Shown: positions 1-49,722 of the stretch, piece by piece
How the letters are laid out: each line of letters begins with the position of its first letter
How positions within the stretch are numbered: the first letter of the stretch is position 1
Source of the DNA: a virus
IMG/VR virus record: IMGVR_UViG_3300025110_000021
Location: 1-49,722 of that record
Length of the DNA: 49,722 bases
Reading direction: 5' to 3' (one strand)
Program-made: the position numbers and the translations under genes
Notes under the pieces: generated by a model
The model's input: only the letters and a program-made list of their open reading frames with translations
The model's database searches: none
What the model was told of the DNA's origin: nothing

Positions 1-426
1 ATGGGGTAGCGACAAATTTAATATGAAGATAATAAACAAGGTAAAATATGAAATTTCGACATCTTATAATATGTCTGTTAATTATATTTATATTGACAGG
101 GTGTGATTCTGGCTGGTCTGTTTGCGGCTGGGAGGTTAAGTGAGTGCAAAGCCAGATACCGCTAGAAGTTATAGGGCTACTGTACTTGATGATAACGCCA
201 TTGTTAGCATTAATCTTAAATGGCTTGGGCAAGGATTGGTCTTTGTATCAGCATTGGTCTATGGGTATTGGCAAATTGAAAGTAGGATTAAAGAGTTGGA
301 GAAACAAGTATCTGTTTCAGATAAAACTATTACAGAACTTGTGCAAAAACATATTGAAGAAGAAGAAGCTCGTTATGCAGAAATGGAAGAAGAGCTTAAA
401 TGGCATCAGAAAATTTTAAAGAAGAA
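1..426. repeat. Terminal overlap repeat, left copy
   Basis: These bases match 49297-49722 with only three differences, at 14, 247 and 319 (A here, G at 49310, 49543 and 49615). The repeat holds the last 8 codons of the 49029 gene (stop at 24-26), the lipoprotein gene and most of the 98-aa membrane gene. It is most simply the overlap of a circular assembly or of a circularly permuted, headful-packaged genome. All three differences are third-position synonymous changes. Confidence 0.95.
48..143 (+). CDS. Tiny lipoprotein, o-spanin-like candidate (31 aa)
   Basis: A 31-residue protein beginning MKFRHLI, with a basic start, a hydrophobic stretch (about residues 5-17) and the lipobox LTGC with the lipidated Cys at residue 19. 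The mature part would be only 13 residues and contains a second Cys. It should be secreted, lipidated and anchored in the inner leaflet of the outer membrane. Its stop overlaps the GTG start of the next gene (GTGA, 140-143), so the two are translationally coupled. The position in a lysis module next to a membrane/coiled-coil protein suggests an o-spanin partner, but the mature length is well below typical Rz1 proteins. No strong Shine-Dalgarno is visible (AAGGT is 5 bases upstream). Confidence 0.7.
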   Translation: MKFRHLIICLLIIFILTGCDSGWSVCGWEVK

Positions 427-436
427 GAAGAAATAA
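140..436 (+). CDS. Membrane-anchored coiled-coil protein, i-spanin-like candidate
   Basis: 98 residues from a GTG start that overlaps the lipoprotein stop. A polar N-terminus of about 28 residues is followed by one membrane segment (about 29-47) and a charged coiled coil (about 48-98) ending in five lysines. This one-span-plus-coiled-coil architecture fits inner-membrane spanin subunits (Rz type), which bridge to an outer-membrane lipoprotein. Gene order (lipoprotein first) is the reverse of the usual Rz/Rz1 order, so the role is inferred from topology and context only. A second, truncated copy lies in the terminal repeat at the right end. Confidence 0.65.
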   Translation: MSAKPDTARSYRATVLDDNAIVSINLKWLGQGLVFVSALVYGYWQIESRIKELEKQVSVSDKTITELVQKHIEEEEARYAEMEEELKWHQKILKKKKK

Positions 437-753
437 TGGATTTTATGGCAATATATGGTGAAGCTGGAATGATTGGTGTTGTTGGTATAATGTTTGTATA
501 TCTTGTAATGTCATTATCTAAAAAGTCTGAAGCTCAACAAGAAGCATTGGAACGATTGAAAGTTGAAAATAGGGGCCAATCAGAAACATTAGAAAATATG
601 GAAGGTATGATTATAAAATTAATTGGAAGATGGAATCAATCAGATGATAAACTTGATAGAAAATTTGATGCTATCACTAAAGAAATAAATGATTTAGATA
701 ATCAAGTATCGAGAATAGAAGGTTCTCTTTCAAGAATAAATGGAAAACATTAA
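436..753 (+). CDS. Small membrane/coiled-coil protein of lysis module
   Basis: 105 residues from ATG 436, which overlaps the previous stop as TAATG. A longer reading from 400 exists but would overlap the upstream gene by 37 bases. A membrane segment sits at about residues 8-27, followed by a long heptad-rich coiled coil (about 29-100). It may be a holin accessory or a second spanin-like protein. I do not recognise a defined family. Confidence 0.65.
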   Translation: MDFMAIYGEAGMIGVVGIMFVYLVMSLSKKSEAQQEALERLKVENRGQSETLENMEGMIIKLIGRWNQSDDKLDRKFDAITKEINDLDNQVSRIEGSLSRINGKH

Positions 754-950
754 TGGATTACGAACCAATAGATAAATACAGATATGATGTAAAAGAAAGA
801 CTTGTAAGGATAGAAGCTATTCTTCATAGGGAACTTCCAGATATTAAAGAACAATTAAGAATTTCAAATGGTAGAATAAGGTCACTTGAGAATTGGAGAA
901 ATTATATTCTTGGCGGTATGGCTATCATAACTTTTTTTTCACAACTATAA
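753..950 (+). CDS. XhlA-like holin-associated protein
   Basis: 65 residues: an amphipathic coiled-coil N-terminal part (about 10-48), then NWRNYILGG and a single C-terminal membrane segment. This order (coiled coil followed by a C-terminal membrane span after an ExW motif) resembles the haemolysin XhlA family, small proteins that associate with phage holins. The start overlaps the previous stop as TAATG. It lies between membrane proteins and the endolysin, which supports a lysis role. Family assignment is by pattern only. Confidence 0.6.
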   Translation: MDYEPIDKYRYDVKERLVRIEAILHRELPDIKEQLRISNGRIRSLENWRNYILGGMAIITFFSQL

Positions 951-964
951 AATAGGATATAATT

Positions 965-1192
965 ATGAATATTAAATCAATGTTAATCAAGCTAGCTGAA
1001 GAACAAGCAGAGAAAATGCAGGAAGAAGCTGTAAAGCATCTTGGTTCAGATGAAATGACAGAAAAAATTGCTAGCGCAATCAATAAACGTATTGACATCC
1101 CATTCGTTTCAGAAGATAAAGAACAAATCTTTTTTGAAAAAATGGTAGATGTTGTAACAGATATAATAGAAGGAGTATTTAAAGGTAAATAA
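965..1192 (+). CDS. Small hypothetical protein in lysis module
   Basis: 75 residues, highly charged, mostly helical by eye, with an amphipathic C-terminal helix (about 58-73). A Shine-Dalgarno (AGGA) precedes ATG 965. I do not recognise the family. It stands between the XhlA-like gene and a cationic small gene, and ends directly before the next start (TAAATG), so it is part of the same transcript. Confidence 0.6.
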   Translation: MNIKSMLIKLAEEQAEKMQEEAVKHLGSDEMTEKIASAINKRIDIPFVSEDKEQIFFEKMVDVVTDIIEGVFKGK

Positions 1193-1393
1193 ATGTTAGT
1201 AATAATATTATCACTCACACTATCTGAGCAACCAGATAGCACAAAAATTAAAGCAACGACTCATCCATCTTATAATGTAATGGCTTACAATACAGAAGAT
1301 GTGAAGAAGAAAAAGAAGAAAGGTAAGAAAATCAAAGGTAAAGGGAAAAAGAAGAAAAAAGGTTTTTTCTCAAAAGTTTTTGGTTCTAAGTAA
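1193..1393 (+). CDS. Lysine-rich small protein, possibly membrane-active
   Basis: 66 residues. The first 11 (MLVIILSLTLS) are hydrophobic, then a polar stretch, then a dense Lys/Gly tract (about residues 38-57, with KKKKKKGKK), ending KGFFSKVFGSK. The start abuts the previous stop and the end overlaps the endolysin start as TAATG. The hydrophobic N-terminus and cationic tail could bind membrane or nucleic acid. No family is recognised. Coupling to the endolysin makes a lysis role likely. Confidence 0.55.
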   Translation: MLVIILSLTLSEQPDSTKIKATTHPSYNVMAYNTEDVKKKKKKGKKIKGKGKKKKKGFFSKVFGSK

Positions 1394-1794
1394 TGCCAAA
1401 GTTTGGCAAAAGAAGTAAAGAACGATTAAAGGGCGTTGATGCAAAGCTTGTCAACGTCCTAAATGAAGTCGTTAAGTATTTTGACATTACTATAATAGAA
1501 GGACTTAGAAGTCAAGAACGTCAAAACCAATTAGTAGCCGAAGGACTTAGCAAGACAAAGTTCGGTAAGCACGTTCAAGGTAAAGCCGTTGATATTTCCC
1601 CATATCCGATAGATTGGGACGCTAGGGATGACTTCCATTACCTAGGAGGGTTTGTACTCGCTACGGCCGCTTCTATGGGTGTTAAGATACGTTGGGGTGG
1701 AGATTGGAACGCTAGTTCTCTTTTTAAAGGTAAACGCACAACTAAAGATAATAAATTTGATGACCTTGTGCATTTTGAATTATTGGAAGATTAA
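1393..1794 (+). CDS. M15-family peptidase endolysin
   Basis: 133 residues. The zinc-peptidase M15 signature is visible: KHVQGKAVDIS gives His60 and Asp67 as zinc ligands, and DDLVHFEL near the C-terminus gives the third ligand His127 with Asp124 as a likely catalytic acid. EGLRSQERQ (36-44) also fits the family. Members such as the T5 endolysin cleave the L-Ala-D-Glu bond, related ones D-Ala-D-Ala cross-bridges, of peptidoglycan. There is no signal peptide, so a holin should release it. Start overlaps the upstream stop as TAATG with no clear Shine-Dalgarno, implying coupled translation. Confidence 0.88.
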   Translation: MPKFGKRSKERLKGVDAKLVNVLNEVVKYFDITIIEGLRSQERQNQLVAEGLSKTKFGKHVQGKAVDISPYPIDWDARDDFHYLGGFVLATAASMGVKIRWGGDWNASSLFKGKRTTKDNKFDDLVHFELLED

Positions 1795-2210
1795 TGCCTA
1801 AACAATACCTTACTATAAAAGATTGGTCTGGTGGAATGAATAATAGAAGAGACCCAAGAGATTTGCAAGACAATGAATCTTCAGAGATTCAAAATATGTC
1901 TATTGACGCTTTAGGTAAAATAAAAACTTCTGGGGTTTTATATGCTCATATAGAAGGTTCTGATGGTTCTACTGACTTAAGTGAATACTTTGTAGAAAGA
2001 ACAGCTGCATTGAATGGTTCTGGCGGATATGGTTTATTTTATTTTGAATCTGACCATAGCAAAGATAGTAATTATAGTATTACCGATACTAAGCATCCGG
2101 GTACAAGTAATGATTTAACATTAGGTAGCTCAGCTGGAAATATAAAATTTGTTGCAAAGCTAGTTGGTGGAGACAATACAGATACAGCACCTTCATATAA
2201 TCCTGAATAA
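1794..2210 (+). CDS. Virion protein N-terminal half, tail-tube-B-like
   Basis: 138 residues. The N-terminus IKDWSGGMNNRRDPRDLQD followed by NMSIDALGKIKTSG is the typical opening of phage tail-tube/stopper proteins (gp12/tail tubular B-like), where a GG..R....L.D....QN.....G pattern starts the fold. It stops after only 138 residues and overlaps the next gene as TAATG in another frame. The 935-residue product that follows looks like the remaining part, so the two probably form one structural unit. The role is inferred by pattern and context. Confidence 0.65.
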   Translation: MPKQYLTIKDWSGGMNNRRDPRDLQDNESSEIQNMSIDALGKIKTSGVLYAHIEGSDGSTDLSEYFVERTAALNGSGGYGLFYFESDHSKDSNYSITDTKHPGTSNDLTLGSSAGNIKFVAKLVGGDNTDTAPSYNPE

Positions 2211-5017
2211 TGCCTGTACCTACTAAACAACATTTGCAATTAGTTCTAGGAACAAGTTCTGTTAATAGTACTATATATACATCTAGTCTTATTAAAACTG
2301 GAGATACTTTAAAGATAAGTGGTACTGGAAGTAATGATGGAGTATTTACTGTAACAGATATTGTAAATACACTAAGTACTGGTGAAGGTGTTGGCACTAC
2401 TTTTACAGATGTAACTGGTGGTTCAACTTCATCTGGAGATACTGCAGTAACTTTAGATGGAGCAAATACCAGTATGGTTGTTGGATTATCTGTTTCAGGT
2501 ACTAATATAGCTTCTGAAACTTATGTTGCTGCTGTTAATGGAGCTCAGACTGCAATAACATTATCAAAAAATACAACTGGAATAGTTAATTCTGGAGCAA
2601 CTCTTACATTTGGGGATGCGGATATATATTATGTATTAAAAGGTAGGGGAATTGTAGATGATTCTTCGGGTGGAGACCCTGTAATAGAGGTAATAAGAAC
2701 TAATGTTGGCGATAAAATGCTTGCTCTTGGAGATGTTGATAGCGAAGGAAATGTAGATATATGGTCTAGTAATGCAACCACTACTTATAGTAATAAAAAT
2801 GAAGGGTGGGAACAATCAGCTATAAGCCCAACAATAAGAGGTAATGATGCTAAATATATATTTCACATAGCTGATGACGCTGTTAGAGTATGCAATGTAA
2901 ATGATGAAAATACAAGTATTGTAAAATGGTATGGATACATACAAAGAAATCAATTCAATGCTACTACTGGGCTTGTATTTGCTGAATATCAAGAACATCC
3001 TAATTCTTTAGCTCCTCCAAAAATTGCAACTAAATTTTCATATGCATTTGGCACATCTAGTCACGATAATACCGCTGCTGGTAATTACTACTTAAATCCA
3101 TCTTCTCACGATTTTAGGGGGGTTGCGATTCAAAAGTATGCAAGTAATCTACCTCTTCAAATGGGGCTAGATTTAAGTACAACTAGCACATCATTTCAAT
3201 TTGAAGATGCTAGCAATAATGATAAAACTGGTAGAGCTATTGTAGGTGAAGTAATTTCTGTAAGCAGCGGCACATCATCTAGTGATGGTGTTGGTGATTT
3301 AGGAGAGTATCCAAAAGAATTTATGTTTTGCAAAAAAGCATTTAGCACAACAAATGGCAGAGCAACATATTTAAGGTCTTATGGTGGGAATCTTGATGGT
3401 ACAGCTCCATTTGATTTTGTAGATAATGCTATGCCAATAATAGAAAGAGGTACTGGTTGGAATATTGGAGTAGATGATGGTACATCAGAAGGAACTTGGG
3501 AAGCTGGTACATATGAGTTTTATGAAACTTTTATATACGATGGCAATCAAGAATCATTACCAGTTCAAATAGGAAATGGAGCAGCTACAATAGCAGCATT
3601 TACTCATACTGCAGCTGGTTCTAAAGCTCTTCAAATTTCTATATATGCTGATTTAGCTTATAGTGGAAGAATAACTGGTGGAAGAATTTATATAAGATTG
3701 CAAAATACAGATGATGATTTAGTAATGGTATCTGATATAGATATAGTAAAAGGTGTTAGAATGTCACTAGATGGAGATTATAAGTCTTGGAGTTACCAAA
3801 GTGGTAAAGGATATTATGCAGTTGGAAATGCAACTGGTAATTCTGTTAATCCTAATTTAGATACATATAGAACAATTAATGGATTTGGCCCAGATTTAAA
3901 ATTCTTAGGTATTGGTGGAATGAATGAGGGATATAAATCTTCTGTTGTGGCTGGTAGAAGAGTATTCGTAGCTAATGTTAAATTAAAAATAGATTCTGGC
4001 GAACTAAAGAAATTTGGTGACAGAATAATGTATAGTGAAATAAATAAATTTGATACATTCTTAGAACATAATTTTATAGATGTGTCAAAAGGTGATTATG
4101 GAGAATATTCAGCATTAGAATCTTATGCTGATAGATTATTAGCATTTAAACATAATTTAGTTCATATAATAAATATATCTAGCCCTAGTTCATCTAATTG
4201 GTATCTTGAAGATACTTTTAAATATTATGGAGTATCTCATCAATTTAGTGTTGCTAAAACAAAGAATGGAGTAGCTTGGGTATCAGATGATGGTTGTTAT
4301 TTTTATGATGGCAAAGATATAAAAAATCTTATAGATAGAAAAATTTCTGTTAGTGAAGCTTCTTTTGGAAGCACAAATTGGAATGATTGGTATAGGGGTT
4401 CTAATATTCAAAAAGATGCAATGTTGGGATATGACCCAATAACAAATTCTTTAATTATGATGAGAAGCCCTAATGATGCCTCAGCCAATTCAAACCAAGC
4501 TTTTATATATGATTTTGACAGTAAGGGATGGACATACAATACAAGTCTATTTACAGATAGTAGTTATTATACTAATTTTGTAACAGATATGAATAATAAT
4601 TTAACTGTTGCTAAACATGATGGAAGTAATGATGTTGATTTTTTAAAATTCCTACCAATACAATCATCTCAAGGATATTCTAAATTTACTACAAAAGATA
4701 TAGACTTTGGCAATCCTGAATTAATAAAAAAAGTATACAAAGTAATTGTTACATATAAATCAAGTGAAGCTGTAACAACTCCATTTGATTACGCAATAGA
4801 TGGTAAGCAGAATTTTTCTGGAGATGGAGGCGGAACTTTTACTGGCAATCTGGCAAATACTTCAAATAAATGGGATGTTCTTACATTAACTCCATCATCT
4901 GTAATATCATGTCAAAGTATACAAATACAGTTTGATTTAAATGGTGATGATACTAAAATTGAAATTAATGATATGTCAATTCAATATAGAACAATAAGAA
5001 ATAAAGTAGCTACATAA
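2210..5017 (+). CDS. Large tail structural protein (tail-tube-B/stopper-like)
   Basis: 935 residues, rich in Gly, Ser, Thr and Asn and beta-strand-like throughout. The C-terminal half holds stretches such as RVFVANVK, RIMYSEINKFDTF, LAFKHNLVHII and GVAWVSDDGCYFYDG, which are typical of propeller-like tail tubular B or stopper proteins. The N-terminal 130 residues look like an inserted immunoglobulin-like or similar beta domain. The start overlaps the upstream stop (TAATG) without a Shine-Dalgarno, so reinitiation from the 1794 gene is likely. Confidence 0.7.
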   Translation: MPVPTKQHLQLVLGTSSVNSTIYTSSLIKTGDTLKISGTGSNDGVFTVTDIVNTLSTGEGVGTTFTDVTGGSTSSGDTAVTLDGANTSMVVGLSVSGTNIASETYVAAVNGAQTAITLSKNTTGIVNSGATLTFGDADIYYVLKGRGIVDDSSGGDPVIEVIRTNVGDKMLALGDVDSEGNVDIWSSNATTTYSNKNEGWEQSAISPTIRGNDAKYIFHIADDAVRVCNVNDENTSIVKWYGYIQRNQFNATTGLVFAEYQEHPNSLAPPKIATKFSYAFGTSSHDNTAAGNYYLNPSSHDFRGVAIQKYASNLPLQMGLDLSTTSTSFQFEDASNNDKTGRAIVGEVISVSSGTSSSDGVGDLGEYPKEFMFCKKAFSTTNGRATYLRSYGGNLDGTAPFDFVDNAMPIIERGTGWNIGVDDGTSEGTWEAGTYEFYETFIYDGNQESLPVQIGNGAATIAAFTHTAAGSKALQISIYADLAYSGRITGGRIYIRLQNTDDDLVMVSDIDIVKGVRMSLDGDYKSWSYQSGKGYYAVGNATGNSVNPNLDTYRTINGFGPDLKFLGIGGMNEGYKSSVVAGRRVFVANVKLKIDSGELKKFGDRIMYSEINKFDTFLEHNFIDVSKGDYGEYSALESYADRLLAFKHNLVHIINISSPSSSNWYLEDTFKYYGVSHQFSVAKTKNGVAWVSDDGCYFYDGKDIKNLIDRKISVSEASFGSTNWNDWYRGSNIQKDAMLGYDPITNSLIMMRSPNDASANSNQAFIYDFDSKGWTYNTSLFTDSSYYTNFVTDMNNNLTVAKHDGSNDVDFLKFLPIQSSQGYSKFTTKDIDFGNPELIKKVYKVIVTYKSSEAVTTPFDYAIDGKQNFSGDGGGTFTGNLANTSNKWDVLTLTPSSVISCQSIQIQFDLNGDDTKIEINDMSIQYRTIRNKVAT

Positions 5018-5583
5018 TGGCATTAACCGAAAGAGATTTAAGAAAGCTAATTAATACTAAACAATCTTCGTCTGAGTTTCAAGGTTCTCCATCAATATCT
5101 AATATGATTGATGGCCAAATGGCAGTTCAAAAAGAATCTAATAATCAATTAGCTATATATAGAAAAAAGTTTGGTAGGCTTTGGAAATCATATATGTCTT
5201 CTAATGGCGATGAGTATGTAAAAAGAAATTTAAATGTTAAAGGTAAAACAAAATCAAGAGTAACTGCTAAAGATTTAATCTTTGAAAAAGGGCCTGAATT
5301 AACAATAGATAGTGGTGCTATAACAACAATAAACTCTTTCCATACTGTAGACGTAGAAAGTAGTTCAAGTGATAATTTAGACACTATAAATGGTGGCTCT
5401 AATGGTCAGATATTAATACTAAAGCCTGCTAGTGCTAGTAGGACTATTGTAATAAGACACGATGAAGGTAATATAATAACATCTGATGGTAGTAATTTTT
5501 CTATGAATGATGGAAATGATACAGCTGTTTTATTTAAAGACGACTCTAAGTGGTTTGTTTTAGTAACTATTAACGCTCAATGA
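5017..5583 (+). CDS. Tail-associated structural protein
   Basis: 188 residues. The first 75 are helical and polar. The C-terminal 90 form a beta-rich module (GQILILKPASASRTIVIRHD, then DGNDTAVLFKDDSKWFVL) of the kind found repeatedly in phage tail and decoration proteins; the 39444 protein has a similar module. Starts by TAATG overlap with the tail protein. Probably a small tail fibre or tail-tip adhesin subunit, inferred from module and place. Confidence 0.55.
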   Translation: MALTERDLRKLINTKQSSSEFQGSPSISNMIDGQMAVQKESNNQLAIYRKKFGRLWKSYMSSNGDEYVKRNLNVKGKTKSRVTAKDLIFEKGPELTIDSGAITTINSFHTVDVESSSSDNLDTINGGSNGQILILKPASASRTIVIRHDEGNIITSDGSNFSMNDGNDTAVLFKDDSKWFVLVTINAQ

Positions 5584-5600
5584 TAATCAATAAAAAAATT

Positions 5601-5625
5601 AGCTGGTATTTTATTTTTACTAGCT
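5601..5625 (+). other. Hairpin in the 5584-5678 gap
   Basis: AGCTGGTA and TACTAGCT form an 8-bp stem with one G-U pair in plus sense and a 9-base T-rich loop. It follows the end of the 5017 gene by 18 bases. There is no uridine run right after the stem, so I do not call it a terminator. Confidence 0.4.
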
Positions 5626-5638
5626 TTATATTAAATTC

Positions 5639-5657
5639 GCAATAATAATATTATTGC
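5639..5657. other. Perfect dyad before the 5679 gene
   Basis: GCAATAAT-AAT-ATTATTGC is a perfect 8-bp dyad with a 3-base loop. It is followed by AAAAATAAAAGGAT, which carries the Shine-Dalgarno of the 5679 gene. It may be an operator, an RNA stabiliser or a processing site. Confidence 0.4.
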
Positions 5658-5678
5658 AAAAATAAAAGGATTTTAATA

Positions 5679-7136
5679 ATGGCAGACCCGTTACAATCAT
5701 TAAAATTTAAAGCTGGACTTTTTGGAAATATATTTGATGAACAACAATCTCAACTTGGACAAGCTGCTGAATTAGGTAAGCAAAAAAAAGGTGGGTTACT
5801 TGGTGGTCTTATTGGTGGTAAACTTGGAAAGTTTGCTGTAGAAAAATTATTAGGAACTTATTTAAAAGCTCAGTTTGGCCCAATGGGTCTCTTAATGGCT
5901 AAGGCTCTTGCAACTGGACTTGGAACTTATGCTGGTACTAAAATAGGAACTGGTAAGAAAAAAGATATAGGAGCTGAGCATGGAGCTGGAACTGGTTTAT
6001 TAGGTTCTGGATATGATAGATTAGGTAGTGTACAAGATAGTATATCGAATATGGCTACATCTCATGGTCTTGGAACTGGGATAGGTACAGCTGTTTCTGG
6101 GTTAACAGACATTGGGTTAGGAAAAGCAAAAGATGTATTAGGAGCTGGATTAACACCAAAGGAAGGTTATGGAGGATTTAAATTAGATACCCCACCCAGC
6201 GACGAATATTCTATTTTAAAAGAAAGTGGATTAGGGCAAGCACCTAGCTTAACATCTGGCCCTTTAATGGACACAAGTAAAGGTATTAAAGGCTCTCTTA
6301 TAAGTAAAGTGCCAATGAATTTATCAGCACCAGAAGGTATAGATAATCTTTTATCTTCGTTACAGGATGAGCAAAGTCCTTTATATGCAGACTTAAGTGA
6401 GGCTATTTTAGCTAGGGATAGAGGAGATATTGGGGCTCAAGATATTATTAACCAAGCTTATGCTGGTACTGGAAATGATTGGGGGGAAGCATCGAAGAAT
6501 TATGAATCTCTATTTCTACAACAAGGAGGTTTAGCAAATACTCTTTTAGGTATGCAAATGGGTGGTATGCCGGGAGTATCTAGCCCTATACCATATCAAG
6601 ATGGTGGTAGGGTATTTGATGAAGAAAAAGTAAGAAAAATGGTTAAACAATATGGAGAACCTGCTGTTGGTGATACAGATTTAACAAAATTTTTTGGTTC
6701 AAAGGGTTTAGGAAGGTTAATAGAAAACTATGGTGCAGACTCAAATGTTGATATTGACTTGTCAAAAGCACTAATAGACCAACTAGCTGTTCAAAATGCT
6801 TTTGGAGGTAAGCTTGGGCAGATATTGTCTATTCCCGCATCTGAGGTTGGAGATGGTGAAGGATTGAGGTATTATGAAGGAATTGGTCAGTATAGAGGTA
6901 GTTTACCAGATGCCGGTCTTCAATATCCGGCAATCAGGGATGCTATTAAAAAAATGACATTTACTCCACAAGATTCAATTCCAAAAGCTAGATTAGGCTA
7001 TCAACAAGGTGGTTTAACGGGCTATCAAGATGGTGGATACTTAAGACAATATAATATGGGTGGTTCAGTTGCTCAACAACCTTTATCTTATCAGTTAGGT
7101 GGACTTCTTAAATATAAACGAAGCCCGGTAAGCTAA
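5679..7136 (+). CDS. Glycine-rich internal virion protein
   Basis: 485 residues, Shine-Dalgarno AAAGGA before the start. Residues 35-90 hold glycine-zipper-like helices (GGLLGGLIGGKLGKF and ATGLGTYAGTKIGTG) that could insert into membrane. The rest is disordered-looking, with repeated Q-x-G-G motifs (YQDGGRV, YQQGGLTGYQDGG, YQLGG). It probably belongs to the proteins ejected with the DNA or lining the tail. It overlaps the next gene as TAATG, and the two may together be the counterpart of a single protein elsewhere. No enzyme motif seen. Confidence 0.55.
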   Translation: MADPLQSLKFKAGLFGNIFDEQQSQLGQAAELGKQKKGGLLGGLIGGKLGKFAVEKLLGTYLKAQFGPMGLLMAKALATGLGTYAGTKIGTGKKKDIGAEHGAGTGLLGSGYDRLGSVQDSISNMATSHGLGTGIGTAVSGLTDIGLGKAKDVLGAGLTPKEGYGGFKLDTPPSDEYSILKESGLGQAPSLTSGPLMDTSKGIKGSLISKVPMNLSAPEGIDNLLSSLQDEQSPLYADLSEAILARDRGDIGAQDIINQAYAGTGNDWGEASKNYESLFLQQGGLANTLLGMQMGGMPGVSSPIPYQDGGRVFDEEKVRKMVKQYGEPAVGDTDLTKFFGSKGLGRLIENYGADSNVDIDLSKALIDQLAVQNAFGGKLGQILSIPASEVGDGEGLRYYEGIGQYRGSLPDAGLQYPAIRDAIKKMTFTPQDSIPKARLGYQQGGLTGYQDGGYLRQYNMGGSVAQQPLSYQLGGLLKYKRSPVS

Positions 7137-7969
7137 TGGCTTCTAAGTATAGTAGACAACCGGGAGACAGTATACTGGCTTTGTTAGAGCCGGGTGAATA
7201 TGTATTGAATCGCAATGCTGTTAATGAAATTGGTAAAGAGAATCTTGATGAATTAAACTTTGAAGATTCTCCTAGATTCAATATGGCTCAAAGAAGTGAA
7301 ATGCAATTAGGTGGTATGTTAGGTGATTATATTGGTATGCAAACTGGTGGTTCGATGGAATATGGTGGAGCTAATACTGATTTACCTACATTCCCATATC
7401 TATATGAAAAAATGGATATACAACCAGTATGGACTCAAAAACACAAATTTGAAAAAGCAAATGCTTATGACCCATCATCAGAGGGAGTTCACTTTGAAGA
7501 TTATTCCAGAGCTGTAACAGATTCAACAAAAACTGGTCAACAAAAATTATTAAGTCAAGGTCAAGAATTACAAACTCAGCAAGCTAAATCTGGATTTGCT
7601 GGGGCTGGAGGCCCTCAAGCGATAGCGGATACGAGTAGAGGTACAATAATGGATGATTTTATATCTCAACAAGCAGCGGCTCAATCATCATTGTTTAAGG
7701 GTGTTAAATCTGAAAGAGATGATTGGCTAAAAACAACTGGCCAAAATTTACTTCAATTACAACAAGCAGAAGGAACTGAAGATTATAATCTGAATGTAGG
7801 AGGCCCAACAAGTACTGTTGGTACTGGACTAAGTGGAAGTACCATGGACGACTTGCCTGATTTTGATACAGTTACAACATTGCCAACATCTGACCAAGGT
7901 ATGGTATATATGAATGGTGATTTTTATATATGGTCTGAAGAAGAGGGGGGATATGTACCTCGAGGATAA
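7136..7969 (+). CDS. Virion protein with PGEYVLNRNAV motif
   Basis: 277 residues. The N-terminus SILALLEPGEYVLNRNAVNE matches the ALL.PGE.V.....V motif commonly found near the C-terminal end of phage tail and tape-measure-like proteins. It is followed by Q-x-G-G repeats (MQLGGMLG, MQTGGSM) like those in the upstream product and in the 14879 product, then a Gln-rich helical stretch (about 140-215) and an acidic tail. Starts by TAATG overlap with no Shine-Dalgarno. Probably a partner or the detached C-terminal part of the upstream protein. Confidence 0.55.
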   Translation: MASKYSRQPGDSILALLEPGEYVLNRNAVNEIGKENLDELNFEDSPRFNMAQRSEMQLGGMLGDYIGMQTGGSMEYGGANTDLPTFPYLYEKMDIQPVWTQKHKFEKANAYDPSSEGVHFEDYSRAVTDSTKTGQQKLLSQGQELQTQQAKSGFAGAGGPQAIADTSRGTIMDDFISQQAAAQSSLFKGVKSERDDWLKTTGQNLLQLQQAEGTEDYNLNVGGPTSTVGTGLSGSTMDDLPDFDTVTTLPTSDQGMVYMNGDFYIWSEEEGGYVPRG

Positions 7970-8039
7970 GGAATATTAATAGATGGACTAAGGCAAGTCA
8001 ATCTTAAAATATATATAAATTTTAAATAGGAATTTAATT

Positions 8040-9440
8040 ATGAGTAATGGTAAATATGATGTAATAAGACCGCAAGCTGTAAATCTATCACCTGCACAAG
8101 ATTGGGAAGATAAAGCTTTAGAAGTTTTTAAAAGTGAACGTGATAGAGCTGAAAGAAATGATATTAGAGGTGAGGAACAAAGAAGATATGACCAAAGCAG
8201 AGAAGATATGCTATTTCAACAAAAATATGAAAAGTCTATTGCTGCTTATGAATCTGATTTAAATGAATATAAAATAGCAGCTGAGCAAATAGGTTCTGAA
8301 AGTCCTGATATGCTTAGAAAAATTCAACAAAAATATAGTAAAGAGCATTTAATTCCAAAAAGAGATGGTACTTTTGAAAAAAGGTTTATCGTTCCTGAAG
8401 GAGTAAAACTATATACTGATGAAAAAGTAAAAAGTAAGTCTGATTTTGATATGAAATTAGATAATTGGAAAGATATGACGAATGAACAAAAGATTGCTGC
8501 TTGGCCTTCATTGAAAAAAAATAATAGATATTTTAATGTTGATTTGGATATTGAAGAAGGGCAATATAATAAAGCTCTTTCATATAGAGATAATGAAAAA
8601 TTACTTGATTCTATGGGCCAATTTTTACCTCAAGGTTATAGTAATGATTCATGGGAAGGCGCTAAGAAGATATTATTAAAAGATGATGATGTAACTGACG
8701 CTGAATTAAAATTAATAGCTGCAGATATGAGCAAACATATAACTAATAAAGAATCAGCTAGAGAGTTTTGGTCAAAGTTAAATACTGAACTTGTTAAGTC
8801 TATGGGAGACGTAACATTAGAAACTCCTCCTACTGTTGTTAACGATTTGCAAAGGATGCAAGAAGTGGTTAATCAGAATCTTAGTGAATTTTATCCAGAC
8901 ATGACTGAAACAACTGACAGAGGAGCATTTAATGCTAGAGTATCTGAAATTGTAAAAGAAAAATATGGGGCTGATGGAGATTTTGATTCATTATCTCCTG
9001 AGCAGCAAAAAGAAATTGTTACTCAAGTAGCTACTGGTAAAGCAATTAAAGCTGGTATTACAGCTGGATTTGAATCAGATAAAGATGAATCAACCGAAGA
9101 AGCAAAAAAATTAGCTAATAAAAAAGAAACTTTAGATGAAAAAGTTAAACCTTCTTGGATTAGCCCAAAAGGGGCAAGTGTAAAAAATCCAGTAACAAAA
9201 GAATATGGATGGTCTGCTGAAATGATGGCTAAAGCAGTAAAAGAAAGTCCTTTTACATACGCTAATAAAGGATTAATTCCATCTGATGACTATCCGGGTT
9301 TTAAAGAAGTTTCTATAAAAGAAGCTTTGGAACATTATCAAAAAAATAAAAGTAAATATAAAAAAGATAAGCCAATAAAAGTTTCTCAAGGATTGTTTAG
9401 AAATAAAAAAGATATAACAAGATATCCTAAATCTAAATAA
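8040..9440 (+). CDS. Hypothetical internal virion protein
   Basis: 466 residues, strongly charged (Lys, Glu, Asp) and mostly helical, preceded by AATAGGAATT as ribosome binding site. No signal peptide or membrane span. I do not recognise the family. Its place between glycine-rich virion proteins and the 1811-residue protein, with which it overlaps by TAATG, suggests an internal core or ejection protein. The 70-base gap before it holds only an AT-rich leader. Confidence 0.55.
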   Translation: MSNGKYDVIRPQAVNLSPAQDWEDKALEVFKSERDRAERNDIRGEEQRRYDQSREDMLFQQKYEKSIAAYESDLNEYKIAAEQIGSESPDMLRKIQQKYSKEHLIPKRDGTFEKRFIVPEGVKLYTDEKVKSKSDFDMKLDNWKDMTNEQKIAAWPSLKKNNRYFNVDLDIEEGQYNKALSYRDNEKLLDSMGQFLPQGYSNDSWEGAKKILLKDDDVTDAELKLIAADMSKHITNKESAREFWSKLNTELVKSMGDVTLETPPTVVNDLQRMQEVVNQNLSEFYPDMTETTDRGAFNARVSEIVKEKYGADGDFDSLSPEQQKEIVTQVATGKAIKAGITAGFESDKDESTEEAKKLANKKETLDEKVKPSWISPKGASVKNPVTKEYGWSAEMMAKAVKESPFTYANKGLIPSDDYPGFKEVSIKEALEHYQKNKSKYKKDKPIKVSQGLFRNKKDITRYPKSK

Positions 9441-12400
9441 TGGCAGACCCATATCAATTATGGATTGATTCTCAAAAAGGCAATCAACAAGTTAATAAAG
9501 TTGACCCATATGATTTATATATACAACAACAAGATAAGGTTGACCCATATGATTTGTATATGTCTCAGCAATATGGATATCCATCATTAACTGATGAAGA
9601 AAAATCTCGTTCAGTTGCAATGACTGGAAGAGAACTGCTGGAAGAACAAGAGTCTCCCGGCTTCTTGGGAGCATTATGGAGTGGTTTAAAATCTGGAGCA
9701 ACTTTAGGTTATGCTTCTGATGAACCAGTATCTCCAGAATCAATGACATTTGGAGAGGAAGTAGCCCAATTAACAGGAGAATTAGCAGGTGGTATAATTC
9801 CATTTGGAGTAGCTAGTGTATTTACTGGTGGTTATGGGGCTCCAATAGCTGGATTTAAATATACAAAGAGTGTATATGATTCAATATCTAGGTTAAGTAA
9901 AGCGACTAGAGTAATGAAAAAATATAGTAAATCAATGGATGATATTGCAAAACAAGCAAAAACACTTGGAATGGAAGCAGATGATTTATTAAAAGGAGGA
10001 GCGGGATTAAAAGGTTCTGCTTTAAGCGAGTTTCAAAGAAGTGGTAAGGGATTGTTATCAAAAAGATATGTATCTTTAAATAATAGATTTAAAACAGCTA
10101 ATAAATCACGAATTGCTTCTGAAGAAGTAATAACATCAGCTCAACGTAATTATATTGAAGAGCTCGTAAATAAAGGTGCTAAATCACAAGCGGCTAGGTT
10201 ATCGAAACAAATATCTAAAACTGGAACTGGTTATGTTTTACCGGGGCCAAGAGGAAAAATATTAGGTAATAGCAATCTATATAAAACTAAAGTAATTGAA
10301 CCATTGGCTAAAAAATTTGGTTATAAAGGGGCTGCCATAGCTGACAGATTTGCAAATAGCGCATTAACCTTTGCTTCAGTTGGACTTGTATCTAATAAAC
10401 CCGGTGATAGTCTTATTGATAGAGCTAATGATATACCAAAAGATATATTTTTAGGTACAATGTTTGCGGCTGCTGGAGTTCCTACAATATTAGGTAAGTG
10501 GGGTAAGCATGCAGGTAAGGCTGAATCATTAGGATTACTTGCCATAGGAAGTTATCAAGACCATCTTACATTTAATCCAGACCCCAATATGGATATTAAA
10601 GATAGATTATTACATGGGCTAGGCTTAGTTGCTTTTCATCATGTTGGTCTTGGACTTAGCAATGTTGGTATAAAAGATAAGATGTTTAATGGGCTTGTTG
10701 ATATGGGATTTGATAATACCATTGCTTATGAAATGGCATATAATACAAAATTTTCAGATGACGCAATATCTTATTCAAGAAAGTGGTATCAAAGAAATGG
10801 CTCACTATATGTAAATAAAAAGAATAATAAAGATGTTATATCAATAAGTGAATTTGTTAGTGAGAAAGCTGCTGAAGATGGCGAGCAAATGGGATATATA
10901 AATTATGTAAATGTTGGTCAAGATGGTTCTGGCACAATTGCTGGTAATAGTTTAAAGGCTTCAAGAAATAAATTAAATAAAAAATATAAAAAAGTAGATT
11001 TTAATGATAAAGAATTAATTGATGATTTACCGCCTGAGGTTAGAGAAAATAGAGATGCTATGTTAGAGAATTTGCAATCTGAATCTATAGAAATAGGTGG
11101 AGAAAAGAAATTTCAATTATCTGGGCCATCTACTCAAGGAGAGCCTACTGGTAAAGAAATAATTGAAAGAGGCAGGACTGTTGAACAAAGAGCAGAAAAA
11201 GATTTTTATAGAAGTCAAAGAAAAGATTTAGAAAAGGTATCACAAAAGAATAGGGTATTTGACGCTGAAAGAGATATTGAAGTAATATCCGAAGAAAAGC
11301 CATACTTAAAAGGAGACTTAGTTGAATGGGTAAAAGATGGCAAGGAAATGAATGTTAGCGGAGAAGGTGAATTTTATCCTATGAAGATATTAAAAGCTGA
11401 TTCAGATTACGCTTATATAAATATTGAAAAATCAACAATACCAACAAAATTAAGTAAGCAATTACAAGCTGATGGTGGAAGAATACCACTATCTGAAATT
11501 AAAATGGTAAGAAGGATAGGTAAGGGTAGAGAAGTATCAAAATATAAATTGAATTTAAGATACTCAAATAGAGAAGATGGAAAAAACCATAGGAAATTAA
11601 AAGATACAAGCTGGGATGAACCATTAATATTTGATTCAAAAGAAGCAGCTGAAAATTATGCAATGGAAAATTGGGTTGGTAAATGGGAATCTAATAATAC
11701 TATTAAATCTAAAATGAAATTGTTTAAAGCTAAGGAATCAAGAGTTGAAAGTACTCCAGAGTATAAACAACTTGGTAGAGCTAAAGGAATGTTAAATAGG
11801 GCATTTAAAGAAAAAGATTTTAATGACAATGAAATGAAAGAAGTCATAAGAACAATAGCCCCTGAATCAAGAGGCGATGTAAATAACATGACAATCAGAG
11901 AAATAAAAAGAACAACTGATTTATTAAAAGGAGATGATAGCATATCATTTGAAGTATTTGATTCTAGGGTAAGACTTGAACCTGACAATCTTATTGACAA
12001 TATAAATCCTAAATGGGGCAAGACATTAAAAATGGTAAGCAATAAGTTTAAAGAAACATTTCTTGGCACTGCTGCGATAGGAGATATGATTGGAGGATGG
12101 GGAGCTGAACAAGCTAGAAGAAGCAAGAATCACGCTAGGTTTAGAAATTCATTTATGGGTCTTGATGTTCAATTGCATAACAGATTAAGAAGAGACTTAA
12201 GAGGTACTGGTATTAGCTTAAAAGATATTAATGACCACATCCATGCAATACTTGACCCTGTTACATTTGAAGGTCATCGTAGCTCTGCTCAATTTAAGTT
12301 ATTTGAAAAGAAATTACAGAACTTTAAACTTAAAGATACATTAAATAATGAAATAAATTCACTTGATGCTATTGTAGATAGATATAGAAAATTCCATGAT

Positions 12401-14875
12401 GAAGCTGCTGTAGCTCAAATAGTTTCAAATTCTTATATAAGAGATACATCAACAAATACTTTAAAAAGAGTTCCTTTTTGGAAAGCTTATGATACTCAAG
12501 GTAATAAAATAGAATTAGTAGATGTATATAAGAATCCAGAATTGCACGAAAGACAAGTTTCTAGTATACTAAAATGGATGCAAACAGAAGGCAAAAGAAC
12601 TGGTTCTCCGGCATTTGCAGGAAAGCCAACTATTGTAAATCAATTTGGCAACGTAGTTGCTATTGATGCAAAAAAATCAAAACATTTTTATGTTAAAGAT
12701 TATTCAAGAAGGCAGGTTACTGAAGATTTTCTTGATTTTATAAATGTGCCAGATGGTAAAGCATTAGATAAAGCTGCTACATATATGGCTAAAAATGATT
12801 CAAAATTAAGAAAACTTCCATTTGATGAAGCTTATAATAATGCTAAGAAATTATTAAAAGACATACAAAAAATTAATAGTAATAATAATATATATGGACA
12901 ACAATATACAAGAATAGCTGACCTACCAGCTTATATGTATGTATCAAGAGGTAAAGGTGGATGGGGAGACATACTAACAATAGATAAAAAGAACGCATAT
13001 AAATCAGATGGAACTCCATATAAGGTTGGAGAGACCATTGTAGACGCTAATAATAATCCACATACAGTTGGTAAGGCGATAAAAGTATATAATACTGATT
13101 ATGTTCAAGTAATTAATGATTATAGTAGTGGACTTGCTCATTCAACTGCGACTTATCATGCATTTGGTGGCAAGACTGGAGATATAAATGGAACAATTAG
13201 TAGAATATCTGAGGGATTAGCAGTCCAAACAAAAGATAATTATTATAGAGACTGGTCAAGAAAGATAATGGAAAGTCAGGTATACGGAGAAAAACAATCT
13301 TCTTTTAGTAAGGTAATGAGACCGATAACAAGATGGTCAGCCATAGCTGGTCTGTCATCTCCTTTAAGTGGTTTAAAGAATTTAATGTTAGGTAATGTTC
13401 AAAATGCAACTGTATTTACTGGTAGAGAATTATGGAAAGCGTATCTTTCTAGGGACGCTGGTTTATTAAATCCAACTGGAGGAGCCTTTAGAAAATGGAG
13501 AAGTGCTAAAGAATATGCTGAATCAACAGGAGCAACATATCAATCTAGTTTTGACTTACATCTTGACACAAATCCTATGTCTGGGTTTATGAAAAGATGG
13601 TTGCCAAATCTTGGACTAATGAGAACAACTGAAATTTTAAATCGTACTATAGCTCAATCTATTGGGCCTTATTCAACAGAAATACATATTGCTAATATGG
13701 CTGGTTCTAAAAATCCTTCAACTAGAGGCACAAGTCTTTCTAATAGTAGAAGAATATTAAGAGATGTAATGGAATTTACTCCAGAGCAAGTTGAGCAAAT
13801 GGTAAACAGATATAAGAGTAAAGGTAAAGATTTCATGCTAAGTGATGCAGAAAGAAAACAAGCTAGTCAACAGGCTCATGTTATAACTCAAGGTAGTGGA
13901 GATTTGCCATACTTACCATATTGGATGGGTAGAGGATGGGCCAAGCCATTGACATTATTCTACAAGGTAGCTTATAGAATAACTGATACAGTTGCAAAAA
14001 ATGTTATAAAGCCTGGTGTAGTTGATGGTAATCTTGTACCGGCTATGAAATACATGGGATTATCAGCATTGTCAGGCAAAGCTTTATATTCAGCTTATGA
14101 TTTTTTATTTGATGAAGAACGCTCTAATAAATTTAAAGATGTACCATCTCAATGGTGGGATTATTTTATAAAAGCAGAAGGACTTGCATTATTTAGTAAC
14201 GCTGGTAGTCAATATGGAGGATTTGAAGAAGCTTATTATCCAGTCCCATTAAGAAATGTTCAAGTCGTTTGGGATAATCTATGGGATTTTATTCAAGGTA
14301 AGAAATATGGTAGTACTGCTCTTGGAGATGGGGTAAAAGAAATAGTTGCCATATATGGAACAGCTGAAAGAATATTAAAAAAATCTGTTGAAGAAAATGT
14401 AAAAAAACATGATGATTCTAAAAGAAGACAATATCAATTTTTAGATGCTTATTATCCAAAAGATGAAATAAAACTTGATTATGAAGATGGATTAACAGCA
14501 AAGACTCCTCATTACAGAGCATTGAGAGATGTATTTTGGCATGACGACCCTGCGAAAATAGCTAAGACATATTATGTATCCCTTGCATTTCTTTCTCATA
14601 GAATAATGGAAGAGAAAGGAATACAATATCCATTAGCTGAAAAAGAAGCTAGACAAAGACTTAAAAAAACTCTTGCCAGTTTAAGACCAATACCAAAGAG
14701 TTGGATGAAGACTATGGGTAGAACAGGCAAATCAAGATATATGGAATATATGGATGCTTTATCTTCTGAAGATAGAGATAAAGAAAGTAATATAATGGAT
14801 ATATATAGAAATAAGCAAGTTCAATTTTGGGATGCAATAGGCTCATATAGAAATACATATTATAAAAAAGGATAA
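9440..14875 (+). CDS. Very large internal virion protein (1811 aa)
   Basis: The N-terminus carries three copies of a DPY[QD]L[YW] motif (residues about 3, 22 and 34) spaced by Gln-rich linkers, perhaps a docking tag. Hydrophobic, glycine-containing segments follow at about 110-135 and 300-350. The middle (about 860-960) and the C-terminal third (about 1290-1480) contain long helices and hydrophobic stretches. The size, place and make-up fit the giant ejected core proteins of podoviruses or polyvalent phage proteins that enter the host with the genome. I see no lytic transglycosylase motif. The start overlaps the upstream stop (TAATG) with no Shine-Dalgarno. Confidence 0.6.
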   Translation: MADPYQLWIDSQKGNQQVNKVDPYDLYIQQQDKVDPYDLYMSQQYGYPSLTDEEKSRSVAMTGRELLEEQESPGFLGALWSGLKSGATLGYASDEPVSPESMTFGEEVAQLTGELAGGIIPFGVASVFTGGYGAPIAGFKYTKSVYDSISRLSKATRVMKKYSKSMDDIAKQAKTLGMEADDLLKGGAGLKGSALSEFQRSGKGLLSKRYVSLNNRFKTANKSRIASEEVITSAQRNYIEELVNKGAKSQAARLSKQISKTGTGYVLPGPRGKILGNSNLYKTKVIEPLAKKFGYKGAAIADRFANSALTFASVGLVSNKPGDSLIDRANDIPKDIFLGTMFAAAGVPTILGKWGKHAGKAESLGLLAIGSYQDHLTFNPDPNMDIKDRLLHGLGLVAFHHVGLGLSNVGIKDKMFNGLVDMGFDNTIAYEMAYNTKFSDDAISYSRKWYQRNGSLYVNKKNNKDVISISEFVSEKAAEDGEQMGYINYVNVGQDGSGTIAGNSLKASRNKLNKKYKKVDFNDKELIDDLPPEVRENRDAMLENLQSESIEIGGEKKFQLSGPSTQGEPTGKEIIERGRTVEQRAEKDFYRSQRKDLEKVSQKNRVFDAERDIEVISEEKPYLKGDLVEWVKDGKEMNVSGEGEFYPMKILKADSDYAYINIEKSTIPTKLSKQLQADGGRIPLSEIKMVRRIGKGREVSKYKLNLRYSNREDGKNHRKLKDTSWDEPLIFDSKEAAENYAMENWVGKWESNNTIKSKMKLFKAKESRVESTPEYKQLGRAKGMLNRAFKEKDFNDNEMKEVIRTIAPESRGDVNNMTIREIKRTTDLLKGDDSISFEVFDSRVRLEPDNLIDNINPKWGKTLKMVSNKFKETFLGTAAIGDMIGGWGAEQARRSKNHARFRNSFMGLDVQLHNRLRRDLRGTGISLKDINDHIHAILDPVTFEGHRSSAQFKLFEKKLQNFKLKDTLNNEINSLDAIVDRYRKFHDEAAVAQIVSNSYIRDTSTNTLKRVPFWKAYDTQGNKIELVDVYKNPELHERQVSSILKWMQTEGKRTGSPAFAGKPTIVNQFGNVVAIDAKKSKHFYVKDYSRRQVTEDFLDFINVPDGKALDKAATYMAKNDSKLRKLPFDEAYNNAKKLLKDIQKINSNNNIYGQQYTRIADLPAYMYVSRGKGGWGDILTIDKKNAYKSDGTPYKVGETIVDANNNPHTVGKAIKVYNTDYVQVINDYSSGLAHSTATYHAFGGKTGDINGTISRISEGLAVQTKDNYYRDWSRKIMESQVYGEKQSSFSKVMRPITRWSAIAGLSSPLSGLKNLMLGNVQNATVFTGRELWKAYLSRDAGLLNPTGGAFRKWRSAKEYAESTGATYQSSFDLHLDTNPMSGFMKRWLPNLGLMRTTEILNRTIAQSIGPYSTEIHIANMAGSKNPSTRGTSLSNSRRILRDVMEFTPEQVEQMVNRYKSKGKDFMLSDAERKQASQQAHVITQGSGDLPYLPYWMGRGWAKPLTLFYKVAYRITDTVAKNVIKPGVVDGNLVPAMKYMGLSALSGKALYSAYDFLFDEERSNKFKDVPSQWWDYFIKAEGLALFSNAGSQYGGFEEAYYPVPLRNVQVVWDNLWDFIQGKKYGSTALGDGVKEIVAIYGTAERILKKSVEENVKKHDDSKRRQYQFLDAYYPKDEIKLDYEDGLTAKTPHYRALRDVFWHDDPAKIAKTYYVSLAFLSHRIMEEKGIQYPLAEKEARQRLKKTLASLRPIPKSWMKTMGRTGKSRYMEYMDALSSEDRDKESNIMDIYRNKQVQFWDAIGSYRNTYYKKG

Positions 14876-14878
14876 ATT

Positions 14879-16507
14879 ATGCCAAGACCACCACTATTAG
14901 GATACTTACAATCAGCAGCAGCTGACAACACAGCTCATAGTTCAATAGATAGATTGCTATTGGAAGATGAAATGAATAGAGACCCTTTATCTGGATTAGC
15001 TCAAAAGCCTCAGTATAGTATATCAGAACATAGAACCCCTATGCCAGAAGATGCTTTACCTGTAGGTGCTGGTGTAAAACTATTTAGAGGCGTTCCTAAA
15101 TGGTTTAAAGGTCAAATGGTTAAAGAAGGTAAATATGTAGGAGGAGCTCCACTTAAAAAAGAGCAGTTTGAACGACTAAATGAGAATACTGATTTTTGGA
15201 AAAAGCTAGGAGATAAAGGGCCAGACAAAACTTATTTAAAGAATTTACCATACGAAAAAAACTTGCGAGGGCTCTGGACTACCACTTCAAGACCAGAAGC
15301 TATAAGTATGGGTGGTAAAAAAATATTGGAGTTTGATGTTCCTAAATCTATTATTAAAAATGAAGCAATACAAACATCTTTCGACTCTCCTAGCAGTAAA
15401 GAGGTAGGAGATATTTTTCTTTTTCCAAAAGGACTGTCAAAAAAATATTTAAAAAAATTCTTTAAGGGATATCAACAAGGTGGACAAGCTCAATTAATGG
15501 GAGAACAAGGCAATCCAGACAATCCTCAAAGATGGATAAGAAAAAACTATAATGAGGATGGTTCAATAGCTTCTACAAGTTTTGTAGGAGAACCTCAGCA
15601 AAAAAATAAAGCTCAAGCTCATAGAAATTTACTTATGGAAGCTTTAAGCCAACCGCCTCAGCACTCAATTAGAGCTCCTGATTATGGAACAAATATATTT
15701 GGACAACAAATTACTGAGCCTTATGACATTACAAAAGCAATAGCTGAAGGTGACTTTCTACCTCCTGTGGGTATGGCTAAAATGATAGGAAAATCAGCAA
15801 AACCATTATGGAAATATGCTACTGGAGAATCAATGCTAGAAGGCATGGAAAAATCTATTAAAGAAAATATCCCAGAAGTATTTGAAAAATCTAGGAAGTG
15901 GATTACAGGTGTACGTGGAGCGGCAAAAATTCCACCTCCATTCGGAGCTGGTCTTTCTAAAACAAATTTAAGCGAAAAGGCTGTAAAAGAATTAAAAAAT
16001 ATAGCAAAAAAATTACATAATGTAGAATTAGATTTACCAAAACCTAAGCGTAAAAGTTCTGCAGATTTTATTAAAGAAGCTAGAAAGTCTTTAGATATAA
16101 ATTTAGCTGAAGGGTTATCTCAAATGCAGAAATATGGAAGCATGAGTCCAGTACAAGAAGAAATTATTTCTGGTTCAGTTAAAAATTTAGAAAGAGTAGC
16201 TTCAAATTGGTTGAAAAAGCCAAGAAGGCAATTTAAAAATATTGAAAAGGCAGCAATTGATTATTTTGAACCATCCTTAGGAGGAGGAGGTAAGCAATCT
16301 TGGTCAGTTATTCAAAAAGAATTAGACAGGATGCCACCTCCAGACCAAAAGAAAATATTAGGGCCAGAAAATTATAGAAATTATGAAATATGGAATACTT
16401 TAATTGGAAAAACAGGTGATTGGGGAGCAGCTAAGGGATGGCTTAAATTAAAACCTGATGTACTAAATCCTAATATAGTACCTGTAAATAAGAGAAGACC
16501 AAAGTAA
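14879..16507 (+). CDS. Virion protein with possible ADP-ribosyltransferase-like domain
   Basis: 542 residues, with AAAGGA upstream of ATG 14879. Residues 65-190 show the ordered pieces of an R-S-E-type ADP-ribosyltransferase: KLFRGVP (Arg70), GLWTTTSRPEAISMGG (Thr134-Ser137), ILEFDVPKSII, then SSKEVGDIFLFPKGLS (Glu175). Next come a Q-x-G-G motif (YQQGGQ, about 198) and a helical C-terminal half without recognised motifs. If real, it could modify host proteins after ejection, as T4 Alt does. It is the last gene of the virion block. The domain call is pattern-based and unverified. Confidence 0.5.
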   Translation: MPRPPLLGYLQSAAADNTAHSSIDRLLLEDEMNRDPLSGLAQKPQYSISEHRTPMPEDALPVGAGVKLFRGVPKWFKGQMVKEGKYVGGAPLKKEQFERLNENTDFWKKLGDKGPDKTYLKNLPYEKNLRGLWTTTSRPEAISMGGKKILEFDVPKSIIKNEAIQTSFDSPSSKEVGDIFLFPKGLSKKYLKKFFKGYQQGGQAQLMGEQGNPDNPQRWIRKNYNEDGSIASTSFVGEPQQKNKAQAHRNLLMEALSQPPQHSIRAPDYGTNIFGQQITEPYDITKAIAEGDFLPPVGMAKMIGKSAKPLWKYATGESMLEGMEKSIKENIPEVFEKSRKWITGVRGAAKIPPPFGAGLSKTNLSEKAVKELKNIAKKLHNVELDLPKPKRKSSADFIKEARKSLDINLAEGLSQMQKYGSMSPVQEEIISGSVKNLERVASNWLKKPRRQFKNIEKAAIDYFEPSLGGGGKQSWSVIQKELDRMPPPDQKKILGPENYRNYEIWNTLIGKTGDWGAAKGWLKLKPDVLNPNIVPVNKRRPK

Positions 16508-16573
16508 CAGAATCCATTTTAAGGGGTCTAATCTCCCGAATATAGAGGTTTTATTCTTTTTTCGATACTAACC

Positions 16574-16867
16574 CTACCCTATACAAGTATTACAGATTTT
16601 CCTTTGTTTTTTGTATTTGCTAATATTTTTTGAATACAATGTTATTCCTTTATTATATCCTGTACCTGAATTAGCTAAGAGATATTCCCAAGCTCTATTG
16701 CATTTAGGGCATACATATGTATTCCTATCAGTTACCCTAGCTTCATTCATCCTTGATGTCTGAGGTTTAAATTCAGTTTTTTCTCTTTTACCTAACATCA
16801 CATCTGTCATTACTGATTTGTTATTCTCTACCCATTCTTCTATTTGTATTCTTAAACTCTTTTTCAT
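16574..16867 (-). CDS. Zinc-ribbon protein
   Basis: 97 residues. The C-terminal half has CPKC (YVCPKCNRAW) and CNTC (KICNTCIG) about 35 residues apart, a four-Cys zinc ribbon. The N-terminal half is basic and helical. Probably a small nucleic-acid-binding or regulatory protein. Last gene of the minus block, starting by TAATG overlap with the upstream gene. The 66 bases between it and the convergent plus gene contain T-rich tracts but no convincing terminator stem. Confidence 0.6.
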   Translation of the reverse strand: MKKSLRIQIEEWVENNKSVMTDVMLGKREKTEFKPQTSRMNEARVTDRNTYVCPKCNRAWEYLLANSGTGYNKGITLYSKNISKYKKQRKICNTCIG

Positions 16868-17160
16868 TATTGTGCGTCCTTTCTATATGCATAGTTATGT
16901 GGACTTTTCACATACTTGCGTTTTTTCCTTTTATAATTAACAAAGGGAGTGTATTTATCGCCTATTAACTCCCCATCAAACTTCTTTATTAGTTTGTGTG
17001 CTAATTCACTATTGCCGGCAGAAGCTTTATTACTATACTTAGAACATCCTTTTGGCAAAACTTCTGATGGTATTACTTTGGGGGCGCTTTTCTGAGCCAG
17101 TTTAAACCAATGGCAAACTGAATTTTTTTCATAATAGCACCCCCAACAACTTCTACTCAT
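16867..17160 (-). CDS. Cysteine-rich small protein
   Basis: 97 residues beginning MSRSCWGCYYEKNSVCHWF: a cluster of four Cys/His ligands (C5, C8, C16, H17) plus C39 could bind zinc or an iron-sulfur centre. The C-terminus is Lys/Arg/Tyr-rich and probably binds nucleic acid. Coupled to both neighbours by TAATG overlaps. Family not recognised. Confidence 0.55.
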   Translation of the reverse strand: MSRSCWGCYYEKNSVCHWFKLAQKSAPKVIPSEVLPKGCSKYSNKASAGNSELAHKLIKKFDGELIGDKYTPFVNYKRKKRKYVKSPHNYAYRKDAQ

Positions 17161-17393
17161 TAGAAGGGTAAATCATCCTCATTAGCCTCGGTCTTTTTAT
17201 CATATTCACCTGGCTCATTGATTCTTAAGCTGACATACTTGTTACCAGCCTTTGATGTTGAATCCCAACCTGCTATTTTCCATTCTTTACCATCTACATT
17301 TAGATTTCCTGTAAAGTCAGGTTTAGAATCGCCTTCTTCTTTGTATTTGTTAGGGAAAAATGCTCCCTTGTTTGTTGCATCGTATTCTGACAT
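17160..17393 (-). CDS. Small SSB-like protein with acidic DDLPF tail
   Basis: 77 residues. The core (FTGNLNVDGKEWKIAGWDS, then GNKYVSLRINEP) is a compact beta-rich unit resembling DUF736-type small OB-like proteins. The C-terminus ends EANEDDLPF, very like the acidic tail of bacterial single-strand binding proteins (DDDIPF) that recruits replication partners. Likely binds single-stranded DNA during replication or recombination. Coupled by TAATG to the methyltransferase gene upstream. Confidence 0.6.
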   Translation of the reverse strand: MSEYDATNKGAFFPNKYKEEGDSKPDFTGNLNVDGKEWKIAGWDSTSKAGNKYVSLRINEPGEYDKKTEANEDDLPF

Positions 17394-18232
17394 TAGAATA
17401 ACTCTCCTTGTTTTAGTCTGTTATTGATTATTTTCCAATATTCAAGATTCAATTCGCATCCTGTATATCTTCTACTTAACTTCTTGGCAGCTTCAGCAAC
17501 TGTACCTGAGCCCATGAATGGGTCTAGTACAAGTCCACCTTCAGGACTGCCAGCTTTTATGCATGGAGTAATCAATTCCATTGGAAATGTTGCGCAGTGT
17601 GACCCCGGATAGGATGCCACTCTGACACTCCATACATCTCTCTTATTGCGGTGGTCATATCCACCATTGTTATCGAGATTTTCTACTTTCTCCTTAACTG
17701 ATTCAAAGTCATAATAATACTTTGGTTGCTTAGAGAATAAAAATATGTGCTCATGTGATGATGTTGGTCTATCTTTGACAGACTCAGGTATTGGATTTTT
17801 CTTGGCCCATATGATATCACTACGCAATATCCATCCTCTTTGTTGTAAAGCAAATGCAACACGCCAAGGAACACCAATTAAATCTTTTGTAGTCAATCCT
17901 TCTATAGTCTTATCAGCAACACCCATACCTCCTGTGCCTGAAAATCCTTTTCTGCCATCAGAGGGTATCTCTCCCTTATTAGCATAACAATCTCCTATGT
18001 TGAGCCAAAATGTACCATCATCTTTAGTGATTCTATACACTTCATCAAATACAATGCATAACTGTTCAATGTATTCTTCTAAAGAATTTTCTAATCCTAT
18101 TTGATTATCCTCTCCATAATCTCTTAGGTTGTAGTATGGTGGAGATGTAACTGTTGTATTAACAACACCATCGGGAAACCCTTTTAATACCTCTCTGTTG
18201 TCTCCAACAAATACATTATTATCTATATCCAT
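17393..18232 (-). CDS. DNA methyltransferase (beta-class N4/N6)
   Basis: 279 residues. Motif IV is TSPPYYNLRDYG (29-40) and motif I is DPFMGSGT (about 237-244). The order IV before I marks a beta-class amino-methyltransferase, which transfers methyl from S-adenosylmethionine to adenine N6 or cytosine N4. The SPPY form allows either base. There is no obvious specificity subunit. It probably protects phage DNA from host restriction. The start overlaps the end of the small nuclease-like gene by 10 bases. Confidence 0.88.
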   Translation of the reverse strand: MDIDNNVFVGDNREVLKGFPDGVVNTTVTSPPYYNLRDYGEDNQIGLENSLEEYIEQLCIVFDEVYRITKDDGTFWLNIGDCYANKGEIPSDGRKGFSGTGGMGVADKTIEGLTTKDLIGVPWRVAFALQQRGWILRSDIIWAKKNPIPESVKDRPTSSHEHIFLFSKQPKYYYDFESVKEKVENLDNNGGYDHRNKRDVWSVRVASYPGSHCATFPMELITPCIKAGSPEGGLVLDPFMGSGTVAEAAKKLSRRYTGCELNLEYWKIINNRLKQGELF

Positions 18233-18600
18233 GAGTACCCCACAAGCTTATTGTATGGTACTAATATTATCTCTGATTGATTGCCGTCTCCTCCATTGAC
18301 AATCTTTATAAGATTATTTTTAGCCAATTGCTTTATCCTTTCCTTTAGTTCATCAACTTTCATTAGTATGATGAATTTTATTTCATTATCAATAGTGAAT
18401 ACATGGCACCACCATTTAGCATTTGTTGTTGATATGCCAGATGGTTTACCTTTGTAATTAATCTCTATTATCATGTTACCTGTGTCATGCCAAGTATCAC
18501 GCTCTGTTTTTACTTCTATTGAACCTTTACCTTCAAATATATTGCGTACCTTATCCTCATGGATAAGACCAAAGTCTAAATCTATGTCGAAATTTCCCAT
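18223..18600 (-). CDS. Small PD-(D/E)XK-like nuclease candidate
   Basis: 125 residues from ATG 18600, chosen because TAAAGGAAAGATA supplies a ribosome binding site; a longer GTG reading from 18666 would run through a GC-rich hairpin. The stretch GSIEVKTERDTW (Glu29, Lys31) followed by TGNMIIEINYKGKPSGIST is typical of a phage family with a restriction-endonuclease-like fold and an E-x-K site. Substrate unknown. It overlaps the methyltransferase start by 10 bases, so the two are co-translated. Function could be replication repair, host DNA attack or restriction. Confidence 0.6.
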   Translation of the reverse strand: MGNFDIDLDFGLIHEDKVRNIFEGKGSIEVKTERDTWHDTGNMIIEINYKGKPSGISTTNAKWWCHVFTIDNEIKFIILMKVDELKERIKQLAKNNLIKIVNGGDGNQSEIILVPYNKLVGYSWI

Positions 18601-18618
18601 TATCTTTCCTTTAATAAT

Positions 18619-18675
18619 TAGGCCATCGTTCCGGAAGCGAGGAGGAAAGGAGGCGTAACCTCGCACAATGGCCCA
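18619..18675 (-). promoter_or_regulatory. Leader hairpin with anti-Shine-Dalgarno-like loop
   Basis: In minus sense, 18675-18665 pairs with 18629-18619 (11 bp, two G-U) and GCGAGG (18664-18659) pairs with CCTCGC (18642-18637). A 7-base bulge TTCCGGA lies on the 3' side and the loop is TTACGCCTCCTTTCCT. The loop carries CTTTCCT, exactly complementary to AGGAAAG in the ribosome binding site of the 18600 gene (18610-18604), and CCTCCTTTC, which resembles the 3' end of 16S rRNA. A GC-rich island in AT-rich DNA. Probable translational control element. Confidence 0.6.
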
Positions 18676-18704
18676 TTATGAAAATCTTTATTTTAAATTA
18701 TTTA

Positions 18705-19031
18705 CTAAACTTTAAGAGCTGAAATTAACAATAAATAACGCTCTAATGGAATAGATATATAAGGCTCCATTCTATCTCCTCTAAATACTACTCCAGTTTC
18801 TTCCTTTTCTGGCAATACCCAAGCAGGTATAACTTTTCTTCTTTTACACCCATAATACAATCCATCAATCTCAACATCTCCTTTTTCGTGTTGAGCCCCA
18901 CCCCTATCTCTATTATAAGCTTCCAACTCCACTGCTTTTGCCATCCTTACTGTTTCTCTTTGTAATTCCGCTCCCCTCTGTCTGTTTCTTCTGCCCCTCT
19001 TCTGGGCTCTTGTTGACAGTTGCTTCTTCAT
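18705..19031 (-). CDS. PD-(D/E)XK resolvase-like protein
   Basis: 108 residues from ATG 19031 (AAGGAAGGTGATA upstream). RDRGGAQHEKGDVEIDGLYY, then GCKRRK and FRGDRMEPYISIPLERYLLL follow the pattern of phage Holliday-junction-resolvase-like nucleases (basic start, GD, E-x-K, R.DR.....PL). Asp52 and Lys63 are present, but the usual Glu of E-x-K is Gly61. It may use a migrated acid or be weak. Would resolve branched DNA before packaging. The upstream gene overlaps it by 119 bases. Confidence 0.6.
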   Translation of the reverse strand: MKKQLSTRAQKRGRRNRQRGAELQRETVRMAKAVELEAYNRDRGGAQHEKGDVEIDGLYYGCKRRKVIPAWVLPEKEETGVVFRGDRMEPYISIPLERYLLLISALKV

Positions 19032-19239
19032 TATCACCTTCCTTTTCAAGATATTCAACAAAATTATCAATTTCACCACTATGCATTAAATACTTTTCAA
19101 GTAACATCATATTCGTTCTAACAAATGGTGTTAATACATCATTGACATATTGCTTAAGACTAAAAACTTCTCTTACCAAGACCCCAATTTCTTTCTTGAG
19201 TTCTCTTGTTGTTGGTCTTTTTTGTTTTATTTTTGCCAT
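18913..19239 (-). CDS. Small helical protein overlapping the resolvase gene
   Basis: 108 residues: a basic N-terminus (KIKQKRPTTRELKKEI), a helical stretch (about 12-70) and a polar, low-complexity tail encoded in the region shared with the resolvase-like gene (18913-19031, another frame). Starts by TAATG overlap with the upstream gene, with AAGGAA as ribosome binding site. Family not recognised. The tail is unstructured-looking, as expected where two frames share DNA. Confidence 0.55.
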   Translation of the reverse strand: MAKIKQKRPTTRELKKEIGVLVREVFSLKQYVNDVLTPFVRTNMMLLEKYLMHSGEIDNFVEYLEKEGDNEEATVNKSPEEGQKKQTEGSGITKRNSKDGKSSGVGSL

Positions 19240-19490
19240 TAATCACATTCCTTACAATGTATGTTTACATTATATAACTCATCAGCATTTGGAATCTCAA
19301 CCTTTGTTGGTATCTGTACTCCATTATCTGCTATTTTTTTAAGGTCATTTTGTAAATTTTTAATGCTGCCTATTTTTGAAGTTTTGTCAAAAGCGTGGCT
19401 TGTATTTTCAAACCAATCTAATGATTCTCTTATTATATGCATTTCATTTTCTGATAACCATACACCAAACTTACCATACTTAGCTTTCAT
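19239..19490 (-). CDS. Hypothetical protein next to helicase
   Basis: 83 residues, mixed helix, with a C-terminal HCKEC. Coupled by TAATG to the helicase gene upstream and to the 19239 gene downstream, with AAGGAAT before the start. Not recognised; possibly a helicase accessory by position. Confidence 0.5.
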   Translation of the reverse strand: MKAKYGKFGVWLSENEMHIIRESLDWFENTSHAFDKTSKIGSIKNLQNDLKKIADNGVQIPTKVEIPNADELYNVNIHCKECD

Positions 19491-20821
19491 TACTTATTCC
19501 TTTTTTTTAGTCTTTTCATTTCAATCATAGCATCTTCAGGACTATTAAGTATCTTACATCTATCTCCAACAACTCCAAGAACCTTACTTCCTGTTTTGCC
19601 ATATCTATTCTTACCAAGTACTACCTCTATTCCATGCTCTCCTACCATTGAATCTTGATAATTATATCTCCAATCATAGTACATGAACAATATCATTTCA
19701 GCATCTTGTTCTATTGAACCTGAATCTCTAAGGTCTCGCAATATTGGTCTCTTATTAGACCTATCTTCACAAGCTCTATTTAACTGAGATACAAGTATAG
19801 CTGCCATATCATATGTCTTAGCTGCTCTCTTATATTGTTTCATTATATTGTCAATTCTCAATCTGTTATCATCAACTCCAATAACATCTATCAATCCTAT
19901 GTAATCATCTACTACAACATCGGGTCTATGCTTTCTTATCTCACGCATTGCTCTATCTATATCAAATACATCATCATACATTATTAGATTTTTATATTTG
20001 TTAGTTATTGTATTCTTAGCTTGCTCAAGGTCTGTTTTATCTATTTCGTTAAAATTACCCATTCTCATTGTATGGTATGATAAGTATTTACTTTCTATAA
20101 TCATTAGCTTTTTCATCATCTCAACATTGGACATTTCTCGATTGAATACAAGAACCTTCATTCCTCTGTTAAGAAGATTACTTACAATATTTATGGTCAT
20201 TGTAGATTTAAAATGCCCGGGCCTACCAGCAACAACTGTTATCTCTCCCTTTGTCATTCCGCCTGTGAGGTCATCTAATGGTTTATAGCCAAATGGTATA
20301 ATGTTGTCTGTAACTGTCATATGCTTAACAGCATCATCAATAAGTGAGTCAAGGTTAAAATCTTCTCTTATCCTTAAATTGAGAATATCCTCTATTTCCC
20401 TATTTAATCTTTGTAATGCTTGATATGCTCCATCTCCATCTAAATCCATTACTTTATTAATCTTATTGGATTTTCGTATCACCTTTCTAAGCAACCATTT
20501 CTCATATATCAATTTTGCATAATGTTCTGCGTTAGCAGTGGTAGCAACTTCATCTATTAGACCAGTTAAATAATAACCCGGAGATTCCAATTTACTATTC
20601 TTTGGCATTTGAGCGACAACTGTAACAGTATCTATTACCGAAGCGCCTTCTCTATGTAAATGGAGCATACATTTCCATATCTCTTGATGACTTGAGTTAT
20701 AAAATACTTGCTCTTCAGGTATGTATTGTGATATTTGGTCAATTACAGTATTGTCTACCAAGGCTTGACCTAATATTAGCCTTTCAGCTTCTAAACTGTG
20801 TGGGTGTGTTTTATGCATCAT
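19490..20821 (-). CDS. DnaB-type replicative helicase
   Basis: 443 residues. The N-terminal helical domain (about 5-110) begins PHSLEAERLILGQAL, as in DnaB. The ATPase domain has the Walker A region AGRPGHFKST (198-207), Walker B VVVDDYIGLI, SQLNRACEDRSNKRP, DLRDSGSIEQDAEMILF and the arginine-finger region GKNRYGKTG. It would unwind the fork as a hexamer. The Walker A has Phe204 where GxxxxGK[ST] needs Gly. No primase gene is visible. ATG 20818 (second Met) is better spaced from AAGGAA than 20821. Confidence 0.9.
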   Translation of the reverse strand: MMHKTHPHSLEAERLILGQALVDNTVIDQISQYIPEEQVFYNSSHQEIWKCMLHLHREGASVIDTVTVVAQMPKNSKLESPGYYLTGLIDEVATTANAEHYAKLIYEKWLLRKVIRKSNKINKVMDLDGDGAYQALQRLNREIEDILNLRIREDFNLDSLIDDAVKHMTVTDNIIPFGYKPLDDLTGGMTKGEITVVAGRPGHFKSTMTINIVSNLLNRGMKVLVFNREMSNVEMMKKLMIIESKYLSYHTMRMGNFNEIDKTDLEQAKNTITNKYKNLIMYDDVFDIDRAMREIRKHRPDVVVDDYIGLIDVIGVDDNRLRIDNIMKQYKRAAKTYDMAAILVSQLNRACEDRSNKRPILRDLRDSGSIEQDAEMILFMYYDWRYNYQDSMVGEHGIEVVLGKNRYGKTGSKVLGVVGDRCKILNSPEDAMIEMKRLKKRNK

Positions 20822-21032
20822 TTTTCCTTAAAATGTATAACTGCTCTTTTTCATTTTCTGGCAGCATTACTATTATTTTATGTTTCAAGAACTCAGGAAC
20901 ATATTTACTACCTCTATAATGCATTGGGAGGTCTGCAAAATAAACAGCATCTTCAAATGTTATAAATCCATTAAATTTAGTTTCCATAAGCTCTATAATT
21001 TTCTCAAACGACATCCATTCTACGCTAATCAT
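20811..21032 (-). CDS. Small hypothetical protein upstream of helicase
   Basis: 73 residues with no recognised motif; FITFEDAVYFADLP and EFLKHKIIVMLPE look like a small alpha/beta fold. It overlaps the helicase start by 11 bases and the upstream gene by 8, so it is tightly coupled. An internal start (Met7, 21014) is possible. Perhaps a helicase loader by position, but nothing in the sequence proves it. Confidence 0.5.
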   Translation of the reverse strand: MISVEWMSFEKIIELMETKFNGFITFEDAVYFADLPMHYRGSKYVPEFLKHKIIVMLPENEKEQLYILRKNDA

Positions 21033-21507
21033 TTACTAACTTTGCCAATTTAGCAAGTGGTTCATTATGATAACCTCTGGAGTCGCTCCACTCTTCCTTG
21101 TAAACATTAATGAGGACTTTCTTTCCTAAAATCATTTCCTCAGATATTGAGGGTAGAGAGTACCTTATTTTACCATCTGATTCGCTTTTAGTCAAGCCAA
21201 TTCCAAGTTTATCAAGAAATTTCTTGTAATAAAGATTAGCTCTTTTCATCTTAGAAGAGCGGTATCTCCATTGACCCGAATCTCTTACAAGTCTATTACT
21301 AAAACTTGGAGAATCACTAGCTATCTTATACCTAACCCAATATATATCGCAATGATATCCTTTCTTGGTTTTTGTATTTAACTTTCTTCTTAAAGCTACA
21401 ATAGTTGCTTCGTAAGTACCCGGCTGTATCTGTCCTTCATCTACTGCTTCTTCATAGTAGACATCATCGGATTCAACATCTTTCATTATGTCATTTATAT
21501 CAGCCAT
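21025..21507 (-). CDS. Possible ssDNA-binding protein (DUF669-like)
   Basis: 160 residues from ATG 21507 (TGATG overlap with the upstream stop). The pattern QPGTYEATIVALRRK, then CDIYWVRYKIAS, NLYYKKFLDKLGIGL and GKKVLINVYKEEW resembles DUF669-type OB-fold proteins that often accompany phage recombinases and helicases. The N-terminus is acidic (DVESDDVYYEEAVDE). It would coat single-stranded DNA. The assignment is by pattern and neighbourhood. Confidence 0.45.
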   Translation of the reverse strand: MADINDIMKDVESDDVYYEEAVDEGQIQPGTYEATIVALRRKLNTKTKKGYHCDIYWVRYKIASDSPSFSNRLVRDSGQWRYRSSKMKRANLYYKKFLDKLGIGLTKSESDGKIRYSLPSISEEMILGKKVLINVYKEEWSDSRGYHNEPLAKLAKLVND

Positions 21508-21824
21508 CAATCTTCTTCCATTGTTTGGTCTAATATGTGTGATGGACAGCAATCTTGCTCAGGAGAGCATGTACTTGTTACATCTAATGTATCTTCAATC
21601 AAATTAATCTCTTTTTCGTAGTCTTCATTTATCAATCCAAATAGTCCATACTTTATTGCTGAATTAGATACGCTTTTTATAAACAAGTATTGTTCATAGC
21701 TTATCTTTTCATCTAGTGTACTTTGTGGAATTTCCATTTCTGCTAACAAAGACTCGATAGGTACTTGTCTAGCATCAGCTTCTTCCTGTAGTAACTCTGC
21801 ATTTTTATCTGTAAAATATTTCAT
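21507..21824 (-). CDS. Acidic hypothetical protein
   Basis: 105 residues, acidic and helical, with a C-terminal Cys cluster (STCSPEQDCCPSH) that might bind a metal. AAAGGAGG before ATG 21824 is one of the strongest ribosome binding sites here. No family recognised. Confidence 0.5.
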   Translation of the reverse strand: MKYFTDKNAELLQEEADARQVPIESLLAEMEIPQSTLDEKISYEQYLFIKSVSNSAIKYGLFGLINEDYEKEINLIEDTLDVTSTCSPEQDCCPSHILDQTMEED

Positions 21825-21842
21825 TAATCCTCCTTTGTTTTT

Positions 21843-22115
21843 TTATGAATGTTTAAAGTATTTAAAAACAAAATGCTCTACTTCCTCTGTCTCTTCGTTC
21901 CAATCCTCGATGCGAAAAGAATAATCACAATGGTCTTTCTTTAAGTCGTTGACATATTCCATACATTTGTCAAATTCGCTTAAATCAAACATCACATCGG
22001 AGTGGTATTTATTCTGCACCTCTTCCGATGCCTTTCTACCATTTACCAAGTTCCCATCAAACCAAACATAATAGTATATATGGTTTTTTAATATTCTTTC
22101 CATCCTTTCAGCCAT
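21843..22115 (-). CDS. Hypothetical protein downstream of annealing protein
   Basis: 90 residues, Tyr/Asp/Glu-rich (HIYYYVWFDGN, HCDYSFRIEDWNEE). It begins immediately after the stop of the annealing-protein gene, whose last codons supply AAGGAGG. No family recognised. Confidence 0.5.
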   Translation of the reverse strand: MAERMERILKNHIYYYVWFDGNLVNGRKASEEVQNKYHSDVMFDLSEFDKCMEYVNDLKKDHCDYSFRIEDWNEETEEVEHFVFKYFKHS

Positions 22116-22766
22116 TTATCTTTCCTCCTTAGCATTTTTAGCAACTTCATCTTCCATATAAGATTTTTTCATTTCTTCTATTCTCTTTAATGTTGCTTTT
22201 ATGTTCAATGAATTAATCTTACCTATATTAGATAAAACTGTTTTCTTATCTTCTTCGCTTAATCCAACAACAGCTTTATTAACAAGGCTAGTATAATCTA
22301 CAGGCGGAGTAGAAACATTAGAAGAATCCTTTAAACCGCTTACATACTTGTTATCATCGAACTTACCCATGAATACATCAGCATTAAATCCAAGTTTACT
22401 TAGTCCTTTGGTAAGAGCATCAGTAGCAACTTTTTTAAAGAAGTCATCATCAACTCTTCCATTAGTATGATATTTGATTGCTGAATGAAGAGGTATAGTT
22501 TTTTTATGAGCCCCATTTGAATAGCTCCACCATAAATTAGCTGTATAAACTGCTAATCCAGCATTTTCCCATCTTTCTATCTTTTCATCTTCAACTCCCC
22601 ATCCTAATCCCATGGGGCCAAAAGTTTCAGTAGCTCTCATTAATTGGTATTGAGCGCCAATAGCTGTGAAGCCACCTCTTTGATTTACTTTTTTTGTATA
22701 CTTTGGGTCTGTTACCTCAACAGAGTTCCAAAGCTCCATATTTTTCTCTTTTTCCTTTTTAGTCAT
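22116..22766 (-). CDS. Rad52/Sak-like single-strand annealing protein
   Basis: 216 residues from ATG 22766 (AAAGGAG, 7 bases upstream; an earlier ATG would lack one). YQLMRATETFGPMGLGWG (40-57) and the block VATDALTKGLSKLGFNADV followed by FMGKFDDNKYV (113-142) are hallmarks of the phage Sak/Rad52-like recombinases. These rings anneal complementary single strands, working with a 5' exonuclease, here probably the Cas4-like product of 23641-24375. The last 70 residues are Lys/Glu-rich and probably mediate partner contacts. Confidence 0.8.
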   Translation of the reverse strand: MTKKEKEKNMELWNSVEVTDPKYTKKVNQRGGFTAIGAQYQLMRATETFGPMGLGWGVEDEKIERWENAGLAVYTANLWWSYSNGAHKKTIPLHSAIKYHTNGRVDDDFFKKVATDALTKGLSKLGFNADVFMGKFDDNKYVSGLKDSSNVSTPPVDYTSLVNKAVVGLSEEDKKTVLSNIGKINSLNIKATLKRIEEMKKSYMEDEVAKNAKEER

Positions 22767-22792
22767 TACGACTCCTTTTTTTGTTTGTTTGC

Positions 22793-22801
22793 TTATCCAC
22801 A
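22793..22801. promoter_or_regulatory. Consensus DnaA-box sequence
   Basis: TTATCCACA, an exact match to the bacterial DnaA box, lies in the short gap upstream of the annealing-protein gene. A 9-base match could occur by chance in 50 kb, and no cluster is seen around it, so its use is doubtful. Confidence 0.25.
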
Positions 22802-22850
22802 AGTTCTCTACAGCACATCAAGAAAACGCATATGAATAATAAATTTTCTA

Positions 22851-23063
22851 TTATAAATCTGCTCCATTTAAAAAAGGTTGAGTATTCATAAGCTCGTTAT
22901 AAATAAACTCAGGATAATCATCCGTTAGCTCATCTATTTCCTCTTGATTCATTTCTCTGTTTTTATAAGTAGCGGATTCTATAAAAGCGTCTGAATAATC
23001 TGGATAATCAGAATTATCTATGCCAGAAAATTTAATGTCTTGTACTTCTGATAGAACAATCAT
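22851..23063 (-). CDS. Small acidic hypothetical protein
   Basis: 70 residues, very acidic (NSDYPDYSD, EEIDELTDDYPE), no recognised domain. Starts by TAATG overlap with the upstream membrane protein. Acidic phage proteins of this size sometimes mimic DNA, but nothing here shows it. Confidence 0.5.
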   Translation of the reverse strand: MIVLSEVQDIKFSGIDNSDYPDYSDAFIESATYKNREMNQEEIDELTDDYPEFIYNELMNTQPFLNGADL

Positions 23064-23254
23064 TAACTTAGCATCTCATCAAGAGATTCGTTAATAGTTT
23101 CATTTAAAACCTCTAATTGCTCTTCTACTTTCTTTAACCTTATATCTATATACCATCTTAGTAGATAATGATATGCTAGAAATAAAACGGCCAAGTATAC
23201 TACCATAAATACATCAAAGCCATTTTCTGATAGTGATTGTAACCAATGTATCAT
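23063..23254 (-). CDS. Single-span membrane protein with coiled coil
   Basis: 63 residues: membrane segment at about 14-34 (FDVFMVVYLAVLFLAYHYLL) then a charged heptad-rich tail (KKVEEQLEVLNETINES). Coupled to the 52-residue membrane gene upstream (ATGA overlap). The pair could form an inner-membrane complex in early infection. Role unknown. Confidence 0.55.
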   Translation of the reverse strand: MIHWLQSLSENGFDVFMVVYLAVLFLAYHYLLRWYIDIRLKKVEEQLEVLNETINESLDEMLS

Positions 23255-23409
23255 TTGCTATACTCCTTTACTTTTCTTTTTATCCATTCAGTAGATAAAT
23301 TTGTTATCATTGCAAATATCATTACACCAACACCAACTAGACATAATGAAATTGATAATATGAATAGATTAGCTATCCATTCTGATATTGTTAGTATTAT
23401 CATATACAT
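23251..23409 (-). CDS. Small membrane protein (52 aa)
   Basis: 52 residues, MYMIILTISEWIANLF onward, with one long hydrophobic segment (about 13-36) and a basic C-terminus (EWIKRKVKEYSK). GGAAGGAAT precedes the start. The stop overlaps the next start as ATGA. Two small membrane proteins in tandem in the early block suggest a membrane-level function such as exclusion, but this is a guess. Confidence 0.55.
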   Translation of the reverse strand: MYMIILTISEWIANLFILSISLCLVGVGVMIFAMITNLSTEWIKRKVKEYSK

Positions 23410-23582
23410 ATTCCTTCCTTTTAAAAATTTTGCTTTGCGTCTGACATCAAGACAGTACAGGAGCCAGATAAATAATAATGAGTTCTATGTATTCAAAATT
23501 AAAAGTTGTTTTACTTTTATAATTTATTTATCAGCCTGTAGACAAAGCAAGTTTTATTTATTACTTCTCCTATAAAAAGTTT

Positions 23583-23653
23583 TGCTGTTCATTCTTAAGC
23601 GCCAACCTAAGTTTCATTTGACTCCAATTTTGAAGTCATTTTAATGAACAGCA
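23583..23653 (-). other. Structured element after the exonuclease gene
   Basis: TGCTGTTCATT (23583-23593) and AATGAACAGCA (23643-23653) form a perfect 11-bp inverted repeat. Inside it, TGACTTC-AAAATT-GGAGTCA in minus sense (23638-23619) makes a 7-bp hairpin with one G-U. The outer arm includes the last codons and stop of the exonuclease gene. No T-run follows, so it is more likely an RNA stability or processing element. The rest of the gap up to 23410 holds only a 14-codon reading frame and no recognised gene. Confidence 0.45.
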
Positions 23654-24375
23654 TTTAAACCTCCACCACATACATCATAAAATTGACAGTATTTTTGGTT
23701 ACATTCCCATTCATATACTGGAGCCATACCCAAGTTAACCTCAGGTAGAGTTTTGTCCTTTATGGACAAATTAACACTACTCCAGTAACTATGAGCTTCA
23801 TCAATGTATTCTTCAGGTACATCAACTTCTTTCATTTTGCTTGTATTCTTATTGTAAAAATATAATTTCATTTGAATATTGTCAATTTCAAAAAATCTTT
23901 TGGCCCATAATCCGTATGTTGCTAATTGTAATTGATAATTTGTTGATGGTTGTTTGTCTGAGTATCTGCCAAACATTTGTTTCCACTTCCATTCATTACA
24001 AGTCTTTATATCATATAGCACATGGTTATCTCCTTCACTATCAAGTAAAGCTAAATCTATAAAACCGCGTACATTTAAATCTTCTAAGTATATTTCTTTT
24101 TCAATCAACAATGGTAATCCATTTTCTTGAGCATACCAAGTGAGAGCATTTTGTATATCTTCATGTACTAGAGTGCCAAGTCGGAAGATGCGTTGTGTAT
24201 CACTATTTACAGGCACACCTTCTACTTGACTTACTGCGGAGTAATAATGTTTTCTAGCACATAAACCAGCTGAGCTACTATGAAACCAAGACCTATCTTG
24301 ATATCTGGCTGCTGTGTGTTGTTTGTTTTTACGCACGAGATATTCGTGATAAATTGATTCTATGTTCCTTTCCAT
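23641..24375 (-). CDS. Cas4/RecB-like PD-(D/E)XK exonuclease
   Basis: 244 residues. Nuclease motifs run in order: His71 (GTLVHEDIQ), Asp107 (VRGFIDLAL), then YDIKTCNEW with Asp122 and Lys124 in the E-x-K place (D-x-K here), and a Gln in YQLQLATYG. Four cysteines, C39 (AGLCARKHYY) and C225, C230, C236 (WECNQKYCQFYDVCGG), fit the iron-sulfur cluster of Cas4/AddB nucleases. It would resect DNA ends for the Sak-like annealing protein. No CRISPR is present. Confidence 0.82.
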   Translation of the reverse strand: MERNIESIYHEYLVRKNKQHTAARYQDRSWFHSSSAGLCARKHYYSAVSQVEGVPVNSDTQRIFRLGTLVHEDIQNALTWYAQENGLPLLIEKEIYLEDLNVRGFIDLALLDSEGDNHVLYDIKTCNEWKWKQMFGRYSDKQPSTNYQLQLATYGLWAKRFFEIDNIQMKLYFYNKNTSKMKEVDVPEEYIDEAHSYWSSVNLSIKDKTLPEVNLGMAPVYEWECNQKYCQFYDVCGGGLNAVH

Positions 24376-24409
24376 ACTATGATATTAATAAAGTTTACTT
24401 TTAATCTAT

Positions 24410-24530
24410 AATGTTTTTTTATTTATTTTTTTTTATTTATTTATTTATTTATATATATATATATATTATATATATATTATATTAGCTATAGCTATATATA
24501 ATATAATATTACATACAGCTATAGCTTATA
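24410..24530. repeat. AT-only island with short repeats
   Basis: Almost pure A/T DNA upstream of the exonuclease gene, with a TTTA tandem run, TA runs and two copies of the palindrome AGCTATAGCT (24484-24493 and 24517-24526), 33 bases apart. The gap between genes (24376-24540) contains no reading frame. It could hold a promoter or an easily melted replication element. It resembles the island at 30953-31016. Confidence 0.6.
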
Positions 24531-24540
24531 ACAGGGATTA

Positions 24541-24858
24541 TTATTTACTTGTGTATATTCTTGTTATGCCGTCAGTAGTACCAGTCATTTTCTTTCTATA
24601 ATCCAAGACATTTTGCTTGAATGTTTTATTTTCATCCATTGCTTGTATTTGTATGTCTGGAAAGAAATTGCTTTTATCATCATCATTATATCCGTATTTA
24701 TCACTACAAGATTGGCAATATGCACTTCCTCCAATTATAACACCGCCATTTATTTTGTCTCCGTTTTCAGGATATGGCCCATTGCAACCATCGCAACAAA
24801 CTTCTTCACCTGCATTTATAACTTCGACAAGTACAGCGTCGTCAAATATCCCTTTCAT
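24541..24858 (-). CDS. Putative zinc-binding protein in AAA+/VWA operon
   Basis: 105 residues. Cysteines CCDGC (about 21-25) and CQSC (about 48-51) make a likely four-Cys zinc finger around a glycine-rich turn. The rest is polar. It overlaps the end of the upstream gene (ATGA-type) and is the last gene before the AT island. No family recognised. Confidence 0.55.
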   Translation of the reverse strand: MKGIFDDAVLVEVINAGEEVCCDGCNGPYPENGDKINGGVIIGGSAYCQSCSDKYGYNDDDKSNFFPDIQIQAMDENKTFKQNVLDYRKKMTGTTDGITRIYTSK

Positions 24859-25073
24859 GATTTTGCTGGAGGTATAATCTCTTTTATTAAATCACCAATC
24901 TTATCAAGAGCGGTAATTACAACATCAAGATATCCTCCAAGCTTAGCAAGATTCATTAATACAGTAGAATCATAGTTATCATCATTTAATTGCATTAAAG
25001 AATTATTAAATTGCTTACCTGCTTCAAGCAGGTCAAGATAACTCTCTAATACATTTTGCTCTGTTTCAGTCAT
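24855..25073 (-). CDS. Small helical protein in AAA+/VWA operon
   Basis: 72 residues, largely amphipathic helix (VLESYLDLLEAGKQF, YLDVVITALDKIGDLI) ending PPAKS. AAAAGGAGTCG supplies a strong ribosome binding site. It could be an adaptor for the operon's ATPase. No family recognised. Confidence 0.5.
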   Translation of the reverse strand: MTETEQNVLESYLDLLEAGKQFNNSLMQLNDDNYDSTVLMNLAKLGGYLDVVITALDKIGDLIKEIIPPAKS

Positions 25074-25113
25074 TTCGACTCCTTTTTTTATTATAAAAAT
25101 CTTTTACTAGGTG

Positions 25114-25152
25114 CAGAGAGCATGGGAAAATCGATAAAACCCATGCCCTCTG
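25114..25152 (-). other. Long stem-loop in AAA+/VWA operon
   Basis: CAGAGGGCATGGG and CCCATGCTCTCTG (minus sense) pair over 13 bp with one G-U and a loop TTTTATCGATTTT. On the plus strand the G-U becomes an A/C mismatch, so the RNA is the minus transcript. No uridine run follows. It separates the 25176 gene from the 25073 gene and could be a processing site, a stability element or a protein-binding site. Confidence 0.6.
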
Positions 25153-25156
25153 TTCT

Positions 25157-25175
25157 TAATAGCTAAACGCTATTA
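25157..25175 (-). other. Hairpin abutting the stop of the 25176 gene
   Basis: TAATAGC-GTTTA-GCTATTA in minus sense is a perfect 7-bp stem with a 5-base loop, directly after the TAA stop and 4 bases before the longer stem at 25152-25114. The two form a tandem structure in the mRNA. Confidence 0.45.
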
Positions 25176-25799
25176 TTATGCCTCACCCTTAACTGTCTTA
25201 TCCCAGCTAAGCTTTTGTAAAGCTCTGCCGGTCTCATCATCAATCTCAGCATCAATATCAGTTTTGTTTTTCAAATCACTATAAAGCTCACGAGGATTTG
25301 TAAATTTTACTGATGCATTTTTGGTAGTAAAACTTTCCATTTCCATAAAATCAAAAGATTTTAGCTTAACGAAAAGTTCTCGCAGATGTATATCTATTAG
25401 CTTGGATACAACTTTATTTTTAGATAAAGGTAAATCTCTATGTATCCCTACTGCAACGCTGATTTCATTTTCACTTTCTATTGTAAACTTAATGTTGAAA
25501 GCTGTATGGTCTACATCAGCTTTTCCACAAACTGCGGGATATAAATCTTCAGCTAAAAGACCCATCATAAACATTTTTACTGCCATTTGATGTTCATTAC
25601 CTGCATCCTCATCCCATACCCCTTGTCTATCTTCGAAATAAGATACAAGATGCTGAAATCTATCCTTTGCGTCATTTTCACAATGCTGATGTATTGAAAA
25701 CATATCAATAGATAATTTTAATGCTATATCTTTAAATTCAGATTCAACTTGAATGTCAGAATTTAGCACATCATCTACTTCAACGAGATAATCTATCAT
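25176..25799 (-). CDS. Hypothetical protein of AAA+/VWA operon
   Basis: 207 residues with mixed alpha/beta content. The middle contains FNIKFTIESENEISVAVGI and the C-terminal part is Lys/Asp-rich. AAAAAAAGGAG precedes ATG 25799. It follows the VWA gene by 23 bases, so it is in the same transcript and may be an adaptor or substrate protein. Family not recognised. Confidence 0.5.
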   Translation of the reverse strand: MIDYLVEVDDVLNSDIQVESEFKDIALKLSIDMFSIHQHCENDAKDRFQHLVSYFEDRQGVWDEDAGNEHQMAVKMFMMGLLAEDLYPAVCGKADVDHTAFNIKFTIESENEISVAVGIHRDLPLSKNKVVSKLIDIHLRELFVKLKSFDFMEMESFTTKNASVKFTNPRELYSDLKNKTDIDAEIDDETGRALQKLSWDKTVKGEA

Positions 25800-25822
25800 T
25801 GTTTTACTCCTTTTTTTGTTTA

Positions 25823-26872
25823 TTATTTAAGTTTTTTGCAAGCCTCCATAAATGTTTTTCTATCTACAACATTTGGAATCATTGTTAAATTTCTAAAATT
25901 ATGCGGAATACATCTACCAGTAAGCGATTTCATGTATTCTAAGCAACTTCTTCTGTTTTCTGTGCAAAAATAATATACTTTATTATGTATGGTATTCTTA
26001 GCAACTGTTACAAATCCATCAAAATCGCCAAAGAATATAATGGTTCTATTTTTAAATAAGCTCCATCTATGTACATCATTGCACACATCTTCAACAGTTA
26101 AAAATTCTACAAATTCTTTTTTCTTGCTATTATAAATATGAACTAATCTAGCATTTGGAGCATCATATAGTTCGATATCTCCATAATTAGTAGATTGAGT
26201 TGCTATTTTACTATAAAAATCAGATTGTCTTGCACAAGATGGACTGCTATCTAATAAAAGCAATACATTATGTTTTTCTCTAGTATTGCGACATTTATAT
26301 ATTGATTCTTTATTCAAAGTTCTCATAGCCAATCTATCAGCATCCCAAAAATCATCTCCATCAATAGTAGCTCCTACATTATCTTCTGCTACCTTACTTA
26401 TTACTGTTGATAATGTTATTGCTAGTCTTCTATCTCTAGCTGAATCAAGATTATATCTACCAGCTCTTGCTGGTTTTTTAGTAACTCGACTATAATCCTT
26501 AGCACTTTGAAAATTATCTAAAAGGTCTTGTTGCTCTTCTGTAAGGCATCTATACATTTCATCAAATTCATTATAATCGCTATCGGAATCATAATCGCCA
26601 TGCATCAACTTAGACATCTTATCTAAATTATTTTTGCTTTTGTTAAATTTTTCAGTAACATTTTTAGAATTGTTATGGTACTTGCTCAATCCGAGGGGCT
26701 TTAAACCCCCCGGATTGTTCGCTTTAGACTTAACATCAATATTGCTAGTAATTGGTTTACTTTCAGTAGTTTTGAGTTCAGGAGTTTCGTGTTTTATAGT
26801 CGCTCTACCAAGATTACTCTCGCTACTAAATCTACGCCAATTAACTTGCAGTGGATTTGAACTTCTTTTCAA
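25823..26872 (-). CDS. VWA-domain protein, partner of MoxR-type ATPase
   Basis: 349 residues from a TTG start (AGGA 10 bases upstream), overlapping the ATPase gene by 32 bases. Residues 1-95 are polar and disordered-looking. From about 200, HNVLLLLDSSPSCARQ carries the MIDAS metal site D-x-S-x-S (Asp208, Ser210, Ser212), and RTIIFFGDFDGF (277-287) is the following strand with further acids. This is the arrangement of CobT-like VWA proteins that work with MoxR/CobS AAA+ ATPases. Target unknown: metal insertion, complex assembly or disassembly are all possible. Confidence 0.75.
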   Translation of the reverse strand: MKRSSNPLQVNWRRFSSESNLGRATIKHETPELKTTESKPITSNIDVKSKANNPGGLKPLGLSKYHNNSKNVTEKFNKSKNNLDKMSKLMHGDYDSDSDYNEFDEMYRCLTEEQQDLLDNFQSAKDYSRVTKKPARAGRYNLDSARDRRLAITLSTVISKVAEDNVGATIDGDDFWDADRLAMRTLNKESIYKCRNTREKHNVLLLLDSSPSCARQSDFYSKIATQSTNYGDIELYDAPNARLVHIYNSKKKEFVEFLTVEDVCNDVHRWSLFKNRTIIFFGDFDGFVTVAKNTIHNKVYYFCTENRRSCLEYMKSLTGRCIPHNFRNLTMIPNVVDRKTFMEACKKLK

Positions 26873-28985
26873 GTGATTTTATCCTATTTATTTTTTGTTT
26901 AATCTCAAGCGATAGCATTGATTCATCATAATAATCTGGTTCTATGAACGCACAGAAGATTACATAGTCGTAAACTACATGAGCGAATACATTACTATTA
27001 GATAATGTATTAGAATTATTACGAGTAAGACTCCAGCCAGCTTTATTTAGCTTGGTACGAATATCTCCATCATGTTTAAAACATCTGTATAATGGTAGAT
27101 AAGGCAACCAATGGATTATATGCCCTAATATCTTAGGATGCACTATTCCATTAATGTTTAACTTCATCATTCCAAGAGTGTAACCTTCAATGTTATTGCA
27201 TATTAATTCCATATTTTTAGAAATTATTGCAAATCCATTTTGAATCGATTCTACCTTTACCTTGCTAATGGTACGACTTGATGAAGATAGGTTGACTAAA
27301 TCGTCAAAAAATGGCACATCACGCAATTCGCATGATGAAGTACCACTTGGCGATTGTAACCATATCGCATCACAATAACCCTTATGTTCACTTAATGACT
27401 TTAATACGCTGTTGCCAATAGTGTAAGTATTATTGAGTACTTGATTTTTCAAGTCTGTAACTGCAATTTTATTGCTTGATTTTGGACAAATCGTATTTTT
27501 TATAGCTTCTCTACCTAATTCACTTTCTTGAATTGTAAATATAGTAGCCAAATTATCTTTGCGATTCATCCTAAATAAGCTACAATAATTTGCAGCAGTA
27601 CCGCATATAACTTCAAGACCTTTACCTTCACGAAATCTTAAGTCAATTTTTTCACTGCCATCTAATCTTGCAATGATTTCCTTATCATCTCGCTTATGTA
27701 TCAACCACTTGCCACGCAACATTCTATTTACTTCTTTTCTTGTAACATATTTATCAACAAGCTTTATTTCACCATTAATTCTTCTAAATAGCTCTGTGTA
27801 GTCTAAATATTGCACATGAACAGAAGTGTAAACCTCAGTTGAAAAAGTATAGTTATCTGTAATGGCCCCCCATTCAGGTAACGATGCCAAATTTGGGTCA
27901 TCGCCATCTAAATTTTGAGACATCAACGCATTATCAGCTAAGCTTTTGATGCGTTCAGCATTAGTATTCTTATTAGTTGAGGTTCTTTTAAGAACAAGTG
28001 TAGCATCACTAGGAACATATTGAACTGGTTTGAACGAGCTGTTGAATTTAGACAAATCTCTAAGGTCAGGCATTGCAGGTTCATTCTGTTCATTACGAAG
28101 TGGTACATTGTCCACGCCATAATCATCAGCTTTTATCTTTTTCAATTTAGTAGTTGAAATATTTTCAACTTTCTCTTGATTGGATAGCAAGACATGATTT
28201 TCAGGCGTTTTTGTTATATACTGATACACCAATGAGTTCCAATCAGCTCTACTACCAAGTAATTCTATAGCATCCATCAACTGTCGTAATTCTTGTATCG
28301 TTGCAGGTTTAGGCAAATTTGCACTAATACTGCGTGTATACAAGTCAATCATTTGAGGAATGTAAGAATTGCCATCGTGAGTTAATTTCAAAGCAGATAA
28401 AACATCAGCTGGTTCTATTGGGTCAACATGAATCATTGGAAACCTACGAAGTAGAGCTTCGTGAAACTCACGCTCATCATTTGCAGTGATAAATATGGTT
28501 AAATTATCCAAATTAGCTTGGATATTACCACCTTCAACACCGGGCAATGATAAACGACCATATTGTAGGAAATCTAAAAAGAATCCATCTACGCTAGGTC
28601 GTGTTTTATCCCATTCATCCAACATCAGCATTACTGGTCTGTTATTAGACTCAATAGCAGCTTCGTAAATCTTACCATGCCCTATCTTGACACCTGAAGT
28701 AGTATCTTCAGATGGCATTATTTTGATGAGCAAGTCTTCTTCACGAGTGCCTTGGGTACATTGATGTACAAAAAGCTGGCGTTCCAACACTTGTGCAAGT
28801 ATCATTGGTAAGTAAGACTTACCTGTTCCTGCCATACCATACAGAAAAGCACCACTAACGGGCTTCGTATTAATAGCTGTTAGTATTTTGTCTGTGAAGT
28901 CAGGTGAGCAAATATACCCACCATCATTCAAAGCATCATGTAAACTGCTATTATTGTATTGTATGTCGGTTGTTGTTACCGCCAT
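26841..28985 (-). CDS. MoxR/CobS-type AAA+ ATPase with long C-terminal extension
   Basis: 714 residues, AAGGAAG ribosome binding site. The AAA+ core is in the first 270: Walker A GMAGTGKS (50-57), Walker B LMLDEWDK (Asp123, Glu124), sensor 1 FITAND (Asn169), arginine finger ALLRRFP (180-181). About 440 further residues have no motif I know, several times a normal MoxR tail. A ring ATPase with a VWA partner remodels proteins or inserts metals. It is the largest early gene and follows a structured RNA leader (29009-29148). Confidence 0.82.
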   Translation of the reverse strand: MAVTTTDIQYNNSSLHDALNDGGYICSPDFTDKILTAINTKPVSGAFLYGMAGTGKSYLPMILAQVLERQLFVHQCTQGTREEDLLIKIMPSEDTTSGVKIGHGKIYEAAIESNNRPVMLMLDEWDKTRPSVDGFFLDFLQYGRLSLPGVEGGNIQANLDNLTIFITANDEREFHEALLRRFPMIHVDPIEPADVLSALKLTHDGNSYIPQMIDLYTRSISANLPKPATIQELRQLMDAIELLGSRADWNSLVYQYITKTPENHVLLSNQEKVENISTTKLKKIKADDYGVDNVPLRNEQNEPAMPDLRDLSKFNSSFKPVQYVPSDATLVLKRTSTNKNTNAERIKSLADNALMSQNLDGDDPNLASLPEWGAITDNYTFSTEVYTSVHVQYLDYTELFRRINGEIKLVDKYVTRKEVNRMLRGKWLIHKRDDKEIIARLDGSEKIDLRFREGKGLEVICGTAANYCSLFRMNRKDNLATIFTIQESELGREAIKNTICPKSSNKIAVTDLKNQVLNNTYTIGNSVLKSLSEHKGYCDAIWLQSPSGTSSCELRDVPFFDDLVNLSSSSRTISKVKVESIQNGFAIISKNMELICNNIEGYTLGMMKLNINGIVHPKILGHIIHWLPYLPLYRCFKHDGDIRTKLNKAGWSLTRNNSNTLSNSNVFAHVVYDYVIFCAFIEPDYYDESMLSLEIKQKINRIKSLEKKFKSTAS

Positions 28986-29008
28986 AACGCTTCCTTTTTT
29001 TGTTATTG

Positions 29009-29148
29009 GCTCGACACCTTGTCAAGCACAAATCTTTTAAATCTTTGCCCCCTATAGAAACATGACTAACTACAAGGGGCTGTTGTGAGTAAATCCACGC
29101 TCCCTGCAATACCGCCATAAATGGAGTAAAGGCGATACCACAAGGAGC
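29009..29148 (-). ncRNA. Three-hairpin structured RNA upstream of the AAA+ gene
   Basis: In minus sense: (1) GCTCCTTGTGGTATCGCC with GGCGGTATTGCAGGGAGC, 18 bp, 14-base loop (29148-29099); (2) GCCCCTTGTAG with CTATAGGGGGC, 11 bp, 12-base loop (29080-29047); (3) GCTTGACA-AGG-TGTCGAGC, 8 bp (29027-29009). All eight non-Watson-Crick positions are G-U in this sense and A/C on the plus strand, so the minus RNA is the folded one. The AAA+ start lies 24 bases beyond. It could be a leader switch, an attenuator or a processed small RNA. The region is GC-rich for this genome. Confidence 0.75.
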
Positions 29149-29162
29149 TACCTTCCGTATCT

Positions 29163-29291
29163 TTAAAAAGCTATTGCTCTTAATATTTGTAGTAATAATC
29201 CACCAATAGCAGTTGTTATGAGTATATAGAATACCTCATCACTGCTAATGATATCAATTACTCTCTCTATTATTTGCTCTAGTTTATTCAT
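29163..29291 (-). CDS. Small membrane protein (42 aa)
   Basis: 42 residues, MNKLEQIIERVIDI onward, with a hydrophobic segment (about 21-40, YILITTAIGGLLLQILRAIAF). GAGGTAACAA precedes the ATG at 29291. The N-terminal half is an amphipathic helix. It sits just upstream of the structured RNA and the ATPase gene. Function unknown. Confidence 0.55.
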   Translation of the reverse strand: MNKLEQIIERVIDIISSDEVFYILITTAIGGLLLQILRAIAF

Positions 29292-29302
29292 TTGTTACCT
29301 CG

Positions 29303-29485
29303 TTATGATAATTTGATGCGATACTTGTTCGCAGCAGCTTTCATTAAAATCTTTACATAGTGTTGCTCGTCTGACTTTAGCTCGTCTATGAATCCATCAG
29401 ACCAAAAATAATCAAGAGCATCGATTACTTCATCTTTGCTCACTTTATTTAATTGTTTTGCTATTACTTTATCTTCTTTGTCCAT
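29303..29485 (-). CDS. Small charged protein
   Basis: 60 residues, helical and Lys/Asp-rich (VSKDEVIDALDYFWSDG). It begins one base after the stop of the upstream gene. No family recognised. Confidence 0.5.
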   Translation of the reverse strand: MDKEDKVIAKQLNKVSKDEVIDALDYFWSDGFIDELKSDEQHYVKILMKAAANKYRIKLS

Positions 29486-29486
29486 A

Positions 29487-29900
29487 TTATCTACCTAGTA
29501 GTTTTCTCATTGCTATTTTAAAGTCTAGTTCGCTACTATTATCGTTATCATATACATTGAATGTGCGTCGTATTCTTTGTAGCATCCATTCATTTCTATC
29601 TTTCTCAAAGGTTACTAGCTTATTCGGTCTGTATCTTGTGCCATTAGGAATACCAGCGTAATAATCATCAAACTCTAGCCCTTCATCATGTAGCGTTGTT
29701 GTTACTCCTGTGATGTTATTATGTATCAGCACAGGTATCTTCATTTCTTCACCATCTTCATTTACTGCTAGTAAGGTATCATCGCTAAACATCTCCGTTA
29801 CAAACTTCTTTTGGTCTTTGCTAGGTATGTTCTTAACAATTGATTTATTACCAACTGTGATGGTCAATTTATTCTTTTTATCTATAAATATCGTTACCAT
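29487..29900 (-). CDS. Hypothetical early protein
   Basis: 137 residues. The start is beta-rich (MVTIFIDKKNKLTITVGN) and the C-terminal third is basic (NEWMLQRIRRTFNVY). GIPNGTRYRP may be a loop. No family recognised. First gene after the terminator at 29966-29997, so it depends on read-through or a promoter I cannot place. Confidence 0.5.
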   Translation of the reverse strand: MVTIFIDKKNKLTITVGNKSIVKNIPSKDQKKFVTEMFSDDTLLAVNEDGEEMKIPVLIHNNITGVTTTLHDEGLEFDDYYAGIPNGTRYRPNKLVTFEKDRNEWMLQRIRRTFNVYDNDNSSELDFKIAMRKLLGR

Positions 29901-29965
29901 AATTAATTTATTGTCATGTTTTATTTGTTGTAAGTGTTCTGAGTGTGTGTGTCAAAAATATACTG

Positions 29966-29997
29966 TAAAAAAAGGGTATCAATTAAGACACCCTTTT
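29966..29997 (-). terminator. Rho-independent terminator or attenuator
   Basis: Minus sense AAAAGGGTGTC-TTAATT-GATACCCTTTT is an 11-bp stem with one G-U and a 6-base loop, and the T-run goes on to seven T. It lies 29 bases after the stop of the first early gene and before the rest of the minus block, so it should give that first gene more transcript than those downstream. Confidence 0.75.
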
Positions 29998-30026
29998 CTT
30001 ACGATATGTGGAATGGTAGTGTTGAC

Positions 30027-30533
30027 TTACTTTGTTTGTGTATTACCTTCGTGGTCTGTATACTCCTTACCACTTGGTAATGTTGTCAACATTTTGTATT
30101 TACCATCACTTAACACGAACTCTCTAAAAAATGGATTCTGTATTTTGTACATCTTACCACTTTTACCAACAAAGACACCATCAGAGTTAGATTTATCATT
30201 AATTAGATTAATTATCTCTTGTTTGGTTTCTATCATTGTTTCTGAGAAGTCCTCACCATTCGAACCAATACCATCTTGTTTAGGTGGTCTCTGTCCAACT
30301 CTACTTAAAAATGAAACTTTAGATTTAAGTAATGTTTCAGAGTACTCACCATCGATGTAACATTCGAATAAGTGAACTTTCCAAGTCTTACCACCACAGT
30401 TAACAAGGTCTGTGTTGTTGATTGAATCAACGAACCAAGGTTTACTTGTTATCTCTGTTGGTAGTGTTGGAAGTGTGTCAAGTGTAGGTGGTTTAGTTAC
30501 TTTAGTAGCAACTGATTTACCTTCTTTTGACAT
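30027..30533 (-). CDS. First early gene, hypothetical
   Basis: 168 residues from ATG 30533, chosen because AAAAAGGAGTTAACA places a strong ribosome binding site; ATG 30551 is in frame but uses that site as codons. The N-terminus is rich in Thr/Pro/Lys (KVTKPPTLDTLPTLPTEITS). The middle holds CGGKTWKVHLFECYIDGEYS and the end DGVFVGKSGKMYKI. No family recognised. It is the gene nearest the minus-strand promoter and is set off by its own terminator, as expected of a strongly expressed take-over protein. Confidence 0.55.
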   Translation of the reverse strand: MSKEGKSVATKVTKPPTLDTLPTLPTEITSKPWFVDSINNTDLVNCGGKTWKVHLFECYIDGEYSETLLKSKVSFLSRVGQRPPKQDGIGSNGEDFSETMIETKQEIINLINDKSNSDGVFVGKSGKMYKIQNPFFREFVLSDGKYKMLTTLPSGKEYTDHEGNTQTK

Positions 30534-30600
30534 TGTTAACTCCTTTTTCATACCATCAAATTACATATACTGATGTTAATAATCAATAAGATAATGAATC

Positions 30601-30638
30601 ATTGACCATAGATTAGATAATATTGATCTATGGTCAAT
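30601..30638. promoter_or_regulatory. Operator-like dyad at the early promoter
   Basis: ATTGACCATAGAT and ATCTATGGTCAAT are perfect 13-bp inverted arms around a 12-base AT-rich centre. The dyad covers the expected start of transcription from the promoter at 30647-30655, so it could be an operator or the 5' hairpin of the early transcript. Confidence 0.6.
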
Positions 30639-30646
30639 TATCTGTA

Positions 30647-30655
30647 ATTATACCA
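30647..30655 (-). promoter_or_regulatory. Extended -10 promoter of the minus block
   Basis: TGGTATAAT on the minus strand fits the TGnTATAAT extended -10 form, 114 bases upstream of the first early start. No good -35 hexamer is seen, which extended -10 promoters can lack. It would drive the whole 16574-30533 block. Confidence 0.5.
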
Positions 30656-30687
30656 TTCATTTTTAAGACTAGAGATATGGTGTAAAA

Positions 30688-30704
30688 TGGTATCTCCGAT
30701 ACCA
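30688..30704. promoter_or_regulatory. Perfect 7-bp dyad upstream of the early promoter
   Basis: TGGTATC-TCC-GATACCA, a short perfect palindrome lying just behind the -10 element at 30647-30655. Possible activator or repressor site. Confidence 0.4.
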
Positions 30705-30735
30705 AAGGGAAGGGATACATATGTAAGAAATGTAT

Positions 30736-30763
30736 ATAACATATATTATGTATAATTGAGTAA
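30736..30763 (+). repeat. 28-bp tandem regulatory repeat, copy 1
   Basis: Begins ATAACATATATTATG and ends TATAATTGAGTAA. It matches the copy at 30790-30817 in 26 of 28 positions, 54 bases away. Each copy carries a palindrome followed by TATGTATAAT, a -10-like sequence pointing along the plus strand. Confidence 0.6.
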
Positions 30764-30789
30764 TTTTGTCGACTTACTCAGAATGTCGT

Positions 30790-30817
30790 ATAACATATGT
30801 TATGTATAATAGAGTAA
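30790..30817 (+). repeat. 28-bp tandem regulatory repeat, copy 2
   Basis: Begins with the perfect 14-bp palindrome ATAACATATGTTAT and ends TATAATAGAGTAA. With copy 1 it may form a pair of binding sites or tandem promoters firing toward the plus-strand genes. No -35 hexamer is evident. Confidence 0.6.
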
Positions 30818-30874
30818 AAAACCTAATTCGATAAAAAAAGTCAACCTCCCTCCCAATTTTCAATCCAATTTGAC

Positions 30875-30890
30875 GGGGGTAGGGGGCGGG
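30875..30890 (+). other. G-tract in the control region
   Basis: GGGGGTAGGGGGCGGG, three G-runs in strongly AT-rich DNA, preceded at 30845-30854 by CCTCCCTCCC. It could form a G-rich structure or pair partly with the C-tract. Confidence 0.5.
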
Positions 30891-30952
30891 TTAAAAGAGA
30901 TATACACATTGTACACCAATTTTTGAGATTTCCACACATTTTCTCTTTCTTT

Positions 30953-31016
30953 ATGCTTATATTATATATATATTATATATATATAGCTAATATTAGTATA
31001 ATATTATATTAAGCAT
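30953..31016. repeat. AT-rich imperfect palindrome, origin candidate
   Basis: ATGCTTA (30953-30959) and TAAGCAT (31010-31016) bound a core of almost pure A/T made of TATATTATATAT-type runs. A DnaA-box-like ATTTCCACA lies 17 bases before it (30928-30936). The divergent intergenic position, G-tract and AT core together make this the best origin candidate in the window, unproven. Nothing else coding is seen from 30534 to 31099. Confidence 0.4.
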
Positions 31017-31099
31017 ATGATTCAAAAATAAAAAGTTACTTGTATTTTAATTGATAAAGTATTTATATTGTCTATATGAAAAAATTGGAGTTTATAAAA

Positions 31100-31210
31100 A
31101 TGGCAAAAGCAAATAAAAAAAGTAAGAAAGCGGTAAAGAAGAAGAATCCAGTGCTAGAGGCATTGAAAAAACCATTCAAATTACCATTCAAATTCTTAAG
31201 ATGGTGGTAA
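31100..31210 (+). CDS. Cationic amphipathic peptide gene (36 aa)
   Basis: 36 residues from ATG 31100 (TTGGAG 9 bases upstream). The N-terminal half is Lys-rich (KANKKSKKAVKKKNP) and the C-terminal half amphipathic (LEALKKPFKLPFKFLRWW), like membrane-binding cationic peptides. First plus-strand gene after the control region. It could bind membranes, DNA or a host protein. No family recognised. Confidence 0.5.
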   Translation: MAKANKKSKKAVKKKNPVLEALKKPFKLPFKFLRWW

Positions 31211-31245
31211 TTGCTAAACATATTGACAAGAAAGGGTTATTAAAC

Positions 31246-31428
31246 ATGGCTAAGACTCATTGTGCTAATTGGGATAATGGTAATTGCGTTGGTTGCATGA
31301 TGAAAAGCAAGGATAAGACCATTACTTTTAAAGTATCCAGCAAATTTGCTGGTAAATCATGCCAAGTTAGAAAAAAATGTAGATATTTTGATAATGTAGT
31401 AATACCGGGAATAAAAAATGAACGATGA
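31246..31428 (+). CDS. Cysteine-rich small protein (60 aa)
   Basis: 60 residues from ATG 31246 (AAAGGG upstream; an in-frame ATG at 31201 would overlap the previous gene and lacks a site). Five cysteines in CANWDNGNCVGC and CQVRKKCRYF suggest a zinc-binding fold. Similar Cys-rich proteins are common near phage terminases. Its end overlaps the next start. Confidence 0.55.
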   Translation: MAKTHCANWDNGNCVGCMMKSKDKTITFKVSSKFAGKSCQVRKKCRYFDNVVIPGIKNER

Positions 31429-31624
31429 ATATAGTGAATCACTTGATTTGGTTGAAATAATTGATATATTGAAAAAACTAAGTAGCGATATAAATATATC
31501 TTCCATATTGAAAGGAAACGCTGAGCAGATTGAGATAATAGCTGAAATGAAAGAAAGAATTAATTCAATAGAGATTGAAAGGGTAAGCCCTGTTGATTTC
31601 GACATGACAAGATTCGAAGCATAG
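31418..31624 (+). CDS. Small acidic hypothetical protein
   Basis: 68 residues, helical and Glu/Ile-rich (AEQIEIIAEMKERINSIEIE), probably a short coiled coil. It overlaps the previous gene by 11 bases, with GGGAA upstream. One base separates it from the phosphoesterase gene. Not recognised. Confidence 0.5.
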   Translation: MNDEYSESLDLVEIIDILKKLSSDINISSILKGNAEQIEIIAEMKERINSIEIERVSPVDFDMTRFEA

Positions 31625-31625
31625 A

Positions 31626-32405
31626 ATGAATAAAAAGAAAGAACATAGAAGAGCAATAGTAATACCAGATGTGCATTTCCCTATCCATGACGATGCCGCT
31701 GTCAATGTTGTTCTTAAAGCAATAAAGATGGTAAAGCCAAACATATTTGTTTGTCTTGGCGACCTAGGCGAATGGAAATCAGTATCTCCTTGGCGATACA
31801 AGAGGAGAAAGAGACCTCCGCTAGAATATACGTTAGAAGATTTAAAGATTGAAGCTGCAGCTGTAAACGATGGGCTAGATTTATTTGATAAAGCATTAAA
31901 AGATGTTGGTTGCGAAGAAAAGCATATGATTGAAGGAAACCATGATGATTGGCTAAATGCATTTGTTGAGGAATTTCCTTACCTACCTGAATACAAATTC
32001 AAGAATGTAATGAATCTTAAAGAGCGAGGTTATAAATTTCATCCTTATGGCCACTTAATGCAGATTGGCAAACTATTCTTTTATCATGGCGGTCACTACA
32101 GCACTGTAAACCACACAAGACAGCATGTGCAAAATCTTGGCAAGAATATAATTTATGGACATACCCACGATGTGCAAAGGCAAGGAGTTACTCATGTTGA
32201 CGGGGCCCATCATGCTTGGACACTTGGATGTTTAAAGGATATGTCAAAAGAAAAAAATAAATGGTTAAGAGGTAGATATCATAATTGGTGTCACGCTTTT
32301 GGTATAATCGACTGGTTTGATGATAATAATTTTAGAATTGACGTAATTGACATACATAAAGGTAAAACATATGTATGGGGTAAGTTAATAGATGGAAACG
32401 CATAG
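31626..32405 (+). CDS. Calcineurin-like metallophosphoesterase
   Basis: 259 residues. All five metal-site motifs are in order: PDVHFP (Asp15, His17), LGDLGEW (Asp46), EGNHDD (Asn105, His106), YHGGH (His154) and GHTHD (178-182). Family members hydrolyse phosphodiesters or phosphomonoesters with two metal ions. Substrate unknown; cyclic nucleotide, nucleic acid end or protein phosphate are all possible. It precedes the terminase genes, and its stop codon lies in the left arm of the stem that also holds the small-terminase start. Confidence 0.85.
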   Translation: MNKKKEHRRAIVIPDVHFPIHDDAAVNVVLKAIKMVKPNIFVCLGDLGEWKSVSPWRYKRRKRPPLEYTLEDLKIEAAAVNDGLDLFDKALKDVGCEEKHMIEGNHDDWLNAFVEEFPYLPEYKFKNVMNLKERGYKFHPYGHLMQIGKLFFYHGGHYSTVNHTRQHVQNLGKNIIYGHTHDVQRQGVTHVDGAHHAWTLGCLKDMSKEKNKWLRGRYHNWCHAFGIIDWFDDNNFRIDVIDIHKGKTYVWGKLIDGNA

Positions 32406-32460
32406 AGTCCGGAGGGATGGCTAGGGCTATCGAATAAATAGGTTGGGAGTGGCTCTATGC
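32400..32460 (+). promoter_or_regulatory. Stem that occludes the small-terminase start codon
   Basis: GCATAGAGTC (32400-32409) pairs with GGCTCTATGC (32451-32460) over 10 bp with one G-U in plus sense. The right arm contains the ATG of the small terminase gene (32457-32459) and the left arm the stop of the phosphoesterase gene. An inner hairpin GATGGC-TAGG-GCTATC lies at 32416-32431. Ribosomes ending the first gene would open the stem, coupling the two genes. Confidence 0.6.
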
Positions 32461-33194
32461 ATACCAAGTTGGTAAAAAGAAAACTTGAATACGTATATGA
32501 CAACAAAGATGAGTTTTTTGATAATAGTGACGATGAACTTGTTGATGACTGGCGTGAATCTAAATCAAATGATTGGATACTTACTGACGATGGTCAAGTA
32601 TGTAAAGTATTGCATAGAGGAGCATTTAGCAATGGCAAAGAATATATACGTACTATTCTTGGCTCTTACCCTATTAGAGACTCAATCCAAATAACTGGTG
32701 GTGTTGCTGATGATATATATAGATTTACCAAGTCTACAGAACCAAGGCATAAAAGAATAAATGAAAAAGAACCTAATGGTAAAGAAATTGTTTTTGCAAA
32801 ATATGTTGCCAATGGGATGCCTCCTGAACAAGCTTATCTTAGATTATATAAAACAAATGATGCTAATTACTCTAAAAACGCATCAGCAGCTTTATTAAAA
32901 ACAAAAAGGGTTAAGAAATTGATTAGTGAAGAAACAAGAAAGATACTTGGAGAAGTTGGAATTGACGAAGAGTATCTACTTATTAAGACAAAAGATATAA
33001 TTGATAATTATGATGCTCGTGATTCAGATAAATTAAGAGCATTGGAAATGATGATGAAAATAGCAGGTATGTTTCCTAATGATAAGAAGACAGAATCCCT
33101 TACTGTATTTCAAGGTTTTACAAAAGAACAACTCCATCAACTTAATTCTGGAGATGTTAAAGCAATAGGACATGCAGAAAAAGATATCACATAG
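32457..33194 (+). CDS. Terminase small subunit
   Basis: 245 residues. Residues 110-200 (EIVFAKYVANGMPPEQAYLR, then KNASAALLKTKRVKKLISEE and ALEMMMKIAGMF) have the helix-turn-helix and repeat pattern of phage small terminases, which recognise phage DNA and hand it to the large subunit. The N-terminal 90 residues are an acidic extra region. GGGAG precedes the start within the leader stem. The large subunit follows two small genes later. Confidence 0.75.
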   Translation: MHTKLVKRKLEYVYDNKDEFFDNSDDELVDDWRESKSNDWILTDDGQVCKVLHRGAFSNGKEYIRTILGSYPIRDSIQITGGVADDIYRFTKSTEPRHKRINEKEPNGKEIVFAKYVANGMPPEQAYLRLYKTNDANYSKNASAALLKTKRVKKLISEETRKILGEVGIDEEYLLIKTKDIIDNYDARDSDKLRALEMMMKIAGMFPNDKKTESLTVFQGFTKEQLHQLNSGDVKAIGHAEKDIT

Positions 33195-33414
33195 CGATAT
33201 ATCATTATATATAATGCCAGCTTTTAATAGTTCAATAAAAAAATGTAAGGTATGTGGAAAAAAGATAGATAGTCATAAAAAGATGATTGTTTTTAATGAA
33301 ATTCATTTACCAGTAGGTTTTAGTTGTATATATTGTCATTCTGTATACCATGAAGATGATATATTAATAACTATAGGTAATCCAGATAAGGTTGATATAT
33401 ATGGAGAAGCGTGA
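33172..33414 (+). CDS. Zinc-ribbon protein between terminase genes
   Basis: 80 residues, or 66 if Met15 (33214) is the start; neither has an ideal ribosome binding site. CKVCGKK and CIYC with nearby His make a likely zinc ribbon. It overlaps the small terminase end by 23 bases. No family recognised. Confidence 0.5.
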   Translation: MQKKISHSDISLYIMPAFNSSIKKCKVCGKKIDSHKKMIVFNEIHLPVGFSCIYCHSVYHEDDILITIGNPDKVDIYGEA

Positions 33415-33601
33415 TTTTGATGATTTTTTTGAATCTTATTTAGATATAGATTCTTGGGCTGATGAGTTAATAGATAAAGAACATGAAGTACAAGGCCGTA
33501 GGAAAAAGCGTTTATCAGAGAAAAAGCAACAAGGAAAGATGGGAGTTGTTAAGAACAACAATAAGCCCATTGCACGCCAAAACAATGGTAAAAAGATTTG
33601 A
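33401..33601 (+). CDS. Small protein upstream of large terminase
   Basis: 66 residues from ATG 33401. Acidic N-terminal half (DDFFESYLDIDSWADELID) and basic C-terminal half (QGRRKKRLSEKKQQGK). It overlaps the upstream gene by 14 bases. No family recognised. Confidence 0.5.
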   Translation: MEKRDFDDFFESYLDIDSWADELIDKEHEVQGRRKKRLSEKKQQGKMGVVKNNNKPIARQNNGKKI

Positions 33602-33616
33602 ATTGGAAAAGAATGA

Positions 33617-35224
33617 ATGGAAACCAAAAAAGAAATAGAATCATTTAATATAGTTCCACCTCCATCTGAATCTAAGATAAATGATGAGATACTTCAAAAG
33701 TCTCTTACAGACTTGGTATATTTTGGAAGAGCCTTTTTACCAAAGGATTTTTTAAATAAGAGTGCATCTCCACCATTTCATTATGAAGTAGCTGAAAAAC
33801 TTTTAACTACCAAACCAGCGGCTAGGATATGCAATATACTACCACGTGGTTTTGGCAAGTCTATTCTTTCAAAGGCTGCTATTGTGCATAAGATGTTGTT
33901 TTCTCCTCAAGGAGAAAGATTATTCATTGCTTGGGTTGCTGAAGAACAAGGACAGGCCATTGACCATATTAAATATGTTAAGTCCCACTTTGAATACAAT
34001 GATAAGATAAAGTATTATTTTGGCAATCTTGCTGGTGATGCTGTTGGTAATAGATGGACTGAGAAAGATATTGTATCTGCTAAAGGAGATAGGATAATTG
34101 CCAAGGGTACAAGTCAAAGACTTCGTGGCCGTACTGAGATTGATGTACGTTATACTGGTATCATACTTGATGACTTTGAATCTGAATTGAATACTAAGAC
34201 TCCTGAAAGAAGAGATGAGATAAAGAAATGGATTGTATCTACTGTATACCCAGCTCTTGAGGAATCTCCCGGTAGAGAAGGATGGATATGGTTAGCTGGT
34301 ACTATTGTTCACTATGATTCATTTCTACAAATGATTGTTGATGGAGTTAGACAAGCTAAGAAAGAAGAGAGAGATTATCCTTGGGATGTTACATTCCATA
34401 AGGCCGTAGAAGATGGTAAGCCATTATGGCCAGAACAATTCCCTTTATCAAAGCTTGATACTAAAAAGAAAGAATTTATTGAAGCTGGTATGGTTAATAA
34501 GTTTGCTCAGGAGTATATGAATGATGCAAGGGATATATCAGATGCAGCTTTTAAAATAGACAGGATACAAAAACATAACCATAGATTCTTTACAAAGGAT
34601 AAGTTTAACTATCTTGAAGATGGAGATGGGAACTTTATTCCAATAAATGTGTATATAGGTGTTGATGTGGCAGCTACAGCCACAAAGAAGTCAGACTTTC
34701 AAGTAATATTGGTAATTGGAATAGATAAAAATAAGAATAGATATATATTGGAATATTTCCATGAAAGGATACCTACCTTTGATGTTCCAGAAAAGATAAT
34801 AGAATTAGCAAAGAAATACTCTCCGGTAAAGAGAGTTACCATAGAAACAGTAGCTGCTCAGGAAATGGTAAGGGATATGGTTACAAGAATAGCTACAAGT
34901 GATAGAAGATTGATACCCGGTATCTTTAAAGGAGTAAGGCCCCCAGCTGGAATAAAGAAAGAAGATAGATTGGAAACATCTCTTGGCCCCATTGTTAATT
35001 CAAAGAAGTTATTTATACGAAATGAGATGACAGAGATAATAGATGAGTTCTTTGAACATCCATTTGCAAAACATGATGACCTTATGGATGGATTATATTA
35101 TGCAGATTGGTATGCAAAACCTCCATTAAGTGGCACTGTAAAAAAAGATGCTATTGATAATCGTAGCTCAAAGGCTGGAAAACGTAAAAAATATAACTGG
35201 TTTACAGGCGCTAGAGTAAATTAA
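33617..35224 (+). CDS. Terminase large subunit
   Basis: 535 residues. ATPase motifs: Walker A LPRGFGKS (75-82), Walker B GIILDDFE (181-188). RNase-H-like nuclease motifs: IGVDVAAT (Asp350), VTIETVAA (Glu410), KHDDLMDG (Asp487, 488, 491). It docks on the portal, pumps DNA into the capsid and cuts the concatemer. The near-identical 426-base ends fit headful-type packaging, but the cut mode cannot be proved here. Confidence 0.93.
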   Translation: METKKEIESFNIVPPPSESKINDEILQKSLTDLVYFGRAFLPKDFLNKSASPPFHYEVAEKLLTTKPAARICNILPRGFGKSILSKAAIVHKMLFSPQGERLFIAWVAEEQGQAIDHIKYVKSHFEYNDKIKYYFGNLAGDAVGNRWTEKDIVSAKGDRIIAKGTSQRLRGRTEIDVRYTGIILDDFESELNTKTPERRDEIKKWIVSTVYPALEESPGREGWIWLAGTIVHYDSFLQMIVDGVRQAKKEERDYPWDVTFHKAVEDGKPLWPEQFPLSKLDTKKKEFIEAGMVNKFAQEYMNDARDISDAAFKIDRIQKHNHRFFTKDKFNYLEDGDGNFIPINVYIGVDVAATATKKSDFQVILVIGIDKNKNRYILEYFHERIPTFDVPEKIIELAKKYSPVKRVTIETVAAQEMVRDMVTRIATSDRRLIPGIFKGVRPPAGIKKEDRLETSLGPIVNSKKLFIRNEMTEIIDEFFEHPFAKHDDLMDGLYYADWYAKPPLSGTVKKDAIDNRSSKAGKRKKYNWFTGARVN

Positions 35225-35231
35225 AAAAAAG

Positions 35232-35261
35232 TTTACTTTTGCTATTGACATCTATTATAAT
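35232..35261 (+). promoter_or_regulatory. Possible promoter for the portal-capsid genes
   Basis: TTTACT (35232-35237), 18 bases, then TATAAT (35256-35261), in the 61-base gap between large terminase and portal. A TTGACA also lies at 35245-35250, but its spacing to a -10 is poor. A GGAAAG ribosome binding site follows. Confidence 0.35.
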
Positions 35262-35285
35262 TATTAATTAACTTGGAAAGTATAT

Positions 35286-37319
35286 ATGCAAATACAGGAA
35301 GACCCCAGAGCTAAAACCACGCGTGACCTATATCGGCGCTATAGTGACGCCCGTACCGATTGGGATACCGAAGCTAGGAAAGATATCGATTTCTTTTATG
35401 GCAATCATTTTAGTGATAATGAGGTAGATGAGCTAGAAAGTCGTAATCAAGCAGCTGTACCAATGGATAGAGTTGGCCCAGCTGTTGAGAAGTTAAAGGC
35501 GATGTTAACATCTAATTCCCCAGCCTTTACTATTATCCCAAGAGAAGATTCAGATAGTAAAGTTGCTAAAATGTGGAGAGTTGTATTAAGTTATGTATGG
35601 GAAATATCTGATGGTAATTCTCAATTAAAAGAAGCAATACACGACCATAGTACATCTGGACTTGGTTATTTGTATGCTTATATTGATGCTGATAGTGATT
35701 TTGGAAAAGGTGAGGTTAAGGTTACAAGTATTAACCCATTTCGTGTATATGTTCCATCTTCAAGTAGAGATAGATATTTTAAAGATGCTGATAATATAAT
35801 ATTATCTACAATACTTACTGGAGAACAAATATTAAATATGTATCCTGAGCTTGGGCCTCAAGTCAATCCTGAGACTGGGGAACTAGAAGATGGTATCATA
35901 GAAAATATATCAGCTTATAGTGATGATGAAGATTATCCATCATCTCAACAAAGTAATCAACAAAAGACTTGGACTCCAGCTGAAGCAAAAGATTTAGAAT
36001 TTTCTCATCAAGAAAAATATCAAGTACTAGAAAGATTTTATAAAACTAAAGTTCCATTTTATTTAATTATTGATACCAATAGTCAAGAAGAAATGATTTT
36101 AAATGAACAAGAATTTCAAAAATTCCTTGATGAGAATCCCGGTGTATTTGAGCGTGGACTTGTTCAATTCCAAGAAATTTTGCAGACCCGCATAGCGGTA
36201 GTAGCGTCTGTTGGGGAAATTGTTTTATATGAAACTGTCCTCAATACTGATATATACCCCATTGTACCACTACCTAATATTTATAGTGGTACTCCATACC
36301 CTAGGTCTGACATATCAAGAGCGAGACCTATGCAAAGACTACTGAATAAACTCTGGTCTTTAGCTTTGACTCACGCTCAGGCTTCTGCGGGTCTGAAATT
36401 AATTGTTCCAATGGGAAGTGTTGACAATATAAGTCAATTAGAACAAGACTGGGCTAATCCAAATGCTGTCATAGAAGTTGACAGTTCCCAAGGAGAACCT
36501 CATTTTCCAGCTCCAACGCCATTGGCTTCTGAGTTTTATAAGCTCATACAGTCTTGTGAGTTTTATATAGACTTTACATTTGGATTACCTGAGCTAATGC
36601 ATGGATTTGCAGATAAGGCCCCGGATACTGTTAGGGGCACAGAAAGAATGTTGGCCCAAGGAGCTGAAAGACCTAAGTCCAAATTACGTGATATTGAATT
36701 AAGTATACGTAAACTTGGTCAAGTAGTATATGGGATGTCTAAGGGGCATTATACATTTAAAAAGATTTTTAGATTAACACAAGCTAATAACAATGTCAAT
36801 GAGGTAATGGCCAACTACTATGATGATTATAGTGAAACAGTCATGGATATACAAAAAGATAGACATTCGATTGGGCAACATGATATTAGTATTGAACCGG
36901 GTTCAACTCTACCTACAAGTAAATGGACTGAGTATCAAGTATACGCAGAAGCATACCAAATGGGTCTAATAGATAGAGTAGAGGTAATAAAGAAGAATCC
37001 AGAGATTTTTGATAAAGAAAGTCTTATCCAAAGAATGGGTGAGATTCAACAGTTGCAATCTCAAGTACAGCAACTGACTGAACAAAATAAAGAATTGCAG
37101 GGAGACTTGCAAACAGCACAAAGAGAGTCTGTATCCGATAGGAAAAGGGTTGAAGTTGAGAAATTTAAATCCAAACTTTCCGGGGTGCAGTCTGATGCGA
37201 AGGCCGATAGGCGAATACAATCAAGTAAACTCAATAACGCGGTACAGCTTGAAATGGAAAAATTAAGACCACAAATTGAAGAATTTGGAGAAGGTCTTGG
37301 TTCAATTCCAGAAAATTAA
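35286..37319 (+). CDS. Portal protein
   Basis: 677 residues. The N-terminus (RRYSDARTDWDTEARKDIDF, then FYGNHFSDNEVDEL) and INPFRVYVPSSSRDRYFKDA are typical of P22/T7-type portals. A Gln-rich coiled coil (about 580-640) forms the C-terminal part. Twelve copies would make the DNA entry ring at one capsid vertex. It follows the large terminase and precedes scaffold and capsid, the usual order. Confidence 0.85.
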   Translation: MQIQEDPRAKTTRDLYRRYSDARTDWDTEARKDIDFFYGNHFSDNEVDELESRNQAAVPMDRVGPAVEKLKAMLTSNSPAFTIIPREDSDSKVAKMWRVVLSYVWEISDGNSQLKEAIHDHSTSGLGYLYAYIDADSDFGKGEVKVTSINPFRVYVPSSSRDRYFKDADNIILSTILTGEQILNMYPELGPQVNPETGELEDGIIENISAYSDDEDYPSSQQSNQQKTWTPAEAKDLEFSHQEKYQVLERFYKTKVPFYLIIDTNSQEEMILNEQEFQKFLDENPGVFERGLVQFQEILQTRIAVVASVGEIVLYETVLNTDIYPIVPLPNIYSGTPYPRSDISRARPMQRLLNKLWSLALTHAQASAGLKLIVPMGSVDNISQLEQDWANPNAVIEVDSSQGEPHFPAPTPLASEFYKLIQSCEFYIDFTFGLPELMHGFADKAPDTVRGTERMLAQGAERPKSKLRDIELSIRKLGQVVYGMSKGHYTFKKIFRLTQANNNVNEVMANYYDDYSETVMDIQKDRHSIGQHDISIEPGSTLPTSKWTEYQVYAEAYQMGLIDRVEVIKKNPEIFDKESLIQRMGEIQQLQSQVQQLTEQNKELQGDLQTAQRESVSDRKRVEVEKFKSKLSGVQSDAKADRRIQSSKLNNAVQLEMEKLRPQIEEFGEGLGSIPEN

Positions 37320-37337
37320 GGATATCGCAAGGAGAAA

Positions 37338-38075
37338 ATGATGAGTGAAATCAATCAAGAAGGACAAGTATTAGAAGATACTGGTTTTGAAAACGAAGGA
37401 CTTGGATATGAAGATGTCCCTGTCGCTGACCATGGTGTAAACCAAAGTGAATCATATCAAGTAGATTGGGAAAATGAAACTAAAAAGTTTCAGTCAATGT
37501 ATGACAAGCAAAAAGCCCAAAATGATAAAATGAAACAAGAAGTGGAATACATAACTAGTGAAATTGCTAGAAATCAGAAAGCAGCCAATGTCAATAATAA
37601 ATCTTCTTTACCTGAGGATGAGTTTAATCCTTGGGATGCGTATTATAAACCTGAATCACCAAGCTATCAGTTTCGTCAACAGAGGGAGCAGGAAGTAGTG
37701 GGTCAGGCAATGCAACAACAAAGTGCTAAATTAGAAGAGCAAATGTTGTTAACTAATACGATGAATGAATTAAGAAATGGTCATAAGATGACAGAATCCG
37801 AGGTTCGTGAATTTATGGAATGGTCAACTGACCCGGGCAGTAGTATGACGCTCGATACGTTAGTTGATGTTTTTAAATCTCGTCAATCTAATAACGGCGT
37901 TTTGCCATCTAATCAACCAGTTCAAGATTCATTTGAAGCAGTGAAAGCTGCAAGAGAGGCTCCTCGCACTGCAGGTGTCCTACAAGGTCAAGAAGCTAAT
38001 CAACCGAAAAGTGGAAAAGACCAAATGTGGGATGTCATAATGAGTGCGGGTAGCAGAACTAATGTTTTAAAATAA
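37338..38075 (+). CDS. Scaffolding protein
   Basis: 245 residues, acidic at the N-terminus, then Gln/Lys-rich and helical, lying between portal and major capsid. AAGGAG precedes a double ATG (37338 and 37341). Scaffolds guide capsid assembly and leave before packaging. Identified by place and composition. Confidence 0.7.
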   Translation: MMSEINQEGQVLEDTGFENEGLGYEDVPVADHGVNQSESYQVDWENETKKFQSMYDKQKAQNDKMKQEVEYITSEIARNQKAANVNNKSSLPEDEFNPWDAYYKPESPSYQFRQQREQEVVGQAMQQQSAKLEEQMLLTNTMNELRNGHKMTESEVREFMEWSTDPGSSMTLDTLVDVFKSRQSNNGVLPSNQPVQDSFEAVKAAREAPRTAGVLQGQEANQPKSGKDQMWDVIMSAGSRTNVLK

Positions 38076-38095
38076 TAAACTAAGGAGTACTGAAT

Positions 38096-39442
38096 ATGGC
38101 AACATATAGTGCAGGCAGTTTATCAGCAAATGGTTCAAGAACTCCGGGTGCTTCAAATACTGATTTTCACACTAGAAGATTATTTGATTTTAGTGATAGA
38201 GTAGCTGAATTATCTCCCGATGAGTCACCATTTTTTGTATATCTGTCAAAAGTAGCAAAGGTTCCTACTTCAGATTCACAGTTTCGATTTTTAGAAGATA
38301 GAACAAAAGTATCAATTACTGATAGGGCTTTCCTAGCTCAAGCAGCTGTTACAGTTGCAGCAGCTGGTGGTTCAACATCAGTAACTTTTGATACTACAGG
38401 CGGGGCTAATGTCGCATGGCTTATTCCCGGTATGGTTGTTTCTATCGGTGAGGACGATGATTCAACATCTCAACCTGAATGGGCAACTGTTCGGTTAGAT
38501 AGTGTTGTTCAAAGTTCCGCTACTGTAACAACGTGCCAAGTAACTACTATCGCCGCAGCTAATGGTTCTACCACAGCTGTAGATAATAATACGAAGTGTA
38601 CTGTTATCGGAACTGCATTTGAAGAAGGTACAGGGGCTCCCGATGTTTGGTCACAAAAACTTGACCATGATTATGGATATACACAGATATTCAAGACAGC
38701 TTGTGAAATGAGCAATACTGCTCGTGCAACTGTCTATCGTGGTTACGCGGATGAGTGGGCACGCATTTGGAATCTAAAACTAAGAGAACATAAAATTGAC
38801 ATTGAACGTGCGATGTTGTTTGGTATGCGTGGTAGTCAGAATAGTATTAACTATACTGATGGTATCGCAGGTCATATCATTGCAAATTCTCAATCTCAAG
38901 CAGTATTAGATGGAAGCCAACTTTCTTATACGGAAGATAAGGCTTATTTGAAATCTAATACAGCAGCACAATGGACTTATGATGATTTACTTTCTGATTT
39001 TGAAGTTATGTTTGACCCAGCAAGGGGTGGAAGTTCACAGAAACTAGCATTAGCTAGTCTTCCTGTTATTTCACACTTTAACAAATTAAGTGGTTTTATT
39101 GATAATTCCATGGATGTTGTTAGCAATGGTAGATATAACTTTGAGAAAAGTGAAGGAGCATTTGGACATCGTATTACTAGGATTGAAACTGTTCATGGCG
39201 ATATATCTCTTGTTAAAGAACCTCTATTTAGAGGTATGGCAGCAGGTTTCTTATGTATGGTCGACCTTGACCATGTATCATACAGACCTCTTGTTGGCAA
39301 TGGTGTCAATCGTGATACCCACATCCAAACTAATGTCCAAGCAGCAGATGAGGATTTGAGAAAAGACATGATTCTTACAGAATGTGGTCTTGAAGTTTCT
39401 CTTCCTGAAACTCACGCTTTGATTAATTTGGAGGGTGTGTAA
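38096..39442 (+). CDS. Major capsid protein
   Basis: 448 residues, AAGGAG ribosome binding site. The N-terminal 80 residues, LSPDESPFFVYLSKVAK onward, and the later LDHDYGYTQIFKTACEMSNT, RAMLFGMRG, FDPARGGS and CGLEVSLPETHALI are typical of HK97-fold coat proteins of phages with large internal proteins. An inserted beta domain (about 85-175) has Val/Thr/Ala-rich strands. Forms the icosahedral shell. Confidence 0.85.
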   Translation: MATYSAGSLSANGSRTPGASNTDFHTRRLFDFSDRVAELSPDESPFFVYLSKVAKVPTSDSQFRFLEDRTKVSITDRAFLAQAAVTVAAAGGSTSVTFDTTGGANVAWLIPGMVVSIGEDDDSTSQPEWATVRLDSVVQSSATVTTCQVTTIAAANGSTTAVDNNTKCTVIGTAFEEGTGAPDVWSQKLDHDYGYTQIFKTACEMSNTARATVYRGYADEWARIWNLKLREHKIDIERAMLFGMRGSQNSINYTDGIAGHIIANSQSQAVLDGSQLSYTEDKAYLKSNTAAQWTYDDLLSDFEVMFDPARGGSSQKLALASLPVISHFNKLSGFIDNSMDVVSNGRYNFEKSEGAFGHRITRIETVHGDISLVKEPLFRGMAAGFLCMVDLDHVSYRPLVGNGVNRDTHIQTNVQAADEDLRKDMILTECGLEVSLPETHALINLEGV

Positions 39443-39443
39443 G

Positions 39444-39893
39444 ATGAGAGCTGATTATCTAAATGTAAATAGTGGAAATAGTAATTGGAAAAAGAAATGT
39501 GAACTTGTAGGTGTTGCTAGAACTCTTGTCGCTGATGATAGTGGTAAAGAGTTTTATCTTGAATCTTCAGGTGGAGCTTTTTCAATTACATTGCCAACTG
39601 GTTCAGGTATTGAAAATGGTGTTAATTATAAATTCTGGGTACAAGAAAATAGTCCAACCGGAGCGATAACTATCGCAGCTGGAAGTGCAATTGTATTTGG
39701 TAAAGTTAATGAAACCGAAGTTGATACTGGTGATGATGGCCCAGGCTCAAGTGCCGATGGTGCTACTGGTGTTTCTAATGTTATTATAGGAACATCAGCC
39801 TTACAAGGTGATTATTTAGAACTTGACGCTTTTGACGGAAAATGGTATCTAAGTGGTCAATCTGGTAAAGATGGAGCTATTACCACTTCATAA
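39444..39893 (+). CDS. Capsid decoration-like protein
   Basis: 149 residues from ATG 39444 (GGAGGG 8 bases upstream; an in-frame GTG at 39435 would overlap the capsid gene). It holds the beta module LVADDSGKEFYLESSGGAF and SITLPTGSGI, seen in many small phage structural proteins that follow the capsid gene. A related module is in the 5017 product. Likely sits on the outer capsid. Confidence 0.6.
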   Translation: MRADYLNVNSGNSNWKKKCELVGVARTLVADDSGKEFYLESSGGAFSITLPTGSGIENGVNYKFWVQENSPTGAITIAAGSAIVFGKVNETEVDTGDDGPGSSADGATGVSNVIIGTSALQGDYLELDAFDGKWYLSGQSGKDGAITTS

Positions 39894-39927
39894 ACTGAAT
39901 AAATAAGTTAAACAGTCCTTAGAACTG

Positions 39928-39955
39928 TGGGGGTTGTCGTATAAAGGGCGACCCC
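39928..39955 (+). other. Hairpin after the capsid genes
   Basis: GGGGGTTGTC and GGCGACCCCC pair over 10 bp with two G-U in plus sense and an 8-base loop. Only AAATCTAAAAAG follows, so it is not a standard terminator. It may attenuate transcription or protect the abundant capsid mRNA. Confidence 0.55.
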
Positions 39956-39986
39956 CAAATCTAAAAAGAATTAAAGAGGATTTATT

Positions 39987-40190
39987 ATGGCAGCATATGG
40001 AAATGTAAAAGTAAAAGTTTTTATTCACTACGCAAATGAAAGTACAGAAGCTAGTGACGTTGGAACAATAGCTAGAGATATTAAAGATTATATCGCTAGT
40101 TTAGATTCCACTAATAATGAGATTCTATCTATTACTCAAACTTGTTTGAGAGGAGATAGGATAATGACAACTGTAGTTGGTGGTACTTAA
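39987..40190 (+). CDS. Small hypothetical structural-region protein
   Basis: 67 residues, beta/alpha (VKVKVFIHYANEST, ARDIKDYIASLDS). AAAGAGGA precedes the start. It overlaps the next gene as TAATG. No family recognised. Confidence 0.5.
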   Translation: MAAYGNVKVKVFIHYANESTEASDVGTIARDIKDYIASLDSTNNEILSITQTCLRGDRIMTTVVGGT

Positions 40191-40411
40191 TGGATTGTGT
40201 TCATTGTAAGTCTCCCAATCCCGAACAATGGTTTTATTGTCGTCAATGCGGCAATAAAGCATCTGACTCAAAATTTACAACTAATTTGTACATGATGAGT
40301 AAATTAGGTAAAAGAACTGACATTGAATTAACCAACACTACTGTTGAAGAAGATATAAAACATAGAAATAAAGTAAATTATTCTAAATTAAAGAATAGAT
40401 TTTTAGGTTAA
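40190..40411 (+). CDS. Zinc-ribbon protein in the head region
   Basis: 73 residues. CVHCKSPNPEQWFYCRQCGN carries two CxxC pairs at the N-terminus, a clear zinc ribbon. The rest is basic. An unusual place for a zinc ribbon, between capsid and head-tail genes; it may assist assembly or late gene control. Starts by TAATG overlap. Confidence 0.6.
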   Translation: MDCVHCKSPNPEQWFYCRQCGNKASDSKFTTNLYMMSKLGKRTDIELTNTTVEEDIKHRNKVNYSKLKNRFLG

Positions 40412-40416
40412 AAACA

Positions 40417-40863
40417 ATGGCTACTTTAAAAATAAAAATACAAGAAGATATCGTACTTGATAATCAAGATTACGGGTCTAAAAGAACATTAGAGATTAGC
40501 AGTATCAATGAAGTAATGAAAAGAATTGTTACTTGTGCGGCCAGTCAAACAACAACTATTGCAGTTTTTAATTCAAATGCATATGGAGCCGCGGGGGCCA
40601 TTGATATTGAAGATTCAAAGTATATTAGGATTACTAATTTAGATACTTCTAATGCTGTTGAATTGGCAATTGTAGGAGCAGCTACATTATATCAAGTTAA
40701 TTTAGCAGCTGGTCAAAGTCATGTTCTTGGAAGTGCTGATGGATTAATGCTATCTGAAGCGGATACAAGTCCTAGTTTTGGAACTATGGCTGATTTGGGG
40801 AGTATTCAAGTAAATCCCGGTGGTAATGCAGTTGATGTTGAATTATTTATAGCGAGTGCTTAA
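40417..40863 (+). CDS. Beta-rich virion protein
   Basis: 148 residues, Ala/Ile/Thr-rich with strands such as KYIRITNLD and VELAIVGAATLYQV, resembling small head or tail structural proteins. Ends by TAATG overlap with the next gene. Role inferred from place and composition. Confidence 0.5.
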   Translation: MATLKIKIQEDIVLDNQDYGSKRTLEISSINEVMKRIVTCAASQTTTIAVFNSNAYGAAGAIDIEDSKYIRITNLDTSNAVELAIVGAATLYQVNLAAGQSHVLGSADGLMLSEADTSPSFGTMADLGSIQVNPGGNAVDVELFIASA

Positions 40864-42770
40864 TGGCAACTTTTGAAGCTCAAGTAGAAGGATTAACAAG
40901 TCTATCAATAGATGGTAGTAGTGCCCCAACTCAAACTGAATTAACTCAGTTTCTTACAGATGGGGCCAAAGAAATAATAAATATATTACCATCTGATAAA
41001 TTAGATTGGTGTTCTTCTCAACAAACATTTACATCTGTCATGCCGGGTAGTGAAGCTGAAACATTGAATACTGGTAAGGTACTTAGAGTATATAGAAATG
41101 ATGGAGATTATGATAGACCTTGTAGGAGAATTACTCCAGATAAGAAAGGATATGTTATTGACCCAGATGAAATGGAATATGCTTCTATGACTGACCCTGT
41201 TTACTATACTGAGAATAATAAGATAAATGTTCTACCTCAAGGTGGAGCGTGTAAATATGATGAAGTTCAATATCCTGCAGTAGCTTATACTGATTCAGCC
41301 ATAAGTGTATTTCCAGATGAAGCTGAATATCTTGTAACATTATATGCATCTTTAAAATCATTACAAAATAAAATGGGTAGTAAGTATTCAGATTTACCAA
41401 GTGATATAAGTTTACCATCATTGCCTGTATCTCCAGCTGTACCATCAATATCAAATTTAAGTATATCAACTGCTATATCATCTGCTCCATCAGCTCCTAG
41501 TTTTAGTACTGGGGCTATTTCTATGAGTGGTGCTACAGCTCCAACATATACAAAACCTACATTTGTTGCTCCAGCCTTGGATGATATAGGAAATATGAAT
41601 TTACCAGTTGCCCCATCAGCCCCATCTGACCCTAGTTTTACTACTCCTAGCATATCATCTGTTACGGCTGAAGATACTGTTATTGGTGCAATGCCAACTA
41701 TTAATGAGACAAGAATTGCTAATCTTGGAACAGCTCCAAGTTATACACCTCCAGCTATTACTACTACTGGTTCTGATAGCACTTCTGTTGACTTAAGTAA
41801 ATTAGATACAGCTTCATGGACTGCTTTAGATTATGATTTTGATGATGAAAATATTGACCCATTAAAATGGTTTCAAACTCTTGGAGATATGATACAAAAT
41901 CAAGAAGATGTTGAATTAGCTAATGCTCAAATGCAAAAAATATCAACTTATGTAAATGCATATGGTCAAGCTATGACAAATAGATTGAATGTTTTTAATA
42001 AAGAAAATGTTGAATATCAAGCAAAATTACAGGAATCTATTCAACAAGCCCAATTAAATTCACAAAGAATCCAACAAGAAGCTACTTGGAATAAAGAAAG
42101 AACTATGCAACAGGCTCAAACATCAGCCCAAACAAGACAATCTCAATCTCAAATAGATTCTAATAAGGCTCAACAAGAAGCGTCTTTAAAATTGCAAAAA
42201 GAACAACAAGAGTATCAATCTGAACTTTCTAAGTATTCAAGTCAACTTCAGTCATATCAAGCTGATGTAAATAAAGAAGTTCAAAGATGGACAAATGAAG
42301 AATTAAATAAAAAAATGCAAATATTTCAAAATAAATATTCTAACAGATTGCAAGAATATTCTACTAATATACAAAATGAATTAAATGAATTTAATAAAGA
42401 GAATACTGTATTTAGAAATCAATTAGATGAAGAAATACAAGAAGCTCAGAATCAACAATCAAAAGATTCTAATGAGTACAATGCTAAACTTCAAAAATAT
42501 TCTAATGAGATTACAGCTTATCAAGCTCAAGTTAATACATCAGTTCAAGAGTATACTAATAATCTTCAAGCTGATATGCAAGAATATCAACAAAAATTAG
42601 CAAAGTATTCTAATGAATTACAGTCATATCAAGCTGACTTTTCTTCAAAATTACAAAATTATACAGCTAAAATTCAAAAACATACTACGGATTATCAATG
42701 GCTAGGTGGTCAATATCAACAATTAGCAGCTGATTATCAACGTGGTTTACAAATGATACAAGGGAGTTAA
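40863..42770 (+). CDS. Head-tail adaptor-like protein with long coiled coil
   Basis: 635 residues. The N-terminal 165 (LTQFLTDGAKEIINILPSDK, then FPDEAEYLVTLYASLKSLQN) look like a head-tail adaptor. Residues about 170-310 are a Pro/Ser-rich linker. The last 300 are Gln-rich coiled coil with recurrent YQ and QSYQAD motifs (QSYQADVNK, TAYQAQVNT, QSYQADFSS). A stalk or fibre attached to the portal neck is plausible. Starts by TAATG overlap. Confidence 0.6.
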   Translation: MATFEAQVEGLTSLSIDGSSAPTQTELTQFLTDGAKEIINILPSDKLDWCSSQQTFTSVMPGSEAETLNTGKVLRVYRNDGDYDRPCRRITPDKKGYVIDPDEMEYASMTDPVYYTENNKINVLPQGGACKYDEVQYPAVAYTDSAISVFPDEAEYLVTLYASLKSLQNKMGSKYSDLPSDISLPSLPVSPAVPSISNLSISTAISSAPSAPSFSTGAISMSGATAPTYTKPTFVAPALDDIGNMNLPVAPSAPSDPSFTTPSISSVTAEDTVIGAMPTINETRIANLGTAPSYTPPAITTTGSDSTSVDLSKLDTASWTALDYDFDDENIDPLKWFQTLGDMIQNQEDVELANAQMQKISTYVNAYGQAMTNRLNVFNKENVEYQAKLQESIQQAQLNSQRIQQEATWNKERTMQQAQTSAQTRQSQSQIDSNKAQQEASLKLQKEQQEYQSELSKYSSQLQSYQADVNKEVQRWTNEELNKKMQIFQNKYSNRLQEYSTNIQNELNEFNKENTVFRNQLDEEIQEAQNQQSKDSNEYNAKLQKYSNEITAYQAQVNTSVQEYTNNLQADMQEYQQKLAKYSNELQSYQADFSSKLQNYTAKIQKHTTDYQWLGGQYQQLAADYQRGLQMIQGS

Positions 42771-42772
42771 TT

Positions 42773-43402
42773 ATGGCAGATAGAGCACAAGGTGCAGTAT
42801 CTTTTACGCCAATAGTAACAATAGCAGCCGATTCAGATGCTGATGCAGTAGATGCTATTCATCATAATATAAAAGGTGCTTTGGGTGGAGATTTAACATA
42901 TACAGCTGCAAATGCTGGTGATGTATGGTTTTATGCACCAAATGTAATAGTCTTAGGAGCTAATGATGAAGAATTATTTGGAGATGGAGCATCAGATAAT
43001 AATACTGACTTAGTTGGAGCTTCTGGAGACCAAACAAATGGGCCTAATGAAGCAGTTGGAACAGCAAGTACTTTTACACATGATACTTTAGCTGATTTAG
43101 ATGCAGATAAAGTGTATTTTTTATTTATTAAAAATACAGGAACTAGTGATACTAGTGGTACAACAACAACTAATAGTGTTTATTTTACATTAGATGATAA
43201 CGATAGCACTGCTCATAATACTTCTGATGCTATAGAAGTAGCGGCTGGAGAAGCTTGGATGGGAAGAGTTAATGGTGTAGTAATGGATGAAATACATATT
43301 ATTGCTGGTCAAGCTAGAGGAGCTGCTTCAGCGGCTACTGTAAATGGTAGTGCTGACGTTAGATGCACAGTTGCGGCTATGATAGATGATGTATCTGTCT
43401 AA
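42773..43402 (+). CDS. Beta-rich virion protein
   Basis: 209 residues, Asp/Ala/Thr-rich with few charges other than Asp (DADKVYFLFIKNTGTSDTSG). Composition fits a tail or decoration protein. Two bases separate it from the previous stop; it overlaps the next gene as TAATG. No family recognised. Confidence 0.5.
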   Translation: MADRAQGAVSFTPIVTIAADSDADAVDAIHHNIKGALGGDLTYTAANAGDVWFYAPNVIVLGANDEELFGDGASDNNTDLVGASGDQTNGPNEAVGTASTFTHDTLADLDADKVYFLFIKNTGTSDTSGTTTTNSVYFTLDDNDSTAHNTSDAIEVAAGEAWMGRVNGVVMDEIHIIAGQARGAASAATVNGSADVRCTVAAMIDDVSV

Positions 43403-43758
43403 TGGCTGTTCATAAAATATCAATTAAACAATTGGTCAGTAGGATACGTCAAGTATTTCCAAAGGCCCCTGAGAATTATATATTAAATCTAGTAAATGAT
43501 GCTTTAGTAGAGATTGGTTTATACAATACAAAACCAGTACAGGCTAAGATGAGTACAGTAGCAAATCAAATGTGGTATAGTATTAGTGATTCAGCTAAAG
43601 ATTCTAGCAATAATTCGCTTGAAGCGAATAAGGTTTTTAGAGTAGATTTGATGGATGATGATGGGGATTATATTCAAATCCCAAGATTGATAGATAAAAA
43701 TATTCTATTAATGGATGCATCAAGTGAATCAGCATTAGAAACACCGGATGATAGATAA
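43402..43758 (+). CDS. Head-tail connector component, part A
   Basis: 118 residues: KQLVSRIRQVFPKAPENYIL, then NDALVEIGLYNTKPV, a small helical-plus-beta adaptor pattern. Overlaps the next gene by TAATG without a clear ribosome binding site. The two may act as one connector. Assignment from place and pattern. Confidence 0.5.
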   Translation: MAVHKISIKQLVSRIRQVFPKAPENYILNLVNDALVEIGLYNTKPVQAKMSTVANQMWYSISDSAKDSSNNSLEANKVFRVDLMDDDGDYIQIPRLIDKNILLMDASSESALETPDDR

Positions 43759-44189
43759 TGGCAAGTAGTATAAAATATCCAGAAGATAACGCTAGATGGT
43801 TTATTGAAGGCGATAAGTTTTGTCTCATAACCAATGTAGATAGCGATGGCGATACAAGAAGTGTATCTCGTAAACAATGGAAGGCTATATCAGAAGCAGT
43901 TACAGATGGATTATTACTTCATTATTATGCTGAGCCAAATAATGTAATATCCATTAATGATGAATTAGATTTAGATAATACAATGCATTTAGCAGTTGTT
44001 GACTATGTAAAGAAATGTCTTTATATGGACAAAGCTGGTAATGCAACAGACGCAAATCTTATAGCAACCTCAATGCAATTGTCAAACGCACATCAATTAA
44101 AGTTTGATGATGCTGTTAAAAGGTTTGGAATGAGAAAGCGTGATAAGACTGGTGGTAGTAGGACACTTAAATCAGTAAGTTTAATGTAA
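43758..44189 (+). CDS. Head-tail connector component, part B
   Basis: 143 residues. LLHYYAEPNNVISINDELDL and MHLAVVDYVKKCLYMDKAGN match the helical end of head-tail adaptor proteins, and the basic tail (MRKRDKTGGSRTLK) may touch DNA. Starts by TAATG overlap with part A. Confidence 0.5.
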   Translation: MASSIKYPEDNARWFIEGDKFCLITNVDSDGDTRSVSRKQWKAISEAVTDGLLLHYYAEPNNVISINDELDLDNTMHLAVVDYVKKCLYMDKAGNATDANLIATSMQLSNAHQLKFDDAVKRFGMRKRDKTGGSRTLKSVSLM

Positions 44190-44191
44190 TT

Positions 44192-44235
44192 AATTCAGAT
44201 AGGGAGTATTCTCGCCCCCCAAGCTGAATTTTCTT
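44192..44235 (+). terminator. Likely terminator after the connector genes
   Basis: AATTCAG (44192-44198) and CTGAATT (44224-44230) form a 7-bp stem that runs into TTTTCTT. The enclosed 25 bases hold GGGAG and CTC-CCCC segments that can pair further. It sits 3 bases after the connector stop and before a gene with its own ribosome binding site. Confidence 0.5.
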
Positions 44236-44249
44236 AATAGGAGAATGTT

Positions 44250-44582
44250 ATGGCAAATGTGTCAAAATTTAGAGCACACGAATCTTTAGCTGTAGATACC
44301 GCAGGAGATTGGCAAGTTCAATCAGTTGCAACTGTTGGTTCATCAACTTCAGCTGTAAGAGTAGATAGTTATCATACGATACATCTACAATCAAATAATG
44401 ATTTTTATTTTACTTTTAAAACCTCAAGTACAGACGCTTTGAGTACATCAAATGATTTATATTTAAAAGGTGGAGATACACTATATTCATTTAAAATACC
44501 TCATGGATTAGGAAATGAAGTTTATCTTCAATGGCAGCGTAAAGGTGCCTCAGATTGTACTATTAGATACATACTGGCTTAG
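44250..44582 (+). CDS. Small beta-rich virion protein
   Basis: 110 residues, strands such as AVRVDSYHTIHLQSN and VYLQWQRKGASDCTIRYIL. AATAGGAG upstream. Probably a tail adaptor or fibre-base protein given the tail fibre gene next to it. No family recognised. Confidence 0.5.
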   Translation: MANVSKFRAHESLAVDTAGDWQVQSVATVGSSTSAVRVDSYHTIHLQSNNDFYFTFKTSSTDALSTSNDLYLKGGDTLYSFKIPHGLGNEVYLQWQRKGASDCTIRYILA

Positions 44583-44591
44583 GAGTATATT

Positions 44592-47500
44592 ATGGGATTT
44601 ATAACAACAACTGACGAACATATAGCATCCGGTGGTACAATATCTGGTGACTTGACAATTGATGCAGACTTAACAGTTACTGGGAGTACTGCAATAACAG
44701 TTAATGAGGTAATTCAAGGTACATCTATAATAGATGTAAACAATGCAGAAGCCTTACTGGTACGCAAGAATGGTGACTCTGGTGACATATTTACAGTAGA
44801 TACTACCAATGAAGATGTTGCTATTGGTGGCTCTCTTGTTGTATCTGGGGATACAGGTAATGGAAGTTATTTAGGACACATCAATAACACAGGCAGTCAG
44901 AGTGAGGACAATGGTCTCCACATTCAAATAGCCTCTTCAGGAAGTGGAGCACACGGATTAAAGGTTCAAACTGGTGGTTCTGCAAATGCCTTTATAGTGT
45001 CTGGAGATGGTCAAGTTGGGCTTGGATTTAGTTCAAGTTCTATGGTTCAAACATTAAATGTTAATGGGGGAACTTATATATCTGGCAATACCTTAGTGGG
45101 TCATACAGCATCAATGAATAGTGGTGGTAGTACACCTAAATTACAAGTAAGCGACAATGACAATGATGCAAGTGTAGGTGTTTATACTTATGGTAGCAAT
45201 GCGGCACATTCTGCATCGTTAAGATTAGCTCACAGTAAGAGTGGCACAGTAGGAAGTCACACAGTTCTTGCTGATAATGATAGGATTGGTACTATTGAGT
45301 TTAATGGAAGTGATGGTACTAATTTTGATACGATTGGTGCAAGAATATGGGCAGAGGTAGATGGTACACCAGCATCTAATCGTATGCCAAGTGCATTAAC
45401 ATTTTCAACTGCGGCTGGTGGTGCAGATGATGATGTTACAGAGAGGATGAGAATTGCATCTGATGGTAGGGTCTATACTGCGGATGGAATATCACACCTC
45501 GGTGATGCTGATACTCGGATGTATATGGGAGATGATGACATCCAATTTCTCGCTGGTAATGTAGCAATGCTAAGAATGTTGGAAAATGGTAGTCAAGATG
45601 AAGTAGTTATAAATGAAGACCAAGCAGATGTTGATTTCAGAGTAGAATCAGATGGAGCTACTCACGCATTTTTTATGCAAGCATCAACAGGCAATATTGG
45701 AATAGGAGGAACGCCCACTTCAAAACTTCACGTTCACGATAGCGTAGATGGTGCCTCAATAGTACACTTTGACAATGTTGCTGGTGGTAGTTCATCAGTC
45801 AATGAGACAATGGCTCTACATCTTAACTTAGGAGATAGTTCAACCATTAGAGGTGGTGCTAAAATAACCGCTAAAAAAGAAGCAGATTATTCTACTGGTG
45901 CAAATATGGATGCGTCTTTGATGTTTTCTGTTTTGCAAAATAACGCATTTAATGATGCACTTTTTATTACATCCGCTGGTCGCATTGGTATTGGAAAATC
46001 AGAACCAGCACAGCCTTTGCACATTGCACACGCAACAGATGCTTCTATACAATTAGAAAGAGTTGATACATCTGTAGCTGATGGTGATGGCATTGGAGCA
46101 ATCTTATTTAAAGGTGGCGAGTCATCTCAAACTGATGTATCAAGAATTAGAGTAAATGCAGATGCAGATTGGACAAGTTCATCTTCGCCTACTAAAATGA
46201 TTTTTGAAACTACTCCAAGTGGTGCGACTGCTGATGCTGTTGCACTCACTATAGACTCAAGTCAAAATGCTACATTTGCTGGTGATGTAAAAGTAATAAA
46301 CAATTTAGTAATAGACTCAACTGCCGCAGATACAGCCGAGCAAAAAATACAATTCCACGATGATAATGTTGGTTTACAAAGAGCATCTGGAAGTAATAGG
46401 TCAAACAATGGTAATACTTTATATATAGGTGCTTATGAAGATATAGTATTTACCTCATCTGCTGCGGCAATGGCAAGTCAGACAGAAGTAATGAGACTTG
46501 ATACCAACTCCCGAATCTCGCTAAGTAATAATGATTCTGGTGTATCAAATACTATATTTGGAAAAGAGGCTGGAGACTCTGATGGTGCTGGAGATTACAA
46601 TGTCTTTGTGGGTGAGAAGTCTGGAGGTACTGGAACACAAACAGATGATGCTGATTACAATGTTGGGCTTGGTTACTGGGCATTAACTGACCTGACAAAT
46701 GGAGAATCTAATGTCGCAATAGGAGCTTTTGCCTTAGAAAACAACACATCTGGTGGGGCTAATGTCGCAATAGGTTCTTGGGATAGTTCTACATATCAAG
46801 CACCTCTAACAACTAATACAGTTGGCTCTTTTAACATTGCTATTGGTAGTGGAGTATTAAGATTAGCAAATGAAAATGACAATGATGGTTCTATAGGTAT
46901 TGGATATGGAGCATTAAATAACCAAGCTGGTACTGGAGGAGCAAGATACGCAACAGCAACAACTGCTGTAGGGCATAAAGCACTTGAGGCAATGACAACT
47001 GCAGCTGGAAATACTGCTGTTGGATATGAAAGTGGAAAAGCTATTACTACTGGAGTAAGGAACACAGCTATCGGAACCCAAGCAATACATAATTCGACTG
47101 TGGGGGAAGATAATGTTGCAGTAGGCTGGTATGCATTATCTGGTGCATCTACATCTTCTAATAATCAAAGAAATGTAGCGATTGGTACTGGCTCTATGGC
47201 TGGTACAAATGCTGGAGCTGGTAATAATGTTGCTGTAGGATATGGTACTCTTGATGCGAATATGACTTCTGCGGCTGATAATAACGTTGCAGTTGGGTAC
47301 AGTGCCTTAAGTGCTGTAACGTCTGGAGCAAATAATACTGCTGTTGGGGCAAGTGCTTTATTGACTGTCACTACAGGAGTTTCCAATGTAGCAATAGGAA
47401 AATCTGCTATGGTTTCTTGCACGACTGGGGGTGAGAATGTTGCGATTGGTGAATCAGCATTACAATCTATTCTTACTGGCTCTGGTGCAAATATAGCAAT

Positions 47501-48491
47501 GGGTTATTATGCAATGAGAAATGTAGTCGAAGGAACTGGCGGTGGAGATGCTGATTACAATATAGCCATAGGTTACGATGCACTAAAAGGTGGAGACTTC
47601 GCAAGTAACGATAGGCAACTTCAAGGAAATATTGCGATTGGTATGCAGGCTATGAACTCTACTGATGATAATGCTCAAACTGGTACAATTGCTATTGGGC
47701 ATCAGTCTCTTAAAGCATTGACATCTGGAGCAAATAATGTGGCAGTTGGGTATCAATCTTTGCACGATGTTAATACAGGCGGTTCAAATGTAGCGTTGGG
47801 AAATTATGCTGGAGACACTATAACTGATGGAACTGAGAATACTTGTATTGGATATGCGGCAAGAACTGATGATGGTTCTGCAACTAATCAAACAGTAATA
47901 GGTAGAGCCACAACAGGAGTAGCGGACAACTCAGTAACACTTGGTAATGCAGATGTAACTGCTGTTTATATGGCACAAGATAGTGGTGCTACAGTTCATT
48001 GTGCTGGTCTTACTCTTGCTGGGGAAGCTGGTGGTGATTATGTTGCAAGATTCCAAAATGATGGTGATAATGCAAACCGATATGGTATAGTAATACAAGC
48101 TGGTGCTGATGATGGAAGTGGTACTACAAATTATATTTTATTTGAAGATGGTGATGGTGGAGATATTGGTGTTGCGGCTAATGATTCAGGAACATTTGCT
48201 GTAAGTGATTTGTCTGATGCTCGAAAAAAGAAAAACATTCGTGATACAAAAATAAAAGGACTGGATTCTATAAAAGCATTGAAGGTAAGAGATTTTGAAT
48301 GGATAAAAAATGATATATCAGTCAATGCTGGTCTTATAGCTCAAGAATTAAAAGAAGTGTTTCCTGATGCAGTTACTGAATTTGGAGATGATAATTTATT
48401 AGCAGTTTCAAGAGATAGATTAGTACCAGTATTAATCAAAGCAGTACAAGAATTAACAGCAAAAGTAGAAGCATTAGAAAGCAAAGGATAA
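44592..48491 (+). CDS. Tail fibre with S74 intramolecular chaperone
   Basis: 1299 residues. The N-terminal region (to about 650) is a Gly/Ser/Asp-rich beta fibre (GGTISGDLTIDADLTVTGS is typical). From about 650 to 1130 there are repeated NVAIG/NTAVGY-type motifs, as in YadA-like trimeric beta-rolls. The last 92 residues (SDARKKKN with its Ser/Lys dyad, then FEWIK, GLIAQELKEVFPDAV) are a peptidase S74 chaperone that folds the trimer and cleaves itself off. It should bind the host surface. Confidence 0.88.
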   Translation: MGFITTTDEHIASGGTISGDLTIDADLTVTGSTAITVNEVIQGTSIIDVNNAEALLVRKNGDSGDIFTVDTTNEDVAIGGSLVVSGDTGNGSYLGHINNTGSQSEDNGLHIQIASSGSGAHGLKVQTGGSANAFIVSGDGQVGLGFSSSSMVQTLNVNGGTYISGNTLVGHTASMNSGGSTPKLQVSDNDNDASVGVYTYGSNAAHSASLRLAHSKSGTVGSHTVLADNDRIGTIEFNGSDGTNFDTIGARIWAEVDGTPASNRMPSALTFSTAAGGADDDVTERMRIASDGRVYTADGISHLGDADTRMYMGDDDIQFLAGNVAMLRMLENGSQDEVVINEDQADVDFRVESDGATHAFFMQASTGNIGIGGTPTSKLHVHDSVDGASIVHFDNVAGGSSSVNETMALHLNLGDSSTIRGGAKITAKKEADYSTGANMDASLMFSVLQNNAFNDALFITSAGRIGIGKSEPAQPLHIAHATDASIQLERVDTSVADGDGIGAILFKGGESSQTDVSRIRVNADADWTSSSSPTKMIFETTPSGATADAVALTIDSSQNATFAGDVKVINNLVIDSTAADTAEQKIQFHDDNVGLQRASGSNRSNNGNTLYIGAYEDIVFTSSAAAMASQTEVMRLDTNSRISLSNNDSGVSNTIFGKEAGDSDGAGDYNVFVGEKSGGTGTQTDDADYNVGLGYWALTDLTNGESNVAIGAFALENNTSGGANVAIGSWDSSTYQAPLTTNTVGSFNIAIGSGVLRLANENDNDGSIGIGYGALNNQAGTGGARYATATTAVGHKALEAMTTAAGNTAVGYESGKAITTGVRNTAIGTQAIHNSTVGEDNVAVGWYALSGASTSSNNQRNVAIGTGSMAGTNAGAGNNVAVGYGTLDANMTSAADNNVAVGYSALSAVTSGANNTAVGASALLTVTTGVSNVAIGKSAMVSCTTGGENVAIGESALQSILTGSGANIAMGYYAMRNVVEGTGGGDADYNIAIGYDALKGGDFASNDRQLQGNIAIGMQAMNSTDDNAQTGTIAIGHQSLKALTSGANNVAVGYQSLHDVNTGGSNVALGNYAGDTITDGTENTCIGYAARTDDGSATNQTVIGRATTGVADNSVTLGNADVTAVYMAQDSGATVHCAGLTLAGEAGGDYVARFQNDGDNANRYGIVIQAGADDGSGTTNYILFEDGDGGDIGVAANDSGTFAVSDLSDARKKKNIRDTKIKGLDSIKALKVRDFEWIKNDISVNAGLIAQELKEVFPDAVTEFGDDNLLAVSRDRLVPVLIKAVQELTAKVEALESKG

Positions 48492-48494
48492 ATA

Positions 48495-48779
48495 ATGAAA
48501 TGGTCTAAGTATAGTACACTAAAAACTGCAAAGAAGGTTGCATTTGAAAAGGTTGCTGAAGAAAAAGATAGCGATGATAAGGTTGTAAACCCAGCATACA
48601 TCGTCTTAGCTCAGAAACATTTTGATAGTCAAACTGGTGAGGCGATGGATGATTCAAAACGAGAGATGTCTCTTTCTGACTTAGAAAGTGAAAAGGCTCG
48701 CTACGATGATGAGATGGCAAGAGCTAAAGCAGAATCAGATGAACTAACAAAAGCAATAGCAGATTTTAAAAAACTTTAA
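48495..48779 (+). CDS. Small coiled-coil protein after the tail fibre
   Basis: 94 residues, Lys/Asp/Glu-rich. The C-terminal half (LSDLESEKARYDDEMARAKA) is coiled coil. Three bases separate it from the fibre gene. Possibly a fibre-assembly helper; not recognised. Confidence 0.5.
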   Translation: MKWSKYSTLKTAKKVAFEKVAEEKDSDDKVVNPAYIVLAQKHFDSQTGEAMDDSKREMSLSDLESEKARYDDEMARAKAESDELTKAIADFKKL

Positions 48780-48798
48780 CTAACACAAGGAGTCAATA

Positions 48799-49032
48799 AT
48801 GGCTAAAGACAAAAAAGAAAAGCCAGTCTTGAATCTTGATGACAAAGAGTATGTTATCGAAGATATGACTGATGAACAGAAGATGATGGTAAATCATATT
48901 AATGATTTGCAGAACAAGCAGAATACAAATACCTTTATGGCTGACCAATTACAGGTTGGTAAAGAGGCATTTATTAATATGCTTCGTAAATCATTGGAAG
49001 AACAACCTGAGGAGGTTGAAGTAGTAGAATGA
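48799..49032 (+). CDS. Small acidic hypothetical protein
   Basis: 77 residues, acidic at both ends (LDDKEYVIEDMTDEQK, EEQPEEVEVVE), helical in the middle. AAGGAG precedes the start; it overlaps the next gene by 4 bases (ATGA). Not recognised. Confidence 0.5.
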   Translation: MAKDKKEKPVLNLDDKEYVIEDMTDEQKMMVNHINDLQNKQNTNTFMADQLQVGKEAFINMLRKSLEEQPEEVEVVE

Positions 49033-49322
49033 TTATAAGGAGGTGTAGTCAAGGTCATAGAGTTAGGATTCATATAAATTCAACTCCCGGTGTAACTAAA
49101 ATAAAGACATATCCAGATGGTTCTACTGAGACCTTGACTTATCCTTCATCTTATACATATTTTATAGATGTTGATGGAGAAGTAGTAAAAAGAAGTAATA
49201 GCTTTAAAACTATAGAAGAAGAATATGTTAAAGAATGTGCAAAGAAACATGATAATGGACATGGTAGAATCATTATCGGAAAACATAAATTAGTAGATGG
49301 GGTAGCGACGAATTTAATATGA
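49029..49322 (+). CDS. Hypothetical protein spanning the genome junction
   Basis: 97 residues, His/Lys/Arg-rich (RRCSQGHRVRIHIN, AKKHDNGHGRIIIGKHK), beta-rich middle (SSYTYFIDVDGEVV). GGAGG is within the preceding gene's end. Its last codons lie in the terminal repeat and reappear at 1-26. It leads into the lipoprotein gene. No family recognised. Confidence 0.5.
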   Translation: MIIRRCSQGHRVRIHINSTPGVTKIKTYPDGSTETLTYPSSYTYFIDVDGEVVKRSNSFKTIEEEYVKECAKKHDNGHGRIIIGKHKLVDGVATNLI

Positions 49323-49343
49323 AGATAATAAACAAGGTAAAAT

Positions 49344-49439
49344 ATGAAATTTCGACATCTTATAATATGTCTGTTAATTATATTTATATTGACAGGGTGT
49401 GATTCTGGCTGGTCTGTTTGCGGCTGGGAGGTTAAGTGA
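49344..49439 (+). CDS. Lipoprotein gene, second copy in overlap
   Basis: Identical in sequence to 48-143; the same gene read again across the circular junction. Confidence 0.7.
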   Translation: MKFRHLIICLLIIFILTGCDSGWSVCGWEVK

Positions 49440-49722
49440 GTGCAAAGCCAGATACCGCTAGAAGTTATAGGGCTACTGTACTTGATGATAACGCCATTGT
49501 TAGCATTAATCTTAAATGGCTTGGGCAAGGATTGGTCTTTGTGTCAGCATTGGTCTATGGGTATTGGCAAATTGAAAGTAGGATTAAAGAGTTGGAGAAA
49601 CAAGTATCTGTTTCGGATAAAACTATTACAGAACTTGTGCAAAAACATATTGAAGAAGAAGAAGCTCGTTATGCAGAAATGGAAGAAGAGCTTAAATGGC
49701 ATCAGAAAATTTTAAAGAAGAA
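49436..49722 (+). CDS. Membrane/coiled-coil gene, second copy, cut by window end
   Basis: From the GTG at 49436. Same protein as 140-436 (two synonymous differences), cut before its last codons by the end of the window. Confidence 0.65.
   Translation, partial: MSAKPDTARSYRATVLDDNAIVSINLKWLGQGLVFVSALVYGYWQIESRIKELEKQVSVSDKTITELVQKHIEEEEARYAEMEEELKWHQKILKK

Follow-up and report, generated by a model that had tools for sequence, protein, structure and literature searches.

The virus record IMGVR_UViG_3300025110_000021 of IMG/VR, a stretch of 49,722 bases which was analysed whole and is referred to here as the window, carries at positions 24541-28985 a block of genes which may encode a protein-remodelling machine of the MoxR-clade AAA+/VWA type. 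In this reading, for which we see about an even chance, a third protein is the client or adaptor of the machine and is held by its C-terminal tail. The pair of ATPase and VWA genes appears, from the contigs surveyed, to be always present in an uncultured marine phage lineage, usually with the gene for the third protein after it. The pair belongs to the MoxR-VWA kind, and no member of its family, viral or bacterial, has been studied so far.

Gene organisation of the block

A first-pass annotation of the letters had described five open reading frames on the minus strand, all of which are present. The features of the block are as follows.

26841..28985, minus strand: AAA+ ATPase of the MoxR/AAA_5 clade, 714 aa (open reading frame; PF07728, E 1.1e-11; invariant motifs; nearest folds)
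28176..28985, minus strand: AAA+ core of the ATPase, residues 1-270 (Pfam match, invariant residues)
26844..28175, minus strand: C-terminal extension of the ATPase, residues 271-714 (no family match; HMM alignment with bacterial homologues)
25823..26872, minus strand: VWA protein, 349 aa, TTG start (open reading frame; conserved D208-S-S-P-S212-C213 and D283/D285; VWA_CoxE in relatives; model)
26882..26885, minus strand: AGGA, a ribosome-binding-like site of the VWA gene within the end of the ATPase gene (kept in relatives)
25176..25799, minus strand: third protein, 207 aa, directly downstream of the VWA gene (open reading frame; profile links; dN/dS <1 in related clades)
25179..25208, minus strand: conserved C-terminal tail of the third protein, WDKTVKGEA-COOH (tail versus body identity)
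24855..25073, minus strand: 72-aa protein of weak and variable association (open reading frame)
24541..24858, minus strand: 105-aa CxxC...CxxC protein with C22, C25, C48 and C51 (open reading frame; probable zinc ribbon)

The ATPase and VWA genes overlap, as had been claimed, by 32 bases (26841-26872), and both the TTG start of the VWA gene and the AGGA preceding it are kept in all six close relatives checked. The two genes lie towards the upstream end of an operon, all on the minus strand, that also serves replication and recombination. This operon encodes a Cas4-like nuclease, a recombination-type protein (a PHROG exonuclease) and DnaB, as identified with Pfam and PHROGs, and this setting is kept in relatives. 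AT-rich islands had been reported on both sides of the block. The downstream island is indeed there (22% GC at 24300-24599, adjoining the block), whereas the ATPase gene is at its upstream end (28650-28949) the GC-richest DNA of the window, with 41% GC, the second island lying away from the block at 30900-31199. Promoter-like sites were no more frequent than in shuffled sequence.

The three small downstream genes, which the first-pass annotation had taken for partners of the pair, are likewise all present, but the membership of the 72-aa gene did not hold up: in contigs L001 and L002 it finds its best matches upstream of the ATPase and, judged by this arrangement, it is not a stable member of the set. 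Identification of the 72-aa protein as Dad3 was rejected, its Pfam score falling under the Dad3 cut-off. A fairer description of the set than an ATPase, a VWA protein and three small genes is one of three proteins, often joined by a zinc-ribbon-like protein.

The ATPase and the VWA protein

The ATPase scores 45.3 bits for the Pfam family AAA_5 (PF07728), whose cut-off is 22 (E 1.1e-11). The motifs read in the earlier annotation, namely GMAGTGKS as Walker A, LMLDEW as Walker B and LLRRF in the ATPase, and the D-x-S-x-S site of the VWA protein, which is D-S-S-P-S, can all be read in the translations, and relatives keep them without change or almost so; Walker A and B, the sensor-1 residue N169 and R180/R181 of the ATPase are invariant. 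With Walker A and B, sensor 1 and an arginine finger in its core, the protein can be assigned by sequence to the MoxR clade. Membership of the MadB ATPases (NCBIfam NF047784) was rejected at a score of 42.4 bits against a curated cut-off of 475, and a search of the literature for MadB turned up nothing pertinent.

The C-terminal tail of about 440 residues, in which no known motif had been recognised, also gave no match in profile searches of Pfam, PHROGs or NCBIfam; a well-known domain there, named beforehand as a possible refutation, did not turn up. Bacterial homologues align to the ATPase family HMM (A8, positions 10-462) and only weakly beyond. Because their alignment spans the core plus some 190 residues after it and then all but ceases, the extension comprises at least two parts, one (~271-460) family-wide, shared with the bacterial homologues, and the other (~470-714) lineage-specific.

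The VWA protein of the window has no match in Pfam, whilst five of the seven VWA family members match VWA_CoxE, with a best E value of 4.5e-5. The DxSxS motif and an FxDxD motif (D283/D285) are conserved among relatives, as is a C-terminal KKLK; no residue could be assigned as the threonine ligand of the MIDAS. The protein terminates at its VWA domain and carries no effector domain. Neither it nor the family members match a peptidase in Pfam, and its translation contains no HExxH.

The predicted models of the two proteins are both weak (pLDDT 57 and 48) and all structural Z-scores lie below 8, so that only compatibility of fold may be claimed for either. The solved structures nearest to the ATPase model, which is unreliable in the C-terminal extension and too poor there for a structure search, include NorQ, CbbQ, dynein and Rea1. 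Those nearest to the VWA model include the MDN1-MIDAS, NorD and integrin I domains. NorQ and NorD thus turn up independently among the neighbours of the two low-confidence models. The view of the block as a MoxR-type AAA+ protein with a VWA partner is upheld by Pfam, by these structural neighbours and by pairing in every relative in which it could be tested.

Distribution and divergence in viruses

A survey of phage genomes for the same gene set, proposed in the first-pass annotation, found no relative of the pair in INPHARED by DNA or protein search, the matches being limited to weak ones in the AAA+ core (ClpA-like proteins and one CobS), and dozens of contigs with relatives in IMG/VR, which was scanned with proteins and profiles. 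Searches of PDB with sequence profiles returned nothing useful. Absence of the VWA gene from beside the ATPase in relatives had been named as a possible refutation. Each of the 37 virus contigs which continue past the ATPase has the VWA gene directly after it, with a gap of -143 to +44 bases; the count includes near-copies and hence fewer independent cases. Where a related contig shows the ATPase and no VWA gene, it stops in or just past the ATPase gene; contigs L167-L175, which match the AAA+ core only (27-35%), were left out of the count. The VWA protein is also present in all seven virus records searched whole. Among close relatives the order ATPase, VWA protein, third protein is kept, and the Cys-rich protein lies downstream wherever the contig reaches. 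The lineage is abundant in IMG/VR, with more than 590 terminase matches.

The terminases of close relatives are 85-93% identical, their ATPases 52-63%, their VWA proteins 39-53% and their third proteins 26-37%. In four close pairs, dN/dS for the ATPase, the VWA protein and the third or neighbouring protein ranges from 0.03 to 0.41. The value is lowest for the ATPase in three of the four, where the VWA protein resembles the third or neighbouring protein. The genes are therefore under purifying selection, the ATPase being the most constrained of the three.

Homologues in bacteria

One scan of genome contigs found the ATPase at three loci, next to a VWA gene every time. In phylum samples of 52, 247 and 247 genomes (seed genomes counted) the VWA gene turned up in 6, 1 and 4, respectively, and it is carried on bacterial contigs of up to 3.55 Mb. 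These bacterial pairs (L096, L111-L118) are homologous to the viral ones over the AAA+ core, part of the extension and the VWA domain; they differ in their far C-terminus, in their sparse occurrence and in that no third protein was found with them. No partner gene is constant in their neighbourhoods. With genes named by eye, glycerol-3-phosphate-dehydrogenase-like ones lie near two of the bacterial sets and one for a succinate-dehydrogenase-like flavoprotein near one set.

The ATPase tree, which has several long branches and an unreliable root, places one virus contig, L154, together with copies of two bacterial genomes that belong to a single phylum sample (100/100). This grouping suggests exchange between viruses and bacteria. 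The tree could not be rooted with long outgroups and gives no direction of transfer.

The third protein and its tail

A protein of 160-310 aa is encoded immediately after the VWA gene in most clades. Profiles of these proteins link clade C1 to C2 (56%), C5 (48%) and C6 (54%), and C5 to C8 (94%), against at most 2.6% in controls; the link of C1 to C8 is weaker than those of C1 to C2, C5 and C6. The proteins of C3 and C4 link weakly to each other alone, and C3, C4 and C7 are not securely in the family. No third protein is recognisable in L151 and L153. In the clades related to that of the window, dN/dS for the third protein is below 1.

The last residue is Ala or Ser in all 22 third proteins sampled, compared with 33 of 271 (12%) for the background from the same loci. 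These 22 represent some eight independent clades, the members of C5 and C8 having been chosen by profile and not by position, and the Fisher value for this ending treats related proteins as independent where the fair unit is the ~8 clades, and should not be read as a probability. When the gene is chosen strictly by its place next after the VWA gene, its product has Ala or Ser as last residue in most clades, L151, L153 and most of L159-L166 being exceptions. The tails end in GEA, AEA, YEA, ARA, AKS or AES. Tail identity exceeds that of the body in the clade of the window (0.70 against 0.31) and in two others (0.93 against 0.51 and 0.87 against 0.57). Within clades, no stretch is much better conserved than the final ten residues, if any is, in C1, C3 and C5, three of the five clades compared; this is less clear in C2 and C4. 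One control family, of MGFDLYG type, also has a fairly conserved tail.

Homologues of the 105-aa Cys-rich protein, probably a zinc ribbon by its CxxC...CxxC pattern, lie downstream of the pair in several clades. In L160, L161 and L166 a domain like the third protein is fused to the Cys-rich protein; the two are therefore tied together.

Comparison with known systems

NorQ and NorD resemble the pair in being a separate MoxR-clade ATPase and VWA protein, and are near neighbours of both low-confidence models at Z below 8. NorQ differs in its size of about 260 aa, in lacking the 440-residue extension and in its context. CbbQ and CbbO also combine a MoxR ATPase with a VWA adaptor, and the extreme C-terminus of their client is essential (PMC4660213), which may be compared with the tail of the third protein; CbbO differs in its ~770 aa, and the client is rubisco. 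Searches of PDB gave no sequence-profile match to NorQ/NorD or CbbQ/CbbO, and the comparison is one of how the two systems might work only. Alignment with hhalign gave 9.5% for RavA and 0.4% for ViaA, each compared as a single sequence.

Among viruses, the CobST pairs of cyanophages, haloarchaeal viruses and Pseudomonas phage hairong are likewise neighbouring AAA+ and VWA genes of tailed viruses. In hairong, however, CobT precedes CobS, and the C-terminal extension is not common to both systems. The jumbo-phage MoxR-vWA(metallopeptidase) pair and p618/p892 of Acidianus two-tailed virus (ATV) are viral MoxR-vWA chaperone pairs (PMC7824862, PMC7911831). The jumbo-phage pair carries a metallopeptidase fused N-terminally to the VWA domain, whereas the VWA protein of the window, with neither a peptidase domain match nor HExxH, was rejected as a member and belongs to a replication operon. 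MoxR-vWA-VMAP and related ternary systems share a three-component core with a fast-evolving VWA protein and third member. They are defined by the order VMAP, MoxR, vWA and by effector domains that the vWA protein carries (PMC7159879). Membership was rejected on the downstream position of the third gene and the VWA protein ending at its VWA domain; the phage setting is a further difference.

A model for the machine and its alternatives

By analogy with NorQD, CbbQO and Rea1/Mdn1, the ATPase would form a hexameric ring on which the VWA protein, made through coupled translation, would dock. The metal site of the VWA protein could then bind a partner, which ATP turnover would twist or pull. In NorQD a finger of the VWA protein lies inside the pore of the ring, and twisting is involved (PMC13036017). 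The third protein would most likely be a dedicated client or adaptor, whose body diverges fast, perhaps tracking a changing target of host or phage, and whose C-terminus would stay fixed because the machine grips it. Activation of rubisco by CbbQO is abolished by adding an alanine to, or cutting residues from, the client C-terminus, and a C-terminal peptide of this client stimulates the ATPase (PMC4660213). A conserved tail is what we would expect of a CbbQO/NorQD-type client or adaptor. The position of the pair in a replication and recombination operon suggests that it may act ahead of virion assembly, its target being either a host protein or the replication machinery of the phage itself. 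The earlier suggestion of a dedicated machine, host- or phage-directed and made early, fits this operon position and the fast divergence.

The chief alternative for the conserved tail is that it is no handle for the pair and serves instead as an ssrA-like degradation signal for a host protease. In their endings, the tails of the third proteins resemble C-terminal degrons with small residues. We nevertheless hold a degron to be unlikely, since the tail stays on the gene adjoining the VWA gene in most clades and the closest studied MoxR-VWA pair requires an exact client C-terminus (PMC4660213). The pair as a whole might instead be a chaperone of virion assembly which remodels a structural protein of the phage, as has been proposed for the MoxR-vWA pairs of jumbo phages and, likewise, for the tail of Acidianus two-tailed virus (PMC7824862, PMC7911831). 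Here, however, and in the relatives too, it lies with the Cas4-like nuclease, recombination and DnaB genes, away from structural genes, which makes such a role decidedly unlikely.

A module for conflict or superinfection exclusion, akin to the MoxR-vWA ternary systems, would account for three components of which the VWA protein and third protein evolve fast, as in VMAP systems (PMC7159879). We regard it as very unlikely: the third gene follows the pair and does not precede it, the VWA protein lacks an effector, PADLOC matches are weak and confined to the AAA+ protein, and the pair is kept throughout the lineage, unlike a swapped module. That the pair is a phage CobST which helps the host CobN to make cobalamin is hardly credible, even though such pairs are widespread in tailed viruses (PMC8651126) and the AAA+ core has a match in PHROG 249, 'porphyrin biosynthesis'. 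Phage CobT does not match the VWA profile (hhalign probability 0.2% for the one CobT compared, that of hairong), the CobS match covers 109 aligned columns, all within the AAA+ core, and the two-gene cobST cluster has no counterpart of the C-terminal extension or of the third protein. The CobS or metal-insertion function raised in the first-pass annotation accordingly finds no support in these comparisons.

To return to the AAA+/VWA remodelling machine, a bolder and rather doubtful version of it is that the third protein is an adaptor supplied by the virus, gripped by its C-terminal tail, which redirects a three-component motor to a lineage-specific host target, the extension of the ATPase being a new domain. 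If this adaptor reading were true, the phage would own a remodelling device with a replaceable targeting subunit. The analysis also brings to light an unstudied family of bacterial ATPase-VWA pairs. MoxR-VWA pairs are common and their known clients few; a compact phage version, with a neighbouring candidate client, a tail motif and many natural variants, may thus provide direct access to the recognition of clients by these machines.

Viral and bacterial ATPase–VWA pairs

The 109-kb virus contig L154 (IMGVR_UViG_2830247124_000001) carries an ATPase–VWA pair at L154:5881-9422, which clusters with chromosomal copies from two bacterial genomes. The bacterial pairs at L096 and L111-L118 are sparsely distributed and unstudied, and near some of them lie genes named by eye as glycerol-3-phosphate-dehydrogenase-like or as a succinate-dehydrogenase-like flavoprotein.

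Neighbouring genes

A ParB-like family with an LDGQHR motif is encoded 3' of the block in many relatives, and none was seen in the corresponding part of the window. The family is represented by:

L122:10131-10907, ParB-like gene, LDGQHR motif; counterparts in the related contigs L123, L125, L129, L138 and L139

A conserved MGFDLYG-type protein family, whose C-terminus is fairly conserved, is found 3' of the VWA gene in L131, L132, L136, L137, L125 and L153. Elsewhere in the window, a strong terminator-like stem of 16 pairs (29965-30002, minus strand) separates the 174-aa and 137-aa genes, and the 1811-aa ORF at 9440-14875 has no PHROG match at E 0.01. The terminase gene of L006 (L006:3137-4854) lies in two frames when compared with its close relative L005, reflecting either a frameshift or a sequencing error.

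Short AAA+ proteins

Other virus contigs, L167-L175, encode a short AAA+ protein of ~280 aa whose match is confined to the AAA+ core. In L168 its gene is followed by an overlapping ORF of 465 aa; the short AAA+ gene and the ORF following it possibly constitute another pair.

Follow-up and report, generated by a model that had tools for sequence, protein, structure and literature searches.

A covarying hairpin in a phage operon leader has a loop complementary to the operon's first start codon and may repress translation of the head genes

The window, as we call the whole stretch of DNA analysed here, is the 49,722-nt virus record IMGVR_UViG_3300025110_000021 (positions 1 to 49,722), which encodes a P22-type portal, a terminase and a DnaB-like helicase. 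Ranked by E-value, the annotated phage matches listed for the terminase are headed by Helicobacter pullorum phages, at just ~26% identity, which does not identify a host. The minus-strand gene block considered below is taken to be an operon and runs from a terminator-like hairpin through a leader, the first AUG and open reading frames of 137, 60 and 42 aa to a structured leader, the AAA+ gene and further genes (Table 1). The first AUG, at 29917, opens a frame of four codons and lies 17 nt ahead of the start of the 137-aa gene at 29900. The three-stem segment that is the subject of this study, 29009–29148, is intergenic within this block.

The second gene after the structured leader encodes a 349-aa protein whose conserved DSSPS motif can be read as a VWA metal site, and an AAA+/VWA gene pair is therefore likely in the window. 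Such a pair, an AAA_5-type ATPase beside a VWA-like DxSxS gene, is present in several uncultured phages. No solved relative of either protein was detectable by sequence, and searches with the AAA+ protein returned no match among annotated phage records and none among bacterial genomes. The minus-strand block is flanked by long AT-rich palindromes with TATAGCTATAGC-like cores, and similar palindromes occur at matching places in three related contigs (L002, L065 and L066). Between divergent gene blocks there are also two near-identical 29-nt copies (93%) of TATAACATATATTATGTATAATTGAGTAA, which are internally palindromic and operator-like. A second intergenic element of the same operon, consisting of two hairpins followed by AAAAGAUUUUUAUAAUAAAAAAAGGAG, precedes a 72-aa gene; its counterparts in L002, L033 and L063 have stems that are clearly different yet still paired, and comparison of its loops with starts gave no convincing target.

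Table 1. Positions of the features discussed in the text, in window coordinates.
Feature	Positions	Strand	Description
Flanking palindrome	24431–24570		AT-rich
Second intergenic element	25079–25175	-	before 72-aa gene
ATPase and VWA-like gene pair	25823–28985	-	
AAA+ gene	26841–28985	-	AAA_5 domain; followed by 349-aa gene with VWA-like DSSPS motif
A-rich unpaired segment	28986–29004	-	Shine-Dalgarno AAGGA ahead of AAA+ start
Hairpin 3	29009–29027	-	8-bp stem directly upstream of A-rich ribosome-binding region; conserved
Linker	29030–29046	-	tandem AAAGAUUU AA AAGAUUU; inserts between the two copies in relatives
Hairpin 2	29047–29080	-	11-bp stem, loop UUAGUCAUGUUU; conserved, covarying
Loop segment	29058–29066	-	GUCAUGUUU; complementary to operon's first AUG region
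Hairpin 1	29099–29148	-	18-bp stem, 14-nt loop; from the fold; window only
Loop target	29913–29921	-	AAACAUGAC at operon's first AUG; complement of hairpin-2 loop
Operon-head leader	29928–29949	-	CACACACUCAGAACACUUACAA; conserved
Terminator-like hairpin	29965–29997	-	operon head; same place in relatives
Repeat pair	30735–30817		29-nt copies
Flanking palindrome	30941–31014		AT-rich

A first-pass annotation of this DNA had described the segment as an undescribed RNA with stems of 18, 11 and 8 bp, in which all eight non-Watson-Crick positions are G-U in the minus-strand transcript. Its coordinates for the segment proved exact, and RNA folding of the minus strand recovered the three stems. By hand count the 37 pairs hold eight G-U (5+2+1) and no other mismatch, a tally in which counting G-U as a pair is partly built into that annotation's choice of strand. 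It had also proposed a comparison of folding energy with shuffled controls, and we found that the minus strand (-60.4 kcal/mol versus a shuffle mean of -35.7; z = -7.07) outperformed all 200 shuffles, while the plus strand gave z = -1.74. In a GC-corrected scan of both strands of the window, the segment ranked first in structure among 1420 segments of 140 nt, and the structured leader extends to the AAA+ start (about 28986–29162). The segment is indeed undescribed as far as Rfam 15 is concerned, as no family reached its gathering threshold and loose thresholds returned only sub-threshold chance matches. A tRNA search gave no match in the segment and no tRNA in the relatives' contigs, and a search of a phage DNA collection likewise gave no match.

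Several familiar classes of element were rejected for the leader. An intrinsic terminator does not fit, with no U run after hairpins 1 to 3 (the following bases being GUGGAUU, AAAGAUU and CAAUAAC) and none of them in the terminator listing. The Shine-Dalgarno sequence of the AAA+ gene is unpaired and A-rich in the leader fold and no Rfam riboswitch was found, which speaks against a riboswitch or a leader that sequesters the ribosome-binding site. A leader-peptide attenuator, or a peptide translated from the loop AUG, was set aside since this AUG has no Shine-Dalgarno sequence, the frames differ between phages and no terminator follows.

Searches with the AAA+ protein yielded seven viral contigs at 51–64% identity; the 349-aa and 137-aa proteins, used as queries in turn, brought in further contigs that were more distant or shorter. 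L003, L033, L062 and L070 are one contig, as are L004, L009, L063 and L071, and L005, L034, L064 and L073; we refer to these three as L033, L063 and L034. A structured leader precedes the AAA+ gene in every close relative, with modules that differ between phages, and its folding relative to shuffles was weak in L063 (z = -0.6) and L033 (z = -1.9). Hairpin 2 is present in the window, L002, L033, L063 and L034, and hairpin 3 in these five and in L065. The pairing of hairpin 3 is consistent across phages, with covariation not above shuffles. No counterpart of hairpin 1 was found in the leaders of any of the relatives, and we regard it as an accessory module of the window phage, perhaps concerned with RNA stability or processing. 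When its loop was compared with all starts, the best match at a real gene was the Shine-Dalgarno sequence of a 207-aa gene (GGAGUAAA, 8 bp); this candidate was rejected, as complements resembling Shine-Dalgarno sequences are expected by chance.

The slot flanked by AAAGAUUU linkers varies between phages, being empty in some and in others occupied by an insert of structured RNA or by a small ORF with a hairpin. L033 has a structured insert of ~120 nt there, and L063 a 70-aa ORF and a further hairpin, so that hairpins 2 and 3 are separated in both. A search of viral contigs with the 16-base linker pattern returned mostly chance matches. Because hairpin 1 lacks a counterpart and long inserts lie between hairpins 2 and 3, the hairpins are modules and not one unit, and the notion of a single 140-nt three-stem unit is not supported. 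The more distant contigs L078 and L082 share another leader hairpin, CUYCGC...GCGGAG around an inner hairpin, directly upstream of the AAA+ start.

Covariation in hairpin 2 was assessed in the five phages that carry it, which share ancestry. All 50 stem cells are paired, every varying stem position is compensated, and five of ten pairs are changed on both sides. The covariation score was 0.77 versus 0.24 in shuffles, with 0 of 500 shuffles as high, and sliding the partner abolished the covariation. Across the five phages the stem comprises 42 Watson-Crick, 8 G-U and 0 A-C pairs, which backs the strand asymmetry independently and indicates that the constraint acts on the operon-strand RNA. The loop, with its UCAUG core, is more strongly conserved than this varying stem. 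A covariance-model search found one copy of hairpin 2 in each of the five phages, and no further copy elsewhere in 25 sources or in eight whole records. Relaxing the pattern in a search of viral and bacterial contigs produced 26 bacterial and a few viral matches with poorly formed stems, which we took to be chance; the best scored 23.7 bits versus 54–67 for the hairpin-2 family. A lack of compensatory changes in homologous phages had been named as grounds for giving up a functional RNA, and in hairpin 2 such changes were found. That claim thus stands for hairpin 2, with compensation in relatives and folding beyond shuffles, and does not carry over to hairpin 1, which has no evolutionary support. 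Together, these comparisons argue strongly that hairpin 2 is a conserved RNA.

Chance folding, or a palindrome that matters at the DNA level, for example as a protein-binding or replication site, would suit hairpin 1 taken alone, as well as the second element of the operon, which folds about equally on both strands. Given that the z score near -7 is confined to the transcribed strand, and that hairpin 2 covaries with G-U and no A-C pairs, we consider this explanation of the segment extremely improbable, in agreement with the first-pass view that the asymmetry is hard to attribute to chance or to a DNA palindrome.

The most informative feature, absent from the earlier annotation, is the complementarity between the hairpin-2 loop and a start codon. 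In all five phages with hairpin 2, the complement of the loop sits at the first AUG past the terminator-like hairpin, upstream of the loop by 855 nt in the window and by 1.2–2.3 kb in the relatives. The head sequences that match the loop are AAACAUGAC in the window, AAAACAUGAA in L002, AAAACAUGACUA in L033, AAACCAUGAC in L034 and, with one G-U, AAAACAUGA in L063. Within the nine-base core, 45 of 45 cells pair across the five phages. The pairing is kept by compensation: at -2 an A-U pair has become C-G in L034, and at +5 a C-G pair has become A-U in L002 and is U-G in L063, which amounts to two double changes in loop and head and one G-U in a small sample of five phages. The AUG motif is kept even in the window and L063, where the frame it opens is just 4 or 6 codons long.

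We found that the first AUG forms the best duplex with the loop among all ATG starts on the strand, of which the five phages have 69, 12, 22, 23 and 22, and that random 44-nt stretches pair with the loop as well in 0.13–1.6% of cases. Loop and head are mutual best partners, with no better partner for the loop between the head and hairpin 2 and none for the head within the leader. Predictions for most phages leave both sites relatively open, the weak cases being the head in L033 (predicted openness 0.03) and the loop in L034 (0.07). The diverged contigs L065 and L066, which lack hairpin 2, also lack the AAAMCAUGA head; in L065 a loop matches the Shine-Dalgarno region with one bulge, and in L066 no loop/start pairing and no convincing target was found. 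Judged on five related phages with two double changes, support for the predicted loop/head pairing is good. Either compensating change taken singly would fit ~30% of starts, and in L002, L033 and L034 other or later starts of the operon match the loop nearly as well, so the start contexts may owe a shared consensus to something else, or the loop may target more than one start in the operon.

In the early region of phage T7, strong intercistronic hairpins between operon genes are recognized by RNase III. By analogy, the leader hairpins could serve mRNA processing and stability, as RNase III sites at which the polycistronic transcript is cleaved or as blocks to exonucleases that shield the 5' end of the AAA+ message, the loop/head match being incidental. 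This would account for strong intergenic hairpins that lack a U-tract, for the further hairpin element, with its A-rich ribosome-binding segment, that lies ahead of the 72-aa gene of this operon and has counterparts in relatives, and for modules that vary while their position is kept; the 18-bp stem of hairpin 1 is a plausible RNase III substrate. Processing leaves unexplained why the loop of hairpin 2 is more conserved than its stem and why, in five phages and through compensating changes, this loop matches the first AUG; we consider this explanation unlikely.

The additional matches in L002, L033 and L034 would also fit a small RNA acting in trans, either processed out of the leader or made from its own promoter, with the hairpin-2 loop as an antisense seed on the first AUG and other starts; a loop of this kind would be effective in trans no less than in cis. 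For the promoter types scanned, promoter-like sites fell below the shuffle mean, no more than chance would give, and the hairpins are not followed by a terminator, which deprives the discrete small RNA suggested in the first-pass annotation of support from a promoter or a terminator. Moreover, in relatives the set of three hairpins is broken up by long inserts, and the best target always lies within the same operon. We therefore regard a trans-acting RNA as distinctly unlikely.

A conserved loop read by a protein on a variable stem is known from coat-protein operators, and hairpin 2, with its conserved UCAUG loop, covarying stem and position adjoining the AAA+ gene, could be read likewise by the phage AAA+ protein or by a host factor. 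Such an operator would not explain why the L034 loop changes exactly as its head does, and domain searches of the AAA+ protein and the product of the next gene revealed none that binds RNA. We think an operator very unlikely, and saw no sign of the partnership between the RNA and the ATPase that the first-pass annotation had raised.

We propose instead a cis-acting, long-range interaction between the loop and the start codon that would repress translation of the operon's first genes, a reading to which we give roughly an even chance. Hairpin 2 in the AAA+ leader would present an open loop of 12–14 nt; once the polymerase reaches the leader, the loop would pair with the first AUG and the A-rich bases upstream of it on the same polycistronic mRNA. 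The resulting duplex of 9–12 bp would block ribosome entry at the operon head, and the first small genes would be translated less relative to the downstream AAA+ and VWA genes. In the window the duplex would occupy bases -21 to -13 as counted from the start of the 137-aa gene, within the ribosome landing zone, where there is no clear Shine-Dalgarno sequence. Hairpin 3 and the A-rich stretch would keep the ribosome-binding site of the AAA+ gene open and isolated. We infer all three parts of this proposal, namely that head and leader share one transcript (from gene order), that they pair in cis and that the pairing represses.

Long-range translational control is known in kind; the new part is a coevolving anti-start hairpin in a dsDNA phage operon, of which we found no example in a limited open-access literature. 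The likeness to T7 lies in strong hairpins between phage operon genes. The difference is the loop-start complementarity, which we know from no T7 RNase III site; cleavage of the leader hairpins is conjectural. In RNA phages of the MS2 type, distant pairing in a polycistronic RNA limits access to a start site. Long-distance interactions in RNA phages such as MS2 are mentioned in PMC9894550. The distant pairing in a polycistronic phage RNA is shared with our proposal; those RNAs are genomes, whereas the RNA considered here is transcribed from a dsDNA phage and has a dedicated, covarying hairpin. In the Escherichia coli infC-rpmI-rplT operon, bL20 binds the rpmI-rplT message at two sites, one of them a long-range pseudoknot (PMC10931766). 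The pseudoknot too governs translation within an operon mRNA, but requires a ribosomal protein as repressor, whereas in the phage no protein is known and the order is reversed, with the loop downstream of its target.

The closest experimental precedent that we found is Staphylococcus aureus icaR, where the Shine-Dalgarno sequence pairs with a 7-nt motif of the 3'UTR that lies ~0.84 kb further downstream; this pairing, which was tested by mutation, keeps ribosomes from loading and favours cleavage by RNase III (PMC3868564). In both cases a distal downstream motif is complementary to the start region of its own mRNA, a shared mRNA that in the phage follows from gene order, and in the five phages the complementarity is maintained by compensation. 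The icaR message is a single-gene bacterial mRNA with a 3'UTR motif and a Shine-Dalgarno target, whereas the phage element is an intra-operon hairpin loop that is found in several phages and whose predicted target is the AUG itself.

More broadly, and more tentatively, hairpin 2 might represent a new class of phage operon control, which we regard as possible but doubtful: a modular anti-start hairpin that coevolves with the start-codon context, pairs over 1–2 kb and shuts the head genes once the AAA+/VWA module has been transcribed, possibly acting on several starts, in cis or as a processed RNA in trans. The proposal makes predictions at the level of single bases. Two further contigs, L090 and L093, have the heads GGAAAUAUGACAA and AAAAAACAUGAAG and end before the leader; if these phages carry hairpin 2, their loops are predicted to be approximately GUCAUAUUUCC and CUUCAUGUUUU, respectively. 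Matching bases of loop and head should likewise be interchangeable. Hairpin 2 together with a complementary first AUG provides a searchable marker for other phages, in which structured intra-operon RNAs are easily overlooked. If the proposal is true, it would describe an economical timing device in a dsDNA phage, in which the message silences its front genes once its back is made.
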